Origin: Paenibacillus hemerocallicola
GTDB lineage: Bacteria; Bacillota; Bacilli; Paenibacillales; NBRC-103111
Assembly: GCF_006265175.1 (NCBI RefSeq)
Contig: NZ_VDCQ01000001.1
Location: forward strand, 186,001 to 250,000
Direction: 5' to 3'
DNA length: 64,000 bases
Of this stretch, positions 1 to 64,000 are shown piece after piece. Every line of letters starts with the position of its first letter. Within the stretch, counting starts at the first letter, position 1. Under the pieces are notes generated by a model, which was not told the origin of the DNA, searched no databases, and saw nothing but the letters and a program-made list of their open reading frames with translations. The position numbers were made by a program, and so were the translations under genes.

Positions 1-1
1 C

Positions 2-1738
2 GGGGGACTCATGATCTCGGTGTTGTTCGTATCCGCATTCGAACGGATATGGAAGGAAGAACCGGCATCCGCGCTGGCGCCTATCGGTTCCATGCTGGCG
101 GCGGCCATGGACGGATTTATAGCCGTACCGGCGGGTGAAGCGCTTTATTATGCCGCGTGGTGGGCGCATTTGCTCCTGCTGCTCGCCTTTCTTGTGTATA
201 TCCCGCAATCCAAACATTTTCATCTGCTCACGGCTCCGGTCAATCTCGCCCTGGCCCGCAGCGATCCTCCCGGGAAGCTTCGGACGCTCGATCTGGAGGA
301 CGAGGAAGCGGAGACGTTCGGCGTCGGCGCGATCGAGCAGTTTTCGCGAAAGCAGCTTCTCGATTTATACGCCTGCGTCGAATGCGGCCGTTGCACCGAC
401 GTATGCCCCGCTGCCGGCACCGGCAAGCTGCTCTCGCCGATGCATTTGATCGTCAAGCTGCGCGATCACTTGACCGAGAAAGGAGCCGCTATCACCTCGA
501 AAACGCCGTGGGTACCGACATTCGCTTTCGGTGCGAATGGAACCGCCGTTTCCGCATTTCGCCCCGAACCCAAAGAGTCTCGCGTCGAATGGATCGGAGA
601 GGGCATTACGGATATCGGTCCGACGATGAAGCGGCAGAAGGAAAGCTGGCTTCGAACAATTGCGGATCGTTCCGACGAACAAGACAACGGCGGAGAGCAA
701 CATCGTCTTGCGATGGAAACGGAGCTGATCGGACACGTGATGACGGCCGAAGAGCTATGGGCGTGCACGACGTGCCGCAATTGCGAAGACCAATGCCCGG
801 TCGGCAACGAGCATGTAGATAAAATCATCGACATGAGGCGCTACCTGGTATTGACAGAAGGGAACGTACCGGGGGACGGCCAACGCGCGCTCCAAAATAT
901 CGAGCGTCAGGGCAATCCATGGGGGATAAGCAGAAGCGACCGCGACAAGTGGTTGGACGATCTTGATGGAGTATGGGTGCCGACGGTACGGGAACAGCCG
1001 GACTTCGATTATTTGTTTTTCGTCGGGTCGATGGGTTCATACGACAACCGTACCCGGAAGGTAACGATCGCCACCGTGAAGCTGATGGCGCATGCCGGAG
1101 TCCGGTTCGCGATCCTCGGGGCGGAAGAGAAAAATTCGGGAGACACGCCACGACGCATGGGCAACGAGCTGCTGTTCCGCCAATGCTGCGACGAGAATAT
1201 CGCGTTGTTCCGGAAGTATAAGGTGCGGAAAATTGTTACAGCATGCCCTCATACGTACAATACGTTTAAACACGAGTATCCCGAATTCGGGCTGAAGGCG
1301 GAAGTCGTCCATCATACCGAGCTGCTCGCTCTCCTTTTACAGGAAAGAAAGCTTGTACCGAGCTATCCGGTCCGGGAAGTGGCGACCTACCACGATTCGT
1401 GCTACCTGGGCAGGTACAACGGCGGCTATGACGCACCGCGAGCGATTCTTCGAGCGATTCCGGAGCTGTCGCTCGAAGAAATGGAACGCTCGGGCGCCAA
1501 TGCGATGTGCTGCGGGGCGGGCGGCGGACTGATGTGGATGGAGGAGAAGGCGGGCAAACGGATTAACGTAGCGCGGGTGGAGCAAGCCTTGGCGACCGCT
1601 CCCACCGTAATCGCCAGCGCATGTCCGTATTGCTTGACAATGATGGAGGACGGGACGAAGCTGCTGGAGGCCGAGGAACGGGTAGCCGCCAAGGATGTGT
1701 CGGAGCTGTTGGCTGCGGCCGTGTTCGGACCGCATTAG
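2..1738 (+). CDS. Membrane-linked Fe-S (heterodisulfide-reductase-like) oxidoreductase, 5' end cut by window
   Basis: Probably passes electrons from beta-oxidation (ETF or a related carrier) to membrane quinone, as proposed for B. subtilis YwjF; that role is inferred from family and context. The reading frame is open to the window edge and begins inside a hydrophobic stretch (WWAHLLLLLAFLVY near residues 50-62), so the membrane domain and true start lie upstream. Two ferredoxin-type 4Fe-4S motifs are visible, CVECGRCTDVCP (about residue 122) and CTTCRNCEDQCP (about 252). Two CCG (cysteine-rich) halves follow, with ACPHTYNTF (about 410) and HDSCYLGRYN...CCGAGGG (about 465-505), ending with ASACPYCLTMM. 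The fadN gene starts 136 bp downstream on the same strand. No defect is seen. Confidence 0.88.
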   Translation, partial: GGLMISVLFVSAFERIWKEEPASALAPIGSMLAAAMDGFIAVPAGEALYYAAWWAHLLLLLAFLVYIPQSKHFHLLTAPVNLALARSDPPGKLRTLDLEDEEAETFGVGAIEQFSRKQLLDLYACVECGRCTDVCPAAGTGKLLSPMHLIVKLRDHLTEKGAAITSKTPWVPTFAFGANGTAVSAFRPEPKESRVEWIGEGITDIGPTMKRQKESWLRTIADRSDEQDNGGEQHRLAMETELIGHVMTAEELWACTTCRNCEDQCPVGNEHVDKIIDMRRYLVLTEGNVPGDGQRALQNIERQGNPWGISRSDRDKWLDDLDGVWVPTVREQPDFDYLFFVGSMGSYDNRTRKVTIATVKLMAHAGVRFAILGAEEKNSGDTPRRMGNELLFRQCCDENIALFRKYKVRKIVTACPHTYNTFKHEYPEFGLKAEVVHHTELLALLLQERKLVPSYPVREVATYHDSCYLGRYNGGYDAPRAILRAIPELSLEEMERSGANAMCCGAGGGLMWMEEKAGKRINVARVEQALATAPTVIASACPYCLTMMEDGTKLLEAEERVAAKDVSELLAAAVFGPH

Positions 1739-1874
1739 GAAGTCGGCGAATGGCAAATTCCTGAGATGGAGAGCGGCGCTTCCTCTCTTTGCAGACTTTT
1801 TCAACAGCCTCATGATTTACAGTAAGAACATGGTAAAGGCACTTATAGAATTCAGTGGAGGAGGGAACTGCCCG

Positions 1875-4271
1875 ATGAAAACGATCCGTACGGCAGCGGT
1901 CATCGGTTCCGGCGTCATGGGGGCGGGAATCGCCGCTCATTTGGCCAATGCGGGGATTCGCGTTCTTATGCTCGATCGGGTGCCGGACCGATTGTCGCCA
2001 CAGGACGAAGCTGCAGGGAAAAGCCTTGCGGATCCCGAAGTCCGCAACCGGCTTGCAGCCGAAGCGATACTGCGGCTGAAGAAAACGAATCCGGCGCCTT
2101 TTTATGACGAACGGTACGCGGAACGGATTATGCCGGGGAATGTCGAGGATGATTTCGCGCGGCTTGGCGAGGCGGATTGGATTATCGAAGCGATAACCGA
2201 GCGGCTCGATTGGAAGAGAGAGTTGCTGGCCCGAATCGAAAAGGTATGGACTCCCGGTACGGTCGTCAGCTCCAATACGTCCGGCATCTCGATAGCCGCC
2301 ATGGCGGAATCGGTCGGGGAATCGATGAGAACTCATGTACTGGGCACGCATTTTTTCAACCCTCCCCGTTATATGCCATTGGTCGAGCTTATACCGGGTC
2401 CGTTCACGGATGCCGCTATCGTCTCGGGGATGGAGCAAGTTCTGGAGCAGCGGCTGGGAAAAGGGGTTGTCATCGCCAAAGATACGCCCAACTTTATCGC
2501 CAACCGGATCGGGACATACGGGCTGCTCGTTACGCTTAAGCTGATGACGGAGCACGGTTACACGGTCGAGGAAATCGACGCGGTTACCGGTCCCGCGATC
2601 GGTCGGCCGAAAAGCGCGACGTTCCGCACGCTCGATCTGGTCGGCTTGGATACGTTCGTCCATGTGGCGAATAACGTATACGAGCACGTGGACGACCCGA
2701 AGGAAAAAGAAAATTTCGCGGTGCCCGGACTATTGACGGATATGGTGAGGCGAGGCTGGCTCGGCGAGAAAGGAGGGCAAGGGTTCTACAAGAAGCTCAA
2801 AACGGACCAAGGAAGCCGCATATTGGCGCTCGATATTAACGCGATGGACTATGCGCCCTCGGCAGGCGCTATCAAATCGGCGTCCCTGGATGCGGCGAAA
2901 ACGGCCAAAGGGGCGGCCGCGAAGTGCAAAGCGGTCCTGTCGGGAACCGACAAGTATTCCGAGCTTGCCTGGAACGTTCTCAAGCATGTTCTCGCCTATG
3001 CGGCGGCTAAGGCGTATGAGATCGCCGATTCGATCGCCGACGTGGATAAAGCGATGCGGCTCGGCTTCAACTGGGATCTCGGTCCTTTCGAGACGTGGGA
3101 TGCGATCGGGCTGACCGAATCCGCGGCCAGAATGGAAGCGGAAGGCATTGCGCTGCCGGAATGGGTCAAGAGCTGGATCGCGGCGGGAAACGAATCGTTC
3201 TACACGAAGCAAAACGGCACAACCGCCTACGTTCACGCGGGGAGGTATGCAGAGCCGGCAGATCGGCCGGAGCATTTGTCTTTGAAATCTTTAAAGGCGG
3301 CCGGGCGAACCGTTTTATCCAATAGCGGTGCCAGCTTGATCGATATTGGCGAAGAGGTGGCCTGCCTCGAGTTCCATTCCCCGAACAACGCGATTGGCGC
3401 CGATATTTTAACGATGATCCGCAAAAGCGCGGAAGAGGTTCGCCGCAATTATCGGGGTCTCGTCATCGCCAACGAGGGACGGAATTTTTGCGTCGGCGCG
3501 AACCTGATGCTGCTGCTGATGGAAGCCCAAGAGGAGGAGTGGGACGAAGTCGACCGGATCATCCGCATGTTCCAGCAAGCGATGCTCGAGCTGAAGCGTC
3601 TGGAGAAGCCGGTAGTAGCCGCGCCGCATCGGATGACGCTGGGCGGAGGCGTGGAAGTGTGCATGGCCGCGGATCAGGTGTGCGCCTATGCCGAGACTTA
3701 CTACGGATTGGTCGAAGCCGGAGTCGGGCTCATACCCGCGGGCGGAGGCTCTACGGAGATGGCGGTCCGTGCGGGTGAATCGGGCACGGATCCCGATGAC
3801 GACATTCAGCCCGCTTTGAACAAGGCCTTCGAGACGTTGGGCATGGCGAAAGTGTCGGGCAGCGCGCCGGAAGCCGTTAAGCTCGGTCTGTTGCGGAGCA
3901 CGGACCGGACGATCATGAGCCGAGAGCTTCTACTATTCGAGGCAAGGAATGCCGTAATCGGGCTGAAGCGGAGAGGCAAGGCGTTTCACGGCGAAAAGGG
4001 CGTCAAGGTTGCGGGCCGCAACGGGAAAGCCGTGTTGAAGCTCGGGGCGCGCACGATGCTCGAAGGCGGATATATATCCCGACACGACTACAAAATCGCC
4101 TCAAAGCTGGCCCATGTGCTGTCCGGGGGCGATGTAGCCGCCGGAACGCTCGTATCGGAGCGGTACTTGCTCGATCTGGAACGCGAAGCTTTCCTCAGCT
4201 TATGCGGAGAGCCGAAAACAAGAGAGAGAATGAAGCATATGCTCGCAACCGGGAAGCCGCTTAGAAATTAA
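1875..4271 (+). CDS. fadN: FadN: 3-hydroxyacyl-CoA dehydrogenase / enoyl-CoA hydratase
   Basis: Bifunctional beta-oxidation enzyme: hydration of enoyl-CoA and NAD-dependent oxidation of 3-hydroxyacyl-CoA in the cytoplasm. The N-terminus carries the Rossmann motif GSGVMGAG (residues 11-18), followed by the 3HCDH NAD-binding domain ([17 protein letters not shown]) and C-terminal helical domain. The C-terminal third is crotonase-like (about 500-700), with [12 protein letters not shown]. The 798 residues match the roughly 790 of B. subtilis FadN. The ATG at 1875 is chosen over upstream in-frame codons because GTGGAGGAGGG lies just before it and the protein begins right at the Rossmann fold. It is followed after 13 bp by fadA and then fadE, the same order as in B. 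subtilis. Confidence 0.95.
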
Positions 4272-4284
4272 GGAGGTGATTCGG

Positions 4285-5469
4285 ATGGAAGAGGCGGTCA
4301 TCGTTTCGGCCGTCCGTACGGCCGTCGGAAAAGGACGCAAAGGAGCGCTGGCGCACGTCCGGGCCGAGGATTTGGGGAAAACGGTGCTTCAGGCGGTCAT
4401 GGACCGGGCTCCCGGCTTGAATAAAGGGGATGTGGAGGATATTGTCATCGGCTGCGCCATGCCGGAAGGTGAACAGGGGCTCAACTTCGCCCGGGCGATG
4501 GCGCTGTATGCCGGCTTTCCCGTTTCGGTTCCCGCGGTCACCGTCAACCGGTTTTGTTCCTCCGGTCTTCAGGCGATCGCTTATGCGGCGGAGCGCGTCA
4601 AGCTGGGCTATGCCGACACGGTTATTGCGGGCGGCGTGGAAAGTATGAGCCACGTCCCGATGACGGGCTTCAAGCTGTCGCCTCATCCCGACATCTTCGA
4701 ACTAATGCCCGAGGTGTATATAAGTATGGGCCATACGGCCGAGAAGGTTGCGTCGCGATACGGCATCACTCGCGAGGAGCAGGATCGGTTCGCTTTGGGC
4801 AGCCATCGTAAAGCGGCTGCCGCGCAATCGGCGGGCAAATTTTCCGACGAAATCGTACCGGTCCGAGCTGTACTGCCGGAGTACGACCTTGCGAAAGGAC
4901 CGCGCAGCAAAACAATCGAGTTCTTCGCCGACGAATGCGTCAGAGCGGATACGACAATGGAAGCATTGTCTAAGCTGAAGCCAGCCTTCTCCGCGAAAGG
5001 TTCGGTGACGGCAGGAAACGCCTCTCCGGTCAGCGACGGTGCAGCCGCCTTGATCGTCATGAGCCGCGGCAAGGCGGAGCGGCTGGGCTTGAAGCCGCTC
5101 GCGGCATTCCGGGCATTTGCCGTCGCCGGCGTGGAGCCCGAGGTGATGGGCATAGGGCCGGTCGAGGCGATCCCGAAGGCGCTGCGGCTCGCGGGATTGG
5201 AGAAGGACGACATTGATTTGTACGAAATCAATGAAGCGTTTGCGTCCCAGTGTATCCAAGTCATACGCGCATTGGAACTGGACGAAGAGAAAGTCAATGT
5301 CAACGGCGGTGCAATCGCCCTGGGACATCCGCTCGGCTGCACGGGGGCGAAGCTTGCGACGACGCTAATTCGTGAACTGGGCAAGCGGGGCGGAGGCCGC
5401 GGTATCGTATCGATGTGCATCGGAGGCGGCATGGGCGCCGCAGGAGTTTTCGAAGTATATGCCGATTGA
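4285..5469 (+). CDS. fadA: FadA: acetyl-CoA C-acyltransferase (3-ketoacyl-CoA thiolase)
   Basis: Catalyses the thiolytic last step of beta-oxidation. The thiolase fold is recognised by the nucleophile motif [10 protein letters not shown] (Cys91), the [18 protein letters not shown] loop carrying the catalytic His, and the C-terminal [14 protein letters not shown] with the acid/base Cys. The 394-residue length is normal for the family. The start is the ATG at 4285, placed 4-5 nt after a near-perfect AGGAGGTGAT; the GTG at 4276 lies within that ribosome site and is rejected. It sits between fadN and fadE with short gaps, so the three are very probably one transcript. Confidence 0.95.
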
Positions 5470-5484
5470 GGAGGGCGGACCATT

Positions 5485-7260
5485 ATGGCAACGATTGTGA
5501 AGGGCGGCAGCTTCGTCATAGATTCGTCTAGTTGGGAAAGCATCATGACTCCGGAAGATTTGTCCGAGGAGCAGACGTTAATCGCGGAGGCGGCCGAGCA
5601 TTTTATCGAGAACGAGGTGCTTCCGCACGACGGCGAATTGGAAAAGCTCGATTACAAGCTCACGGTGCAATTGATTCGCAAGGCCGGGGAGCTTGGATTG
5701 CTCGGAGTCGACGTACCGGAGAAGTACGGGGGGCTCGGCCTGGATAAAGTAAGCTCGACGCTCATTAGCGAGAAGCTGGCCAAAGGGTCCTCGTTCGCCC
5801 TCTCGGTCGGCGCCCATGTCGGAATCGGCACGCTGCCGATCGTCTTCTTCGGGACGCCCGAGCAGAAGCGGAAATATTTGCCGGACTTGGCCGACGGCTC
5901 GAAGATCGCGGCTTATTGCTTGACGGAGCCTTCATCTGGCTCGGATGCATTGGGCGCGAGAGCAACCGCCAAACTGTCCGACGACAGGACGCACTACGTA
6001 TTGAATGGGGCGAAGCAGTTTATTACGAATGCCGGATTCGCCGATGTATTCATCGTTTATGCGAAAATCGACGGCAAGCATTTCTCGGCCTTTATCGTCG
6101 AGCGAACGATGGAGGGAGTGAGCATCGGTCCGGAAGAAAAGAAAATGGGGATCAAAGGCTCCTCCACATGTCCGCTTATTTTGGATCAGGTCAAGGTACC
6201 CGTCGACAACTTGTTGGGCGAGCCGGGCAAAGGTCATGTGATCGCCTTCAACATTTTAAACATCGGACGGTTCAAGCTCGGGGCCGGGTGCGTAGGTGCC
6301 GCCAAGGATGCGATCTCGCTAAGCGCCGCTTACGCCAACGAGAGAACCCAGTTCGGCAAGCCGATCTCCTCTTTCCCGTTGATCGGAGAAAAGCTTGCGG
6401 ACATGAATATCGCGACGTTCGTGCTCGAAAGTATGGTGTATAGGACGGCGGGGCTGATCGATGCCGTTCTGCAAAATATCGATCATGGCAGCGATGCGGC
6501 GGGCGTGCAATCGGCGAAAGGGATCGCGGAATATGCGCTGGAATGCTCGATCAATAAAGTGTTCGGCACGGAAGCGCTCGATTTCGTTGCCGATGAGGGC
6601 GTACAAATCCATGGCGGCTATGGCTTTATTCAAGAATACAAGATCGAACGCATTTACCGCGACTCCCGGATCAATCGGATTTTCGAAGGAACGAACGAAA
6701 TCAATCGGCTGCTGATTACCGGAACACTGCTGAAGAAAGCGATGAAGGGCGAGCTTCCGCTCATGGAGCATGCGCAATCCGTACAGGAGAGCATGCTGGA
6801 GCCGACGGAACAGTCCGATACGGACGAACGCTTCGCCCAGGAGAAACGGCTGCTTGCTACCGCGAAGCAAATCTTCTTGCTTGTCGGGGGGCAAGCCGTG
6901 CAGACGTACGGCCTCGAGCTGGAGGAGCAGCAGGAGGTGCTGGCGAGGCTATCGGATATGATGATCGCAATCTATGCCATGGAAAGCGCGCTGCTGCGAG
7001 CGGAGAAAATAACGGCAAAATCCGGGGAGAAGCGAGGAGAGCTTGCATCGATCATGACGTCCGTATATGTCCACGACACTTTCGCTTCCATCGAGCGGGC
7101 GGCCAAACAATCGGTCGCGGCCATGGCCTCGGGCGACCTGCTGTCGTTGCAGCTGTCGGTGCTGCGCAAATGGACGCGGCATACGCCTCCGGATACGATC
7201 CGACTCAAGCGGCAGGTGGCGGAAAAAGTAAAAGCCGCAGAGCGCTACGTCGTCGTGTAA
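5485..7260 (+). CDS. fadE: FadE: long-type acyl-CoA dehydrogenase
   Basis: FAD-dependent first oxidation of acyl-CoA in beta-oxidation, passing electrons to ETF. The order is N-terminal helical domain, a beta domain with YCLTEPSSGSDA, and the C-terminal domain with AYANERTQFGKPI, VQIHGGYGFIQEY and YRDSRINRIFEGTNEINR. At 591 residues it is about 200 longer than short-chain dehydrogenases. The extra C-terminal helical extension (after residue about 400) is the same as in the B. subtilis FadE type. The start ATG follows GAGGAGGGCGG, 15 bp after the fadA stop. Confidence 0.95.
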   Translation: MATIVKGGSFVIDSSSWESIMTPEDLSEEQTLIAEAAEHFIENEVLPHDGELEKLDYKLTVQLIRKAGELGLLGVDVPEKYGGLGLDKVSSTLISEKLAKGSSFALSVGAHVGIGTLPIVFFGTPEQKRKYLPDLADGSKIAAYCLTEPSSGSDALGARATAKLSDDRTHYVLNGAKQFITNAGFADVFIVYAKIDGKHFSAFIVERTMEGVSIGPEEKKMGIKGSSTCPLILDQVKVPVDNLLGEPGKGHVIAFNILNIGRFKLGAGCVGAAKDAISLSAAYANERTQFGKPISSFPLIGEKLADMNIATFVLESMVYRTAGLIDAVLQNIDHGSDAAGVQSAKGIAEYALECSINKVFGTEALDFVADEGVQIHGGYGFIQEYKIERIYRDSRINRIFEGTNEINRLLITGTLLKKAMKGELPLMEHAQSVQESMLEPTEQSDTDERFAQEKRLLATAKQIFLLVGGQAVQTYGLELEEQQEVLARLSDMMIAIYAMESALLRAEKITAKSGEKRGELASIMTSVYVHDTFASIERAAKQSVAAMASGDLLSLQLSVLRKWTRHTPPDTIRLKRQVAEKVKAAERYVVV

Positions 7261-7320
7261 CCCGACCGGTTCGGACGCGTGTCACTCCGTTGAAAAGCGG
7301 CATTGGAGGGATTCGGCAGG

Positions 7321-7734
7321 ATGGACGGCAACCTGGAACGAATCGTTCGCAAGCTGGAGGAAGCGGCCAAAGGGACGTTTTGGGAGCAGCTCGGCTGCGA
7401 GCTGGAGCATGTGGAGCCCGGCAAAGCGGTCGTAGCGCTGGAGGTGGAGAAACGGCATTTGAACGGTATCGGCATCCTCCATGGCGGGGTTCACGCATCG
7501 CTGCTCGACAACGCGATGGGTTTGGCCGTGATGGTTGCCAGGCCGAACGACAAAGTCGTAACGACGAATTTGAATGTGCATTATTTGTCGCCGCTTGAGC
7601 CGGGGAAAGTAACGGTTACGGCCGAGCTGATTCATCAGTCCCGGAAAATGATAACCGTTTACGGCAAGATCGAAGACAGTACGGGACGGCTCGGATCGTG
7701 GGGGAGCGGTTCGTTCCGGATTTTGTCGGAATAG
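7321..7734 (+). CDS. PaaI-type hotdog-fold acyl-CoA thioesterase
   Basis: Predicted to hydrolyse acyl-CoA or aryl-CoA thioesters. A single hotdog domain of 137 residues is seen with the PaaI-family core NGIGILHGGVHASLLDNAMG, followed by NLNVHYLSPLEPG. The ATG at 7321 is preferred because GGAGGG is 10 nt upstream; a TTG at 7303 overlaps that site. It starts 60 bp after fadE and on the same strand, so it may release CoA from stalled beta-oxidation intermediates. The exact substrate cannot be read from the sequence. Confidence 0.85.
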   Translation: MDGNLERIVRKLEEAAKGTFWEQLGCELEHVEPGKAVVALEVEKRHLNGIGILHGGVHASLLDNAMGLAVMVARPNDKVVTTNLNVHYLSPLEPGKVTVTAELIHQSRKMITVYGKIEDSTGRLGSWGSGSFRILSE

Positions 7735-7832
7735 CGAGGCTGAATTCCATTATTGCCCAATTCTGTTCCTCTGTCGCGGCATCCGATAGGGTACAATCAT
7801 TCCATTAGGGAAAAGGGTGTACCGCGAGTTCA

Positions 7833-8055
7833 TTGGACACCAAAGTCGATTCTCTGGATAAGAAACTGGACTCCTATCAGTCCGAAAATATTACGGCAGA
7901 TGAAAAAGCTGCTTGCCGCGGCTGGCGGTCGTGTCGAGCATTTGAGACAAAATATCGAATACTCCGTACAGGAGCAATCGATCTTTAAGCTCGAATTGGA
8001 TCGGATGAAACGCCTTCCTTTGATTGATGAAGAAATGGTCCACTTGTACTCGTGA
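7833..8055 (+). pseudogene. Decayed coiled-coil protein gene (frameshifted)
   Basis: Two neighbouring frames each hold half of what looks like one coiled-coil protein. From a TTG at 7833 one frame reads LDTKVDSLDKKLDSYQ... up to about 7900 and then loses sense. The other frame, from about 7899, reads GRVEHLRQNIEYSVQEQSIF...ELDRMKR and ends at 8055. This pattern (KVDSLDKK heptads followed by RVEHLRQ...) resembles small coiled-coil hypothetical proteins common in Paenibacillus, so a frameshift near 7900 is inferred. No good ribosome site is seen for either part. It may be unexpressed. Confidence 0.4.
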
Positions 8056-8080
8056 ATAATCCGGCTATTTCATAAATAGG

Positions 8081-8109
8081 GATCGTACCTTTCGGTACGG
8101 TCTTTTTTT
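8081..8109 (+). terminator. Rho-independent terminator
   Basis: A 9-bp stem GATCGTACC / GGTACGGTC (one G-T pair) closes a TTTC loop and is followed by seven T. It lies just after the decayed coiled-coil gene. Confidence 0.85.
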
Positions 8110-8277
8110 GGTTCGCAAACAGTGACAGTCGATTCACTAATCGTTTCGTCCGGCATGGCCGATAACCTTGCATTAACAAAAAAACAACTCGCATTCCATT
8201 CTATGTTGTTATATAATAAAAACACAAAAAAAAATCTGTAATAGTACAAATAATAGGCGAAAGGTGTGAATACCCGA

Positions 8278-8448
8278 ATGCTGCTGCCGGTCAATCAATT
8301 TTTCGACACGCTTCCGAAAAAGCAATGCTCCAAATGCGGAACCGTAATGGAAGAGCAATCCGAATGCTACACGCATGAATGCGATGAATGCGGCGGGAAA
8401 ACGGTTTACCCGTTAACGTTCAAGCCCGATCCGAAATATCAGCCCTAA
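8278..8448 (+). CDS. YhfH-family small zinc-binding protein
   Basis: A 56-residue protein of unknown function with two cysteine pairs, CSKCG and CDECGG, separated by ECYTHE. This matches the pattern of the B. subtilis YhfH family (FF..LP.K.C..CG....E....Y...C..C). Metal binding by the four cysteines is inferred. ATG 8278 is chosen because AAAGGTG lies about 11 nt upstream; GTG 8266 overlaps that site. The gene stands alone, between two terminators. Confidence 0.8.
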   Translation: MLLPVNQFFDTLPKKQCSKCGTVMEEQSECYTHECDECGGKTVYPLTFKPDPKYQP

Positions 8449-8479
8449 TCCCCTCCACGATTTTATAGAGACAGCCCAG

Positions 8480-8520
8480 CAATGGAAGAATGCGCCTATT
8501 CTTCCATTGTTTTTTGTTTT
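8480..8520 (+). terminator. Rho-independent terminator
   Basis: The stem AATGGAAGAAT / ATTCTTCCATT has a short loop (GCGCCT) and is followed by GTTTTTTGTTTTTT. It ends the YhfH-type gene. Confidence 0.9.
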
Positions 8521-8690
8521 TTCAGCAAAAAATGTCCCCTTGCCAAAACTTCTTCATTGCCGAATCGGGATGCAATGTGGTACCATCGAAATTGTTTCTT
8601 CATCGTTGCATACATGTAAAATACAGATTTACAATCGTGCGCTGAACAGAAATCCGTTGTCGTACGGTAAATCGAAGAGGAGAGGTTATC

Positions 8691-10388
8691 ATGACGAACT
8701 TGGCTAAGATTGCCGTGCTGCGTGACCGGGAAGCCATATCCAAACTGCAATCGTTCGGACTGAATGCATTCGGACTGTACGTAGGGGAAGTGCTGGCACA
8801 CGCAGGTATGAGCTTTGTCGAATTACATGATGCGGGCGAGGCGGAAACGTGCGGCTGCGATGTCATCGTTGCTGCGGCATGTGCCGAAGACGACCGTACG
8901 GTCAAACATTTGACTGCATACATGGAAAGCGGCGGTATCGTCATAAGCTGTGCCGGGTTGAACAAGCTCGGGGGAAAGCTGGGTTATGCGAAAGCGGAAG
9001 AAGTGGCGGTAGGATACGCCGATCTGGGGAACAGCGGCTCCGAGAATACGCCGTTGCGATTTTTGGGAGCGACTCCGTGGCGTCCGGTACTAGCCGATCG
9101 CACGATCCCTTCGGCAGAGAAAGGCTCGATATTCCGCGATCGGCAGGATGGCGCGTTTGAAGGCGCCGCCCTTCAAATTTTCCCGGTTGGAAACGGCCGC
9201 TTGTACCGTTGGTCCGTCGATATATGGAACACGATCGTACATTTGCAGCAAGGAAATGGTCCGGTTCTGGAAGACGGCGCTCCCGCATCCGACGGAACGG
9301 GCGCGTTGAACGACAACATATTGAAAGCGGACGATCAAGCGGCAGTAGACTGGGAGCTGGACCGCAAAATTACCGATACGGGCATGCCCTATTTCGCTTA
9401 TCCGTACGCGGATTTGTGGCGCGAGGCATTTCTGGGCTCGCTATTGGAAGCCATTGTCGCGGACGGGAAAACGTTGCCGTTCATCGGCTATTACCCGGAT
9501 GGCATATCCCATGTGCTGATGGTGTCCCACGATAGCGATCAGAACAAGGATCAATACGCCGAAGCGACGCTCGAGCTGCTGGCCGAGGTCGGACTGAACA
9601 CGACTTGGTGCATGCTGGAGCCCGGATATGGAAAGCCTATTTACGAGCGGGTTAAAGAAGCCGGACATGAGCTTGCCTTTCACTTTAACGGTCTGGAAAC
9701 CCAAAAAGGAATATGGTCGGAAGAAGAATTCGCCCGCCAGCTGCAATGGCTGAAGGATGCCGCGGAGCTGGAATCGGTTACCTCGAACAAAAATCATTAC
9801 ACCCGGTTCGAAGGATGGGGAGAGCTGTTCGAATGGTGCGAGCGCAACGGGATTGCCGCCGATCAGACGCGGGGGCCGAGCAAGAAGGGGAATGTCGGCA
9901 TGCTGTTCGGCACAAGTCATCCGTATTTCCCGATCGCTTGGGCAAATGACGGCAACCGGATGTACGACGTACTGGAAATGAGCTTCCTGACCCAAGATTT
10001 GGAGCTGTCGACCTTATCCGATAATAGTGTAATCCGTCCGTTTCTGGAACAAGTAAAGCGGGTGCGCGGAGTGGCCCACTTCCTGTACCATCAGGTGCAT
10101 ATTCACAACTGGGAAGCCGTACGGAATTCGATCCGGAAATTGGTTGCGGAAGCGCGTCAACTCGGTTTCGATTTTTGGACAGGAAAAAAAGTGAACGACT
10201 GGGAGCGATATCGGCGCAGCTTGAAAGCGGGTGTTGGCGAAGATGGAAGTATTCGTTTGGACGGCCCATCATCGGACTACGACATTGTCGTGTACATTCC
10301 CGCAATATCAAGCGCCACGGGCGATTTCGGCTCCGAGACGGTCGAATGGTACGGCATCGCCTGCTACAAAAAGGTATTGCGTATTTGA
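8691..10388 (+). CDS. Two-domain protein with NodB-like polysaccharide deacetylase fold
   Basis: Function unknown. The N-terminal half (about 1-250) reads like a glutamine-amidotransferase-like alpha/beta fold (CGCDVIVAAACAEDDR; MESGGIVISCAGLNKLGG). The C-terminal half contains a NodB/polysaccharide-deacetylase-like segment: MVSHDSDQNKDQYAEATL and later ELLAEVGLNTTWCMLEPGY and EAGHELAFHFNG, with a His/Asp metal site plausible at SHDSD and HFN. No signal peptide is visible, so a cytoplasmic carbohydrate or amide substrate is possible. The start ATG follows GAGGAGAGG. Two sugar permease genes begin 171 bp downstream. The domain call rests on pattern only. Confidence 0.6.
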   Translation: MTNLAKIAVLRDREAISKLQSFGLNAFGLYVGEVLAHAGMSFVELHDAGEAETCGCDVIVAAACAEDDRTVKHLTAYMESGGIVISCAGLNKLGGKLGYAKAEEVAVGYADLGNSGSENTPLRFLGATPWRPVLADRTIPSAEKGSIFRDRQDGAFEGAALQIFPVGNGRLYRWSVDIWNTIVHLQQGNGPVLEDGAPASDGTGALNDNILKADDQAAVDWELDRKITDTGMPYFAYPYADLWREAFLGSLLEAIVADGKTLPFIGYYPDGISHVLMVSHDSDQNKDQYAEATLELLAEVGLNTTWCMLEPGYGKPIYERVKEAGHELAFHFNGLETQKGIWSEEEFARQLQWLKDAAELESVTSNKNHYTRFEGWGELFEWCERNGIAADQTRGPSKKGNVGMLFGTSHPYFPIAWANDGNRMYDVLEMSFLTQDLELSTLSDNSVIRPFLEQVKRVRGVAHFLYHQVHIHNWEAVRNSIRKLVAEARQLGFDFWTGKKVNDWERYRRSLKAGVGEDGSIRLDGPSSDYDIVVYIPAISSATGDFGSETVEWYGIACYKKVLRI

Positions 10389-10502
10389 TCTTTCCGCGTT
10401 CATTAACGATAACGTAATAAAGACCGTTTAAAGACAGATTTTGCGTCATGCAAACCTTGTAATCGGAAAACATTACGAATATGATGTAGGTATGGGGTAG
10501 TC

Positions 10503-10518
10503 TTGTAAACGCTTTACC
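10503..10518 (+). promoter_or_regulatory. Candidate CcpA catabolite-responsive element (cre)
   Basis: TTGTAAACGCTTTACC is a near-palindrome around CG and fits the cre pattern TGWAANCGNTNWCA closely. It lies about 42-57 nt upstream of the first permease GTG, where carbon-catabolite control of sugar transport is expected. Function is inferred. Confidence 0.55.
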
Positions 10519-10559
10519 GTTTCGTTAAGAAACGCAAATCAAACAGGAGGAGTGCAAGA

Positions 10560-11525
10560 GTGAAGACAGATCATGTTGCTACAGGGAACGCAGACGAATC
10601 AACCGGCATCAAGCAAAGGTTCCTCCTGCTCGGAAGAGCGCTTGTCCGCTACAAGTATTTTTACTTGATGATGCTGCCAGGCGTTCTGTATTACATCATT
10701 TATCATTACATTCCGATGGGCGGCTTGATGATCGCGTTCCAAAAGTACAACTTGGGCAAAGGCATTTTCGGCAGCGAATTCGTAGGATTCGAGAACTTCC
10801 GTACCGTATTTACTTCGCCGGATTTCCCGGATCTTATCCGAAATACGCTGCTCATCAGCTTTTACAGAATCGTTTTCAATATGTTGCCGGATGTGCTGCT
10901 AGCGCTCATCTTGAACGAAATCCGGCTGCAGTGGTTCAAGCGCATCATTCAAACGGTAACCTACGGTCCGTACTTTTTGTCGTGGATTATCGTGTACGGT
11001 CTCGTATTCTCGTTCCTTGCACCTGACGCGGGATTGATCAGCACCTGGTGGAGAGACAATACGGGAGAAACGTTGAATCTGCTGACCGATAAAGACTGGT
11101 TCCGTCCGATTCTCATTTTGACCGATATATGGAAGAGCACCGGCTACGGCGCCATTATTTATTTGGCGGCTCTCGCCACGATCAACAATGAGCTTTACGA
11201 GGCGGCCGTCGTCGACGGTGCCGGACGCTGGAGACAAATATGGCACATTACGCTGCCGGGTATCCGGGAAGTTTTCATCCTGCTGCTCATTTTGCGTATC
11301 GGACATATTTTGGACGCCGGTTTCGAGCAAGTTTATATTTTCTTGAACGCTCGCGTGTATGAGGTCGGGGACATTATCGATACTTGGGTTTTCCGACGAG
11401 GAATCGAAAGCTTGGATTTCAGCGTGGCATCCGCGGTCGGTTTTTTCAAATCGGTCATCGGGTTTCTGCTGGTCGTTACGGCGAACAAGGTTTCGAAAAA
11501 ACTCGGCGGGTCCGGGATCTGGTAG
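10560..11525 (+). CDS. ABC transporter permease, LplB/YteP type (carbohydrate import)
   Basis: Integral membrane subunit of a binding-protein-dependent (CUT1) importer, 321 residues with about six hydrophobic segments. It contains the EAA loop that contacts the ATPase, EAAVVDGAGRWRQIWHITLP. The N-terminal segment LMMLPGVLYYIIYHYIPMGG is typical of LplB-type permeases for oligosaccharides or related compounds. The GTG start follows AGGAGGAGTG. It is followed 12 bp later by its partner permease. No solute-binding protein or ATPase gene adjoins, so these must come from elsewhere (in Bacillus a shared MsmX-type ATPase serves many such systems). Confidence 0.88.
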   Translation: MKTDHVATGNADESTGIKQRFLLLGRALVRYKYFYLMMLPGVLYYIIYHYIPMGGLMIAFQKYNLGKGIFGSEFVGFENFRTVFTSPDFPDLIRNTLLISFYRIVFNMLPDVLLALILNEIRLQWFKRIIQTVTYGPYFLSWIIVYGLVFSFLAPDAGLISTWWRDNTGETLNLLTDKDWFRPILILTDIWKSTGYGAIIYLAALATINNELYEAAVVDGAGRWRQIWHITLPGIREVFILLLILRIGHILDAGFEQVYIFLNARVYEVGDIIDTWVFRRGIESLDFSVASAVGFFKSVIGFLLVVTANKVSKKLGGSGIW

Positions 11526-11537
11526 GAGGTCACAGCG

Positions 11538-12425
11538 ATGTCATTCATACTCAAAAAGACCAAATCCGATTATGTTGTCGACTTTTTCATCTACCTGTCC
11601 ATGACATTGTTCGGCTTTGCCACATTGTTCCCCTTGTATTACGTCATAGTCATGTCCATTACTCCGATCGCCGAGGTGCTGCGCAACGGCGGGTTCGTCA
11701 TTTGGCCGAATGAAATCACGACGGAAGCGTACAAATACATTTTCAGCAGCAACCGGATCCCTAACGCATTATGGGTTACGATCAGGGTTACGGTTATCGG
11801 TACGTTTTGCAACTTGCTCATCACTACATTTTTGGCCTATCCGCTGTCAAAAAGATATTTGCCGGGACGCAATATCGTGCTCATGGGTATCGTCTTCACG
11901 ATGCTGTTCTCCGGCGGCTTGATTCCGCTGTATATCGTCGTCAAAGCGACAGGGCTGTTGAACTCGATCTGGGCGCTCATCATCCCGGGTCTCGTTTCTT
12001 CCTTCAACCTGCTTATCATGAAAACTTATTTCGAGAACTTGCCGGGCGAGATTGAGGAAGCGGCCAAGGTGGACGGTTGCAGCGACATGCAGACACTGTT
12101 CAGAATCGTTCTGCCGCTCTCGATGCCGATTATGGCAACGCTCGGCTTGTTCTACGGGGTAGGTCACTGGAATGCCTATTTCGGCGGTATTATGTATTTG
12201 ACCGACAAGGATCTGATGCCGATACAGGTCGTGCTCCGCAATATGATCGTATCGCCAAGCGTGAGCTCCGAGCTCAATGTCAACGCGAGCGACCTGCAGA
12301 CGCTGCCGCCGGAAACGATCAAGATGGCGACCGTCGTCGTGGCCATCATCCCGATCCTGATCGTCTACCCGTTTTTGCAAAAATATTTTGTCAAAGGGAT
12401 GCTGCTCGGTTCCATCAAAGGATAA
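11538..12425 (+). CDS. ABC transporter permease, YtcP type (carbohydrate import)
   Basis: Second membrane subunit of the same importer, 295 residues. It has six predicted spans and the EAA loop EEAAKVDGCSDMQTLFRIVL, and it ends in the common FVKGMLLGSIKG tail. The ATG follows TAGGAGGTCAC. It is paired with the upstream LplB-type gene. The missing binding protein leaves the substrate open; the catabolic genes downstream (from 12665) suggest an amino-acid- or peptide-like compound rather than a plain sugar, but this is inference. Confidence 0.88.
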   Translation: MSFILKKTKSDYVVDFFIYLSMTLFGFATLFPLYYVIVMSITPIAEVLRNGGFVIWPNEITTEAYKYIFSSNRIPNALWVTIRVTVIGTFCNLLITTFLAYPLSKRYLPGRNIVLMGIVFTMLFSGGLIPLYIVVKATGLLNSIWALIIPGLVSSFNLLIMKTYFENLPGEIEEAAKVDGCSDMQTLFRIVLPLSMPIMATLGLFYGVGHWNAYFGGIMYLTDKDLMPIQVVLRNMIVSPSVSSELNVNASDLQTLPPETIKMATVVVAIIPILIVYPFLQKYFVKGMLLGSIKG

Positions 12426-12448
12426 CCGGTGGCACAGCCCGGGAAGAG

Positions 12449-12469
12449 AGGGGCTTATGCTCCTTTTTT
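12449..12469 (+). terminator. Weak Rho-independent terminator
   Basis: A short stem AGGGGC / GCTCCT with a TTAT loop is followed by six T. It may only partly separate the permease genes from the catabolic genes that follow 195 bp later. Confidence 0.5.
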
Positions 12470-12664
12470 CCGTTTCGCCGACGCACAATAATTTCTGCAC
12501 GATCCGTATGGAAACGATTTTCGTTTCTTGCGGATCTTTTTTCTATTTAGAAAAAGTTTTTCTTGATGTGAAAGAATTGCTATGTTACGATGATCGCGAA
12601 AAGTGTTTTCGGGCTCGATTCGGGACCGGAGGCGCGCGAAACAATCGGGGAGTGGATCGAAGCC

Positions 12665-13756
12665 ATGGAGCAATGGGATACTCCATCCGTCCAGATCGAT
12701 TTGGACGTATTGGACCGGAATTTACGGGAGACGGCGAATGCCGCAGCCAGAGCAGGCGTGAAGCTGCGGCCGCACACGAAGACGCACAAAAGCGTCTGGA
12801 TCGCCAAGGAGCAGCTCCGGTACGGAGCGACAGGAATTACGGTAGCCAAGCTGGGCGAAGCGGAAGTAATGGCGGAGGCCGGCATAAACGACATTCTGAT
12901 CGCGTTCCCGGTGATCGGGGCGCCGAAGCTCGAACGGCTCGGAAGGCTGATGGAAAACGCCAAAATTACGCTCAGCACGGATGATGTAGACGTCGCGCGC
13001 CAATTGTCGGCGTTCGGCAGAAGCTTGAATCGGGAAATCTCTCTGTATGTCGACGTGAATACGGGGCTGAACCGGTGCGGCAAGGAGCCCGGCGATGAAA
13101 CGGCCGACGTCGTGAAACGGATTACGGACCTGCCGAATATACGGGTAACCGGTCTGATGACCCATTCCGGACACGCATACGGCTATAACAGCAATGATGC
13201 CGTCCGGGAAATAGCAAAGCAGGAAGCCGAAAGCCTTCTTTTGACGAAAAGGAAGGTGGAGGAAGCCGGCATATCCATCGAAGAGATCAGCGTGGGCTCG
13301 ACTCCGACCTCGAAGTTCGTCGCCGACATAGCCGGTCTCGGCGTGACGGAAATGCGCCCCGGCGCTTACGTATTCGGCGACGGCACGCAATGGACGATGG
13401 GACTGATCGGGCAAGAGCTGCTTGCCATGACGATCGTCGCTACTGTCGTCGGACGTCCGAGACCCGGAACGATCATTATAGATGCAGGCTCGAAAACGCT
13501 TAGCAGCGACGTAAGCAAGTACCATCCGGGCTACGGCATTATTTTGGGGCATTCGGGCGCCGTCATCGAAAGGCTAAGCGAAGAGCACGGCATCGTGAAA
13601 GTTCCGGACAGCGGAGCGTACGAGATCGGTCAGCAATTGAGAATCGTGCCGAATCACTGCTGCGTCGTGACGAATTTGCAGGACCGGCTAACGGGAGTCC
13701 GCAACGGACGGTTCGAGAAATGGCTCCCCGTCGATGCAAGAGGACAAATACGATAA
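12665..13756 (+). CDS. D-threonine aldolase / D-serine dehydratase-fold PLP enzyme
   Basis: Fold-type III (alanine-racemase-like) PLP enzyme that acts on beta-hydroxy D-amino acids, either cleaving them to glycine plus aldehyde or dehydrating them. The PLP-lysine motif RPHTKTHKS is at about residues 35-43, followed by ATGITVAKLGEAEVMAEAG. The C-terminal beta-barrel domain carries a metal-site type HCCVVTN (His-x-Cys) motif, as in eukaryotic-type D-serine dehydratase and DTA. ATG 12665 is preferred, since MEQWDTPSVQIDLDVLDRN is the normal family N-terminus and GGGGAG lies upstream; an in-frame ATG at 12590 would add 25 residues. It is followed by RidA, which fits an enamine/imine-releasing dehydratase. 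Confidence 0.85.
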   Translation: MEQWDTPSVQIDLDVLDRNLRETANAAARAGVKLRPHTKTHKSVWIAKEQLRYGATGITVAKLGEAEVMAEAGINDILIAFPVIGAPKLERLGRLMENAKITLSTDDVDVARQLSAFGRSLNREISLYVDVNTGLNRCGKEPGDETADVVKRITDLPNIRVTGLMTHSGHAYGYNSNDAVREIAKQEAESLLLTKRKVEEAGISIEEISVGSTPTSKFVADIAGLGVTEMRPGAYVFGDGTQWTMGLIGQELLAMTIVATVVGRPRPGTIIIDAGSKTLSSDVSKYHPGYGIILGHSGAVIERLSEEHGIVKVPDSGAYEIGQQLRIVPNHCCVVTNLQDRLTGVRNGRFEKWLPVDARGQIR

Positions 13757-13783
13757 CCCAACTGATGAGAGGATGAAATGATC

Positions 13784-14176
13784 ATGTCTATCGAAATCAA
13801 AGCTCCCAACGCACCGCAATTCCCGCTTCCGTTCTCCCATGCGCTTCGCGCCGGCGACTTCGTGTATGTATCCGGTCAAGTCGGCGTCAATCCGGAAACC
13901 CGCGAAGTCGTAGGAGATACGATCGAAGCGCAAACGGAACAAAGCGTGCGCAACATCGAGACGATTCTGCAGGCGGCCGGCTTGACGCTTGATCATGTCA
14001 TTAAAGTAAACGCACATTTGACGAGTATCTCCGATACACCGGCTTACAATAAAACTTACGAAAATCTGTTCAGCAAGCCTTATCCGACAAGAACGACCGT
14101 GCAGAGCGGGTTGGGCAACTATTTGATCGAAATCGACGTGATCGCATACGCTCCGACCCGCAGAGGAGAAGGCTAA
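13784..14176 (+). CDS. RidA-family enamine/imine deaminase
   Basis: RidA (YjgF/UK114) proteins hydrolyse reactive 2-aminoacrylate and related imines made by PLP enzymes, releasing ammonia. The 130-residue product shows YVSGQVGVNPET and the C-terminal TRTTVQSGL, which carries the conserved arginine that binds the carboxylate, then IEIDVIAYAP. ATG 13784 is chosen for the spacing to GAGAGGAT; ATG 13778 is possible. It lies 27 bp after the PLP enzyme and overlaps the next gene by 1 nt (TAATG), so co-translation is likely. The pairing suggests that it clears the product of the upstream PLP enzyme. Confidence 0.9.
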   Translation: MSIEIKAPNAPQFPLPFSHALRAGDFVYVSGQVGVNPETREVVGDTIEAQTEQSVRNIETILQAAGLTLDHVIKVNAHLTSISDTPAYNKTYENLFSKPYPTRTTVQSGLGNYLIEIDVIAYAPTRRGEG

Positions 14177-15489
14177 TGGACAGAAACGTTCTATCCGATC
14201 GAATCGCGTTATGGATCGAGGGGCACAAGGCGGAATCCGCCGCCTTGGCCTCGGAGCTGGTCCGCATACCGAGCGTAAATCATCCGCCCAATGGAAATGA
14301 AGCCGCTTACCAAACGTATTTCGGCGATCGGCTCCGCTCGATGGGGGCCGAGGTGACGACGTACGAGCTCGACACCGTGCCCGGCCTGAAGGAGCATCCG
14401 GCTTATATGAATACCCGCAACTACGCAGGCCGTCCCAATGTGCACGGCTTGTTCAGCGGAACGGGCAACGGCCGCTCGCTCGTTTTTTCCGGCCACGCCG
14501 ATACGGTATATGAGGGTGTAGAGCCGTGGCAGGACGGCCCTTTCTCGGGGACGATCCGGGACGGCAAGCTGTTCGGACGCGGTTCCTACGACATGAAGGG
14601 CGGAATGGCCGCCGCATTGGAAGCGGTACGGTGCTTGCAGGAGTCGGGTATACGGTTGGCGGGTAACGTATATATAGAAAGCGTAGTAGACGAGGAGCAC
14701 GGAGGGGCGAACGGAACGCTTGCCGGCAGGCTGATGGGGATTAACCCCGATATGGCGATCATCCCCGAGCCGACCAACCTGATTCCGTATCCCGCTCACT
14801 TGGGCGGAGGAATATGGAAGGCGGAGTTTTCCGGCAAAAGCGGTATCGGATTCAATGGCGAAGAACTGATCAGCGCCTTGGATGCGACGGTTTCGTTTGC
14901 CATGCTGCTGCAAAAGTTCAAATTGCGCCTGAACGAGCTTGTGAAGCCGCATCCGCTGTGGAGCCATACGGACAGGGGAATCGACGTAGTCGTATTGTCG
15001 ATCTTGTCGGGCGATACGAAACGCGAGCTTCAGGAGAAGCTGCCTGCGGACGGCAAGCTCAATTTCTGGATCGAGGGTTATCCGGGAATGACGGCCGAGC
15101 AAATTCTCGCGATGCTGGACGAATTTTATGAAAGCGAGCTGCCCCATTTTCCGATCCTCGCCAAATGCCGGCCGACCATCACTCCGCTTATCCGGTATTT
15201 ATCCGGAAGCGAGATGCCGGCCGGACCGCAAACGGATAGCTTTCTCGCGAGCGTCCGCAGCGCGGGCTCGATCGCCCTCGGCCATGAGACGGCACGCGGT
15301 CAAGGCTCTCCGTTCGCCTGCGACGGCTTTATGTTCAACCTGCACAGCCCGACGCCCGCGCTCGTGCTGGGACCGTCCGGTGCCAACGCGCATGCGGCCG
15401 ACGAGCAAATGGATTTGGACAGCTATTACACTTTGATCCGCTGGTATGCCGAGATTATGGTCGATTGGTGCGGAGCGGAAGGGGAATAA
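14176..15489 (+). CDS. M20-family zinc amidohydrolase/peptidase (ArgE/DapE type)
   Basis: Predicted di-zinc hydrolase that removes acyl or aminoacyl groups from an amino acid or small peptide. Metal ligands are visible in FSGHADTVYEG, GRGSYDMKGGMAAALE and VVDEEHGGANG, and the substrate-pocket PEPTNL follows. The C-terminus ends the second catalytic lobe with SGANAHAADEQMDLDSYY. At 437 residues it has the usual length, with lid domain about 190-330. The start overlaps the ridA stop. The next gene begins 3 bp after the stop, so it is firmly within this operon. Confidence 0.9.
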   Translation: MDRNVLSDRIALWIEGHKAESAALASELVRIPSVNHPPNGNEAAYQTYFGDRLRSMGAEVTTYELDTVPGLKEHPAYMNTRNYAGRPNVHGLFSGTGNGRSLVFSGHADTVYEGVEPWQDGPFSGTIRDGKLFGRGSYDMKGGMAAALEAVRCLQESGIRLAGNVYIESVVDEEHGGANGTLAGRLMGINPDMAIIPEPTNLIPYPAHLGGGIWKAEFSGKSGIGFNGEELISALDATVSFAMLLQKFKLRLNELVKPHPLWSHTDRGIDVVVLSILSGDTKRELQEKLPADGKLNFWIEGYPGMTAEQILAMLDEFYESELPHFPILAKCRPTITPLIRYLSGSEMPAGPQTDSFLASVRSAGSIALGHETARGQGSPFACDGFMFNLHSPTPALVLGPSGANAHAADEQMDLDSYYTLIRWYAEIMVDWCGAEGE

Positions 15490-15492
15490 TCG

Positions 15493-16977
15493 ATGGAGCA
15501 AACGAAAACGAACCGTCCCAAAGTCATCGGAGTCGTCGGAGTCGTTCACGAGACGAATACGTTTGCACCCGGCTTGACGGGACTTGACGCCTTTAAAAAC
15601 GATTGGATTGTCGGAACGGCCGCTTTCGTCGATCGCTATACGGGAACGAAGACATCGATGGGCGGCGTGATCGACGCGGCCCGCGATCTCGGCTTGGAGC
15701 TGCGTCCGGGCTTCTACACTCAGGCGACGCCGAGCGGTATGGTGACCGACGACGCTTTCAATGCGATCGCGGACGGGATAGCCGATTCGGCGGATCACGA
15801 TGTCGACGGGCTTGTCGTCATTTTGCACGGTGCGATGGTCGCTTCCTCGTATCCGGACGCGGAAGGAGAAATTTTGCGCCGGCTGCGGGCGAAGTTCGGC
15901 AGAAGCTTGCCGATGGCCGTGACGCTCGATTTGCACGGAAACATCAGTCCGGAAATGGTTGATTTATCGGACATTATCGTCGCCTACGACACGTATCCGC
16001 ATGTCGATACATACGACAGGGCGGTCGAGGCGGTACACCTGTTGAACAGCCAGCTGAAGGGCGATATCAAGCCGGTTCAACGGCTCGTCCATACGCGGAT
16101 GCTGGTCGCTCCGCAAGCGATGCTGACCGCATCGGGGGTTATGAAGGAAATGATGGACCTTGCCTTCGAGCTGGAAAAGGTGCAAGGCGTGCTCAACATA
16201 TCGGTAGCCGGAGGATTCCCATACAGCGATGTCGAGGATGCGGGCATGACGTTCGTCGTCACGGTCGACAATGATCCGGAGCTTGCCGAGCGGTGCTGCG
16301 AGCAGCTGCGGGCGGCCGCCTGGGATCGCAGAGAGCGGTTCACCGTTCAACAGCTGGAGCCGGCCGAAGCGGTAGCCATGGCAGTCCGCCATCCGGAAGG
16401 ACCGGTCATTCTGATCGAAAGCTCGGACAATGTCGGAGGAGGCTCTCCCGCCGATGCGACGCATATATTGCCTCACCTGCTGACGGCTCCGAAAAAAAGC
16501 TTGATCGTGATCCGCGATCCCGAAGCGGCGCGCCTTGCGGCGAAGCACGGAATCGGGGCGGTGCTGCGCTGCGCAATCGGAGGGAAAAGCGACGATCTGC
16601 ATGGCGAGCCCGTCGAGATCGAAGGCCGGATTCGCACTTTGTTCGACGGCAACTATCGCCATATCGGCGCCTATATGACCGGCCAGTACGCGCGGATGGG
16701 CTTGACCGCCGTAATCGAATGCGGCAACGTTACGGTCGTTTTGACCGAAGAGCGGGTTGCCCCGTGGGATCCGGGCCACGTCAAGTTCGTCGGGCTTCAG
16801 CCCGAGCAATTCCATATGATCGTAGTGAAAGCGGCCATTGCCTGGAGAACCGCTTTCGGCGATGTGGCCAAGCTCGTGATCGAGGTGGACACTCCGGGCT
16901 GCTGTACGGCCAATATGCACCGTTTTCGTTACGAAGCCGTAAAAAGACCGATTTATCCGTTGGATTCGATCGAATAG
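15493..16977 (+). CDS. M81-family metallopeptidase (MlrC-like)
   Basis: MlrC-family zinc peptidases open peptide bonds in linear non-ribosomal or modified peptides (MlrC acts on linearised microcystin). The N-terminal domain has the family signature HETNTFAPG near residue 17 and DGLVVILHGAMVASSYPDAEGE with TLDLHGN; the C-terminal MlrC_C domain includes SSDNVGGGSPADATHIL. It is 494 residues, complete. It starts 3 bp after the M20 gene. Many M81 proteins lie in small-molecule degradation clusters, which fits the neighbours; the substrate is unknown. Confidence 0.88.
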   Translation: MEQTKTNRPKVIGVVGVVHETNTFAPGLTGLDAFKNDWIVGTAAFVDRYTGTKTSMGGVIDAARDLGLELRPGFYTQATPSGMVTDDAFNAIADGIADSADHDVDGLVVILHGAMVASSYPDAEGEILRRLRAKFGRSLPMAVTLDLHGNISPEMVDLSDIIVAYDTYPHVDTYDRAVEAVHLLNSQLKGDIKPVQRLVHTRMLVAPQAMLTASGVMKEMMDLAFELEKVQGVLNISVAGGFPYSDVEDAGMTFVVTVDNDPELAERCCEQLRAAAWDRRERFTVQQLEPAEAVAMAVRHPEGPVILIESSDNVGGGSPADATHILPHLLTAPKKSLIVIRDPEAARLAAKHGIGAVLRCAIGGKSDDLHGEPVEIEGRIRTLFDGNYRHIGAYMTGQYARMGLTAVIECGNVTVVLTEERVAPWDPGHVKFVGLQPEQFHMIVVKAAIAWRTAFGDVAKLVIEVDTPGCCTANMHRFRYEAVKRPIYPLDSIE

Positions 16978-17002
16978 ACATCGACTGGAGAGGGGAAACA
17001 AG

Positions 17003-18322
17003 ATGAAAACTTTTGAGAAATCCCGCGCGAAGCTTGCGGAAGCGAAGCAAGTATTGGCAGGAGGAGTGGCAAGCACGCTTCGCGGCTCGATGAAGCCGAC
17101 GCCGCTTTACGTCGAATCGGCATCGGGCGTAACGGTCAAGGACGTCGACGGAAATGAATATTTGGACTACCAGTTGGCCTACGGTCCGCTAATTTTGGGT
17201 CACGCCCATCCGGGCTTTAACGAGAAAGTAAGCAAGGCGATGGCAAAAGGGATTACGTATGGCTTGCAGCACGACGGAGAAATCGAGCTGGCGCGCCGTC
17301 TGACCGAAGTATTGCCGTGCGCCGACAAAGTCGTCCTAAGCGGATCCGGCACGGAAGCGGTCATGCTGGCGCTTCGATTGTCCCGCGCCTATACGGGCAA
17401 GAGCAAGGTGGTCCGGTTCCACGGCCACTATCACGGCTGGTCGGACTCGATCTTCACCTCTTTTCCGAGTCCGGACATGATGCAGAAGGCGACCTCCGCC
17501 GCCGCAGACAGCGTGCCTCCTGGCACGAAAGGGCAGAGCGAGCTTAGCTTGCAGGACGTCATCCTGCTGCCTTGGAACGAGCCCGAGACGCTGGAGGCGA
17601 CGCTCCGCGCGCATGCGCACGAAATCGCGGCCGTCATTTCCGAGCCGGTCATGTGCAACTCCGGCTGCATTTTGCCGCTGCCCGGCTATTTGGAACAAAT
17701 TCGCGAGTTGACACGCGAGCTGAATATCGTGTTTATTATGGATGAAGTAATTACCGGCTTCAGGCTCAGCCCTGGCGGCGCACACGGCCGGTTCGGAATC
17801 AACCCGGATCTCGTGACGGTCGGGAAGGCGCTTGGCGGCGGTATCGCGGTCAGCGCTGTCGGCGGACGCAAAGAAATATTCGAGCTGATCGATTCGGAGC
17901 AGGTGAGCCACCTCGGTACGTTGAACGGCAACGGAGTAGCCACTTCCTCCGCTCTGGCCGTACTCGAGCTGCTGACCGAAAACGACGGCGCCGTTTATGG
18001 TAAAATGGAGGACAATGCGATCAAGCTGGCAACCGGAATTCGCGTTTTGTTCGAAAAGCATGGTCATCGCGGCGTAGTCAACCAAATCGGGCCGGTATTC
18101 CATTTCATGTTCATCGAAGAAGACGAAGTCACGCATTTCGATACGTTCCAAAAGCGCAATTCGGGCAAATACGCCAAATTCGCCGAGCTGATGCTGGACG
18201 AAGGCGTTCTCGTTCGGCCGAACGGACTGTGGTATATTTCGACCGTCCATGAGGCGGATCATATCGAGAAGACGCTGCAGGCGATCGACCGGGTGTTCGT
18301 GCGGCTGACGGAGGGGAACTGA
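17003..18322 (+). CDS. Class III PLP aminotransferase (GSA-aminomutase-like)
   Basis: Fold-type I PLP enzyme of the omega-aminotransferase group. It has [21 protein letters not shown] (cofactor phosphate site), [20 protein letters not shown] and the PLP lysine in [11 protein letters not shown]. The 439 residues match glutamate-1-semialdehyde aminomutase-like proteins that act outside heme synthesis. The location inside a degradation operon argues for an amine or beta/omega-amino-acid transaminase rather than HemL. The start ATG follows GAGAGGGG. Confidence 0.88.
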
Positions 18323-18323
18323 C

Positions 18324-19082
18324 ATGAGGCTCTCCGGCAAAGTCGCGCTCGTTACGGGCGGTTCTCACGGCATCGGTCAAGCGGTCGTGCTCCGGTACGC
18401 GCGGGAAGGCGCGAAGGTTGCGCTGTGCGGCAGAGGAAAAGCCGCGCTTGAGGAAACGGTCGCCTTGATCCGGGAGCAGGGCGGGGAGGCGCTCGCCTTC
18501 GAAACCGACGTTTCCGACAAAGGCCAGGTCGATCGGTTGATCGACGGCATCGTGGAGCAATGGGGCAGGCTCGATATTGTGGTGAACAATGCCGGCATTT
18601 GCGAGGTATCGCCCTTCCTGGATATTACGGAAGACCAATGGGACCGCCATATGAATATTAACCTGAAGGGCGCCTTCCTCGTCAGTCAGCGCGCGGCCCG
18701 CGAGATGGTGCGTCTGGGAAGCGGAGGCTCGATCATCCAGATGTCGAGCGTAAACGGCATTCAGGCGGAAAGCGATCAGGTTCATTACAATACGACCAAG
18801 GGCGGCATGATCAATTTATCGATGTCCATGGCGCTGGAGCTGGCGGAGCACGGCATCCGCGTTAATGCGCTTTGCCCCGGCTTTATCGAGACCCGGCTGA
18901 CAAAGCCGCTGATCGACAACCCTCCGGCCATCGCCGACTATTTGCGCACGGTCCCGATGAAACGGGTAGGCCAACCGGAGGAGATCGCCTCCGCGGCCTT
19001 GTTCCTGGCATCGGATGATTCGTCGTACGTGACCGGAACTTCCATGGTCGTCGACGGCGGACAACTGATCAAGCTATCTTAA
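18324..19082 (+). CDS. Short-chain dehydrogenase/reductase (FabG-like)
   Basis: Classical SDR of 252 residues: NAD(P) site TGGSHGIGQ (11-19), NNAGI, catalytic Ser in [13 protein letters not shown] (Tyr-x3-Lys) and CPGFIETRL. It starts 1 bp after the aminotransferase stop with an in-gene ribosome site (GGAGGGG), so the two are translationally coupled. A likely role is the reduction or oxidation of the carbonyl formed by the transaminase; this is inference. Confidence 0.9.
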
Positions 19083-19158
19083 TTGCACCGTTTATAAGCC
19101 AAGAAGGCTGCGTTCCGCTTCGGGAACATTCTGCCAAGCTCGCCGGAAAGGGGTATTT

Positions 19159-19938
19159 ATGAAAGAGACCGAGAAGCAAACGACTACGGTAAAATCCGCC
19201 GACCGGGTGTTGGATATATTCGAGCTGTTCGCCGAGCGGCACGAGCCGATCAATTTGACGGAGCTGTCGCGGGAATTGGAAATGCCGGCAAGCAGCGCCT
19301 ACAAGCTGCTGCAAAACTTGCTCGCGCGCGGGTACCTGGAGTCCGACAAACAGGGCAAGACGTTCCGTCTCGGCTACAAGCTGTTCGAAATCGGCAGCAA
19401 ATACGCCCAGCGGACCGATCTTGCCGGCGAATTCCAGCTTTCCGCGCAAAAAATGATCGACGACATCAACGAGTCGGTATTTTTGACGATCCGCAATGGG
19501 GAAATGGCGCTTTATATCGCCGAGAAGCAGAGCACCCATCCGGTTCGCTTCGTTTCGCACCTCGGCATGCAGCTGCCGCTACATGCGACGGCTATGGGGA
19601 AGGTGCTGCTCAGCGGAATGCCGGAGGTGGAGATTGCGAAGCTTTATCCGGATAAGCAGTTGGGCAGGCTGACGGATACGACCATAACCGATTTCGGAGA
19701 ATTGATGAAGCAGATCGACCGAATCCGGGCAGACGGAGTCGGATATAGCATTGGCGAATCGGTTCACGGCATACGCTGTGTCGCCGCACCGATTTATGGG
19801 GCTTCGGGACAGATCGTATCCGCATTGGGCGTGTCGATGCCGGAATCGAGATGGGAGCCGGTCATGTGGGAGCGAATCGGACAATCCGTTCTGCAAGGAG
19901 CCAAAGAAATCAGCACGAAGCTTTATTATATGCCGTAA
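19159..19938 (+). CDS. IclR-family transcriptional regulator
   Basis: Likely local regulator of the surrounding catabolic genes. The N-terminal winged helix (about residues 14-75) reads ADRVLDIFELFAE...LTELSREL...SSAYKLLQNL. The C-terminal IclR effector domain includes LPLHATAMGKVLLSGM and GVGYSIGESVHGIRCVAAPI. At 259 residues it is a typical length. Same strand as the operon, 76 bp after the SDR gene; an own promoter is possible. Family members usually bind small aromatic or carboxylic acid effectors. Confidence 0.92.
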   Translation: MKETEKQTTTVKSADRVLDIFELFAERHEPINLTELSRELEMPASSAYKLLQNLLARGYLESDKQGKTFRLGYKLFEIGSKYAQRTDLAGEFQLSAQKMIDDINESVFLTIRNGEMALYIAEKQSTHPVRFVSHLGMQLPLHATAMGKVLLSGMPEVEIAKLYPDKQLGRLTDTTITDFGELMKQIDRIRADGVGYSIGESVHGIRCVAAPIYGASGQIVSALGVSMPESRWEPVMWERIGQSVLQGAKEISTKLYYMP

Positions 19939-20047
19939 GCGAAGCTTCACATAAAAATCTTTAAATGGTGTTTACATGCCGCCCCGCTTGAATTACCATA
20001 GAGAATGACGGTTCAATCCGACGCAAGCCGGGAGGCTCAGACGACTG

Positions 20048-20791
20048 ATGATCATCGATATGCATACGCACGTCTGGGGCGGCAGGTACGAGCCGCATAC
20101 CCATGATTTGATCGCGAATTGCGAACGGTACGGCATTGCCAAAATCATCGTTTCCGGAATCGCGCGGCAATATCCGAACGAGGCCGAAATCGAGCAGCAT
20201 AACAACGACATCGTCCGTTTCCGCAAGGAACGCCCTGATTTGGTCGAAGGATACGTGTACGCCAATCCGCGCCATGCGAATGCGGAGGACGCGCTTCGAC
20301 GCGGTATCGAAGACGATGGAATGGTCGGACTGAAGCTGTGGATCGCCTCTTACTGTGACGATCCTCTCGTTTATCCGCTGGTCGAGCGCTGCATCCGGCT
20401 GGATGTGCCGATTCTGCTGCATGCCTTTCACAAAGCCGTCAATCAATTGCCTGACGAGACGACGGGCGAGCATGTAGCGAGGCTGGCCGACCGGTACCCC
20501 GAGGCTAAGCTGATCATGGCTCATTTGGGCGGCAACGCGTACCACGGCATCAAGGCGGTCCGCGATAAGCCGAACGTATGGACCGACTTTTCCGGCTCCC
20601 TGTTCGGCAGGGAAGACATCGATTATGCCGTGAGCCAGCTCGGCTCCGACCGGGTGTTGTTCGGCTCGGATATGCCAGGCTGCTCGTTCATTACGAATTA
20701 TGCCCAGGTTCAGGAAGCGGATTTGACACCGCGTCAAAGGGAAGACATTTATTCGAACAATGCCATAAAGCTGTTCCGGCTGAGCATCTGA
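20048..20791 (+). CDS. Amidohydrolase-2 family TIM-barrel hydrolase
   Basis: Metal-dependent hydrolase or decarboxylase of the amidohydrolase-related group. MIIDMHTHVWG gives the HxH metal motif at residues 6-8. Later ligands are plausible in LLHAFHKAV and LIMAHLGGN, with FGSDMPGCSF as the late Asp motif. At 247 residues it is complete for this compact subfamily. Ribosome site GGGAGG precedes the ATG. The next gene (FAH-type hydrolase) starts 67 bp on, suggesting a second hydrolytic module of the same pathway, for instance lactone or cyclic amide opening. Confidence 0.85.
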   Translation: MIIDMHTHVWGGRYEPHTHDLIANCERYGIAKIIVSGIARQYPNEAEIEQHNNDIVRFRKERPDLVEGYVYANPRHANAEDALRRGIEDDGMVGLKLWIASYCDDPLVYPLVERCIRLDVPILLHAFHKAVNQLPDETTGEHVARLADRYPEAKLIMAHLGGNAYHGIKAVRDKPNVWTDFSGSLFGREDIDYAVSQLGSDRVLFGSDMPGCSFITNYAQVQEADLTPRQREDIYSNNAIKLFRLSI

Positions 20792-20857
20792 CATTTCGAG
20801 GCGCGGCGGACAAGCTGGGATTGGACGGAAAATTGCCAAACGGGGGAGGACTTAACG

Positions 20858-21751
20858 GTGAAATTCGTCACTATTCAAACGAATAACGAGAACCATTTGG
20901 GCGTGAAAACCGATCGCGGCATTTTGAACGTAACGGCCGCAGCCCGTTCGGGCAAAGGAAGCTCGCTTCCGGTAACGGTACATGAGCTGATCGAAGGCGG
21001 AGCGGCTGCCCGGCAAGCGATAGAGTCGCTCGTGCGCGAAGCGGAGTCGGATTCCGCGGCATGGCTGAATGCCGATTCGGTCGTTTACGGCCCGTGCGTA
21101 ACACGTCCGGAGAAATTGATTTGCGTCGGTCTGAACTACCGCAAGCATGCGGAGGAAACGAACGCGAAAATTCCGGAGTACCCGATTTTGTTCAACAAAT
21201 TCAACAATACGTTAACCGGTCATGGTCACGACGTCGAGCTGCCGATCACGTCCAAGGAAGTGGATTACGAGGCGGAGCTCGCCATCGTCATTGGCCGCCC
21301 GACGAAGCATGTCAGCGAGGAGGAAGCGCTCGATTACGTATTCGGCTACTGTGTCGTCAACGACTTGTCCGCCCGCGACCTGCAGCTGCGCACGAACCAA
21401 TGGATGCTCGGCAAAGTATGCGACGGCTTTTCGCCGCTCGGACCGGAGCTTGTCACCGCGGACGAGATTTCCGACCCGAACAACCTGCGGATCAGCTGCC
21501 ATGTGAACGGGGAGCAGCGCCAAAACTCCAACACGTCCGACATGATTTTCAACTGTAAACAAATTATTAGCTACTTGTCCCGCCATCTTACGCTGAAACC
21601 GGGCGACGTTATTTTGACCGGCACGCCGGAAGGGGTCGTTCTCGGATATCCGCCGGAGAAGCGCGTCTACCTGCAGCCGGGCGATGTCGTCACCGTGTCG
21701 ATCGAGAAGCTCGGATCCATTACGAACAAGATGGTCGCGGAGAAGGTTTAA
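20858..21751 (+). CDS. Fumarylacetoacetate hydrolase (FAH) family protein
   Basis: FAH-fold hydrolases cleave C-C bonds in acylpyruvates or dehydrate/hydrate related oxo acids. The C-terminal catalytic domain begins with KLICVGLNYRKHAEET and shows the metal ligands in DYEAELAIVIG and GYCVVNDLSARDLQ, plus LTGTPEGVVLGY. The 297-residue length with an N-terminal cap is typical. The start is the GTG after GGGGAGGACTTAACG. It is the last gene before a strong terminator, closing the catabolic block that begins at 12665. Confidence 0.92.
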   Translation: MKFVTIQTNNENHLGVKTDRGILNVTAAARSGKGSSLPVTVHELIEGGAAARQAIESLVREAESDSAAWLNADSVVYGPCVTRPEKLICVGLNYRKHAEETNAKIPEYPILFNKFNNTLTGHGHDVELPITSKEVDYEAELAIVIGRPTKHVSEEEALDYVFGYCVVNDLSARDLQLRTNQWMLGKVCDGFSPLGPELVTADEISDPNNLRISCHVNGEQRQNSNTSDMIFNCKQIISYLSRHLTLKPGDVILTGTPEGVVLGYPPEKRVYLQPGDVVTVSIEKLGSITNKMVAEKV

Positions 21752-21786
21752 AGGTCGGAACGAGTATGTATCGGTTAACAATCAGG

Positions 21787-21816
21787 AAAGCACCTTCATG
21801 CGAAGGTGCTTTTTTT
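21787..21816 (+). terminator. Strong Rho-independent terminator
   Basis: AAAGCACCTTC / GAAGGTGCTTT stem with an ATGC loop and seven or more T. It ends the catabolic gene block. Confidence 0.95.
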
Positions 21817-21876
21817 GACGTTTGTTTCATATTAATATTGGAAGCGATTACATTCAGGAGAGGAGTCGTTGTTCCC

Positions 21877-22035
21877 ATGGGCTTGTTTCTAATCTGCATG
21901 ATGGGATGTCTGGCGTTTTTTGGCGTTGTCATATTGCTTATATACCGTTGGATCGAAGCGGATACGTATGAGTATGACATGCGGTATATTTGGGACTTTC
22001 ATCGGGTTACATTGGAACAGATGGAATTCAAGTAA
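21877..22035 (+). CDS. Small single-span membrane protein
   Basis: A 52-residue peptide, MGLFLICMMGCLAFFGVVI..., with one clear hydrophobic segment at about residues 2-22 and a polar, acidic C-terminus (WIEADTYEYDMRY). Not recognised as a family. The ATG is placed about 11 nt after GGAGAGGAG. It stands alone between two terminators (21787-21816 and 22161-22196), so it is probably a real monocistronic gene. Confidence 0.55.
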   Translation: MGLFLICMMGCLAFFGVVILLIYRWIEADTYEYDMRYIWDFHRVTLEQMEFK

Positions 22036-22408
22036 AGGGAAGGACGGACAACGACGACCTGCGATTGGAAAGGCAAACATGTGGTTCAAACGTCATCCTG
22101 CAGTGCCACTATGCGTTTAGTGCGCTTGAGCGTAAAATTCGGAAAGTTGAGGCAGACCCGGGCTGTACGGCGAAAGGACCGTGCGGCCTATTTTTTATGC
22201 GACGAATCCGGGGGAGGTTATGCTCTCGTCGGTTGGAGTGCATCCGAGCCGGGAGATTGGACCTGGAGGGAACAGCGAAAATCGGTTCCACGCATAATCG
22301 GATTGATTTAACATATAATGGGTGCTACTATGAGTATGAGGGACGTAAAAAGTCCTATAGGGACGTATTATGTCCCAATTATCGAAAATTGGGAGTGACG
22401 CCAACGTG
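22036..22408. other. Gap without a clear gene
   Basis: About 370 bp. It holds the terminator at 22161-22196 and a TATAAT hexamer at 22314-22319 that may be the -10 box for the Nudix gene; the matching -35 region is weak. No convincing coding frame is seen. Confidence 0.5.
22161..22196 (+). terminator. Rho-independent terminator
   Basis: GGCTGTACGG pairs with CCGTGCGGCC over 10 bp (two G-T pairs), with an 8-nt loop and TATTTTTTA after it. It follows the small membrane peptide gene by 125 bp. Confidence 0.75.
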
Positions 22409-22960
22409 ATGTTGTATCCCGAAATCGTATTGCCGCGACTGCGTTATCGGTTTTGTCCAATGTGCAGGGAAGCTCTTGCGAAAAAGATTTTGAACGATGA
22501 TGATTTGGAGCGGGTATGCTGCCTCTCGTGCGGCTGGGTCCATTACCCGACGAACGCGATGGGAGTCATCATTATCGTTGCGGTAGAGGACCGCATCGTC
22601 GCGATTTTACCGCCGAGTGCGCCGAAAGAGTATCCGGCGGCTTTGCCGGGGGGGCATGGAGAGTATTGGGAGTCTCCGGAGGAAGCGGCCGTTCGGGAAG
22701 CCTATGAGGAAACCGGATTTCATGTTGCGATTACGGAGTTGCTGGGTTGGGGCTTTAACAAAAATGCAGGTTATCCCGGACCGATGCTCCATTTTTACTA
22801 TGAAGCGAAGGCGATCGGAGGGAGTGCGAGAGACAGCGAGGAGGGGCGCGTACACTTATACCGGCCGGACCAATTTCCGCCGATATCCCCGCAGCGCGGA
22901 GGCAGCAGGAGGACGATGGAGCTGTATTTGGAGCGAAAGAAATATCGTTCGCCCTTGTGA
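22409..22960 (+). CDS. Nudix hydrolase with N-terminal zinc ribbon
   Basis: Hydrolyses a nucleoside-diphosphate-linked or related pyrophosphate substrate. CPMC (near residue 12) and CCLSCGW (near 31) form a small zinc ribbon, as in NudC/YjhB-like proteins. The Nudix box is read as GEYWESPEEAAVREAYEETG, including REAYEETG. The product has 183 residues. The start is ATG 22409 (GTG 22406 is equally possible) because GGGAGTGA lies 10-13 nt upstream; an upstream in-frame ATG at 22370 lacks a ribosome site. Substrate unknown. Confidence 0.88.
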   Translation: MLYPEIVLPRLRYRFCPMCREALAKKILNDDDLERVCCLSCGWVHYPTNAMGVIIIVAVEDRIVAILPPSAPKEYPAALPGGHGEYWESPEEAAVREAYEETGFHVAITELLGWGFNKNAGYPGPMLHFYYEAKAIGGSARDSEEGRVHLYRPDQFPPISPQRGGSRRTMELYLERKKYRSPL

Positions 22961-23041
22961 GGGCGATCCGACTCCCGGGGGATATCAGCTCAGCTCGGAA
23001 ACCGGACCTATGAGGATAACAAATAGGCTACACCGTATGGC

Positions 23042-23689
23042 TCAGGAGGCTGTACCTGGCATCGGCAGCACATAGAACAGAATTGCAACGAAATGGCAGA
23101 CGCTTCCGCCGATGACGAACGTATGCCAAATCGCATGATGATAAGGAATTTTGCGCCAAATGAAAAAAACGGTCCCGACCGTGTAGAAAATGCCTCCGCC
23201 TACCAGCCACAGCAAGCCGTTCCAAGGAAGCTGCTCATAGAGCGGTTTAATGGCGAACACGATCAGCCAACCCATGGCGATGTAGAATACCGTAGAGAGC
23301 ATGATGAACCTGCTGACGAAATATGCCTTGAAAATGATTCCTGCTACCGCCAAGCCCCAGACGATACCGAATATGGTCCAGCCGAGCGGGCCGCGGAGCG
23401 TAACGAGAAGGAAGGGCGTATACGTTCCGGCGATTAGCAAATAGATGGCGGAATAGTCCAAAATCTCGAAGATGTCCTTCACTTTTCCTTCGCGAAAGCT
23501 GTGCAGCAGCGTGGAGCAGGTGTAGAGCAGAACGAGAGTCGTGCCGAAAATGCTGAAGCTGACAATGTGCCACACGTCGCCGTGCAGGCTGGCGAACACG
23601 ACCAGTATGGCAAGCGCAGCCGCGCTCAGCATAGCGCCTATGCCGTGACTGATCGCGTTGGCGATTTCTTCGCGAACCGAATACTTCAT
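23042..23689 (-). CDS. Hemolysin III family (PAQR-like) membrane protein
   Basis: A 215-residue protein with seven hydrophobic segments and the family landmarks EEIANAISHGIGA near the N-terminus, STLLHSFREGKVK, YSAIYLLIAGTYTPF, and the C-terminal HAIWHTFVIGGSVCHF with conserved histidines for metal binding. Despite the name, most bacterial members are not proven toxins; a PAQR-like hydrolase fold is assumed. A GAGGGGAG ribosome site precedes the ATG. It is divergent from the MBL hydrolase gene. Confidence 0.92.
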   Translation of the reverse strand: MKYSVREEIANAISHGIGAMLSAAALAILVVFASLHGDVWHIVSFSIFGTTLVLLYTCSTLLHSFREGKVKDIFEILDYSAIYLLIAGTYTPFLLVTLRGPLGWTIFGIVWGLAVAGIIFKAYFVSRFIMLSTVFYIAMGWLIVFAIKPLYEQLPWNGLLWLVGGGIFYTVGTVFFIWRKIPYHHAIWHTFVIGGSVCHFVAILFYVLPMPGTAS

Positions 23690-23855
23690 CGATAACTCCC
23701 CTCGCTTACTGTGATTTGGTTTTATTTTAGCTTATTGGAGCGCGGAAGGAAAGAAACGCTGACTTTGCCAAGCCCGCAATCGGCAATCGGCATTTTTTGC
23801 AACCGGAGCGTGCGAAATCCCGTATGAAAGGTAGCAGTGGAAAGGAGTATTGACC

Positions 23856-24803
23856 GTGGCAAGCTATAACAATATGGGTGGAGCGCCGAAACGCGCGACA
23901 TTTCGCGATTTGCGGGCATGGCGGAAGGAACGCAAAGCGAAGGTGAAAGATTTGTCGTTTGTGGTTCCCAGTTCGCCTTCCGATCCGACAGAGCTCGAAT
24001 CGTATGCGGAAACTCCCCGATTCGCATGGGTCGGACATTCCACCTTTTTACTCCAATCGGGCGGTATGAACATACTGACCGACCCGGTATGGGCGGAACG
24101 GATGGGCTTCGAGCGACGGCTTTCCCCGCCCGGAATCGCGGTGGAGCATCTGCCCGATATCGATATCGTTCTGCTGTCGCACAGCCATTACGATCATCTG
24201 CACATCCCTTCATTGCGTTTTTTGAAAGGCAATCCGATCCATCTCGTTCCGGAGGGCGTAGGCAGCTTGCTACTGCGAAAAGGTCTGTCCAACGTGAAGC
24301 AGTTCGGCTGGTGGGAAAGTGCGAAGGTCGGCAAGCTGGCCTTTACATTCGTGCCGGCCGAGCACTGGACCCGCAGAACGTTATGGGATATGAATCGTTC
24401 CCATTGGGGCGGCTGGATAATCGAGACGGGACGGGACGAAGAGGAAGAGAGCCGGTTGGATGCGAAGAAGACCGTTTATTTTGCCGGCGATTCCGGTTAC
24501 TTTCCCGGATTTGCGGAAATCGGGAAGCGATTCCCCGCAATCGATATCGCGCTAATGCCGATCGGGGCTTACGAGCCGGAATGGTTCATGGCTCCTCAGC
24601 ACGTCTCTCCGGAACAAGCGGTTCAAGCATTCATGGACGTAGGGGCGACCACCTTCGTGCCGATGCACTATGGTGCGTTCCGTCTGGCGGACGATACGCC
24701 GAGAGAGGCGCTGGACAGGCTGCATGCCGCTTGGCAAGCGAACGGATTAAGCTCCGGGAGACTGCTCGTGCCCAAGCTTGGAGAACTGGTTCCGATCCAT
24801 TAG
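23856..24803 (+). CDS. MBL-fold metallohydrolase (NAPE-PLD/RomA-like)
   Basis: A 315-residue metallo-beta-lactamase-fold enzyme. The HxHxDH motif is seen as SHSHYDHLHIPSL; other ligands are FVPAEHWTRR, YFAGDSGYFPGF and VPMHYGAF. The N-terminus PRFAWVGHSTFLLQSGGMNI is typical of the NAPE-PLD/UlaG side of the family, which hydrolyses phosphodiester or lactone bonds. The GTG at 23856 is chosen for its 8-nt spacing to AAAGGAG; the TTG at 23850 is too close. It is followed by a shared convergent terminator. Confidence 0.88.
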   Translation: MASYNNMGGAPKRATFRDLRAWRKERKAKVKDLSFVVPSSPSDPTELESYAETPRFAWVGHSTFLLQSGGMNILTDPVWAERMGFERRLSPPGIAVEHLPDIDIVLLSHSHYDHLHIPSLRFLKGNPIHLVPEGVGSLLLRKGLSNVKQFGWWESAKVGKLAFTFVPAEHWTRRTLWDMNRSHWGGWIIETGRDEEEESRLDAKKTVYFAGDSGYFPGFAEIGKRFPAIDIALMPIGAYEPEWFMAPQHVSPEQAVQAFMDVGATTFVPMHYGAFRLADDTPREALDRLHAAWQANGLSSGRLLVPKLGELVPIH

Positions 24804-24838
24804 CGGGCGAGTGTCGGAAGGTTTGGTGAGATTAAAGC

Positions 24839-24879
24839 AAAGAGGCTTCGGGGTCCGATCGGTCCCAAAGCCTCTTTTT
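24839..24879. terminator. Bidirectional terminator between convergent genes
   Basis: AAAGAGGCTT and AAGCCTCTTT flank an inner GC-rich stem, with T runs on both strands. It serves the MBL hydrolase on the plus strand and helD on the minus strand. Confidence 0.92.
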
Positions 24880-24889
24880 CGTTATCGGG

Positions 24890-27049
24890 TCATGCCTCGA
24901 TATGCTTGACGAACTCGTCGTCCGTTCCTGCGATCAAGGAGGACGGCTTTCCGGCGTACATGACCCACAAATCGTGCAGCGCCCGGGTACAGCCTACGTA
25001 CATCAGCTTGGCGTCGTGTTCATTGGCTCCGTAATGTTCCTCGTCCGCGTCGATCAGGATGACCGCGTCGAACTCGAGCCCTTTGGCGAGATGGACCGGG
25101 ACGACGGATAAGCCGCCTTCGTATTTTTGCCGCTGGGCGTCGATCAGCGTCGCCGATATGTCCTCGTGGAGCAGCGCGGTATGCAGCTGCTTGCACTCCT
25201 GCTCGGTTCGGCCGATCACCGCAATCGTGGAAGCGGGCCCGCTCTCCAATTTGCGCAGCGCTCGAACGATCGTATCGGTTCGCCGCTTCCGGTCATGGCA
25301 TAGCATCTTCACTTTCTCGCCGCTGCGGAAAACGGGAACCGCCTGCATCGCGTCCGGTATGCCGTTTGCCAGGACGGCATTAGCGAAACGGATAATTTCC
25401 ATCGTGGATCGGTAGCTTCTCTCCATCGTGAAATAAGCGCGATCGTCCGCCTCGAACAGGCTCAGAAATTCGTCCCACGATCGGATTCCTTTGTAAGCGT
25501 GAATGCCCTGGGACATGTCGCCCAATATCGTAAACGATCCGCTCTTGACGTGGTTGTTAAGCAGCGCTACTTGAAAAGGCGAAAAATCTTGAGCCTCGTC
25601 GATTACGACGTGGTCGAACGTGCGGTCGCCGTCAATACCGTACAAGCCGTTATAGATCAGCATCATCGGTGCAAGATCTTCGGGATAAACCTTGTTTTTG
25701 CGGAATGCAAGTACCGATTCCTCCGCCACCTGAGCCGGGATGGTCAAATCTCCGAGCGTTCTTGACGATGCGCCGTCTTCGCGGGCCGAATTGGGGAAGA
25801 GCGAACGGTAAAAGGCAAAGGGCGTATCGTCCGGCCATGTTTTCCAGAACGTTTTCAGCTTTTGCGTCGCTTTCTTTTTGCGTTCCTTCCGAACGTTCGG
25901 GTCACGCGTCTCGTTCAGCTCCATTTCGAGCCAGCGTTTGATTCTTCCTTCGACGCGTTCCTTCCGTTTCATTAGAGGGTAGTGACGGTATTCCTCATGG
26001 AACCATTCCCGCATTTTGTCGGCAGAGCATTTCGCGCCAGGCCATGGCTCGAAGTCCGACTCTGGGACAAAACAGCGTTCGAAATCCGCGAGGGCGCCCC
26101 GTATCGCTTGCATGAAGCGGAGCGAGCCTTTGAAGCGGCCAGGCGCCTCATCGTCGATAACCGGCTTTTCGCCTCCATAGGCGAACCATCGGGCCCGTCG
26201 ATCCGACTCGTCGGCCAGCGTGATCCGGTCGGCCAGCGTTTCCAGCGCCCAATCCTCGAACGTCGTCTGCTGGATATGGCCGACGCCCAGCTCCGGCAGA
26301 ACGGAGGAAATATAATCCAGAAACATCCGGTTCGGCGCCAATATGATCATTCGCTCGGCGCGGATTTGTTCGCGGTATTGATACAACAAATAGGCGAGTC
26401 GGTGCAGCGCGACGGTCGTTTTGCCGCTCCCGGCCACGCCTTGGATGACAAGCGCCGTATTTTTCGCGGAACGGATAATTTTGTCCTGTTCGGCCTGGAT
26501 CGTGGAAACGATGTCCCGCAGCTTGTTGTCCTTGTTCTCGCCGAGTCTGTACAGCAAAAATTCGTCGGTTACGGCCGGACTGTCGCTATTGCGGTCGTAC
26601 GTGTCGACGACGCGCTGCAATATTTGTTTGCGGATCACGAGATTCCGCTTTAAATAAACGAGTCCTTCGATCTCGCCGTCCGGCGCTTCATAGGAGGCAG
26701 GCCCTTCGCCGCCCGTAAACGAATAGAACAGGCTGGCTACGGGCGCCCGCCAATCGATGACGAGCGGTTCTCCGGACGTATCGTGGTCTACGCCGAATTT
26801 GCCGATATAGAGCTGACGGCTGGAAGCGTCCTTCGGCTCTTTGAAATCGAGCCTTCCGAAGTAGGGCTCGTCCGTGGCGCCGGATAAATTGTGGCGAGCC
26901 GTTTCGCGTATCGAGTCCAATACCTGCTCGGTCAAATTATCCCCGAAATACCGCGGAACCGATTGCAGCTCGCTTAGCTTCCGGTCGATCCATGCCGACG
27001 TATGCTCCAGCTTTTCCAATTCCTCTTGATAGGCACTTTGAATCTCCAA
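24890..27049 (-). CDS. helD: HelD: RNA polymerase recycling motor ATPase
   Basis: SF1-helicase-like ATPase that removes stalled or idle RNA polymerase from DNA. Length is 719 residues. The N-terminal coiled-coil arm (about 1-70) reads EELEKLEHTSAWIDRKL. The Walker A is GVAGSGKTTVALHRLAYLL at about 210. Walker B-like VVIDEAQDFSPFQ and the motif III region ILGDMSQGIHAYKG follow. The C-terminal motifs include SYRSTMEI and VHLAKGLEFDAVIL. The start is TTG 27049, since GGGAGGT lies 7 nt upstream and no better ATG exists. Single gene. Confidence 0.93.
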   Translation of the reverse strand: MEIQSAYQEELEKLEHTSAWIDRKLSELQSVPRYFGDNLTEQVLDSIRETARHNLSGATDEPYFGRLDFKEPKDASSRQLYIGKFGVDHDTSGEPLVIDWRAPVASLFYSFTGGEGPASYEAPDGEIEGLVYLKRNLVIRKQILQRVVDTYDRNSDSPAVTDEFLLYRLGENKDNKLRDIVSTIQAEQDKIIRSAKNTALVIQGVAGSGKTTVALHRLAYLLYQYREQIRAERMIILAPNRMFLDYISSVLPELGVGHIQQTTFEDWALETLADRITLADESDRRARWFAYGGEKPVIDDEAPGRFKGSLRFMQAIRGALADFERCFVPESDFEPWPGAKCSADKMREWFHEEYRHYPLMKRKERVEGRIKRWLEMELNETRDPNVRKERKKKATQKLKTFWKTWPDDTPFAFYRSLFPNSAREDGASSRTLGDLTIPAQVAEESVLAFRKNKVYPEDLAPMMLIYNGLYGIDGDRTFDHVVIDEAQDFSPFQVALLNNHVKSGSFTILGDMSQGIHAYKGIRSWDEFLSLFEADDRAYFTMERSYRSTMEIIRFANAVLANGIPDAMQAVPVFRSGEKVKMLCHDRKRRTDTIVRALRKLESGPASTIAVIGRTEQECKQLHTALLHEDISATLIDAQRQKYEGGLSVVPVHLAKGLEFDAVILIDADEEHYGANEHDAKLMYVGCTRALHDLWVMYAGKPSSLIAGTDDEFVKHIEA

Positions 27050-27357
27050 TTCAGTTACCTCCCAACCATCGGCTTGACGTTCCGGAACAAAGCCTGAGCC
27101 TGACCCTGACCCTTTCCTTCGAAGTACGGGAGGGGCTCTGACTTTGCTCCTACAAAAAACAGACCTTCATACTACCATACGAAGGAGCAAAAAGAAAATG
27201 CGAATTCGGCTATATCGGTTTTTTCCGGTTGCCGACGGTACGGCGCAGGCAAAAAAAGGAACGGCGTTCCTTAATTTTCGGTGAAAAAAATGGCAGACAA
27301 ACCGGCATGGTCCGGTTACAATGAGAAAGGAACAAAACCAAGCGGAGGGATTCATTC
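27050..27357. other. Divergent intergenic region with a 16-17 nt palindrome
   Basis: About 308 bp between helD and the sugar isomerase gene. It contains a short imperfect TGACCC/TGAGCC repeat near 27093-27113, a palindrome AAGGAACGGCGTTCCTT around 27256-27272 and a possible -10 box TACAAT near 27316. No coding frame is supported. Confidence 0.5.
27256..27272. promoter_or_regulatory. Candidate operator palindrome
   Basis: AAGGAACG-G-CGTTCCTT is a perfect inverted repeat with 8-bp arms, located about 45 nt upstream of a TACAAT -10 candidate for the sugar isomerase/RpiR operon. It could be an operator for the RpiR regulator encoded downstream, or simply a weak terminator; inference. Confidence 0.35.
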
Positions 27358-28221
27358 ATGAAAATCGGAGTAAGCACTTATAGCTTGTCCAGGGCAATCG
27401 CAGCCAAGGAATTCGACATTTTGGGAGCGATCCAATGGATCGCCGACAACGGCGGACAGCATGTCGAGATCGTGCCGATCGGCATTTCGCTGGATAGCGA
27501 TCCCGATCTGACGGACGCGATCGTGAACAAAGCGAAGGAAGTGGGAATCGACATTTCCAACTACGCCATCGGAGCCAAATTCATCGATCTGGACGAAGCC
27601 GGTTACCGAGCCGAGATTGACCGCGTGAAAAAGCACGTGGACGTCGCCAATCGTCTCGGCGTCAAAAGGATGCGCCATGACGTAGCGTCCAGACCGATTC
27701 CGGAGACGGGTACCGCCCAATTCGAGAAGGATTTCGATACGATCGTCAAGGCAAGCATGGAAATTGCCGATTATGCGAACCAATACGGCATCGTGACGAG
27801 CATCGAGAACCACGGTTTTCACGTTCAGGCGACCGAGCGCGTGCACCGGATCATCGAGGCGGTCAACCGTCCGAATTTCCGTCATACGATCGATATCGGC
27901 AACTTTTTGTGCGTAGACGAGAATCCGGTGTCGGCCGTCAAGAAGAGCGTATCGTACGCTTCGATGGTTCACCTGAAAGACTTTTATGTCCGTCCTTCTT
28001 ACCGCAATCCGGGAGAAGGCTGGTTCCGTACCTCGAGCGGCAACTATTTGCGCGGCGCGATCGTCGGCCAAGGCGATATCGATATGTATGAAGTGATCCG
28101 CGTCGTGAAAGCTTCCGGCTACGACGGATACGTGTCGATCGAGTTCGAAGGCAAAGAGGAATGCAAATGGGGGACGAAAGCGGCTATCGACAATGCGTTC
28201 CGCATCTGGAACGAAGTATAA
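27358..28221 (+). CDS. Sugar phosphate isomerase/epimerase family (xylose-isomerase-like TIM barrel)
   Basis: A 287-residue AP-endonuclease-2-type TIM barrel, predicted to isomerise or epimerise a sugar or inositol-type compound. Recognisable pieces: MKIGVSTYSLSRAI at the N-terminus, SIENHGFHVQ and HTIDIGNFLCVDENP with metal-ligand Glu/Asp/His, VHLKDFY, and YVSIEFEGKEE at the C-terminus. Ribosome site GGAGGG. It is followed by an RpiR-type regulator 18 bp later; the two form an operon that ends in a strong terminator. Confidence 0.88.
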   Translation: MKIGVSTYSLSRAIAAKEFDILGAIQWIADNGGQHVEIVPIGISLDSDPDLTDAIVNKAKEVGIDISNYAIGAKFIDLDEAGYRAEIDRVKKHVDVANRLGVKRMRHDVASRPIPETGTAQFEKDFDTIVKASMEIADYANQYGIVTSIENHGFHVQATERVHRIIEAVNRPNFRHTIDIGNFLCVDENPVSAVKKSVSYASMVHLKDFYVRPSYRNPGEGWFRTSSGNYLRGAIVGQGDIDMYEVIRVVKASGYDGYVSIEFEGKEECKWGTKAAIDNAFRIWNEV

Positions 28222-28239
28222 GCCGTTCGTGAAACTCGT

Positions 28240-29106
28240 ATGAAACATCCCAAAATTCCCGACCTGAACAATACGTTATTGAAAATATCGAGCATCTACA
28301 ATTCATTGACGAAATCGGAGCAGAAAGTCGCCGACGTCGTCATGAAGGAGCCGGAGGCCGCTGTTTTTTACACGATTACCGATTTGTCGGAAAAGTCGGG
28401 CGTAGGAGAAACGTCGGTCATCCGGTTTTGCCGCAAGCTCGGGTTCAAAGGCTATCAGGAATTCAAGCTGTCCGTGGCCCAAAACTTGTCGACTCCTTCG
28501 CAAAATATTCACGGCGACATTCAGGACCATGACGAGCTGTCCGTCGTCGTGAAAAAAATAAGCTCGATGAATCGGCAAAATATCGAGAATACGACGACGC
28601 TGCTCGACGAAGAAAGCTTGCGCAAGGCGATTGCGATCATCCGCGAGGCGAAGAAGCTGTATTTCTTCGGGGTCGGCTCCTCCGGTATCACGGCGCTTGA
28701 CGCCAAGTACCGGTTCATGCGGCTCGGCTACGATTGCTCGGCGGAGAATGATGCGCATATCATCGCGATGAATGCGGCGCTGCTGAAAAAGGGCGACGTC
28801 GTAATCGGAGTTTCTACGTCCGGCAGCACGAAGGATCTCGTCGATGCTCTGGAAATCGCCAGACGGAGAGGGGCTCGCATTTTATGCTTGACGAGCCATG
28901 CCCGTTCGCCGATTACACAGTTCGCTGACGTCGTCTTGTTGACCGCTTCTAAGGAAAGTCCGCTGCAAGGAGGTTCGTTCTCCTCCAAAATGTCGCAAAT
29001 CCATGCACTGGACGTCTTGTCCACAGCCGTTGCGCTCGGTCAAAAGGAGCGTACGTACGAGGCATTGGAGATGACGGCCAAGGCGGTGCTGGACAAACTG
29101 TATTGA
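28240..29106 (+). CDS. MurR/RpiR family transcriptional regulator
   Basis: A 288-residue regulator: N-terminal helix-turn-helix domain (about 20-90; ITDLSEKSGVGETSVIRFCRKLGFKGYQEF), then a SIS sugar-phosphate-binding domain (about 135-265; FFGVGSSGITALDAKYRFMR, VIGVSTSGSTKDLVDALEIA). The family senses phosphorylated sugars. It directly follows the sugar isomerase gene and probably controls it. ATG 28240 is used; a weak ribosome site precedes it. Confidence 0.92.
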   Translation: MKHPKIPDLNNTLLKISSIYNSLTKSEQKVADVVMKEPEAAVFYTITDLSEKSGVGETSVIRFCRKLGFKGYQEFKLSVAQNLSTPSQNIHGDIQDHDELSVVVKKISSMNRQNIENTTTLLDEESLRKAIAIIREAKKLYFFGVGSSGITALDAKYRFMRLGYDCSAENDAHIIAMNAALLKKGDVVIGVSTSGSTKDLVDALEIARRRGARILCLTSHARSPITQFADVVLLTASKESPLQGGSFSSKMSQIHALDVLSTAVALGQKERTYEALEMTAKAVLDKLY

Positions 29107-29131
29107 GCATGCTGTACGGCAAAATGCTTGC

Positions 29132-29174
29132 AAAAAAGATGCACTCCGCTTTATTAGCGGGTGCATCTTTTTTG
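29132..29174 (+). terminator. Strong Rho-independent terminator
   Basis: AAAAAAGATGCACTCCGC pairs with GCGGGTGCATCTTTTTT around a TTTATTA loop; it ends the isomerase/rpiR operon. Confidence 0.95.
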
Positions 29175-29350
29175 CGCTTTGGATTATTTCCCTTCGATGT
29201 AGCGCGGATTCCTTCGGGTTGGACGTGGATAGCAGTCTTTCACTTCCCACACGTGCAACCGCTCAATCCGAACAAGCATAAAAATGCGCGAAAAGGGCTT
29301 GTCTGTTAACATCGCACCCAAATTCATATAGTCAAATAACGCTGCAAAGA

Positions 29351-30259
29351 TTACTCGCCGTGTAAAGCTCCGCTTCCGCCGTCTCTCATCATGGCGCGAT
29401 ACTCGCTAGCCGTTTGCCCTTTCATATCCCGGAAAGCGCGAGCGAACGTCCGGAACGAATCGAAGCCGACGGCAGTTGCGATATCGGTTACCGACATGTT
29501 CGTATGCAGCAGCATCGTAATCGCGCTTTCGATACGAAGCTGCCGGACATAATCGTGAAATCGTTTACCGGTCTGCTCCTTGAACGAGCGGCTGATGTGG
29601 GGCACGCTGTACCGGAACTGCCGCGATAAATCCTCAAGCGCAAGCTTCTCCGTATAATGCAAGTGCACGTATTGAAGCAATGGCGACATTTTTACGGATT
29701 CTTCAGGGCCATCCTTGATCGGGGAGCGGTCATTCCCTGTTGCGTTGCGCACGAACAGCAGAAGGGCCTCGCTAATTTTCAGCCTGATCATATGACGACT
29801 TCCCGGAGTATCCGGCATGGCGTATTCCTCGTGCAGCTGTCTCATCGTCGCCATCATGCGTTCCGCCGCGTCACCGTCAAAATCGGCGAAAGAGGAGGAG
29901 GTCGTTCCGATTCCGTATACGAGACGGGAAAATTCCGGGTCCTCGTACTCGCTGAACAGCAGAGGCAAATCGAACATGCAGCGGTATTTACTCATCGTTC
30001 GTCCCGGGTCGCTCTCCAGCTTATGCATATGATGGGGGAGCAGAAACGAAGCGGTGCCCGGCCGAATGCGGTGAGCCACCCCGTTTATGGACTCCGAACC
30101 GGTTCCCTCGATGAAAAAGGAAAGCTCCGCATAATCGTGATGGTGAAGCGCCGATTGCGTAACCGTACCGATATTGATAAAAAAACGCTGCTTGCCGTCC
30201 GCGGACATCTTCAGGCCGCCGATATGCTCTTGGTATTCCGGGTATATGGTTTTCGCCAT
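29351..30259 (-). CDS. AraC-family regulator with N-terminal cupin
   Basis: A 302-residue activator type: an N-terminal cupin sensing domain (HHHDYAELSFFIEGTGSE...HRIRPGTASFLLPHH) and a C-terminal double helix-turn-helix (about 205-295; LALEDLSRQFRYSVPHISRSF and MSVTDIATAVGFDSFRTFARAF). ATG at 30259 is chosen because AAGGGGGAACA precedes it; an upstream in-frame ATG at 30328 would add 23 residues without a ribosome site. It is divergent from the M55 peptidase gene at 30466 and may control it and the aminotransferase. Confidence 0.9.
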   Translation of the reverse strand: MAKTIYPEYQEHIGGLKMSADGKQRFFINIGTVTQSALHHHDYAELSFFIEGTGSESINGVAHRIRPGTASFLLPHHMHKLESDPGRTMSKYRCMFDLPLLFSEYEDPEFSRLVYGIGTTSSSFADFDGDAAERMMATMRQLHEEYAMPDTPGSRHMIRLKISEALLLFVRNATGNDRSPIKDGPEESVKMSPLLQYVHLHYTEKLALEDLSRQFRYSVPHISRSFKEQTGKRFHDYVRQLRIESAITMLLHTNMSVTDIATAVGFDSFRTFARAFRDMKGQTASEYRAMMRDGGSGALHGE

Positions 30260-30465
30260 ATTGTTCCCCCTTGTCAGTTTCAATCCACGCCCCGTATGGG
30301 GAGCGACAAAACGATTAAAAAATGACATCTGGCGAAGCCGTTTCTGTCATGTGGCGCTTTCCCTTTTATTATATAGTTACATACGAGAAAAGGAAGCCCC
30401 ATTTACCGCTTCGGAGACGGCTGTCCGAAGTTCGGCCGGGCTAATCTGCTCTAGGAGGATGGGCC

Positions 30466-31293
30466 GTGAAAATGCTCATCATGACCGACATGGAAGGCGT
30501 AGCCGGGATGATCAATCACGACGACTGGGTCGTCCCCGGCGGCCGGTATTACGAGGACGGGAAGAAGCTGTTGACGATGGAGACGAATGCCGCCATCGAA
30601 GGGTTCGCGGCAGGGGGAGCGAATGAGTTTATAGTCGTGGACGGACATGGATACGGCGGGATCAACCATTTGCTCCTGGACGCGCGGGCGCGGTTTATGC
30701 GCGGCCCTTACCATGGAAACTACTACTCGATGCTGGATGCCTCATTCGATGCGATTGCTTGGATCGGCCAGCATGCCAAGGCGGGAACTCCTTTTGCGCA
30801 AATGGCGCATACCGGCTGGTTCAACGTAATCGATTATACGATTAACGGCACATCGGTCGGCGAGTTCGGACAGCTGGCGCTTTGCGGGGCTTCTCTCGGT
30901 ATACGCTCGATATTCGGCGCCGGGGACGAAGCTTTCGCAATAGAAGCTGCGGCGTTGGTCGAAGGAATCGAGACGGTTTCCGTCAAACGCGGACTCATGC
31001 CGGGAAGCGGAGACGAATTTAACACCGAGGGCTACAAGGAACGCAATAACGGGGCGATTCATCTTCATCCTGAAACCGCGAGAGGCCGAATTCGCGAGGG
31101 AGCCGAACGAGCGGCGCGCCGGTTTATCGAGAACCGGGAGCAATTTGCGCTGCTGCGGGCGAAAGCGCCGTTCAGGAGGGAAATCCGTTTTCGCAGCGAC
31201 GGAACGAAAGCCGCTTATACGCTGCGCGACGAGCATCCCGACAGCATTATTCGTTTGTTGGGCGGTAAGCTGGTAAATGCACATATCCAATAA
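30466..31293 (+). CDS. M55-family metallopeptidase (D-aminopeptidase DppA-like)
   Basis: DppA-like zinc aminopeptidases release N-terminal D-amino acids. MLIMTDMEGVAGM holds the metal-binding Asp/Glu near residues 8-10; EFIVVDGHGYGGINHL gives His ligands; IAWIGQHAKAGT and the later DEAFAIEAAALVEG complete the fold. At 275 residues it is the normal length. GTG start after AGGAGGATG. It is followed by a DegT aminotransferase 37 bp on, with a divergent AraC regulator upstream. Confidence 0.88.
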   Translation: MKMLIMTDMEGVAGMINHDDWVVPGGRYYEDGKKLLTMETNAAIEGFAAGGANEFIVVDGHGYGGINHLLLDARARFMRGPYHGNYYSMLDASFDAIAWIGQHAKAGTPFAQMAHTGWFNVIDYTINGTSVGEFGQLALCGASLGIRSIFGAGDEAFAIEAAALVEGIETVSVKRGLMPGSGDEFNTEGYKERNNGAIHLHPETARGRIREGAERAARRFIENREQFALLRAKAPFRREIRFRSDGTKAAYTLRDEHPDSIIRLLGGKLVNAHIQ

Positions 31294-31330
31294 CGATTTG
31301 CAAATTATCCATTGAAGGAGTGTCACTGAC

Positions 31331-32665
31331 ATGATCGGAACTGAAAAGCTGGCTCTATTCGGCGGAACGAAAGCGGTTAAGCAGTCGCAAGAGGGACTGT
31401 TCAAATGGCCGATTATTACCGAGGAGGATGAAGCGGCAGCCGTGCAAGTTTTGCGTGACGGCGCGATGTCCGGAACGGATATTACGCGGAAATTCGAGCG
31501 CGAGTTCGCCGATTGGCTCGATATGAAATATGGGCTCGCCTTCAATAACGGTACGAACTCCTTGCTGGGAGCTTTTTACGGCTGCGGCGTCGGAGTGGGC
31601 GATGAAATCATCTGTCCGAGCGTTACTTACTGGGCATCGGCATTGCCGGCTTATTCGCTAGGCGCCTCGGTTGTGTTTGCGGAGATCGATCCGGTTACGC
31701 TGTGTCTGGATCCGAACGATATCGAGCATCGGATTACGGAGAAGACGAAAGCGATCGTAGTCGTTCACTACTTGGGACATCCGGCCGATATGGATCCGAT
31801 TATGGAAATCGCCAAGAAGCATAACATCAAAGTAATCGAGGATGTATCGCATGCGCAGGGAGGATATTACAAAGGCCGCCGGGTAGGAACGATCGGGGAT
31901 GTAGGCGCCATGTCGCTGATGGCGGGCAAATCGTTTGCCATCGGGGAGGGCGGTATTTTCGTCACGAACGATCTGGAGATTTATGAGCGCGCTATCGCAT
32001 TGGGGCATTACGAGCGGTACAACCAGGAAATTCAAACTCCTTACTTGCAGCCTCATGCGGGCTTGCCGCTCGGCGGCTACAAATTCCGGATGCATCAGGT
32101 CAGCTCGGCAGTCGGTCGCGTTCAGCTGAAATATTACGATGAGCGAATCGGCGAAATCGACAAAGCGATGAACTATTTCTGGGATCGGCTCGAAGGCGTA
32201 CCGGGCTTGAGAGCGCACCGTCCGGCCAAAAACTCGGGAAGTACGATGGGAGGCTGGTATGCGACGCATGGCCACTATGTTCCGGAAGAGCTCGGCGGCT
32301 TGTCCGTAACCCGATTTTGCGAAGCTGTGCGCGCGGAGGGAGTATCGATCGGACCGGGCTGCAACTTGCCGCTCCATCTGCATTCGCTGCAGCAAGACGC
32401 CGACGTGTACGGCCATGGTAAACCGACGATTATTGCCAACGCTTCGCGCGATTTGCGTCAGCCGAAGGGCAGCCTGCCAATTTCCGAAGGGATCGCGGCA
32501 CGCGTTTATTCCATCCCTTGGTTCAAGCATTTCAATACGGAGCAAATCGACCAATACGTCGAAGCTTTCCGCAAAGCCGCATTGCAATACAACGACTTGC
32601 TTGCGGACGACAAAGGCAATCCGGAAAGGCTCGGCGGCTGGAACTTTTTCCGTCAAAAAGCTTAA
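31331..32665 (+). CDS. DegT/DnrJ/EryC1/StrS-family PLP aminotransferase
   Basis: A 444-residue fold-type I PLP enzyme of the sugar-aminotransferase family. The cofactor region is NNGTNSLLGAFYGCGVGVGDE; VIEDVSHAQGG supplies the pyridine-ring Asp; the PLP lysine is in SLMAGKSFAIGEGG. Members act on nucleotide-linked keto-sugars or scyllo-inosose, but members scattered in catabolic loci are often of unknown substrate. ATG after AAGGAGTG. A second family member is at 52914, with different flanks. Confidence 0.88.
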   Translation: MIGTEKLALFGGTKAVKQSQEGLFKWPIITEEDEAAAVQVLRDGAMSGTDITRKFEREFADWLDMKYGLAFNNGTNSLLGAFYGCGVGVGDEIICPSVTYWASALPAYSLGASVVFAEIDPVTLCLDPNDIEHRITEKTKAIVVVHYLGHPADMDPIMEIAKKHNIKVIEDVSHAQGGYYKGRRVGTIGDVGAMSLMAGKSFAIGEGGIFVTNDLEIYERAIALGHYERYNQEIQTPYLQPHAGLPLGGYKFRMHQVSSAVGRVQLKYYDERIGEIDKAMNYFWDRLEGVPGLRAHRPAKNSGSTMGGWYATHGHYVPEELGGLSVTRFCEAVRAEGVSIGPGCNLPLHLHSLQQDADVYGHGKPTIIANASRDLRQPKGSLPISEGIAARVYSIPWFKHFNTEQIDQYVEAFRKAALQYNDLLADDKGNPERLGGWNFFRQKA

Positions 32666-32808
32666 GCAAAAGGACATCGAAGTATCGGCTTCCTCCATCC
32701 GGGAGGGAGCCTTTTCGCTTTACTGAAATTGACAAGCGCTAGTAGCAGAGGCGGTGGCCGTTTGTGGACATAATAGGGGCGAAGTGTTCAGCAAAAGGAG
32801 GAGCCGCC

Positions 32809-32934
32809 ATGGACGATACGCAGTCCTACTTGAACAAGCTGCACGACACGCAAGCAAAGGACGAGAAAAATCGGAGAACCCACGGCAAGGGCGATCCGGA
32901 CCGCAAGCTGCCGGGCAAGCAGAAGGAACGGTAA
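32809..32934 (+). CDS. Tiny charged protein (DUF4023-like)
   Basis: A 41-residue peptide, MDDTQSYLNKLHDTQAKDEK..., ending KLPGKQKER. The pattern (acidic start, KL.DTQ.KDEKN, GKG.PD.KLP.KQ) fits the short DUF4023 family of Bacillaceae; function unknown. AGGAGGAGCC lies just upstream of the ATG. It is followed 29 bp later by another tiny gene. Confidence 0.65.
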   Translation: MDDTQSYLNKLHDTQAKDEKNRRTHGKGDPDRKLPGKQKER

Positions 32935-32963
32935 CTTAAAAGATACTTTACGGAGGTGCAACA

Positions 32964-33104
32964 ATGCCGCATCATCGCCGCAAAGCATTCAAAGAACAAC
33001 AGAATATGTCCCGTAGGAAGGAAGAAGCGCAAACGCTGCATGCGGATAAATCGAAAGCATTTCCCGCCTCGCTAAACGGAATAAGCAAAAACGAAAACAC
33101 CTGA
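32964..33104 (+). CDS. Tiny basic hypothetical protein
   Basis: A 46-residue peptide beginning MPHHRRKAFKEQQNMSRRKE, strongly basic at the N-terminus, ending SLNGISKNENT. The ribosome site CGGAGGTG at the ideal distance supports translation. It lies between the DUF4023-like gene and a strong terminator, so the two are probably co-transcribed. No family recognised. Confidence 0.55.
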   Translation: MPHHRRKAFKEQQNMSRRKEEAQTLHADKSKAFPASLNGISKNENT

Positions 33105-33127
33105 TCCCTCCGGGATACAAAGAAATG

Positions 33128-33182
33128 AGAACCTCCGGGCAAGGCCAAACCGAACGGTTTCGCCATTGCCAGGGGGTTCTTT
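33128..33182 (+). terminator. Rho-independent terminator
   Basis: AGAACCTCC / GGGGGTTCT outer stem with an inner GGCAA/TTGCC-like part and TTCTTTCC after it. Confidence 0.85.
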
Positions 33183-33198
33183 CCTTGAAGAGGCTGAC

Positions 33199-33315
33199 CT
33201 AACCTTGCTCCGACGAGTCGGACAATTCCTTGAGCGGCGTAATTTTACCGTGCGGCTGCTGATTTTGCTTGCGCATTTTCCACGCGTTTTCTTTCCGGCG
33301 CTTGGATGTTGTCAT
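33199..33315 (-). CDS. Tiny basic protein (DUF6254-like)
   Basis: A 38-residue peptide on the minus strand: MTTSKRRKENAWKMRKQNQQ, then PHGKITPLKELSDSSEQG. The shape (basic N-terminus with W, PHGKI.PL.EL) resembles the short DUF6254 family of Bacillaceae; the assignment is from memory of the pattern. GGAGGTG lies 8 nt before the ATG. It is divergent from the UPF0173 gene. Confidence 0.6.
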   Translation of the reverse strand: MTTSKRRKENAWKMRKQNQQPHGKITPLKELSDSSEQG

Positions 33316-33412
33316 GGGCAGTTACACCTCCATCCGTATCGTTGGCTTCCGCGAAATAATTTATGTAAAATGTAGAGGTACCCAACATTTGGATGAAGAG
33401 AGGGTGACCGTA

Positions 33413-34096
33413 ATGAACATTACATGTTTCGGACATTCATGCCTGTACGCGGAGAGCGGCGGCAAAAAGGTGATCATCGATCCGTTCCTGTCCGGCAATC
33501 CGCAATCCGGCGTATCCCCGAAGGAGATCGAAGCGGATGCGGTGCTGCTGACCCATGCGCACGACGACCATTTCGGCGACAGTATCGAGATTGCCAAGCA
33601 AAACGACTGCCCGATCGTCGCGGTGTTCGAGCTGGCGATGCATTGTATCCGACTTGGGGCCAAAGCGCATGCGATGAACATCGGGGGCTCTTATTCGTTC
33701 GACGGCTTCCGGGTCAAATTCACCCAAGCGTTCCATGGTTCTTCCCTGCGCGAGGGCGATCAATACTTGTATGCCGGACAGCCGGCAGGCATTTTGCTGA
33801 CAATGGACAATACGACGATCTTCCATGCGGGGGATACATCCTTGTACGGCGACATGAAGCTGATCGGGGAAATGAACGAAATCGCCTTGGCCGCGCTGCC
33901 GATCGGGGACAATTTCACAATGGGACCGGAAGAGGCCGTTATCGCAGCCCGCTGGCTTCAGACGAAGCAAGTGATCCCGCTTCATTACAACACATTCCCG
34001 GTCATCCGTCAGGATACGGAGAAATTCGCTTCGATGCTGAAAGAATACGATATAACGTGTCATGCGCTGAACAGCAAGGAAAGCATTACCTTATAA
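33413..34096 (+). CDS. UPF0173 metal-dependent hydrolase (MBL fold)
   Basis: A 227-residue metallo-beta-lactamase-fold protein of the YtkL/UPF0173 type. ITCFGHSCLYAESGGKKVII opens the fold; the metal motif is LLTHAHDDHFGDS; HAGDTSLYGDM and PLHYNTFPVI follow. Function is unknown beyond hydrolase prediction. ATG 33413 follows GAGAGGGTG; longer forms from upstream codons are rejected because they add a non-homologous N-terminus. A terminator follows at 34109. Confidence 0.92.
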   Translation: MNITCFGHSCLYAESGGKKVIIDPFLSGNPQSGVSPKEIEADAVLLTHAHDDHFGDSIEIAKQNDCPIVAVFELAMHCIRLGAKAHAMNIGGSYSFDGFRVKFTQAFHGSSLREGDQYLYAGQPAGILLTMDNTTIFHAGDTSLYGDMKLIGEMNEIALAALPIGDNFTMGPEEAVIAARWLQTKQVIPLHYNTFPVIRQDTEKFASMLKEYDITCHALNSKESITL

Positions 34097-34108
34097 AAGC
34101 GATTTCGC

Positions 34109-34149
34109 AAAACGCCCGAGTCCCTATATGGGGAAACGGGCGTTTTTTT
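34109..34149 (+). terminator. Rho-independent terminator
   Basis: AAAACGCCCG / CGGGCGTTTT with an inner CCC/GGG stem and seven T. Confidence 0.93.
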
Positions 34150-34249
34150 CGTAAATGGTATTGCATCTATTTCGGGGCTAGCGGTAGTATGGGAAATGGA
34201 GCTTATCTTTGGAAAAGGCTGCCTAAACATAAAGAAAGCAGGAGTCTAT

Positions 34250-35821
34250 ATGAACAAACGCAAAACCGTCAGCTTGGCGCTGGCATTCGGTCTGCTGATC
34301 GGGGGGAGTCCGGCATATGCGGAGGACGGACAAAAAACGGCGACCGCGCAAGCGGTTTCGTCCGTAAAAATGGTACTGAACAGCAAAACGGCTGCGGTAA
34401 ACGGCAAGGAATTATTGTTGCCCGTCGAGCCGACTCTGTTCGGTGATACTACAATGGTGCCAATTCGCGCCGTGTCAGAGGCATTGGGGGCCGAGGTGAA
34501 ATGGTTCGGCGATGAGAGCGCTATCGTGATCCAAGCCGGAGCATACAAGCTTCGACTGGTCATCGGAAGCAAGACTGCAATCGTGAATGACCGATCCGAG
34601 CCGTTGGACCAGCCGGCTCAAATCGTCAATGAGACGACGATGGTACCGCTGCGATTCATTGCGGAAAGCTTGAATCAAGCCGTATCGTTCGATACGGCTA
34701 CAGGCACGATCACGATCACCGCCAAGCAATCGGAGACCCCGCCGAAGGAGGAGGCGCCGGCGAAACCGCCTGTTCAGAAGAACAAACTGGAGACGATTGC
34801 GATGGAAACGTTGATCGGGGGCAATAAATTGAGAGAAGTGCTCAATTTTCCCGCTCGCTTGCAAAGCATCGTGACGGACAAGGACGGCAACGTGTACGTT
34901 TTGTTTTCGAAAGACAGGCTGGAGACGAGTCTGGCTTTGCTTCAATACGACGCCAAAACGAAACGGGCGAAAGTTACACTGGACTCGTTCGACAGTCGGT
35001 TCAATTTCAGCTATACCGAGCCGTTGGGCGGCAAAAAAGAAATGTCCTACGGAGATATTGCCCCGGGAGCGCTGTACTACGACGAACAGAGCGGCAATGT
35101 TTATTTGCTGGCCAACAATACGAACGCGACTTACAACAGAACCGGCCAATCGCTGCTAAAGAGCAGCATTTCCAGCATCGTCTACCGCATTACTCCGGAT
35201 ATCCAAATGGTTACCAATGCATCGGCGGGGGGCATGCAACCGCTTCAGGATAATTTCCTCCTAGCTATAGAGGGTAAGCAATTTTACTTCAGCGATATCG
35301 TACATAGCCAAATTTACACATCCGCCTCGGGCGGCGAAGCGGACCCGATCGCTTCGATCGATAAAAGCTCGGGAAGCGTCAAGCTCACGGCGACTATCAA
35401 AGAGGGAAAAATTTATTACTTCGACAAAATATCGCAGACACTAACCGAGCTGGAACCGAGCAGCGGAGCTACCCGTCAAGTCGCGAAAGTAAATGTGGAA
35501 TCGTTGCGTCAAGCAACGGCAAGGGACGGGATATTCTACTTGTCAAATTACGAGCAAATATACACGCTCGATACGAGCGGGCGGTTGTCGCCTTATGTTT
35601 CACTGAAAGAAATTCAACAGCCTGACGAGAACGGGCAGCGCACAATAGTCACGAATCCGAACGGCTCCATCATGATGACTCCGATCGGCGAGAGCGTTCC
35701 TACGGTAAAGGAATTCGGGCCGTTCACGGTGGATGCGGAGGGGAATATTCTGCTGTGGGATCAACAGCAAGGAGGTTCGATTCGCAAAATACGTTTGTTT
35801 GGCACCGCCGTGCAGCCCTGA
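34250..35821 (+). CDS. Secreted copper-amine-oxidase-N domain protein
   Basis: A 523-residue exported protein. The signal peptide MNKRKTVSLALAFGLLIGG ends near SPAYAED. It is followed by a copper amine oxidase N-terminal-like domain with its paired motif, TMVPIRAVSEALGAEVKW and TMVPLRFIAESLNQAVSFD (about residues 65-160), a fold used for cell-wall or sugar contact in Paenibacillaceae rather than for copper. A proline-rich linker (TPPKEEAPAKPP) leads to a C-terminal region of repeated VTDKDGNVYVL-like stretches, perhaps a beta-propeller. ATG after GGAG. No operon partner. Confidence 0.85.
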   Translation: MNKRKTVSLALAFGLLIGGSPAYAEDGQKTATAQAVSSVKMVLNSKTAAVNGKELLLPVEPTLFGDTTMVPIRAVSEALGAEVKWFGDESAIVIQAGAYKLRLVIGSKTAIVNDRSEPLDQPAQIVNETTMVPLRFIAESLNQAVSFDTATGTITITAKQSETPPKEEAPAKPPVQKNKLETIAMETLIGGNKLREVLNFPARLQSIVTDKDGNVYVLFSKDRLETSLALLQYDAKTKRAKVTLDSFDSRFNFSYTEPLGGKKEMSYGDIAPGALYYDEQSGNVYLLANNTNATYNRTGQSLLKSSISSIVYRITPDIQMVTNASAGGMQPLQDNFLLAIEGKQFYFSDIVHSQIYTSASGGEADPIASIDKSSGSVKLTATIKEGKIYYFDKISQTLTELEPSSGATRQVAKVNVESLRQATARDGIFYLSNYEQIYTLDTSGRLSPYVSLKEIQQPDENGQRTIVTNPNGSIMMTPIGESVPTVKEFGPFTVDAEGNILLWDQQQGGSIRKIRLFGTAVQP

Positions 35822-35927
35822 ATCGGTCCGACCTGCCCGACCGCGAAAATCATGGTATAATGAGTGGGAAACGCGATCCGGCAATCGAACGGCAGTCGCC
35901 GCCGGCAAAAGGAGCCCTGATATTGGA

Positions 35928-36659
35928 ATGATCATCGTACGAAACTTATCGAAAACATTGACCGACGGCCAAACGATACTGTCCAAAGTCAGCTTTCAAG
36001 TCGACAGAGGCGAATTCGTCGTCGTCATCGGCGCCAGCGGAAGCGGGAAATCGACATTGCTCGGCTGCATCGCGCTGCAGCAAAAATGGACGGAAGGCCA
36101 ATTTATAATCGACGGCAAGGAGCTGTCGAATACGAAATGGTCGGACAAGCTCCAGCTGCGCAAGGAATGGGCGTTTCTCGAGGAACGTCCGGCGCTGCAT
36201 CCGAAAAAAAACGCCTTGAAAAACGTATTCAGCGGCCGGTTTTATCAGCTCCCGTTGTGGCGCAAGCTGACGGGGACGATATCGACCGGAGAGCATATAC
36301 GGGCGATGGATTACTTGGAGAGGGTCGGCCTGCTCGACAAAGCGAAAATGCTGCCCGCGGAGAAGCTGAGCGGAGGCGAGCAGCAGCGCGTAGCCATCGC
36401 GAGAGCGCTTGCGCAAGGCGCTCAAGTCATTTTGGCGGACGAGCCGACGAAGGGACTAGACCCGGAATCGGCGACGAAAGTGCTGCAGGATTTTCGGGCG
36501 TTGTGCAAAGATCAAAACATGATCGTCATCGCGGCGATGCAAAATTTGGAGATGGCCGAGCGGAACGCTTCGCGCATATGGGGGTTGGCCGATGGCAAAC
36601 TGGTGCTGGACATTCCGGCGCGCAAGCTGACCCAAAGCGAGAAAAATAAAATATTTTAA
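35928..36659 (+). CDS. ABC transporter ATP-binding protein (PhnC-like)
   Basis: A 243-residue ATPase with Walker A GASGSGKST (about 36-44), Q-loop region, signature LSGGEQQRVAIARAL and Walker B VILADEPTKGLDPES. The spacing and the LSGGEQQRVAIAR stretch are close to phosphonate-type ATPases, but no permease or binding protein lies near. ATG 35928 is chosen because MIIVRNLSKTL is the usual domain start. It is followed 30 bp later by an SDR gene. Confidence 0.85.
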   Translation: MIIVRNLSKTLTDGQTILSKVSFQVDRGEFVVVIGASGSGKSTLLGCIALQQKWTEGQFIIDGKELSNTKWSDKLQLRKEWAFLEERPALHPKKNALKNVFSGRFYQLPLWRKLTGTISTGEHIRAMDYLERVGLLDKAKMLPAEKLSGGEQQRVAIARALAQGAQVILADEPTKGLDPESATKVLQDFRALCKDQNMIVIAAMQNLEMAERNASRIWGLADGKLVLDIPARKLTQSEKNKIF

Positions 36660-36689
36660 TCCGGCACCTGGGCGAAGGAGCGATAAGCG

Positions 36690-37478
36690 ATGGATTTGCA
36701 GTTGGATCGGAAAACGGTGCTCGTTACGGCGGGCAGCAAAGGATTGGGCAAGGCTAGCGCAATCGAGTTCGCCCGCGAAGGCGCGAATGTCGTCATCTCG
36801 AGCCGCAATGCGGACCATCTGAAGCAGGCCAAGGAGGAAATCGAACGGCTTACTGGACGCGAGGCGTTGGCGGTGGAAGCGGACGTTAATCGCAAGGAAG
36901 ATATATCGCGTACGATTCAGTCTGCCGCAGACTGGACTGGGCGTCTCGATGTGCTTGTAACGAACGCGGGAGGTCCGCCCGGAGGCGGATTCGACCAGTT
37001 CGACGATGCGGCATGGGAAGCCGCGTTTCAGCAAAACCTGATGAGCGTCGTCCGTCTCATCCGCGAAGCGCTGCCGCATATGCGGCAGCAAGGAGGCGGG
37101 CGGATCGTCAATCTGACCTCGGTGTCGGTCAAGCAGCCGATTCCCGACCTGATTTTGTCCAACGTATTCCGTGCCGGCGTATATGCTTTGACAAAAAGCT
37201 TGTCAGCCGAACTCGGGAAAGATTCCATACTTGTCAATACGGTCGGACCCGGACGAATCGAAACGGACCGGATCGTGGAGCTGGACCGTCGGGCCGCCGA
37301 TGCAAAGGGCATGACCGAGGAGCAGGTTCGCACGCAATTCATGAACCAGATTCCGCTTGGACGCTACGGAACGCCGGAAGAATTCGCCAAGACGATCGTT
37401 TACCTCGGATCGTTCGCCAACACTTATGTAACGGGGCAAGCCGTTCTCGTGGACGGAGGCATGGTTCGGGCATTGTAA
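36690..37478 (+). CDS. Short-chain dehydrogenase/reductase
   Basis: A 262-residue SDR with NAD(P) motif AGSKGLGKA in place of the usual TGxxxGxG, NAGGPPGGG, Ser in NLTSVSVKQ, and YALTK as the catalytic Tyr-x3-Lys. VDGGMVRAL ends the protein. GGPPGG after NAG is typical of the 3-oxoacyl-ACP-reductase-like SDR subgroup common in Bacillaceae. Ribosome site AAGGAGCG. Substrate unknown. Confidence 0.9.
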   Translation: MDLQLDRKTVLVTAGSKGLGKASAIEFAREGANVVISSRNADHLKQAKEEIERLTGREALAVEADVNRKEDISRTIQSAADWTGRLDVLVTNAGGPPGGGFDQFDDAAWEAAFQQNLMSVVRLIREALPHMRQQGGGRIVNLTSVSVKQPIPDLILSNVFRAGVYALTKSLSAELGKDSILVNTVGPGRIETDRIVELDRRAADAKGMTEEQVRTQFMNQIPLGRYGTPEEFAKTIVYLGSFANTYVTGQAVLVDGGMVRAL

Positions 37479-37506
37479 GGAAACTGGGGGGAGTCTGAGG
37501 CAATAG

Positions 37507-37540
37507 GACGATGCACAGCATGTCGGTGCGTCGTCTTTTT
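37507..37540 (+). terminator. Rho-independent terminator
   Basis: GACGATGCAC pairs with GTGCGTCGTC (10 bp, one G-T), followed by TTTTTC. Confidence 0.88.
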
Positions 37541-37631
37541 CGTTCCGTCGCTGCAAATAGGACGCATTCCGCTCGGTTTGCTGTGTTATACTGGGTGCAG
37601 ACGTAAGTAAGCATATGGGAGGGATTCTCGC

Positions 37632-38267
37632 ATGATGGAGTTGGTTCGTCAGCTGGCGGGGCGGAAGCCTGTACAAGTCTTGAGGCCGGTACAAGTATGG
37701 AACGGGGAGCTGGACGCTTCGATCGCCGCGGTCATAGGCGGATGGGCCGAGCAAGTCGAGGCCAAGTATAAACCGTACGCCCATTCGTTTCTCTCGGGCA
37801 TGCATTTGTGGAATGACAGCCTGGATGCTTCCCATACGATTTCGCAAGACATACATACGCCGGACGGAAGCTATTGGCATGCGATCATGCACCGGATGGA
37901 AGGCGACTATTGGAATTCGAAGTATTGGTATAAACGCGTAGGCAATCACCCCATATTCACGGAGCTGCACTTGGCGGTATTCGAGATGTCCAAGGAGCCG
38001 GGAGTGTTGGCAAGCGTGGGGTCCGATCGGGTTAAATCCGAGCTGGAGTCGCTTGTCCTCTCGGACAGGTGGAACTCCGACCGATTCGTCGACGCGGTGG
38101 AACGGCAGGTGGAGAAGGAGCGGCACGAAGCCGCCGTCGCCCTATTGGAACGAATCCAATGGTTCGAGACGGTACTGCTGCTCCGTCATTGTTATCGCGG
38201 CGTGGGAGAACTGCCGGACATAAATCTTAATGCGGCGCTAATGATCGGCGGAAGAACGGAGACATGA
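37632..38267 (+). CDS. Conserved hypothetical protein with HAIMHRMEGDYWN motif
   Basis: A 211-residue protein with no recognised domain name. A dense motif, WHAIMHRMEGDYWNSKYWYK and then RVGNHPIF, suggests a conserved functional core (His/Glu/Asp-rich) of a little-studied family. No signal or membrane segment is seen. The ATG follows GGGAGGG. Its last 76 bases overlap the end of the convergent esterase gene at 38192, an unusual degree of tail-to-tail overlap. Confidence 0.65.
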   Translation: MMELVRQLAGRKPVQVLRPVQVWNGELDASIAAVIGGWAEQVEAKYKPYAHSFLSGMHLWNDSLDASHTISQDIHTPDGSYWHAIMHRMEGDYWNSKYWYKRVGNHPIFTELHLAVFEMSKEPGVLASVGSDRVKSELESLVLSDRWNSDRFVDAVERQVEKERHEAAVALLERIQWFETVLLLRHCYRGVGELPDINLNAALMIGGRTET

Positions 38268-39010
38268 CCCTCATCCCCGAAGTAGCTGTAAGTTAGCCTT
38301 AGACCGGGAATATCGGCAGAAGAAAGCGACTTTGCCATCCGTTCGGCGTCCTCGATCATAAACGGTTTTTCTTGTCCGCCGACGGCAATCATCAAGGATA
38401 CGGCGGCATTGGCTTGATTCATTCGCGAACGGAGCCGCTGCGCTTCATCGAACAAATATTTGTTTTTCCACCAAAGGGACGGACTCCCCGCGATATAGGC
38501 CTGGAAAAGTCCGGGTCGGGTGAACAACACGTGCAGCGCGTACAAGCCTCCGAGCGAATGTCCGAACAAAGCTTGCCGTTTCCGGTCTATCGGAATTTCC
38601 CGTTCGATCGAGGGCTTGAGCTCGTTTTCGATGAAATCGAGAAACAGCTCCGCGCCGCCCGTCGCAGGCAGGGAGAAGCCGTCCGGTCTATGGGGAAGCT
38701 GCTCCAAGGTCGCTTCGACGGTATAGTCGAAAAATCTTCGCACCCTGGCAAATGGCTCATCCGTCGGATAGCCTATTCCCGCAATGACGAACGGTTCCAC
38801 GCCGCCGGCTCTGCGCGACTGCAAGCGTACCGCTTCGGCGACCGAGGCGAATATGGAATTGGCGTCCAGCAGGTAGACGACCGGATAGCCGGAAGGAGGC
38901 GCTGCGTGCGCCGGTTTGAATACGAATATACGGTATTCCCGATTGCCGTTACGGGAATGCATGGTCCGTTGAACGGTTCCGGGTACCGAATAAGGGATTT
39001 GTTGCTCCAT
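38192..39010 (-). CDS. Alpha/beta-hydrolase esterase (BesA/IroE/Fes-like)
   Basis: A 272-residue hydrolase of the siderophore-esterase/putative-esterase group. The nucleophile elbow is ALFGHSLGGLYALHVLF; VVYLLDANSIFASVAEAVR and PFVIAGIGYPT precede it; FGDEGHVSVLP holds the catalytic His. Members hydrolyse ferri-bacillibactin or enterobactin, but no siderophore genes lie near, so the substrate is open. ATG 39010 is placed after AAAAGGAGACAAG; an upstream in-frame ATG at 39067 is rejected. Confidence 0.85.
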   Translation of the reverse strand: MEQQIPYSVPGTVQRTMHSRNGNREYRIFVFKPAHAAPPSGYPVVYLLDANSIFASVAEAVRLQSRRAGGVEPFVIAGIGYPTDEPFARVRRFFDYTVEATLEQLPHRPDGFSLPATGGAELFLDFIENELKPSIEREIPIDRKRQALFGHSLGGLYALHVLFTRPGLFQAYIAGSPSLWWKNKYLFDEAQRLRSRMNQANAAVSLMIAVGGQEKPFMIEDAERMAKSLSSADIPGLRLTYSYFGDEGHVSVLPPIISAALRFMSGSSPTPR

Positions 39011-39203
39011 CTGAACTTGTCTCCTTTTGCAACGATCGAGTTGCAATCCAATTTCAATGTCCATCATCGGGCAGCTCTAAAATTTATCGCTATAAGTCGC
39101 ATACTAACCATTGTAGCGTAAAGAAATAGGTGTAGACTATATAGATTTTCATATAGAGAACGAACAAATACAGCACAAGCCGACCAAAGGAGAGAAATGA
39201 GTA

Positions 39204-40166
39204 ATGAAGCTGCGCTGCGCCATTTTGGATGATTATCAGCATGTATCGCTGTCAATGGCCGACTGGTCCACCGTCTCCGACAGCTTGGACATTCAAGTGT
39301 TTCACCGCCATTTCGAGCTTGAGGACGAACTCGCGGCAGCTATCGTTCATTGCGAGATTGTCGTGATCATGCGCGAACGGACCCCTTTCCGCGAATCGCT
39401 TTTCCGCCGGCTGCCACACTTGAAGCTGCTTGTCACGACAGGCATGAGAAACGCTTCCGTCGATCTCGAAGCGGCGGCCCGGCACGGAGTCGCGGTGAGC
39501 GGGACGGGAGGAGGGGGCCGCGGTCCGGCGGAGCTGACGTGGGCGCTGATCCTCGGTCTGACCAAACATTTGATACCCGAGAACGGGTCTATTAGAAATA
39601 ACGGCACTTGGCAAACACGGATCGGGGTTGATCTGTACGGAAAGCGGCTCGGATTGCTCGGACTGGGGCGTATCGGCGGGCAAGTCGCCCAAGTCGGCCT
39701 TGCCTTCGGAATGGAGGTTGTCGCATGGAGTCCCAACTTGACGGAGGAGAAAGCGCTGGCTGCAGGGGTGCGTCTCGCGGCCTCGAAAGAAGAACTGCTC
39801 GAGAGCAGCGACTTCGTCTCGATTCACCTCGTTCTGGGCGAGCGGTCCAGAGGGCTTGTCGGCGCCAGGGAGCTTGGTTTGATGAGGCCGACAGCTTATT
39901 TGATCAATACGTCACGCGCTCCGATCGTGGATCAGGACGCGCTTAGAGAAGCTTTGAGCGAGGGCCGGATCGCCGGAGCGGGCTTGGACGTTTTCGATAT
40001 CGAGCCGCTGCCCTCAGACGATTTGTTCCGCTCGTTGCCGAATGTGCTGGCTACGCCGCATGTCGGATTCGTTACGGAGGAGAGCTATCGGGTGTTTTAC
40101 CGAGACATCGTACAAAATATTCACGCCTTTTTGACCGGTACGCCGATTCGCCTGCTTGGTTCATAA
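39204..40166 (+). CDS. D-2-hydroxyacid dehydrogenase family protein
   Basis: A 320-residue NAD-dependent D-isomer-specific dehydrogenase. The Rossmann motif is LGLLGLGRIGGQVAQVG (about 148-164); the substrate Arg lies in LINTSRAPIVD; the late Glu/His pair is expected at DVFDIEPLP and TPHVGFVTE. The N-terminus LRCAILDDYQHVSLSMADW is typical of a phosphoglycerate-dehydrogenase-like subgroup with unknown substrate. A GGAGAGAAATGAGTA stretch precedes the ATG. A cupin gene follows about 100 bp later. Confidence 0.9.
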   Translation: MKLRCAILDDYQHVSLSMADWSTVSDSLDIQVFHRHFELEDELAAAIVHCEIVVIMRERTPFRESLFRRLPHLKLLVTTGMRNASVDLEAAARHGVAVSGTGGGGRGPAELTWALILGLTKHLIPENGSIRNNGTWQTRIGVDLYGKRLGLLGLGRIGGQVAQVGLAFGMEVVAWSPNLTEEKALAAGVRLAASKEELLESSDFVSIHLVLGERSRGLVGARELGLMRPTAYLINTSRAPIVDQDALREALSEGRIAGAGLDVFDIEPLPSDDLFRSLPNVLATPHVGFVTEESYRVFYRDIVQNIHAFLTGTPIRLLGS

Positions 40167-40269
40167 TCGGAATCGTTCGGATAGCTTGTATAGGCCGAAC
40201 CGACCGGGACGTTCGCTCATATAGATGAGTAAGGCGGAATATCGCCCCACAACCGGGGGAGGGTGTCCC

Positions 40270-40764
40270 ATGATTTTGATCAAACGACTGTGCGACACGC
40301 TATCGCCGCTGAAACGTCCTGACGTGCGCGAGCTGAAGGAAGCGTTGGCGGCTATAGGCTGCACGCCGGAACTTGTCGCTCCGTACGTCTCGGAGCCGGA
40401 AAGGCTGCCGTACGGACGCAACGTCCTGTATCGTTCCGATGAGGTGGAAGCGATCGTCGTTCACTTGCCGGCACGCAGCGAAACGTACATCCACGATCAC
40501 GGCAGCTCGGCAGGCTGCGCGCTGGTGGTGGAGGGCATTATGCAGAACGCGATGTTTCAGGTCGACGAGCGCGGAGAAGCGGCGTACGTCGCCGAATTCC
40601 GCATGCGGGAAGGTCAGACGATACTGGCGCCGAAGGGCCAGATTCATCAGATGAGCAACCCGGGAGCCCGCAGAACCGTATCTTTGCATCTGTACTCCCC
40701 GCCTTTATCGGGGGCGAAGACGTACAAGCGGGCGGAACAATATGTTTTGGATTACGTCATATGA
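40270..40764 (+). CDS. Cysteine-dioxygenase-like cupin protein
   Basis: A 164-residue single cupin domain. The iron-binding motif resembles cysteine dioxygenase: ETYIHDHGSSAGCALVVEG (His-x-His, then Glu/Gly region) and a second His in QIHQMSNPG, with VSLHLYSPPL. Predicted non-heme-iron thiol dioxygenase, oxidising cysteine or a similar thiol to a sulfinate. ATG 40270 is chosen after GGGGGAGGG. It is followed by a terminator at 40785. Confidence 0.82.
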   Translation: MILIKRLCDTLSPLKRPDVRELKEALAAIGCTPELVAPYVSEPERLPYGRNVLYRSDEVEAIVVHLPARSETYIHDHGSSAGCALVVEGIMQNAMFQVDERGEAAYVAEFRMREGQTILAPKGQIHQMSNPGARRTVSLHLYSPPLSGAKTYKRAEQYVLDYVI

Positions 40765-40784
40765 GAAAAGATACCGCCAAAGCT

Positions 40785-40810
40785 TCCTCCTCGTGCAGAG
40801 GAGGATTTTT
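40785..40810 (+). terminator. Rho-independent terminator
   Basis: TCCTCCTC / GAGGAGGA with a GTGCA loop, then TTTTT. Confidence 0.88.
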
Positions 40811-40958
40811 CATGCTGTGAAATGCCGCTCCTCCGGTATCGATAGTGTCGATTTGTTCCGTTATTCTGATAATTTATATGCAATCCCGGGAAGGCAGGCC
40901 CATAGCGGATTCGCCGAATGTCAACCCGTTTTGATAGAAAAATAGATGGTTAGTCGCA

Positions 40959-40987
40959 TTGACATGCACAATATATTGATATAAATT
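40959..40987 (+). promoter_or_regulatory. Sigma-A-like promoter for the nrd operon
   Basis: A perfect TTGACA -35 box at 40959-40964 is followed by TATAAA/TAAATT at 40980-40987 (spacer 15-17). It lies about 25 nt before the cobalamin riboswitch. Confidence 0.6.
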
Positions 40988-41011
40988 ATTAAATACAAAC
41001 TACATATTGTT

Positions 41012-41190
41012 GTAACGGGTGCTTTTCCGCCAATCTAGCGGAACAAGCTTAATAGGGAAGTCCGGTGCGAAGCCGGCACGGTCCCGCCACTGTAAGGGAG
41101 TAGATTCGCGTACGGAAGGCCACTGGCTGGATTTCAGCCGGGAAGGCGGCGACAATCGATGATCCCCGAGTCAGGAGACCTGCCCGTTAT
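41012..41190 (+). ncRNA. Cobalamin (B12) riboswitch
   Basis: A leader RNA that binds adenosylcobalamin or a related cobamide and represses the downstream genes. Seen directly: P1 closure TAACGGG (41013-41019) with CCCGTTA (41183-41189); the B12-box core AGTCCGGTGCGAAGCCGGCACGG split around CCGGTGCGAAGCCGG, then GTCCCGCCACTGTAAGGGAG; and the 3' end GAGTCAGGAGACCTGCCC. These are the hallmark conserved segments in the right order. The nrdI-nrdE-nrdF operon starts about 160 nt downstream. The expression platform is not clear: a T-rich stretch is at 41250-41260 after a GACAC...GTGTC-type stem. Confidence 0.93.
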
Positions 41191-41350
41191 CGACACAGTC
41201 CCCTACGGTCGATAGGAGGGTGTCCGCTACGTCGTTATTACTGCCGTCATTTTTTTTTGACCTGCACGTATTCGGCGCATCCGGCCCTATTGTCGCTGAT
41301 GCGCTTTTTTCATGCGCGTGGGGAACACGGGGAAGGGGATTCATCACCAG

Positions 41351-41710
41351 ATGCTGATCGTTTACGATTCCAAAACCGGAAATGTGAAAAGATTCGTCGG
41401 CAAGCTGAACTTGCCGGCCATTCCGATCGAGAATGAGATGACCATAGACGAGCCTTTCGTGCTCGTAACGTATACGACCGGCTTCGGACAGGCGCCCGAC
41501 AAGACGATGTCGTTCCTGAAGCGCAATTACCGCAAAATGGTCGGCGTGTCCGCCAGCGGCAACCGCAACTGGGGAGAAGGCTTCGCGCGCAGCGCCGACC
41601 GGATCGCGGATTTGTACCAAGTGCCGATCTTGAGCAAGTTCGAGCTGGCCGGAACGACGAAAGACGTGGAACGATTCATGCAGGAGGTGAGCGCAGTTGC
41701 GTCATATTGA
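41351..41710 (+). CDS. nrdI: NrdI: flavodoxin-like class Ib RNR activator
   Basis: A 119-residue flavoprotein that supplies superoxide/peroxide to assemble the dimanganese-tyrosyl cofactor of NrdF. MLIVYDSKTGNVKRFVGKL is the FMN phosphate site; LVTYTTGFGQAP and SGNRNWGEGFARSADRIA are family-specific. ATG 41351 gives the standard N-terminus. Its 3' end overlaps nrdE by 14 nt. Confidence 0.93.
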   Translation: MLIVYDSKTGNVKRFVGKLNLPAIPIENEMTIDEPFVLVTYTTGFGQAPDKTMSFLKRNYRKMVGVSASGNRNWGEGFARSADRIADLYQVPILSKFELAGTTKDVERFMQEVSAVASY

Positions 41711-43781
41711 ATTGAACAACATGCTGATGCAGCGCAGCGAGGACGGTTTTTTCCAATTGGATAAAGATCGGGAAGCGGTAGTGGCCTTCATGGAGGAGGT
41801 CGCCCGCAAGAGCGTTCGCTTCGCGAATACGGCCGAGAAAATCCGCTATATGATCGATGAGGACTTCTACGAAAACGTGCTCGAGATTTATTCGCTGGAG
41901 CAGGTCGAAGAGATATACGGCATTACGCACGCCTATAGTTTCGATTTCCCTTCTTACATGGCCGCGTCGAAGTTTTATACCGATTATGCGGTAAAAAGCG
42001 ACGACCGTTCCTTTTATCTGGAGCATTTTCCCGACCGGGTAGCCATCGTAGCCCTGCACTTGGCAAGGGGCGACATGAACGCTGCGCGAGCCTTGGCCGA
42101 ATCGATGATGGAGCGGCGGCTGCAGCCCGCTACCCCGACATTCCTCAATGCGGGCAAGAGCAGAAGAGGCGAGATGGTGTCCTGCTTCCTGCTGGAGCTG
42201 GACGATTCGCTGAACTCGATCAATTACGGCATCGGCACCTGCATGCAGCTTTCAAAAATCGGCGGCGGCGTAGCCGTCAACCTGTCCAAGCTTCGCGGCC
42301 GGGGCGAGCCGATCAAAGGTGTCGAGGGTGCCGCCAAGGGCATTATGCCGGTGCTCAAGCTGATGGAGGATGCGTTCTCCTATGCCGATCAAATGGGCCA
42401 ACGCAAAGGCTCCGGAGCCGGTTACTACAATATTTTCGGCTGGGACGTCATGGAATTTCTGGACAGCAAGAAAATCAACGCGGACGAGAAAAGCCGGTTG
42501 AAGACGCTGTCGATCGGACTGATCGTCCCGAACAAGCTGTACGAGCTCGCCGAACGCAACGAGCCGCTGCACGTGTTCGCGCCTTACTCCGTCTACCGCT
42601 CTTACGGAATACATATGGACGACATGGATATGGACGAGATGTACGACCAACTGATCGCGAACGAGAACGTTCGCAAAAAAGTCGTCATGAGCGCGCGCGA
42701 CATGCTCGTCAAAATCGCTACGATCCAGCTCGAGTCGGGCTATCCGTACATTATGAACCGCAGCAATGCCAACAGCGCCCATGCCCTTAAAGATATCGGC
42801 ACGATCAAAATGTCCAACCTGTGCACGGAAATATTCCAGCTGCAGGAAACGTCGGAGATCGGCGACTATGGTCAAGCCGACACGATCAGACGGGATATCA
42901 GCTGCAACCTGGCGTCCCTCAACATCGCCAATGTGATGGAGCGGAGGAAGATCAAGGAGTCGGTGCACGAAGGCATTATCGGCTTAACCGCGGTTAGCGA
43001 CATGACGCACATTTCCAACGCGCCCGGCGTGGCGAAGGCGAACCGCGAGCTTCACTCGGTAGGACTCGGCGCGATGAATTTGCACGGCTATTTGGCGAAG
43101 AACAGCATCGCGTACGACAGCGATGACGCGATCCAGTTCGCCCGGGCCTTCTTCATGGCGATGAACTATTACTCGATCGAGAAAAGCATGGATATCGCCC
43201 GTTCGCGCGGCGTAACCTTCGATGGCTTCGAGAAGTCGGAGTATGCGAAAGGGACTTACTTCGATCGTTATGAGAACACGGATTACCGTCCGACCTCGGA
43301 TAAGGCGAAGTCTTTGTTCGAAGGGATCGAGCTTCCGTCTCCGCAAGACTGGCAGAAGCTGAAAGAGCTTGTACGGCAGCACGGCCTGTATCACGCTTAT
43401 CGTTTGGCGATCGCGCCGACCCAGAGCATCTCGTATATCCAGAACGCGACCTCGAGCGTCATGCCGATCGTGGAGCAAATCGAGACACGCACGTATGCGA
43501 ATTCGACGACTTATTACCCGATGCCTTACTTGAGCCGGGACAATTTCTTCTATTATAAATCGGCCTACAATATGGACCAGTTCAAAGTGCTGGATCTGAT
43601 CGCGGAAATCCAAACGCACGTCGACCAAGGCATCTCGACCGTGCTTCACGTCAACAGCGACGTGACTACCCGGCAGCTTGCCCGTTACTATATATATGCC
43701 GCCAAAAAAGGGTTGAAGTCGCTTTACTATACCCGGACGAATCGGCTGTCCGTCGAAGAGTGCATCAGCTGCTCGGTGTGA
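41697..43781 (+). CDS. nrdE: NrdE: class Ib ribonucleoside-diphosphate reductase, large subunit
   Basis: Catalytic alpha subunit that reduces NDPs to dNDPs. A 694-residue length is typical, with no intein or intron. Motifs: ATPTFLNAGKSRRGEMVSC (active-site Cys), SNLCTEIFQ and QSISYIQNATSSVMPI. It ends in ECISCSV, the redoxin-reactive C-terminal cysteines. The short N-terminus without an ATP cone is characteristic of class Ib. TTG start at 41697, 6 nt after AGGAGGTGA, overlapping nrdI. Confidence 0.95.
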   Translation: MRHIELNNMLMQRSEDGFFQLDKDREAVVAFMEEVARKSVRFANTAEKIRYMIDEDFYENVLEIYSLEQVEEIYGITHAYSFDFPSYMAASKFYTDYAVKSDDRSFYLEHFPDRVAIVALHLARGDMNAARALAESMMERRLQPATPTFLNAGKSRRGEMVSCFLLELDDSLNSINYGIGTCMQLSKIGGGVAVNLSKLRGRGEPIKGVEGAAKGIMPVLKLMEDAFSYADQMGQRKGSGAGYYNIFGWDVMEFLDSKKINADEKSRLKTLSIGLIVPNKLYELAERNEPLHVFAPYSVYRSYGIHMDDMDMDEMYDQLIANENVRKKVVMSARDMLVKIATIQLESGYPYIMNRSNANSAHALKDIGTIKMSNLCTEIFQLQETSEIGDYGQADTIRRDISCNLASLNIANVMERRKIKESVHEGIIGLTAVSDMTHISNAPGVAKANRELHSVGLGAMNLHGYLAKNSIAYDSDDAIQFARAFFMAMNYYSIEKSMDIARSRGVTFDGFEKSEYAKGTYFDRYENTDYRPTSDKAKSLFEGIELPSPQDWQKLKELVRQHGLYHAYRLAIAPTQSISYIQNATSSVMPIVEQIETRTYANSTTYYPMPYLSRDNFFYYKSAYNMDQFKVLDLIAEIQTHVDQGISTVLHVNSDVTTRQLARYYIYAAKKGLKSLYYTRTNRLSVEECISCSV

Positions 43782-43817
43782 TGTACCCGCCCGGCGAACG
43801 AAAAGGAGAACCCTATC

Positions 43818-44792
43818 ATGGACAAAACGAACAAAGGGCCGATGAAGGCCGTCAACTGGAACCGCCCGGACGACGACTTCTCGAATACGTTCTGGAATCA
43901 AAACATTATGCAGTTTTGGACCGACGAGGAAATTCCGTTGTCCGACGACAAAATGTCGTGGATGACGTTAACCGATAACGAACGTGAGCTGTACATGAAG
44001 GTGCTGGGCGGGTTGACGCTGCTCGATACGGTGCAGGGCGGCGTCGGCATGCCGAAAATCATGGAGCATGTGGATGGGCTGCAACGCAAGGCGGTGCTCG
44101 GGTTTATGGGCATGATGGAGCAAATCCACGCCAAATCGTACAGCAGCATCTTCACGACGTTGGCGACGACCGAAGAAATCGACGGCGTATTCCGATGGGT
44201 CGAAGGCAACCGCTGCCTGCAGACGAAGGCGGAGACGATATCCCAATATTACCGCGGCATCGAGACGCGCAAAGACTTGTACTTGGCTATGGCCGCGTCC
44301 GTATTGCTGGAAAGCTATTTGTTCTACAGCGGCTTTTTCTATCCGCTATATTTGGCCGGTCAAGGCAAGATGACGAGCAGCGGCGAGATCATCGATCTGA
44401 TTCTGCGCGACGAAAGCATCCACGGCCTATACGTCGGCGTGCTGGCGCAGGAGCTGTTCGCCGAATTGGACGAGTACGAGCGCAAGGATGCGCTCGAGAC
44501 GTTCCACGGCTTGCTTCAGTACTTGCACCGGAACGAGGAGCAATACACCGAGGAGCTATATGGGGCTGTCGGGTTGGTGGATGAAGTCAAGAAGTTTGTC
44601 AGGTATAATGCGAACAAAGCATTGATGAACCTTGGATTGGACCCGGCATTCCCGGAGGAAGAAGTCAACCCGATCGTCTTCAACGGCATCAGCACGCGTA
44701 CGAAGCAGCATGACTTTTTCTCGAAAAAAGGCAACGGGTACGTCCGCACGATTCACGTGGAGACGTTGACGGACGACGATTTCCGTTTTTAA
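43818..44792 (+). CDS. nrdF: NrdF: class Ib ribonucleotide reductase, small subunit
   Basis: Radical-generating beta subunit (324 residues) that houses the metal-tyrosyl cofactor used by NrdE. Starts with a KAVNWNRPDDDFSNTFWNQN segment. Metal ligands are in MMEQIHAKSYSS (Glu-x2-His) and LRDESIHGLYVG (Glu-x2-His). ATG after AAAAGGAGAA, 36 bp downstream of nrdE. It is the last gene of the riboswitch-controlled operon and is followed by a strong terminator. Confidence 0.95.
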   Translation: MDKTNKGPMKAVNWNRPDDDFSNTFWNQNIMQFWTDEEIPLSDDKMSWMTLTDNERELYMKVLGGLTLLDTVQGGVGMPKIMEHVDGLQRKAVLGFMGMMEQIHAKSYSSIFTTLATTEEIDGVFRWVEGNRCLQTKAETISQYYRGIETRKDLYLAMAASVLLESYLFYSGFFYPLYLAGQGKMTSSGEIIDLILRDESIHGLYVGVLAQELFAELDEYERKDALETFHGLLQYLHRNEEQYTEELYGAVGLVDEVKKFVRYNANKALMNLGLDPAFPEEEVNPIVFNGISTRTKQHDFFSKKGNGYVRTIHVETLTDDDFRF

Positions 44793-44821
44793 TAGTTGGC
44801 CGGATTCCACTGGCGAAGAAT

Positions 44822-44868
44822 GAACAAGGACAAGCCGCGACCTTAAGGATCGCGGCTTGTTCTTGTTC
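44822..44868. terminator. Long bidirectional terminator
   Basis: A near-perfect long stem, GAACAAG...CAAGCCGCGA against TCGCGGCTTG...CTTGTTC, around CCTTAAGG; it lies between convergent nrdF and the coiled-coil membrane protein gene. Confidence 0.9.
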
Positions 44869-44910
44869 ATATAGTCGTGCCGGGAGACCGCAAGAGAGCG
44901 GTCATACGGG

Positions 44911-45882
44911 CTAAGCTCCGCTCCGATTCGCTTCCACGAGATCGGTCGCCTCCTGCACGAGATGCTCGATCTCGGAGGCGGCGGCCCGCAGATCGATACT
45001 TCTGCCCATACGCAGCGACTGCTCCAGCCTTTGGACGATCGGGTCGATTCGGTTTAGAACGGCGGCAGCGTTGGCGTCCGCGGAAACAAGAGGCTCGCTT
45101 TGTACGCGGATGCGGTTCCGCATTTCGTCGAATATCGTCAGCTGCTTTTGCAGCGCTTCGATTTTTCCCGACAAAACGTCAATGGAACGATAAAACGGCG
45201 TCAGCTCGGATTGCGCCTGGACGGTATCGAAGGCGGACGTTTGCTCGGCCTGCCGGAACAAGGTCTCGACTCGGCCCAGCTCCCGGTTCAGCTCATCCAG
45301 CGGATATCCGGTCCGTTCCATCAATTGCGCAATCGTCTGCGATACGGAACTAAATCTCGCTCCGGCTTGGCGCACGGAATGAATCGTATCCTTCTCCGCT
45401 CTCGCAATGCCGGATACATCATGTGCTAATCGATCGACCTGCCGCGAAAACTCGCGTACGTTCCGATCGAGCCGGTTAATGCGGATCAGCGGCTCTACGA
45501 GCGAGAAGAACGGAACTTTCCGATCGGTCAATTGATTGCGAAGCTGTTCGGACTGCCGATGCAGCGCATACAATCGCTCCTCCAGCTGTGATAAGGTGCG
45601 CTCGGTTCTTCCTTGAACGAATCCTTGCTCTAAGCCTTTGAATGTGTCGGACGTGATGATCGCGTTCAATTTCCCGGCCGACTCGTCGTGCTTGCTCACG
45701 ACCCGCCGCCACCAGCCGGATACGAGCTTATGCTTGATCACCCAGCCTGCTATCGCGATCAGGAAAACGATAACGACGAGTGCGAGCAGCAGCCACCCGA
45801 TGTTGGCAAGGAGAAACGACAGCAGGACGGGGGCGAGGTCGGACAATAGATTACCTAACATCTGCTCTACAGCTTCTTCCAA
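44911..45882 (-). CDS. Membrane-anchored coiled-coil protein
   Basis: A 323-residue protein of unknown function. An N-terminal membrane helix LLALVVIVFLIAIAGWVI (about 30-50) is followed by a long soluble region rich in heptads: TLSQLEERLYALHRQSEQLR, VRQAGARFSSVSQTIAQLM and DVLSGKIEALQKQLTIFDEM. A single-spanning sensor or scaffold is plausible; a role in envelope stress or chemoreceptor-like sensing is a guess. Start TTG 45882, since AGGAGGTG is 8 nt upstream; the GTG at 45891 overlaps it. Confidence 0.65.
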   Translation of the reverse strand: MEEAVEQMLGNLLSDLAPVLLSFLLANIGWLLLALVVIVFLIAIAGWVIKHKLVSGWWRRVVSKHDESAGKLNAIITSDTFKGLEQGFVQGRTERTLSQLEERLYALHRQSEQLRNQLTDRKVPFFSLVEPLIRINRLDRNVREFSRQVDRLAHDVSGIARAEKDTIHSVRQAGARFSSVSQTIAQLMERTGYPLDELNRELGRVETLFRQAEQTSAFDTVQAQSELTPFYRSIDVLSGKIEALQKQLTIFDEMRNRIRVQSEPLVSADANAAAVLNRIDPIVQRLEQSLRMGRSIDLRAAASEIEHLVQEATDLVEANRSGA

Positions 45883-45935
45883 AGGGGACACCTCCTTGCG
45901 ACAAGCTGCTGCATACCCCTATATGCGGCCAATGA

Positions 45936-46241
45936 TCAATCGAAGAGGTCGCCGAAAATGTCCATCACATTTTTCTTCTTCTTATATTTCGGATGGTGAC
46001 GATCGTAATGCTCGTTCGGATACGTCGGCCGTTCCTCATAGCCCGTTTTGCGGTAATCCTTCTGTTCATGCCCGTCATACCACTGGTTAAACGGTTCCCG
46101 GACTTCGCGAACGCCCTCCATCAGCTTATCGAGCTCTCCCCGATCGAGCCAAACCCCTTTGCAGTTTGGACATATGTCGATCAGAATATCTGCCTTCTGA
46201 ACCTCGCGCATTTTGACATCGTCGCATACTGGGCAATTCAT
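45936..46241 (-). CDS. TFIIB-type zinc-ribbon protein
   Basis: A 101-residue protein: MNCPVCDDVKMREVQK begins a zinc ribbon closed by CPNCKGVWLDRGELDKL. This C-x2-C...C-x2-C-KGVWLD-x-GEL pattern defines the zf-TFIIB family of small bacterial proteins. The rest is Tyr/His/Lys-rich with a KYKKKKN tail. ATG 46241 follows AAGGAGGAAT. Role unknown; possibly nucleic-acid or protein contact. Confidence 0.82.
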   Translation of the reverse strand: MNCPVCDDVKMREVQKADILIDICPNCKGVWLDRGELDKLMEGVREVREPFNQWYDGHEQKDYRKTGYEERPTYPNEHYDRHHPKYKKKKNVMDIFGDLFD

Positions 46242-46535
46242 TCGTTTATATTCCTCCTTCTTGGAATGAAAATACGGTACTGGTTCAACCATACCATTTC
46301 CCGGGCCCTTGCAAAATCACCGCTGCACGCTTTGATCGTAATACTTGGAAACGAAAAAGATGGGCTGGACGTCAGATTACTATACGATTGAACTTGCGGT
46401 TGCGTTGCTAAAAATCAGTAAAAAGTGAAATAGGGGCGGGTTGAAGGGCTCCGGCAAATCGATCTTGGCATCAAATGCGTCCAACAAGGTGCAAAACGGT
46501 TGTATGAGCCTGCGCAAACTGAGAGGATGGAAGCA
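46242..46535. other. Gap without a clear gene
   Basis: About 290 bp between the zinc-ribbon gene and the terminator of the CBS gene. Weak open frames exist on both strands but none has a ribosome site or recognisable residues. Confidence 0.45.
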
Positions 46536-46569
46536 ATAAAAAAGGAGACATATCCGCATATGTCTCCAT
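46536..46569 (-). terminator. Strong terminator (minus strand)
   Basis: Read on the minus strand: GGAGACATAT, GCGG loop, ATATGTCTCC, then TTTTTTATT. It ends the CBS-domain gene. Confidence 0.93.
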
Positions 46570-46589
46570 GGCCTCGGCAATGCGCAAGC

Positions 46590-47009
46590 CTATTGTTTCG
46601 ATGCTGCGCTAAATAATTGGGCGGCACAATATTCGATAATGTCGCTTCTGCGCACGATGCCGATAAATTGCTTCCGGTCATCCGTAACCGGCACGAAGTT
46701 TTGCGCTTTTGCTTTGGATATCAGGTCGTTCATGTTCGCATCGATATGGACCGGGGCGTTCTGCATTCTCATCGGGACGGAAGAAAGATGATGGCGGTGG
46801 GCATTCTCGAACGTAACGCCCGGCGTATTTTTGAAATACCAGAGCAGATCGCCTTCCGTAATCGTTCCGATATAGTGACCTTCGTCAGATAACACCGGAA
46901 CGGCGGTATAGCGGTGAAATTCCATTCGCTCCAAAGCTTGGCGGAGCGTCGACTGTTCGGTCAAGCAGATGACCTCATGTTTCGGCACTAGAAAAAAAGC
47001 GATATTCAT
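46590..47009 (-). CDS. CBS-domain pair protein
   Basis: A 139-residue protein made only of two CBS domains (about 15-60 and 80-130), such as ALERMEFHRYTAVPVLSDEGHY split over GTITEGDLLWYF, and AKAQNFVPVTDDR with GIVRRSDIIEYC. These bind adenosine nucleotides and usually regulate a partner. No partner gene is adjacent. ATG 47009 follows AAGGGGTAACC. Single gene with its own terminator. Confidence 0.9.
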   Translation of the reverse strand: MNIAFFLVPKHEVICLTEQSTLRQALERMEFHRYTAVPVLSDEGHYIGTITEGDLLWYFKNTPGVTFENAHRHHLSSVPMRMQNAPVHIDANMNDLISKAKAQNFVPVTDDRKQFIGIVRRSDIIEYCAAQLFSAASKQ

Positions 47010-47149
47010 CCGGTTACCCCTTACCGTATTATTGTCTCATATCTATTATACAAGGAAACAAGGCTCCTGCATAATGAACACCCAAAAGTTAACGGAAAAA
47101 GACCGCTGGCGGGATTCCCCTGCGGTCAATTCCAATTGTTTATTAGGAG

Positions 47150-49027
47150 CTATACCGCGAACGCCTCGACTCCCCATCGCTGCAGCTTGGAAGCGGCAAG
47201 ACGACGTATCGTGCCGGTCATCGCGTATTGCTGGTCCTTGCTTGGCTTTAACGTAACGGATAGCGAGAAGTCGGCTTGCCCGAGTATACCGGCAACCGCG
47301 TCCGAGATCGTCCCGCGGATATCCTCATGCACATCGCCGACGCGAAACAAAGCCATGAGAGAGAATGTAAAGTATTGGAAATAATACTCTTCGTCGCTGT
47401 TAATAAACTCCGCGTCGGTCGATACGTTGCTGAACGAGGCGCGATCTCGCATCAATGCGAGCAGATCGGACACGATTTCTTTGTCTGCCAGCTTACCGAG
47501 CAAATAAATGGCGGTGTAGCCGCGTACCTGGTTATATTTGCGGCTTGTTTGAGGCACGAAGCTATCCCTTTCCCGGGCCATTTGCCTGAGCAAGGGCAAC
47601 GCCGCCCGATCTCCCTGAAGGGCGAGAGCGATTGCGCAGTTGCGGCCCAGTTGATCGTCTCCGGACTCGTTCAGCCACTGCTTCAAATCGCCGTTGATTC
47701 GATCGCCGAGCCGTTTGGCGGACCAAATGGCAAATCCCGGCTTATTTCCGCCGAGCTGCTGGCGGATCAGGGATTTGTCCGTAAGCCAGCTATGCTCGGA
47801 GTGGGTCTCGTTCTTGTTGGCGCTCGGAATGCGGAAGCCTACATGGTTACGGTCATCCAAGCATCCGGTGGAGCGCAATATGGCCGCGAGAGCCGGGTAC
47901 GGTACTTGCCGAAGCGGCACGCCAAGCTCGATCGACAATGCGGCGGCGATCGCGGCCGCTTCTCCGCATTTTTGCATATCCCGTTTCATTCGGACGCAAG
48001 TGGCCATATCGTGATCCAAGGCGATGCAGCGGCCGGCTACGAGCAAGCCGTCGAGGTCTCTCGGTATTAATGCCCCAAGCGGAATCGGAACGGAAAAGTT
48101 AAGTCCCCACAAGCTCGCTGCCACGATCCAGTCTTGGTACGCTTCGCTTTCGAGCGCTACGTCCTTGCTGTGGTTATCCAAGTTCGAGTAGGCGTAAAAC
48201 AGCGGCTCGCCGGTTATCCGGTCCTCGAGAAAGTCCGGTAAGGTTACGTTATTTTCACCGTCGATGAAACGGCCCTCCCGGATACCCAGGAGCGGGGCTA
48301 CGTAGATGAAACGGTCGCTTGCTTCGTAGCGGTTTTTCAGATGCGTCGACCGCAGAGCGGAATCGATAATAGCGTCGGACACGCTGTCGCCGTCGGTCGG
48401 ATCGACATAGCCGGAGTCGGTATAAAACTGATGGGCCCCGTTGCCGGTAACTCGCTTGATGACGTTGGAGAAAGGCTGCTGCAGGCCGTCCGACTGCCTT
48501 CCCATGCGGAATGCCCCGCCGGCCATCGCGCAGCCTTCGGCGTCCCCCGTGCAATCGATGATGATGGAGGCGCCCGCTTCACGGATGCCGTCTGGGCCGA
48601 TCCAACGAACGCCTACGACTTTATTTCCTTCCAGGAGCATGCCGATGACATTCGCTTCGTAGCAGATCATCACGCCGGCTTCGATGGCGTTTTTCTCCAG
48701 CACATATTTTTTCAGCTCGCCGTTGACGCCTCCCGTTCGCGTATACCCTTGGCTGCCCATTGCGGCTACCTCGTCGTCCAATTGCTCGTATTCCCCGCCT
48801 CTGGACCCGAAGTAGTAGCCTTGAACTGTGCCGGCCGTTCCCGTGCCGCCCATACAGTTCAACCGTTCGAGCCCGAGCACCTTATGTCCCCGGCGGGCTG
48901 CCGAAATCGCGGCGATCGCGCCGGCGGTACCGAGCCCCAGTACGATAATGTCGTAAGTCGACTCGAATGGAGCGCTCGGAACGTCCCGTACCGCTACTGA
49001 TCGATTAAGCCGATATGATAGTTTCAT
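47150..49027 (-). CDS. FAD-dependent oxidoreductase
   Basis: A 625-residue FAD_oxidored-type protein. Dinucleotide motif VLGLGTAGAIAAISAARRG (about 32-50) and NCMGGTGTAGTVQGYYFG with the flavin-binding region; IIDCTGDAEGCAMAGG and DLDGLLVAGRCIALDHDMA are later flavin motifs. The C-terminal 200 residues contain HEAT-like helical repeats (PLLRQMARERDSF...YTAIYLLGKLADKE). ATG 49027 is chosen near GGAAAGGAAG. The start overlaps the upstream gene's end by 23 nt, so the two are co-translated. Substrate unknown. Confidence 0.85.
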   Translation of the reverse strand: MKLSYRLNRSVAVRDVPSAPFESTYDIIVLGLGTAGAIAAISAARRGHKVLGLERLNCMGGTGTAGTVQGYYFGSRGGEYEQLDDEVAAMGSQGYTRTGGVNGELKKYVLEKNAIEAGVMICYEANVIGMLLEGNKVVGVRWIGPDGIREAGASIIIDCTGDAEGCAMAGGAFRMGRQSDGLQQPFSNVIKRVTGNGAHQFYTDSGYVDPTDGDSVSDAIIDSALRSTHLKNRYEASDRFIYVAPLLGIREGRFIDGENNVTLPDFLEDRITGEPLFYAYSNLDNHSKDVALESEAYQDWIVAASLWGLNFSVPIPLGALIPRDLDGLLVAGRCIALDHDMATCVRMKRDMQKCGEAAAIAAALSIELGVPLRQVPYPALAAILRSTGCLDDRNHVGFRIPSANKNETHSEHSWLTDKSLIRQQLGGNKPGFAIWSAKRLGDRINGDLKQWLNESGDDQLGRNCAIALALQGDRAALPLLRQMARERDSFVPQTSRKYNQVRGYTAIYLLGKLADKEIVSDLLALMRDRASFSNVSTDAEFINSDEEYYFQYFTFSLMALFRVGDVHEDIRGTISDAVAGILGQADFSLSVTLKPSKDQQYAMTGTIRRLAASKLQRWGVEAFAV

Positions 49028-49841
49028 ACAGTTGACTTCCTTTCCGATAACCTGCATCGAACGATTGGATCAAGTTGGAGGGAGTGGAAGACGGGAACCA
49101 GGTCCAACCGTCGTTGTCAACGCTCTTCTCCCGGACGTCGGTGCGAATTTCGAACGCGTCGGCCAAGGCGGCCAGAGTCCAAGGCTCGAATGCCCGGAAA
49201 TGCCGCTCCCAGTACCTATGCAGTGTCGTTCTCGCCTTTGTCCAGTCGTCCTCGCTGTCGAGGGCAAGCTTTAATATGAGTTCTCCAGGCATAAGTCCCT
49301 CGACCAAGCGTACGTCGGTATCGTCGTCCGGAAGAGGCGGAGTGGAGGCCGATGTCTCGCTGTGCAGCATGGCATTGATGCTCTTGGAGATAAGCGGAGC
49401 GGGAAGCTTCGGGGTAGACGAGCAAGTCGACGTCGTATCGATAATATGGTCGACGGTTATCCGCTGCAGCCCGGAAGCGTTGAACAAGGTTACCTCATAC
49501 CCTTGTCCGCGAGCCGCGACATCGACGATTTCGGTCATCATCCGCACGTTAAGTCCGTTCTGCCGTATAAAGTGGAACAACACCGGAGCGATAGCGGGAA
49601 GATGGACTTTGCCGTCACCGGAGAGAAGATTCCGTTGCAACAGCTCTTCGCGCAATTGATGCGCGGCGGATGTCCCGACCGGGCTTTCCCAATCTTCTCC
49701 GGGATTATAGCTGGCGATGAATTCGCTTCCAACAAGGGCAGTGCGCTCCACTAGCAGCGTCCGGTCTTTCGCCGCCGTCGCGATACCGAGTCCGGCGAAT
49801 GTCGCTCCGTACACGAGAAGGGGATAATGCGGCTGATTCAT
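49005..49841 (-). CDS. Reduced FAD/NAD-binding-like companion protein
   Basis: A 278-residue protein, YPLLVYGATFAGLGIATAAK, with a Rossmann-type motif at the N-terminus (GATFAGLGIA, a degenerate GxGxxG) followed by DRTLLVERTALVGSEF. It resembles a shortened or diverged FAD-dependent oxidoreductase of the same family as the next gene; ends before a full flavin domain is complete. Genes overlap by 23 nt and share the same regulator-like neighbour, so a two-part enzyme is possible. ATG 49841 after AGAAGGAATG. Confidence 0.6.
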   Translation of the reverse strand: MNQPHYPLLVYGATFAGLGIATAAKDRTLLVERTALVGSEFIASYNPGEDWESPVGTSAAHQLREELLQRNLLSGDGKVHLPAIAPVLFHFIRQNGLNVRMMTEIVDVAARGQGYEVTLFNASGLQRITVDHIIDTTSTCSSTPKLPAPLISKSINAMLHSETSASTPPLPDDDTDVRLVEGLMPGELILKLALDSEDDWTKARTTLHRYWERHFRAFEPWTLAALADAFEIRTDVREKSVDNDGWTWFPSSTPSNLIQSFDAGYRKGSQLYETIISA

Positions 49842-49871
49842 GGCACATTCCTTCTTTCTGAAATAATTTCA

Positions 49872-50702
49872 TTACATATTCCGATATTCTCTCGGAGGCA
49901 CTCCGATTTCGTGAGAGAACACTTTGGCGAAGTACAGCGGGTCTTGAAACCCGACTTCCCGAGCTACGTCGGAAATGGATAGATGCTTTTGACGCAGCAG
50001 CATCTTCGCCTTGTCGAGCCGGATTTTCGTAATATACTGAACGGGGGAGTAGCCGGTCTGCTTCTTGAACAGGACGGAGAAGTAGCTGGTTGACAAAGAA
50101 GCTTTCTTTGCCAACGTTTCTCTTTCCAACGGCTCGTGATAATGGTTGCGAATATAATCCATGCTCTGCAGGATGGATTGCGCCGCGACATTGTTTTCCT
50201 CCAAATGCTGCTGCTGTTCGCTAATGCGCTGGAGAAGGTTGAGAAAGGCGAGCTTCGATTCCCACTCGTATCCGGTCTGCTTGTTGTGCCATACGTTGTG
50301 CAGACGCTGCAAATCGGCGAGCATCGATTCTTTGTCGGGCATCGGAACGACATAGTCGAACGGGAGTACGTGATCGCCGGGCTCGGTCCAACGGATCGAC
50401 GTTCCTTCCCACTCGATAAACTTGTAATCGTGCCTGACCGTAAAATAGCAAATCGGATGCTCCCGCGAGCAGTTGATCAATAGCTCCCGATTCAACGGAA
50501 AATGGAAGACGCAGCCGGCAAAGAGGGGGTAGCTGACCCCGTCCAGCACCATCGTGCCTTTGCCATCGTATACGTACAGGAGACTCCGCATGTGCGTGTT
50601 GCGGCTGCGGATCGCATAATCCATCGATTCGGCATAAGTCCGGTCCCTCCGCAGTACATCGATAATCCGCATATGAATCCGGTCGAAAAAGGCATGCTGC
50701 AT
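49872..50702 (-). CDS. AraC-family transcriptional regulator
   Basis: A 276-residue regulator. N-terminal sensing part (YVYDGKGTMVLDGVSYPLFAG, a cupin-like beta-barrel) and C-terminal AraC helix-turn-helix pair: REPLERETLAKKASLSTSYF region and LSISDVAREVGFQDPLYFAKVF, ending GVPPREYRNM. ATG 50702 follows GAGGGGGG; an in-frame ATG at 50720 overlaps it. It lies 30 bp upstream of the two FAD-protein genes and divergent from a solute-binding protein gene, so it may regulate both. Confidence 0.9.
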   Translation of the reverse strand: MQHAFFDRIHMRIIDVLRRDRTYAESMDYAIRSRNTHMRSLLYVYDGKGTMVLDGVSYPLFAGCVFHFPLNRELLINCSREHPICYFTVRHDYKFIEWEGTSIRWTEPGDHVLPFDYVVPMPDKESMLADLQRLHNVWHNKQTGYEWESKLAFLNLLQRISEQQQHLEENNVAAQSILQSMDYIRNHYHEPLERETLAKKASLSTSYFSVLFKKQTGYSPVQYITKIRLDKAKMLLRQKHLSISDVAREVGFQDPLYFAKVFSHEIGVPPREYRNM

Positions 50703-50967
50703 CAGGTCGTCCCCCCTCATGTCCGCCTAGAAAATATCGAATATTAATTGATCGTATGATTTAATTATAGCTCAAGGAAGTAAAGAGTAAATGGAATATG
50801 AGTTGATTCATATGGAAAAAAAGTAGTTTTGACACTCGGAGGTATGTTCGATTATTTTTCCATATTGTTCGATCTATTTTCTATTTACGGCATTCCCGTT
50901 ATCGCCAATACTGAATATAGAGCCGCTGTGAAGTTCGGCCGAAACTGATTGCAATGGGGGAGTTTAT

Positions 50968-52290
50968 ATGTCTTGGCTAAAAAGCGCGGCAGCGGCATTG
51001 ACCGTTTCGGTAAGCGCTATCTCAATTCTAGGCTGTGCAGCCGATTCAGGGAAAAAGCAGGAGAATGCGAAGACAGCCGATCTGACGGCTCCGGCCGAGC
51101 TGGTCTTCTATGCGGCCAGCAGCTCCATGACCAAAGAATTGTTCGAAGAGAAGGTCGCCAAACCGGTACAATCGAAATATCCCAACTACACGCTTACCTA
51201 CACGCCGCCGGGAACGAAGATGGAGGATCTGATCGCGACGGGGAAAGTGCCCGACATTTATTGGCTGTCTCTCTCGGAAATGCGGAAGGTGTTGCTGCAG
51301 TACCGGCTGCAATACGATATGACCGAGCTGATTGCCAAAAACAAGTACGACTTGGGGCGGTTCGATCCCGCCGCCGTGCAAACGATCAAAAACGTATCCG
51401 GTGAAGGAAAAATGTTCGGACTGCCCGATTCCTTCAATCCGATGGTGTTGTTTTACAACAAGGATTTGTTCGACCGGTTCGGCGTACCTTATCCGACAGA
51501 CGGGATGACTTGGGACAGCGCCTACGAATTGGCACGCAAGCTGACCCGTTCGGAAGGAGGGACGCCGTATCGGGGGATGGGCATGTTTTATCGTCTCGTG
51601 TTTAACGGCAATCAGCTGTCGCTGCCATTGATCGATCCGGTAAGCGCTCAACCAGTGGTTAACGGCGGAGCGGGTTGGAAGCGTTTGCTTGACAGCGTGA
51701 AGCGGTTTTACGAGATCGAGGGCAACTTGAACGGCTTCAAAGCGGGCGGCGACGGCAACTCGGAGTTGGTCTCATTCATCACGGACCGGAATCTCGCGAT
51801 GATCGTTTCCCCTCTGTCGTCCTATAATCGGGAAGGCTTTCAGAAGCTGAATTGGGATATGGTCGGAGCCCCCACATTCCCCGATGCTCCGAAAATCGGA
51901 TTTCAAGCGGAGCCGCGAGTGTATTTCATTTCGGGCGGCAAAAACAAGGAACAGGCATTCCAAGCCGTCGCCCATCTGGTGTCGGATGAAGTACAAACGA
52001 AAAACAATAAGGAAGGCCAACTGACGAGTCTCAAAAACGATGAGGTCCGCAAAACGTTCGGTCAGCAAACCCCGGCTCTGGCCGGCAAAAATACGGGGGC
52101 GGTCTATTATAACCAATTTGCCCCGACACCCGCGTTCAACCCGGATATTACGACGGACCCGGCGACCATTTTGGCCAAGGAGTTCAATGATGTCATTATC
52201 GGCAAGCAGGACGTGAATACGGCATTGCGCAACACGGACGAGAAAGTGAAAAAAGCGATAGAGGAAGAGAAAGCAGCCGCCAGCAAATGA
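50968..52290 (+). CDS. ABC transporter solute-binding lipoprotein (family 1)
   Basis: A 440-residue extracellular binding protein. The signal sequence ALTVSVSAISILGC gives a lipobox LGC, with Cys23 as the lipidated residue. The mature protein shows MVLFYNKDLFDRFGVPYPT and the MTWDSAYELARKLTR hinge region typical of sugar-binding family 1. No permease is adjacent; the only permeases in the window are at 10560-12425, about 39 kb away. ATG after GGGGGAG. Probably forms a unit with the divergent AraC and FAD-protein genes. Confidence 0.88.
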   Translation: MSWLKSAAAALTVSVSAISILGCAADSGKKQENAKTADLTAPAELVFYAASSSMTKELFEEKVAKPVQSKYPNYTLTYTPPGTKMEDLIATGKVPDIYWLSLSEMRKVLLQYRLQYDMTELIAKNKYDLGRFDPAAVQTIKNVSGEGKMFGLPDSFNPMVLFYNKDLFDRFGVPYPTDGMTWDSAYELARKLTRSEGGTPYRGMGMFYRLVFNGNQLSLPLIDPVSAQPVVNGGAGWKRLLDSVKRFYEIEGNLNGFKAGGDGNSELVSFITDRNLAMIVSPLSSYNREGFQKLNWDMVGAPTFPDAPKIGFQAEPRVYFISGGKNKEQAFQAVAHLVSDEVQTKNNKEGQLTSLKNDEVRKTFGQQTPALAGKNTGAVYYNQFAPTPAFNPDITTDPATILAKEFNDVIIGKQDVNTALRNTDEKVKKAIEEEKAAASK

Positions 52291-52445
52291 CGATGGCCGA
52301 TCGGCCGTTCACCCGCGCAGCAATCAATGTTTTGCCAACATCGGATGGGAAAGCGCTACCTTCGTATTGGACGAGAAAATCCGGGTTGGTACAACCCGAA
52401 TACGTTGCGAGCGGATGGACATTCTAATGAGTGAGGTGATCCAAC

Positions 52446-52739
52446 ATGGCCAGAAGACGAAGCAGAAACACGCCGGTCGTGCCCGGAGCCGGGCGCAGTC
52501 TCGATTCGTTCAAGGCGGCGGTTATGCAGCAGCAAGGATATGCGGTCGATCCCGCCGAGCCGAACGATGTCAAGTTCGCGGTGGCAAAATCGCTGGGCAT
52601 TCCGTTGTCCCCGGGCAATAACGGTCAATTGACGACCGAGCAGGCAGGTAGAATAGGCGGTCAAATCGGCGGAACGATGGTCCGCGAAATGATCCGGATG
52701 GCCCAGCAGCAGCTTGTGGAACGAAGCAGTACCTTATAA
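52446..52739 (+). CDS. Alpha/beta-type small acid-soluble spore protein
   Basis: DNA-coating spore protein that protects spore DNA. The conserved C-terminal part reads NDVKFAVAKSLGIPLSPGN and GRIGGQIGGTMVREMI. At 97 residues it is longer than the usual 60-75, with an added basic N-terminus MARRRSRNTPVVPGAGRSL. The usual E-I/F-A germination-protease site is not clear (KFAVAK instead). GTGAGGTGATCC precedes the ATG; a terminator follows at 52748. Presumably under forespore control. Confidence 0.88.
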   Translation: MARRRSRNTPVVPGAGRSLDSFKAAVMQQQGYAVDPAEPNDVKFAVAKSLGIPLSPGNNGQLTTEQAGRIGGQIGGTMVREMIRMAQQQLVERSSTL

Positions 52740-52747
52740 TGCGATTA

Positions 52748-52793
52748 CCGCCCGCAGCCGGACAGCCTTTCCGACGACGGGCGGTTTTCTTTT
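52748..52793 (+). terminator. Rho-independent terminator
   Basis: CCGCCCG / CGGGCGG stem with a 23-nt inner part and TTTTCTTTT. Confidence 0.85.
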
Positions 52794-52913
52794 CCGTGCA
52801 AATTCATAAAATGTCCTGCCCGGGATAAGAAATGGCATACGGCCTTCTCCCGATTCCGTTAAACTGATCTTGTCATCGTCCGGAACGGGCGAATACGGGA
52901 GAGGGGATTTGGC

Positions 52914-54116
52914 ATGGGAAAATTGGCTATCGACGGAGGAAGTCCGGCTCGAACTACGCCGTTCGCCACGTGGCCGGTCTACGGCGACTTGGAGATGCAG
53001 CTGTTGAAGGAAGTGCTGGAATCCGGCAAATGGGGCGGGGCCGGGGGTGCAGCCAAATCGAACTATGAGCCGAAGCTGCCACAGATGGAGCGGAAGTTTG
53101 CCGAGCTTCAGAACGCCCAGTACGCAGTCAGCGTCGTAAACGGAACGGTTGCCATCACGGTTGCGCTTCAGGCAGCGGGGCTAAAGCCGGGAGACGAAGT
53201 GATCGTTCCGCCTTATACGTTTATCGCTACTGCATCCGCAGCGTTGGCATACGGGATTATCCCGGTATTTGCCGATATCGAAGAAGATACGTTATTGATC
53301 GATCCCGAGAAAGTCGAAGCGCTGATCACAGCCAGGACCAAAGGGATTATTGCGGTCCATATTGCTGGGGCTCCCGCCAACATGACGCGATTGAAGGAAA
53401 TTGCCGCCAAGCACGGGCTCGCCTTGATCGAAGACGCGGCGCAAGCGGTAGGAGCGTCCTGGGAAGGACAAGGCATAGGCGCGATCGGGGATCTCGGAAC
53501 GTTCAGCCTGCAATCGAGCAAAAATTTGAACGCCGGCGAAGGCGGAATCATAACGACGAACAACCGCGACTATTGGGAAAACGCCTGGTCGATCTGCAAC
53601 GTCGGCCGGGTTCCGAACGGCGGCTGGTATCAGCACGACCGGTTTGGACAAAACTACAGGATGTCCGAATTTCAGGCCGCCGTCGTTATGGGGCAAATGA
53701 CGCGGCTCGAAGAGCAAATGAGCAAGCGCGAGCAAAATGCAAAGCTGCTCGACGAACTGCTATCCGGGACGAAAGGCATCCGGTTATTGAAGCAGGATCC
53801 GAGAATTACGCGGCACGCCTACCATTTGTACATGTTCAAGCTGGATCTGGAGCAGGCGGAGAAAAACGACTTCATCCGCAAAGCGAATGCCGAAGGCGTA
53901 CCGCTCGCCGCAGGGTATATTCCGCTCAACCGCAACCAATCGATTATCGAGACGACCAAAATGTGGACCGGCGAAGAGCGGGTATACGATTGTCCGGTGT
54001 GCGAGCGTCTGTGCGAGAAGGAAGCGGTATGGCTGACGCAGCATATTTTGCTGTCCGACGAGCAAGCGATTCGCGAAGTTGCCCACGGCTTGCAAAAGGT
54101 TGCGCAATCCTATTAA
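52914..54116 (+). CDS. DegT/DnrJ/EryC1/StrS-family PLP aminotransferase
   Basis: A 400-residue PLP enzyme with ALQAAGLKPGDEVIVPPYTF, LIEDAAQAVGASW and the PLP lysine in SLQSSKNLNAGEGG. The C-terminal part is complete (HILLSDEQAIREVAHGL). It resembles AHBA-synthase-like and amino-sugar members; the substrate is not known. ATG after GAGAGGGG. Single gene, ended by a terminator; unrelated promoter from the DegT gene at 31331. Confidence 0.88.
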   Translation: MGKLAIDGGSPARTTPFATWPVYGDLEMQLLKEVLESGKWGGAGGAAKSNYEPKLPQMERKFAELQNAQYAVSVVNGTVAITVALQAAGLKPGDEVIVPPYTFIATASAALAYGIIPVFADIEEDTLLIDPEKVEALITARTKGIIAVHIAGAPANMTRLKEIAAKHGLALIEDAAQAVGASWEGQGIGAIGDLGTFSLQSSKNLNAGEGGIITTNNRDYWENAWSICNVGRVPNGGWYQHDRFGQNYRMSEFQAAVVMGQMTRLEEQMSKREQNAKLLDELLSGTKGIRLLKQDPRITRHAYHLYMFKLDLEQAEKNDFIRKANAEGVPLAAGYIPLNRNQSIIETTKMWTGEERVYDCPVCERLCEKEAVWLTQHILLSDEQAIREVAHGLQKVAQSY

Positions 54117-54125
54117 GCCCGGCTA

Positions 54126-54170
54126 ACCAGTCTATCCTCCGCGAGGAGAAAGACTGGTCTGTTCGTTTTT
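54126..54170 (+). terminator. Rho-independent terminator
   Basis: ACCAGTCT / AGACTGGT with an inner TCCTC/GAGGA stem, then a T-rich stretch. Confidence 0.85.
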
Positions 54171-54337
54171 CATAAGGAAGCGGCCTTTCGCAATGTCACC
54201 CCGCGTTTGATAATGAAAATCCCAGATTTGTGGGATGGCGAATTCTTTTTCCAGGCGTATGATTGAAAATAATTATTATTACAGTTTTCAATTTGTGCAA
54301 GGATAAGGGATGCAAACATACGCGGGGAGAGAAAACG

Positions 54338-55425
54338 ATGAAAAACGACATATTGGTAATCGGCGGCTATGGAGTAGCGGGACAAACGATATGCAGAGAA
54401 TTGGGCCGAAAGGCTCCCGGCCGAGTATTTGCGGCTGGAAGAAATTTGGAGCGCGCGGAGCGGTTTTGCAGAACGACCGCAGGGAGTGTTTTGCCTTTGC
54501 GGCTGGATATCCGGGAACCGATCGGGGAGCATTTCTTCGCACGGTTCAGGGCGGTCGTTATGTGTCTCGATCAGGAGAATACCGATTTCTTGCGGGCATG
54601 CATCCGCAGCGGAACCCATTACGCGGACGTGACCGCCAATAACTCCTTTTTGTCGAAGGCGGAGGGGCTGCATGAGGATGCGCGGGCGAACGGCGCTGCA
54701 GTCGTGTTGAGCGTAGGACTTGCGCCCGGCTTGACGAACTTGTTGGCGCTCGAGGCGGTCAATCGAATGGACGCGACGGCCACCCTCGATATATCCGTCA
54801 TGCTCGGCTTGGGCGACTCGCATGGCGATGCTGCGATGGAATGGACTTTGCAAAATGTGAATAAGAGCTTCGAGGTGACAGAGAACGGGGGAAAGGTTTC
54901 CGTTTCAGCTTTTACGGACGGCAAGCTGGTGGACTTCGGAACAGGCTTCGGACGAAAGAAAGCGTACCGGTTCAACTTTCCCGATCAGCACACGCTGCCG
55001 CGCACGCTTCGCGTACCGTCCGTATCCACGAGGCTTTGCTTCGATTCCGGAGCGGCGACCATGCTGCTGGCCGGACTAAAGGCGGTCAACATGCTGTCCT
55101 TCCTGGAGACGAAGCCGGTTCGCAGAGCCGCGATTCGAGTCGCGGGTTTGATCCGCTGGGGACAAGACAGCTACGCGCTTAAGGTTGATGCATGGGGAAA
55201 AAGGACGAGCGCGATGTTTATGTGGAATGCTTTCTGAACGGAAGCAACGAAGCTGACATGACCGGCAAAGTGGCCGCGTTCGTTGCGGAAATGTTATATG
55301 TAGTCACCGATTTGCCTCGGGGAGTATTTCATATCGATCAGGTGATGACACTGACACCTATAAAGCCTCTATTGCGGCAGCGCGCCTTCGTGGAAATCCG
55401 CGTGAACGGCAACATCCTGGCATAG
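54338..55425 (+). pseudogene. Saccharopine-dehydrogenase-like gene split by a -1 frameshift
   Basis: The first frame (ATG 54338, after GGGGAGAG) codes for 299 residues with the Rossmann motif VIGGYGVAGQTICRELGRK, and stops at 55237. The second frame overlaps from 55192 and reads KKDERDVYVECFLNGSNEAD and then MTGKVAAFVAEMLY to 55425, clearly the continuation of the same family (the motif DV.VECF.NGS..A.MTGK). A shift of -1 at GGGAAAA (55195-55201) joins the two. It is either a one-base loss, a sequencing error or programmed frameshifting. The family reduces or couples amino-acid semialdehydes; substrate unknown. Confidence 0.75.
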
Positions 55426-55585
55426 CGACATTCTGTACCGCTTATCGGAAGGGCTAGTATTCCCTATGCAAAATCTAGTACAATGGAGATTAGGTTCTAC
55501 ATCCGGATGGATTGTGGAAGCTTTTGCCGAACTAGAGAACAGGGCCTGCTGGACGGCAAATCACATGATGAAGGAGAGATTTCGG

Positions 55586-56461
55586 TTGAAACTGGATAAC
55601 AAAATCGGCGTCATCGTCGACAGCTTCGGCATCGGCGTCCGCGAAGGACTGAAGAAAGCGAAGGAAGTAGGGGCGCAAGGCGTCCAAATTTATGCGGTTA
55701 AAGGTGAAATGGATCCCGAGAACTTGTCTCCGGCCGCACGCCGCGAGCTGAAAGCTTATATCGAGTCGCTCGGCCTGGAAATTTCCGCGCTTTGCGGCGA
55801 TCTGGGCGGTCACGGCTTCCAGGATAAATCGGCAAATGCCGCAAAGGTGGAAAAATCGAAGCGTATTCTCGATTTGGCCAAAGATTTGGGCACCAATATC
55901 GTGACGACGCATATCGGCATCGTACCGCACGACCGGAACGGCGAAGTGTTCGCAACGATGCAGCAGGCTTGCGAGGAGCTGAGCCAATACGCCAGCAGCA
56001 TGGAAGGATTTTTCGCTATCGAGACCGGTCCGGAAACGTCCGCGCATTTGAAAAGCTTTCTCGACACGTTGTCGAGCAGAGGGGTATCGGTCAACTTCGA
56101 TCCGGCCAATATGGTCATGGTCACGGGGGACGATCCGGTACAAGGCGTACATATTTTGAAGGAATATATCGTTCATACGCATGTGAAGGACGGTATCCGT
56201 TATAAAGAGGTCGATCCCCGCGAGATATACGGAGCCCTCGGCTACGAGCCGATGGATCACGGCAAAATCGCCGAAATGGTCCGTTCCGGAGAGATATTCA
56301 AGGAAGTTCCGCTCGGAGAAGGCAAGGTTGACTTTGATGCGTATTTCCAAGCGCTAGTCGACATCGGCTACAATGGCTACTTGACGATCGAACGCGAAGT
56401 CGGCGACCAGCCGGAGATCGATATCCGCAAAGCGGTAGATTACATTAATCGCTATAAATAA
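55586..56461 (+). CDS. Sugar phosphate isomerase/epimerase family (TIM barrel)
   Basis: A 291-residue xylose-isomerase-like barrel. Landmarks: GVIVDSFGIGVREGLKKA, AQGVQIYAVKGE, IVTTHIGIVP, FFAIETGPETS, VNFDPANMVM and HTHVKDGIRY, ending GYNGYLTIEREVGDQ. TTG start at 55586 is chosen because AAGGAGAGA lies 7 nt upstream; upstream in-frame starts add non-homologous sequence. A monocistronic gene with a terminator at 56472. Different subgroup from the 27358 member. Confidence 0.88.
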   Translation: MKLDNKIGVIVDSFGIGVREGLKKAKEVGAQGVQIYAVKGEMDPENLSPAARRELKAYIESLGLEISALCGDLGGHGFQDKSANAAKVEKSKRILDLAKDLGTNIVTTHIGIVPHDRNGEVFATMQQACEELSQYASSMEGFFAIETGPETSAHLKSFLDTLSSRGVSVNFDPANMVMVTGDDPVQGVHILKEYIVHTHVKDGIRYKEVDPREIYGALGYEPMDHGKIAEMVRSGEIFKEVPLGEGKVDFDAYFQALVDIGYNGYLTIEREVGDQPEIDIRKAVDYINRYK

Positions 56462-56471
56462 GGTTGTACTT

Positions 56472-56513
56472 AAAGAGGCTGCTTCCGGATCGACGGCAAG
56501 CGGCCTCTTTGTT
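56472..56513 (+). terminator. Rho-independent terminator
   Basis: AAAGAGGC / GCCTCTTT with inner GCTT/AAGC; the T tail is short (TTTGTTCG). Confidence 0.75.
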
Positions 56514-56610
56514 CGAATGCATTATTGCGCCAGACCATACAACGGTCCCGAAAAAATGTTCGTATAACGAGCAGGAGATGGGGTGTCGGCCGTGGAAAGC
56601 TTCAAGGCGA

Positions 56611-57225
56611 CTATGTATCGATGATAGCTCCGTACGAGCGGGCGAATTGAACGGCTTGGGAGGCGTCCAGCTTCGCTCCCTTGAAATCGATCGATTTGAA
56701 GTCGAGGCCGTCCAATATCGCGCCCCGCAAATCCGTTCCGGTTAACCGGCACTTGGCCAATATGGCGCGGGTCAGATCCGCTTCCCGCAAATCGCTCTTC
56801 TCCAGATTGCATTCGTACAAGTCGGCTTCCCGGAACCTCACTCCCCGCAGCTTTTGCTTATCCAGCCTAGCGCCGCGCAGATTGACGTACGACCAATCGC
56901 CACCGTTGACGGTGATGCCGTCCAACGTGGCTTCGGCGAAGTCGGAGCCGGTCATTTTGCATTCGTCGAACTTCGAGGCGAACAGGTTTGCATGCTGGAA
57001 GCTGCAATTGGTGAAAGCCGACCCGAGATGCAACGATCCGTTCATCAATGCGCCGGTGAAATCGCAGCTGTCGAATGTGCACGATTCCGTATGCCATTCG
57101 GTCAGCGACGAACCGCGAAATCGGCATCTGTGAAACTGAGAGCCCCGCCATACGTCATTATCGGCAGAGAGTGCGATATCGGACAAGTCGGTATCGGTAT
57201 ATCGCGTGTCGGAGTATAGAGTCAT
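56611..57225 (-). CDS. Pentapeptide-repeat protein
   Basis: A 204-residue protein built of A(D/N)LXX-type repeats, for example LRGARLDKQKLRGVRFREAD, followed by LYECNLEKSDLREADLTRAI, forming a right-handed quadrilateral beta-helix. Some members mimic DNA and bind gyrase, but no such role is shown here. ATG 57225 is chosen after AGGAGGTCC; longer upstream starts are rejected. Divergent from thyX, sharing a 114-bp intergenic region. Confidence 0.88.
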   Translation of the reverse strand: MTLYSDTRYTDTDLSDIALSADNDVWRGSQFHRCRFRGSSLTEWHTESCTFDSCDFTGALMNGSLHLGSAFTNCSFQHANLFASKFDECKMTGSDFAEATLDGITVNGGDWSYVNLRGARLDKQKLRGVRFREADLYECNLEKSDLREADLTRAILAKCRLTGTDLRGAILDGLDFKSIDFKGAKLDASQAVQFARSYGAIIDT

Positions 57226-57339
57226 AATTCGGACCTCCTGATGGGAAGATGGAATGATGTACAAAGTAACATAATCCTTTCCGCGACCCGCTGTCAATCG
57301 ATAGTTGCAACCCTTATCAGAATTAAAGGAGAGATCGGC

Positions 57340-58357
57340 GTGTCCATGCTGAAGGTGTTGGATAAAGGCTATGTCAGGCTTGTGAACCATATGGGATCGG
57401 ATTTGAGCGTTGTCAACGCGGCCCGGGTGTCGTACGCGAAGGAATCCAAGGAGCTGAGCGACAAAGACGTCAAGCTGATCAAGTTCCTCGCTCGGGAAGG
57501 GCATACGTCGCCCTTTCGCCATGTCATGCTTCAGTTCGAGGTGTATGCTCCGCTGATGGTGGCCAGACAATGGTGATTATTGTAGAAACCTACAAAATAG
57601 CCCCTTCGATTAGCGATAATCGTATGGAACCGTGTGAATTCAGGGGACGTCTAAGGCCGTCGAGAGCTAGGATAATCCTGAGCCAAGCCCTATAGAAGCA
57701 GGTACTGCCGAAATTGGGGAAGGTGCAACGACTATCCCGAGAGGGAGTAGGGTTCAAGGGAACTCGAAGCGCACGGCATCCCACGCGGATGATGATATAG
57801 TCTGTCCTTATGGGAAACCATAAGAGGCTTACCGGACCCGGGTAAACCGTAACACAAGAGGGAAATACGTAATCGGCTCCGCTCAGCTCGAGGCGACGGG
57901 GGATAGTTTGGATGCATGGAACGAGTCGAGCCGCCGCTACATCACCGAAGAACCGACTTTCTATGTACCCGAGCCCGGCGAGTGGAGAAGCAAGCCGGAA
58001 AACTCCAAGCAAGGGAGCGGGGAGCCGCTGGAGTCGGAGCTCGGCCGGAAACATACCGACGAGCTGATGCGGTACATCGACGCAGGAATCGAAAAATACG
58101 AAGCTGCGCTGGCGGACGGCGTATGTGCCGAGCAGGCAAGGCTCTTTTTGCCGGCATACGGCATGTATGTCCGGTGGTATTGGACGTCTTCGCTGCAAGC
58201 CGTCTGCCATTTCTTGAATCAGCGTCTGGAGCATGACGCCCAGCAGGAAATCCGCCTGTACGCCAAAGCGATTTTGGAGCTGGGCAGGCCATTGTTTCCT
58301 TATTCGCTCGAGGAGCTGCTTAAGAGGGAACATCAGGCGGAATCGAAACAATTGTAA
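57340..58357 (+). CDS. thyX: ThyX: flavin-dependent thymidylate synthase, interrupted by a group I intron
   Basis: Makes dTMP from dUMP using FAD and methylene-tetrahydrofolate. Exon 1 (57340-57574) ends in FRHVMLQFEVYAPLMVARQW and runs into TGA; exon 2 (57861-58357) continues in frame as WKYVIGSAQLEATGDSLDAW, followed by NESSRRYITEEPTFYVP. The two exons join to a 243-residue protein of normal length, with the FRH and WNESSRRY motifs from different exons. Start GTG 57340 is used (ATG 57346 is possible) after AAAGGAGAG. Without splicing only 78 residues are made. Divergent from the pentapeptide protein; terminator at 58388. Confidence 0.92.
57575..57860 (+). ncRNA. Group I self-splicing intron in thyX
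   Basis: A 286-nt insertion between W and K codons of thyX, without any ORF for a homing endonuclease. Conserved group I elements are read directly: AATCCTGAGCCAAGCC (P/Q, 57674-57689), GGAAGGTGCAACGACT (R, 57718-57733) and GATATAGTC (S/P7, 57794-57802), in the right order. The exon ends with T (TGGT) and the intron with G, as the self-splicing mechanism requires. A 5' site 3 nt earlier (after 57571) also keeps frame, giving W rather than WW. The P/Q and R blocks resemble those of cyanobacterial tRNA introns. Splicing itself is inferred. Confidence 0.9.
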
Positions 58358-58387
58358 TCGGCTCGACTGTATCGGGCACAAGTGAAA

Positions 58388-58433
58388 AGAAGGCCTTCTT
58401 CGTGCGGATAAATGCCGCCAAGGGGCCTTTTTG
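58388..58433 (+). terminator. Rho-independent terminator
   Basis: AAGGCC / GGCCTTTTT with an inner TGCGG...CCGCC-like stem; it follows thyX by 31 bp. Confidence 0.75.
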
Positions 58434-58544
58434 TTTAAAGTTAAGGAAACGAGCTCCGGACCGCAACGAAGGTAACCAAGGAATGGCTGCTGCGAAATGC
58501 AGGGAGCATGAGCAGTCCGGAGGATTCAAAAAAAGTGAGAATCT

Positions 58545-58810
58545 TCATTCACGGTTCGCGACCGGGAAACGCAGTATCGTTTTCATAACGGACGGATCGG
58601 CTTTTCGCGGGTCGCATATATAAATCTCATGGTGCAATCCGTTATAGACGAGCCCTTGGTTATCCATGAACGCTTCGATTCGTTTGACGGTATCGGGTTC
58701 GGTCTCAGAGGGCCCGATATGCATCATTTGTACGCAAGCTCGACGGACTCCGGTCTTGTCGGAGCGTTGTAATACGCTTTGTACGTTTTGGTCAAGTCTA
58801 GCTTTGGCAT
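58545..58810 (-). pseudogene. GyrI-like domain protein with internal deletion
   Basis: The start ATG 58810 has a good GAGAGGAG site and reads MPKLDLTKTYKAYYNAPTRP and then ESVELAYK, the normal N-terminus of GyrI-like small-molecule-binding proteins, but stops after 28 codons. In another frame the family C-terminus follows at once: VQMMHIGPSETEPDTVKRIE and HHEIYICDPRKADPSVMKTI, ending at 58545. Family members are about 200 residues, so roughly 110 central codons are missing. It is a clear remnant, not a short gene. Confidence 0.7.
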
Positions 58811-59040
58811 GGACGGGCTCCTCTCCATAATGCTGGGGCATGTTTAGGACACGAGCCCATCTTACTATCGGTTCCCTGACAAAACCGGTCAGCGACTGCC
58901 GGCTCATATGTTCCTATTATTTTTTCTTTCCGTCACTCGACCGTACGGATTGATGTATTATTTGTGACATCGCGATGTGCCGGGGAAGGAGTAGGCGGGT
59001 GACGCGTCGAACTTTTCCTTGTACACGAAGAAAGGAATGA

Positions 59041-59358
59041 ATGACGGCGATGGGAAACGTATTTCACGCTTTTGATCACCAATATGAGCTGTATGTCGAG
59101 GAAACCGCGGCACGAAGATATCATGTCATCATTAATATTTACTCGGAAGCAGAACCTATTGTGCTGCACGCCTATCCGAATAAGGATGATGCGATTGCAG
59201 CAGCGCAGACATTCCCGAAGCTGTACCGGACGGCTCAGCAAAGAGGGTTCCGTTTGGCGGGGCAATATTTCGAGCATGCCGACGGAAGATCGGTGCATGT
59301 CTCGTTTGCGATGGAGCCGGGTACGACTCCCGACAAATTTATGAAGGTTTTGTTATGA
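59041..59358 (+). CDS. Hypothetical small protein
   Basis: A 105-residue soluble protein, MTAMGNVFHAFDHQYELYVE, rich in aromatic residues and with YHVIINIYSEAEPIV. No family recognised; no signal peptide. GAAAGGA lies 5 nt before ATG 59041 (59050 is an alternative). A terminator follows. Confidence 0.55.
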   Translation: MTAMGNVFHAFDHQYELYVEETAARRYHVIINIYSEAEPIVLHAYPNKDDAIAAAQTFPKLYRTAQQRGFRLAGQYFEHADGRSVHVSFAMEPGTTPDKFMKVLL

Positions 59359-59391
59359 GGGTTAATCATTAATGCCATTAACTATTTGGCA

Positions 59392-59416
59392 TGGACCGTC
59401 CCCGGCGGTCTTTTTT
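59392..59416 (+). terminator. Rho-independent terminator
   Basis: GACCG / CGGTC stem with a short GC-rich loop and six T. Confidence 0.75.
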
Positions 59417-59512
59417 GTCGTATAGATTTACAAGTTTCGGGGTCCCCGCAAATCACCTGGACTAGCATCGGAGCAAAAGCCCGACTTTGTGGGGATATTT
59501 TGTCGTATAGAT
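59413..59512. repeat. Hairpin element bracketed by 15-bp direct repeats
   Basis: TTTTGTCGTATAGAT occurs at 59413-59427 and again at 59498-59512. Between the copies CCCCGCAAA (59444-59452) pairs with TTTGTGGGG (59486-59494). The unit lies just after the ubiB-like gene on the minus strand, where it may also act as terminator. Its regular structure suggests a dispersed non-coding repeat; copies elsewhere cannot be checked here. Confidence 0.55.
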
Positions 59513-59517
59513 CTTAA

Positions 59518-61188
59518 TTAGAATCTTCCCGACTTAAAAATGGAATGAATCAGCCATACGACGAGAAATATCGCGATGACGAATCCGATCTCCAGGGCGG
59601 GAATGTGCCACAGCATGCTGGCCTGCCGGTTTAACGACGAGCCGATGATCAGCCCGGTCATAATAATGCTGAACGACAGCAGTACGATGCTGAACGAAAT
59701 CCGATTAATGATCCGGTCCAGCTTTCTTAAAAATTTATCGAAATCCGGTACGGCGATTTCCAGCCGCCCTCTTTTGAGCACGGTTACGATTTCGCTCAGC
59801 TGCTTCGGCAAATGGACCAGCAATTCTCCATAATCGGCAATCTGTTCCTTGACCCAGTCGGCTACCTTGCCAGGCCGCAGCTGTTCCAACAGCAGACGTT
59901 TGCCGAACGGCTCGGCAATTCGCAGGATGCTGATATCGGGGTCCAACTGCTCCACCAAGCCTTCGATCGTTATCAATGTTTTGCCTACGAGTATAAAATC
60001 GGTCGGGATCCGGATATGGTGACGGTAAGCCACATCAAACAGATCGTTGACCGCCTCGCCAAGACTGATGTCGCTAAAAGGAACGCCGACATACTTGTCC
60101 CGCAGCCGATCGACATCGCGCCGCAAGTGCTGCATATCGACCTGTTCCGTAACCAGACCCATTCGCAAGACGGATTTGATGACCCCCGCAGTGCTTTGGC
60201 GCATTAATGCAATAATGAGAGCGGCAAAATGCTGTTTCATCTCCGGCGTCAGCCGGCCGACCATGCCGAAATCGAGAAAGGCGATTATTTCGCCGGGCAG
60301 CACCATCAGATTGCCCGGGTGAGGGTCCGCATGAAAGAAGCCGTCGATAAAGATTTGCTGAAGGATGGCCTGCATCAATTTCTCCGCTATGCTTTTCGGA
60401 TCATAGCCTCTTGCTCGCAATTGCTCGGGCTGATTTAATTTCGTTCCATCCAAAAACTCCATCGTCATCAGCTTTTTTGAGCTGTACTCCCCATATATTC
60501 GGGGGATGCGGATGCGCGTATGCGGGAGGGTTTGTTTATACAGCGTTTCCGTATTTCTCGCTTCGACGGTATAGTCCAGCTCTTCGATCAACGATTTGCC
60601 GAAGCTGTCGATCATGTTCCTCAGTTGAAATCGTTTTGCCCATTCGAAGCGTGCTTCGGCCAAAACAGCCAAGTTTTGCAGTATGGCCAAATCGGTACGG
60701 ACCGTATAGTCGATTCCGGGACGCTGGATTTTAACCGCCACCCGTTCGCCGGAATGCAGCGTTCCGATATGGACCTGACCGATCGACGCCGCGGCTACCG
60801 GCTCGGTATCGAATGAAGTGAAGGCCTGCTCCAGCTCGATGCCAAGCTCGGCTTGGGCAATAGCGCGGACTTCATGGAAGGAGAAGGGGAGGACGTTGTC
60901 CTGCAACTTCTCCAATTCCTTCAAGATGGAAGGGGGAATCAGATCGGAGCGGGTACTGGCGATTTGCCCGAGCTTCACGAAGGTCGGACCGAGCTCTTCG
61001 ATGACGTGGCGGATGCGTTCCCCGACCGTTTTTCGATCGGCTTTGGCGGAGGTCCAGCCCATTCGTTCCGGTATGGATAACAAATGGAAAATGTCCATTT
61101 CCTCGACAACGAAGCCGAATCCGTGGCGCGTGAGGGCCATAGCGATGTCCCTGTACCGATTGATATGACGAAGCCTTCGGCCGATCAC
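59518..61188 (-). CDS. AarF/UbiB/ABC1-family atypical kinase
   Basis: A 556-residue membrane-associated protein-kinase-like ATPase linked to quinone or lipid metabolism. The family signature is KLGQIASTRSDLIPP, then ASIGQVHIGTLHSGERVAVK (A-rich P-loop and Lys), FFHADPHPGNLMVLPGE and FLDFGMVGRL (metal site). Two C-terminal membrane helices (FSIVLLSFSIIMTGLIIGSS and GFVIAIFLVVWLI) end the protein. A phasin-like gene lies 24 bp upstream on the same strand, an arrangement common in Bacillales. Confidence 0.92.
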   Translation of the reverse strand: MIGRRLRHINRYRDIAMALTRHGFGFVVEEMDIFHLLSIPERMGWTSAKADRKTVGERIRHVIEELGPTFVKLGQIASTRSDLIPPSILKELEKLQDNVLPFSFHEVRAIAQAELGIELEQAFTSFDTEPVAAASIGQVHIGTLHSGERVAVKIQRPGIDYTVRTDLAILQNLAVLAEARFEWAKRFQLRNMIDSFGKSLIEELDYTVEARNTETLYKQTLPHTRIRIPRIYGEYSSKKLMTMEFLDGTKLNQPEQLRARGYDPKSIAEKLMQAILQQIFIDGFFHADPHPGNLMVLPGEIIAFLDFGMVGRLTPEMKQHFAALIIALMRQSTAGVIKSVLRMGLVTEQVDMQHLRRDVDRLRDKYVGVPFSDISLGEAVNDLFDVAYRHHIRIPTDFILVGKTLITIEGLVEQLDPDISILRIAEPFGKRLLLEQLRPGKVADWVKEQIADYGELLVHLPKQLSEIVTVLKRGRLEIAVPDFDKFLRKLDRIINRISFSIVLLSFSIIMTGLIIGSSLNRQASMLWHIPALEIGFVIAIFLVVWLIHSIFKSGRF

Positions 61189-61212
61189 AAACGCAGCACT
61201 CCTTTCCGGGCA

Positions 61213-61515
61213 TTATTGGCTATCCGACTGCCGGGCTTCCAATTGGTCCAAACGCCGCTCCAGTCTCTCGATGTCCTGCTTGGTCGCCACATGGAGCTCG
61301 TCAAGCAGCTTGAGCATATTTTCTTTGACGACCCGTTTCATTTCTTCTTTCTGATCTTCGCCTTTCTCGATTAAGCGCGTAACCAGCTCTTTCGATTCCG
61401 ATGGCGCTATTTCGCCCTTTCTCACCAACTCGTCTACGACCTGCTCGATCTTTTCTTTGCCCATGATCGTAATGCCGATCCCCAGCGACATCGCTTTTCT
61501 GATTAAATCGCTCAT
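61213..61515 (-). CDS. Phasin-like / PHA-regulator-type small protein
   Basis: A 100-residue helical protein, MSDLIRKAMSLGIGITIMGK, then EKIEQVVDELVRKGEIA and a heptad C-terminus ATKQDIERLERRLDQLEA. This matches the phasin-like family often placed next to ubiB-type genes. GGAGGTTGATACGG precedes ATG 61515; an upstream TTG at 61524 overlaps this. Likely co-transcribed with the AarF/UbiB gene. Confidence 0.82.
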   Translation of the reverse strand: MSDLIRKAMSLGIGITIMGKEKIEQVVDELVRKGEIAPSESKELVTRLIEKGEDQKEEMKRVVKENMLKLLDELHVATKQDIERLERRLDQLEARQSDSQ

Positions 61516-61666
61516 CCGTATCAACCTCCATTCCGTTGCCGTCTAGTACTGGGTTGCCCATCTTTATGGGAAATTATGAATATGGGAGGCGTATTTTAAA
61601 TTTATTAATGGCATTAACTATTTAGCGTTGCAGTATCGTATTATCGTGGATTCAACCGTGCTCGGG

Positions 61667-61878
61667 GTAAGCGTAATACCCTACACACCTTCAAGAATTC
61701 AAATTTACGTGAGAGAACGAGAGCAGCCTAATCCAATCGGAGGTGCCCTGTGACCACTATAGAACAGCGTCGCCAAGAATGGACAGCCCGTATCGCGGAC
61801 TACAAAGCAAGTGGGCTTACAATGTCAGCGTGCTGCGATGCTCATTATGTTACAAAGGACTGTAAAACAGGATATTAA
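61667..61878 (+). mobile_element. IS66-family left-end remnant with truncated tnpA
   Basis: GTAAGCG at 61667-61673 is the usual start of IS66 terminal repeats. It is followed by a GTG-started 42-residue frame (61750-61878), MTTIEQRRQEWTARIADYKA then SGLTMSACCDAHYVT, which matches the N-terminus of the IS66 TnpA-like accessory protein and then breaks off into unrelated sequence ending KDCKTGY. No tnpB, transposase or right end is seen, so only about 210 bp remain. Confidence 0.7.
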
Positions 61879-61890
61879 TACAAAACATAA

Positions 61891-61920
61891 GCCATGCGAG
61901 AGAAATCGGCGCATGGCTTT
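61891..61920. terminator. Hairpin terminator of the RCC1-like gene
   Basis: GCCATGCG / CGCATGGC with a 11-nt loop. It lies just past the minus-strand RCC1-like stop; the T tract on the minus strand is weak. Confidence 0.5.
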
Positions 61921-61950
61921 CAATATTATATGTATTATTAAGATTGAAAA

Positions 61951-62787
61951 CTAATTGCCGGGCAGTTGGATGCCGCGCCAGCCGCTTACATTGCATTGGC
62001 CTTCATGATTTCGACCCACAGCAACCACCGTGCCGTCCGATTTAAGACCGACGGAATGAGAGCAACCCGCCACAACCGCCACAATATCGCGCCAGCCACT
62101 TATATTGCATTGGCCATGCTCATTCCAACCCGCAGCCGCCACAGTACCGTCCGATTTAAGGCCGATGGTATGATTACTACCCGCCGCTATCGCCACAATA
62201 CCGCGCCAGTCGCTAACATCACATTGGTCGCGCTTATTCCAACCCACAGCCGCCACCGTGCCGTCCGATTTAAGCCCGACGGTATGCCAGTCACCCGCCG
62301 CAACCGCCACAATATCACGCCAACCGCTTACATTGCATTGGCCTTCATGATTTCGACCCATAGCCGCCACCGTGCCATCCGATTTAAGCCCGACGGTACG
62401 ACGCCAACCTGCCGCCACCGCCACCATATCGCGCCAGCCGCTTACATCGCATTGGTCATGCTTATTCCAACCCACAGCCGCCACCGTGCCGTCCGATTTA
62501 AGCCCGATTGTATGAGCATTGCCCGTATGAGCATTACCCGCCGCAACCGCCACCATATCGCGCCAGCTGCTTACATCACATTGGCCATATTTATTATCAC
62601 CCATAGCCGTCACCGTGCCGTCCGATTTAAGACCGACGGTATGACGATAACCTGCCGCTATGGTATCTTTAGGCCACCGTTTCACCGTTAACGCCGCCTG
62701 CGGCGCGGTTGGTTGAAGGGGCTGCAACCCGGGTGCGGTTTCTGGCCTTTCCTCAAACTTCAACGCCTCGGCACCAGTGTGTCGCAT
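61951..62787 (-). CDS. RCC1-like repeat protein (probably N-terminally damaged)
   Basis: A 278-residue protein made of six nearly identical 38-residue repeats such as TVGLKSDGTVAAMGRNHEGQ followed by CNVSGWRDIVAVAAGDWH. The repeats are 114 bp each and recall RCC1 blades (beta-propeller). The first repeat has a 5-residue duplication (TGNAH). The ATG at 62787 has no ribosome site. A good one (AAGGGGGA) precedes ATG 62810 in another frame, which reads METVAAKRC and stops after 16 codons. A one-base shift would join this start to the repeats, so the gene may be broken. Function unknown. Confidence 0.6.
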   Translation of the reverse strand: MRHTGAEALKFEERPETAPGLQPLQPTAPQAALTVKRWPKDTIAAGYRHTVGLKSDGTVTAMGDNKYGQCDVSSWRDMVAVAAGNAHTGNAHTIGLKSDGTVAAVGWNKHDQCDVSGWRDMVAVAAGWRRTVGLKSDGTVAAMGRNHEGQCNVSGWRDIVAVAAGDWHTVGLKSDGTVAAVGWNKRDQCDVSDWRGIVAIAAGSNHTIGLKSDGTVAAAGWNEHGQCNISGWRDIVAVVAGCSHSVGLKSDGTVVAVGRNHEGQCNVSGWRGIQLPGN

Positions 62788-62810
62788 CTTTTGGCCGCAA
62801 CGGTTTCCAT

Positions 62811-63200
62811 AATCGAATCCCCCTTAATTCATAATTTTATTGATAGTATTGCAGAACCTTCACGAATTTTCAACAGCATTTCTCCTTGTTTTCCTAAGAC
62901 GAAGCCCCGACAATTGACTAATCTTCATAAGTTGCAATCTCCTCTGACAACTTAATCTATGGCGGCGTCGCTAACGAAACTGATTAAATACTTCTCAACC
63001 CGCTCGGCCAACTGCTCTGCAGTATTCGCGCACGGCTGTAACCGTTGCGCCAAGCGCGTCCGGGGTGTAAGCAATCCCGCTGCGGCATCATACCGTGTAC
63101 CCAGTAAGGTTCAATTTATGTCCTGAGAAGCAAAAAAAGCCCTTGGAAGGGCCGGAGACTGTCAATGAAACTTAAGTCGGAGCATATAGGAAATGCAGGA
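62811..63200. other. Gap with gene remnants on the minus strand
   Basis: About 390 bp. On the minus strand a startless frame at 62952-63107 reads GTRYDAAAGLLTPRTRLAQR then LQPCANTAEQLAERVEKYL and ends at TAA. After it come two tiny frames with ribosome sites, MKISQLSGLRLRKTRRNAVE at 62860-62928 and MLLKIREGSAILSIKL at 62829-62879. All look like debris of a former gene set; none is a convincing gene. Confidence 0.4.
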
Positions 63201-63665
63201 TCATGCCTGTAGGGCGGGAATCCCGCTTGCCGCGGAAACTTTATAGAAGCTCTCGATCTCTTCGTCGGTACTGAAACTGCAGCTGGTTAGCTTGGTTGCG
63301 TGTCGCAGCTTGATATTAAGCATGTTGATATTTTGCAGAAGAGCTTGGCGTTCGTTTTCGTCCAAAGAAAACACGACGCCATACTCATACACTGTATCGG
63401 AATGGGATGATTTTCTGACGAGCGTCCCCAAGCATCTATGCTCCGAATGGAACAGGGTGAACCGGAATTCCAGCAGCAGGTCAGGCGTCACCGGGAAATT
63501 GTGATGGGCATGAATTCGCATCCCGCCCGCCCCGAGATCGAGCATGAACACCAGAGCAAGCTTGGAATCGAGCTTCTTCTCGTTCAAGCCGACGATCTTC
63601 AGTGTACCGGTCAATGGGGCGGACAGCGATAGGCGGTAAAAGTTGCGTTTATTATCGGGCGTCAT
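63201..63665 (-). CDS. PilZ-domain protein (c-di-GMP effector candidate)
   Basis: A 154-residue protein with one PilZ domain: RxxxR in KRNFYRLSL (about 6-14) and DLGAGGMRIHAH in place of the usual DxSxxG. FEFRFTLFHSE-like strands and a C-terminal helix follow. The binding of c-di-GMP is expected from RxxxR but the second motif has Gly for Ser, so affinity may be altered. ATG 63665 follows AAAGGGAAAG. Divergent from hrpB. Confidence 0.85.
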   Translation of the reverse strand: MTPDNKRNFYRLSLSAPLTGTLKIVGLNEKKLDSKLALVFMLDLGAGGMRIHAHHNFPVTPDLLLEFRFTLFHSEHRCLGTLVRKSSHSDTVYEYGVVFSLDENERQALLQNINMLNIKLRHATKLTSCSFSTDEEIESFYKVSAASGIPALQA

Positions 63666-63818
63666 CGTAATCTTTCCCTTTCTTCGGTATAGCTCCATTA
63701 TACAATAAACGGGCACGTCCCGGGAAAGCTTGAACGAACCGGATCGGCTTATGTATACTTTTGTATAGAAGAATGGTTTGCCTGCGTTGGCAGGATGCCG
63801 TATTGGGGGAGAAACGAT

Positions 63819-64000
63819 GTGACCGTATTTCCGATCGATTCCGCACTGCCGGAATTGAAGCATCATCTGCACCAGCACCGAAGTGCGGTGCTCGTCGCTC
63901 AGCCCGGAGCCGGTAAAACGACGCGCGTACCTCTGGCTCTCTTGGAGGAGCCATGGCTCGCCGGACGACGGATTGTCATGCTGGAGCCCAGGCGGCTGGC
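63819..64000 (+). CDS. hrpB: HrpB: ATP-dependent DEAH-box helicase, N-terminus only
   Basis: The frame stays open to the window end. It starts at GTG 63819 after GGGGGAG and reads MTVFPIDSALPELKHHLHQH, then AVLVAQPGAGKTTRVPLALL (Walker A) and IVMLEPRRLA (motif Ia). This opening is the hallmark of HrpB-type helicases, usually about 820-840 residues; the rest lies outside. RNA-processing role is inferred from family. Confidence 0.88.
   Translation, partial: MTVFPIDSALPELKHHLHQHRSAVLVAQPGAGKTTRVPLALLEEPWLAGRRIVMLEPRRL

Follow-up and report, generated by a model that had tools for sequence, protein, structure and literature searches.

A group I intron without an endonuclease gene in the chromosomal thyX gene of Paenibacillus hemerocallicola

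The DNA analyzed here (hereafter the window) is a stretch of 64,000 nucleotides from Paenibacillus hemerocallicola. Its plus strand carries a thyX gene in two exons with a group I intron between them, and a homologous intron occurs at the same nucleotide in three further species, one of the same genus (G003) and two of another genus of the family (G093 and G104). The gene comprises the following features:

57325 to 57331, plus strand: likely Shine-Dalgarno sequence of thyX, AAAGGAG; AAGGAGAGATCGG stands upstream in G003 too
57340 to 57574, plus strand: thyX exon 1, start codon GTG 57340, ATG 57346 possible; ends CAATGGT, in phase 1; matches positions 1-74 of the Pfam Thy1 profile
57574 to 57576, plus strand: in-frame TGA of the unspliced reading, lying across the 5' splice site
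57575 to 57860, plus strand: group I intron of 286 nt without an endonuclease ORF, ending in G; 86 bits with RF00028; homologues at the same site
57861 to 58357, plus strand: thyX exon 2, begins GGAAATAC, which completes WKY, and ends TAA

The thyX frame halts at RQW-TGA (57574-57576), restarts in frame at 57861 and runs to 58357, which confirms the interruption reported in the first-pass annotation and sets the gap at 286 nt. The intron splits the second tryptophan codon of the RQWWKY motif as T|GG. Joining T57574 to G57861 gives, on translation, a full ThyX of 243 amino acids with CAA-TGG-TGG-AAA-TAC at the junction, the predicted spliced join being TGGTGGAAA. This product is a single unbroken match to Thy1 (PF02511; 129.9 bits, profile positions 1-190 of 191), whereas exon 1 by itself scores 49.9 bits and the exon 2 part 75.3 bits. 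In an alignment with solved ThyX structures, the interrupted tryptophan of this product falls beside the RHR of the TM0449 ThyX (1kq4).

With the Rfam group I model (RF00028, Intron_gpI; gathering score 50 bits), the gap scores 86 bits (E 5.3e-22) over the full model (1-253), and it is the only match listed across the whole 9.65-Mb genome. All the sequence marks on which the first reading had relied are present: the quoted core blocks follow each other in order at 57674, 57718 and 57794, exon 1 ends in T, and the final dinucleotide is AG in each of the four thyX introns, which thus all have a terminal G. An endonuclease-sized ORF occurs in none of these four, their longest stop-to-stop frames spanning 89 (window, antisense), 50, 67 and 57 amino acids; the thyX intron thereby lacks the internal ORF that characterizes mobile introns with a homing endonuclease. 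Positions 57575-57860 are a genuine group I intron within thyX, and free of an endonuclease, as had been proposed. Because the intron recurs at an identical position in three related species, we consider it real and very probably removed by splicing.

The exact cut follows from relatives without the intron. The stretch CAR-TGG-T|GG-AAR-TAY is uninterrupted in 79 of 80 intronless relatives (the best 80 of 124, from named genomes, a set that favours unsplit genes because the best matches were kept); the exception, L090, reads RQWHKY and is likewise unbroken. The Rfam search and the comparison with intronless ThyX homologues, both of which had been suggested as checks, agree with the intron assignment. 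Since the 79 relatives keep the T|GG codon, the 5' splice site is placed after T57574, and the cut after T is fixed because the introns of G093 and G104 start with T. In the window, the boundary can be slid by one G with the product unchanged. Of the two 5' sites considered initially, the one after 57574 stands; the other, after 57571, would yield a product with a single tryptophan (RQWKY) and was rejected, as 79 of the 80 relatives retain the second tryptophan codon and the internal guide pairs with GGU.

A group I secondary structure was drawn on the window copy, with these elements (cells and pairs refer to the alignment of the four thyX introns):

57572 to 57602, plus strand: P1, formed by exon GGU (57572-57574) and the internal guide GCC (57600-57602), with a U.G pair at the splice site and an inner hairpin
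57605 to 57624, plus strand: P2 with a GCGA loop; two pairs with double-sided changes, one unpaired cell
57630 to 57636, plus strand: 5' strand of P3, pairing with 57770-57776; one pair with double-sided changes
57639 to 57644, plus strand: 5' strand of P4, pairing with CCTGAG (57677-57682); all cells paired, one pair varying on one side
57730 to 57734, plus strand: 5' strand of P7, GACTA, pairing with TAGTC (57798-57802); invariant in all four and therefore without covariation either way
57735 to 57765, plus strand: two hairpins between P7 and the 3' strand of P3, at 57735-57746 (which we take to be P7.1-like) and 57750-57765 (presumably P7.2-like); one double-sided pair each, one unpaired cell in the first
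57777 to 57791, plus strand: P8; one pair with double-sided changes
57807 to 57824, plus strand: P9; three pairs with double-sided changes
57826 to 57848, plus strand: hairpin 3' of P9, presumably P9.1-like; four pairs with double-sided changes, one unpaired cell

The first-pass annotation saw no obvious P1, a statement that has to be corrected: GGU/GCC with the U.G pair at the cut is found in all four homologues, if weakly in G003. Folded alone, P1 reaches -8.3 kcal/mol in the window (z = -3.65), -0.9 in G003, -11.6 in G093 and -10.6 in G104, and 1, 87, 16 and 1 of 200 shuffles, respectively, fold as well; the P1 of G003 is by itself a weak stem of 3 bp, and that of G093 is moderate relative to its shuffles. 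The G003 copy (L003:1958-2230) has no inner P1 hairpin (a 14-nt gap in its place) and represents a natural minimal-P1 variant.

Across the four sequences, 98.7% of the 232 cells of the drawn structure are paired (as high in 0 of 500 shuffles), including every cell of the P3, P4, P7 and P8 core. Double-sided changes are present in 13 of 58 pairs, a count matched by 4 of 500 shuffles and by none of the slid controls (0-2), although the comparison with slid versions is biased in favour of a structure that was drawn from the window copy. No shuffle out of 500 attains its covariation score; the count of further pair types is as high in 382 of 500. RNAalifold finds double-sided changes at 14 of 79 pairs of the same alignment. 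This covariation amounts to few independent events because the homologues, just four in number, form two pairs of close relatives. A nested fold of the entire intron, in which P3 and P7 are not jointly representable, outdoes its shuffles to a moderate degree (z = -1.61, 8 of 100 shuffles as good). Both hairpins between P7 and the 3' strand of P3 are retained in the pair counts of the four introns; we take such a pair of hairpins as the criterion for subgroup IA, to which the thyX intron would presumably belong. The introns of the window and G003 are 85.7% identical (ungapped) while 57% of the synonymous sites in their thyX genes differ, and the intron therefore evolves under constraint.

Within the family, a thyX match is found in 25 of 104 genomes: 19 are uninterrupted, four are split by the intron and two are partial (G013 and G120). 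The partial ones, in which no exon 1 is seen and no RF00028 match is listed, are read as remnants and were rejected as further carriers. In the genus of the window, two of five genomes have thyX, both with the intron. Some genomes of the family and order encode a ThyX identical to that of a named species, such as G095 to Paenibacillus cremeus (L076) and G033 to P. eucommiae (L047), and the family is accordingly placed within or beside Paenibacillaceae. RF00028 is matched in eight of the 104 genomes and exceeds its cut-off in five, namely with the four thyX introns (83-93 bits) and a flagellin intron in G034. The thyX introns measure 286, 273, 320 and 292 nt, each flanked by CAATGGT and GGAA. 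A search with the intron DNA through 392 genomes of the order retrieved the same four and, more weakly, one further group I intron each in G217 and G373, with host genes that are read as prophage genes. A covariance model built from the four thyX introns (R1), with which these score 216-232 bits by construction, gave under strict filters a best further score of 95.6 bits in the 392 genomes of the order and 98.2 bits in 398 genomes of the phylum. When the flanks of ten high scorers were translated, several lay in phage tail genes and others in ribonucleotide reductase or flagellin genes, as named from the translations; L352 is cut by a contig end, and its host gene is not readable. The introns L349, L351 and L353, in tape-measure-like phage tail genes, are among the nearest relatives outside thyX. 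Flagellin genes of other Bacillota have group I introns close to their 3' ends, namely L183 (G034:C55:44741-45247), L323 and L324; these appear to belong to the type known from thermophilic Bacillus.

By blastn, 340 records of a phage collection match part of the intron and none matches 80% of it or more; the strongest listed match (E 3e-14) covers 34%. No intron interrupts viral thyX among the best 80 of 94 matches (79 read through by script, L144 by eye), nor among the best 80 of 259 in a second viral set (74 by script, six by eye). In a tblastn search, 1227 phage records match, and the 60 listed are each in one piece, with no split thyX. Of two DNA-pattern searches for intron-bearing thyX, one gave four unrelated matches that have no Rfam match and the other none.

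The surroundings of thyX were described at the outset as free of phage genes. Comparison of ten neighbouring proteins (window 50968-62787) with Pfam and PHROGs bears this out in that no prophage-like set emerges, though some PHROGs matches of shared families do occur; a phage origin of the locus was rejected on this ground. At most five of the ten match PHROGs, among them an aminotransferase, a pentapeptide protein, an ABC1-type kinase (phrog_9248, of unknown function, E 8e-88) and an RCC1-repeat protein whose matches include a 'tail protein' family (E 4e-6); we read these as families shared with phages rather than as signs of a prophage. The window and G003 have common genes on both sides of thyX, and G093 and G104 share a set of their own. 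Between the thyX neighbourhoods of the window and of G093 and G104 (about 14 kb each), thyX is the only common gene (blastp, frames of at least 110 codons). Two minus-strand neighbours may be recorded here: the protein at 61951-62787 has five matched RCC1 repeats, and the pentapeptide-repeat protein directly upstream of thyX (56611-57192) is unmatched in the 14.5 kb that surround thyX in G003.

The match to the intron model, the unbroken sites of relatives, the homologues at one nucleotide, the covariation and the selection on the joined frame are direct results; splicing follows from these by strong inference. We are highly confident in the account as a whole, that is, group I splicing of thyX to a 243-residue ThyX, the additional presence of thyA, and repeated gain or loss of the intron at its site. 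In the usual course of group I splicing, guanosine would attack after U57574, positioned by the U.G pair of P1, and the released exon 1 would attack after G57860; ligation of the exons would then create the double-tryptophan junction and the message for a flavin-dependent thymidylate synthase. Translation of unspliced RNA ends 0-14 nt into the intron in all four homologues, and the in-frame UGA over the 5' splice site may exclude ribosomes from the ribozyme core before it folds. In-frame stops with the upstream exon have been noted for many such bacterial introns and may aid intron folding, according to one report (PMC3984707).

A very different reading would see a decayed, non-splicing insertion in a thyX pseudogene that is tolerated thanks to thyA. 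Such tolerance could draw on the thyA gene of the same genome, and the loss of the inner P1 hairpin in G003 might be taken for decay, but the exons speak against it: when joined, they keep one frame of 239-243 amino acids, and their dN/dS is 0.063 between the window and G003 and 0.028 between G093 and G104, values that are approximate because dS (about 1.07 in both pairs) is near or beyond 1. The pairings of the intron are, moreover, maintained through double-sided changes. We therefore regard a decayed insertion as highly improbable; the spliced frame is under purifying selection and, given dN/dS together with the conservation of the intron, a thyX product that is never made is hardly to be expected.

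Splicing of thyX had been thought to decide the supply of dTMP, a view that is not supported. Contig C106 of the same genome has an open thyA frame of 284 amino acids without stops, and thyA was found in all 12 genomes chosen for this comparison, including the four intron bearers. Because an uninterrupted thyA is also present, the cell need not depend on the intron, and dTMP supply, judged from gene content, need not hinge on thyX splicing. The idea of ThyX as the sole thymidylate synthase was rejected owing to thyA. Within the genus (G000-G004), a single thyA accompanies the intron-bearing thyX in both genomes that have it; each of the other three, which lack thyX, shows two long thyA matches, and G002 a short third one as well. 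It may be that thyX and a second thyA replace each other.

The history of the intron was approached through a ThyX tree of 95 of the 98 rows collected (a motif filter dropped G034, G110 and L090, and eight loci of other ThyX types were left out). Some rows of the tree are long, and the DNA alignment of L099 shows shifts. The two intron-bearing pairs fall in different groups, with the intronless L053, L071 and L099 beside G093. The intron label needs three changes on this tree, as do 26 of 500 shuffles, and placing the four intron-bearing ThyX in one clade is rejected (p-AU 0.0039). Because they do not form one clade, gain or loss of the intron took place on more than one occasion at a single nucleotide, without an endonuclease. 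Introns of different pairs are 75.6-79.3% identical (ungapped), exon identity, taken in windows, is 0.62-0.85, and a co-conversion test found no local rise of exon similarity at the intron site; there is thus no sign of recent transfer, since the introns have diverged about as much as the exons and the local rise is absent.

Two histories would fit such a pattern. We give an even chance to two or more horizontal entries at this site, either by reverse splicing or by homing, the endonuclease for which would have acted in trans or have been lost afterwards. Such entries would account for the identical insertion nucleotide of two ThyX groups that are not sisters and whose genomic surroundings are unrelated, with only thyX in common, and the AU rejection of one clade points the same way. 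The best R1 relatives outside thyX include introns of phage tail genes, and 340 phage records match part of the intron core; yet none of these matches covers 80% of the intron, no thyX intron was met in the best-of lists of viral and phage loci examined, none of the four introns has an endonuclease ORF, and entry left no co-conversion mark. The alternative, to which we assign slightly less than an even chance, is that the intron goes back to an ancestral thyX and has been lost precisely in most lineages without any horizontal movement. Intron divergence on a par with exon divergence, and exons that are no more similar beside the site than elsewhere, would be natural outcomes of it. Against it stand the uninterrupted genes in 19 of the 25 family genomes that have thyX and in all of the best 80 of 124 relatives (a choice that favours unsplit genes), as well as the tree, on which the label changes three times and one clade is rejected, so that purely vertical descent needs further losses. 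More tentative still is a broader proposal, doubtful though worth stating: an endonuclease-free mini-ribozyme would have entered one thyX nucleotide at least twice, in distinct ThyX lineages and at different places of the genome, would still be spreading, through reverse splicing or an endonuclease acting in trans, and would persist because thyA buffers its host, while splicing might set ThyX output according to conditions.

The introns of phage T4 td and of the Bacillus mojavensis thymidylate synthase gene interrupt the folate-dependent thyA/td-type enzyme, not ThyX. Both encode GIY-YIG endonucleases (I-TevI and I-BmoI), in contrast to the thyX intron, which has none. They resemble it as group I introns in a thymidylate synthase gene and, with B. 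mojavensis, in a bacterial one (PMC3161791); the initial remark that such introns are known from phages was incomplete. Bacterial flagellin, recA and nrdE genes also harbour group I introns (PMC3984707), which share with the thyX intron a protein-coding bacterial host and, as is noted for many of them, the in-frame stop with the upstream exon and differ from it in host gene and site. With RF00028, the flagellin and ribonucleotide reductase introns encountered here reach 28-77 bits, compared with 83-93 for the thyX four, and 42-64 bits with R1, compared with 216-232 for the thyX introns, on which R1 was trained. Bacillota phage tail gene introns (L322, L349, L351 and L353), assigned to tape-measure or other tail genes from their flanking frames, are among the best outside matches of R1 and, at 82-98 bits, remain far below the thyX introns. 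Two mycobacteriophages are reported to carry inteins in ThyX-like proteins (PMC5050341); these are self-splicing elements in a ThyX gene too, but they act at the protein level and in phages. No report of an intron in thyX was found in the open-access literature searched. That protein genes of bacterial chromosomes, a Bacillus thymidylate synthase gene included, can contain group I introns is already known; what is new is the host gene thyX and the site, the ribozyme being ordinary.

Few bacterial protein genes have been found with a group I intron in them, and thyX can now be counted among these. An essential pathway that depends on a ribozyme is not what this case offers; rather, two natural pairs of homologues, many uninterrupted sites and a second thymidylate synthase gene in the same cell make for a clean system for asking how so small an intron, lacking an endonuclease, is maintained and whether it is mobile. 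Another group I intron lies near thyX elsewhere: L354 (G075:C10:32503-32630) is situated in a ribonucleotide reductase gene, 3.6 kb from the thyX of that genome on the same contig, and has an ORF upstream of its core that looks GIY-YIG-like by eye.
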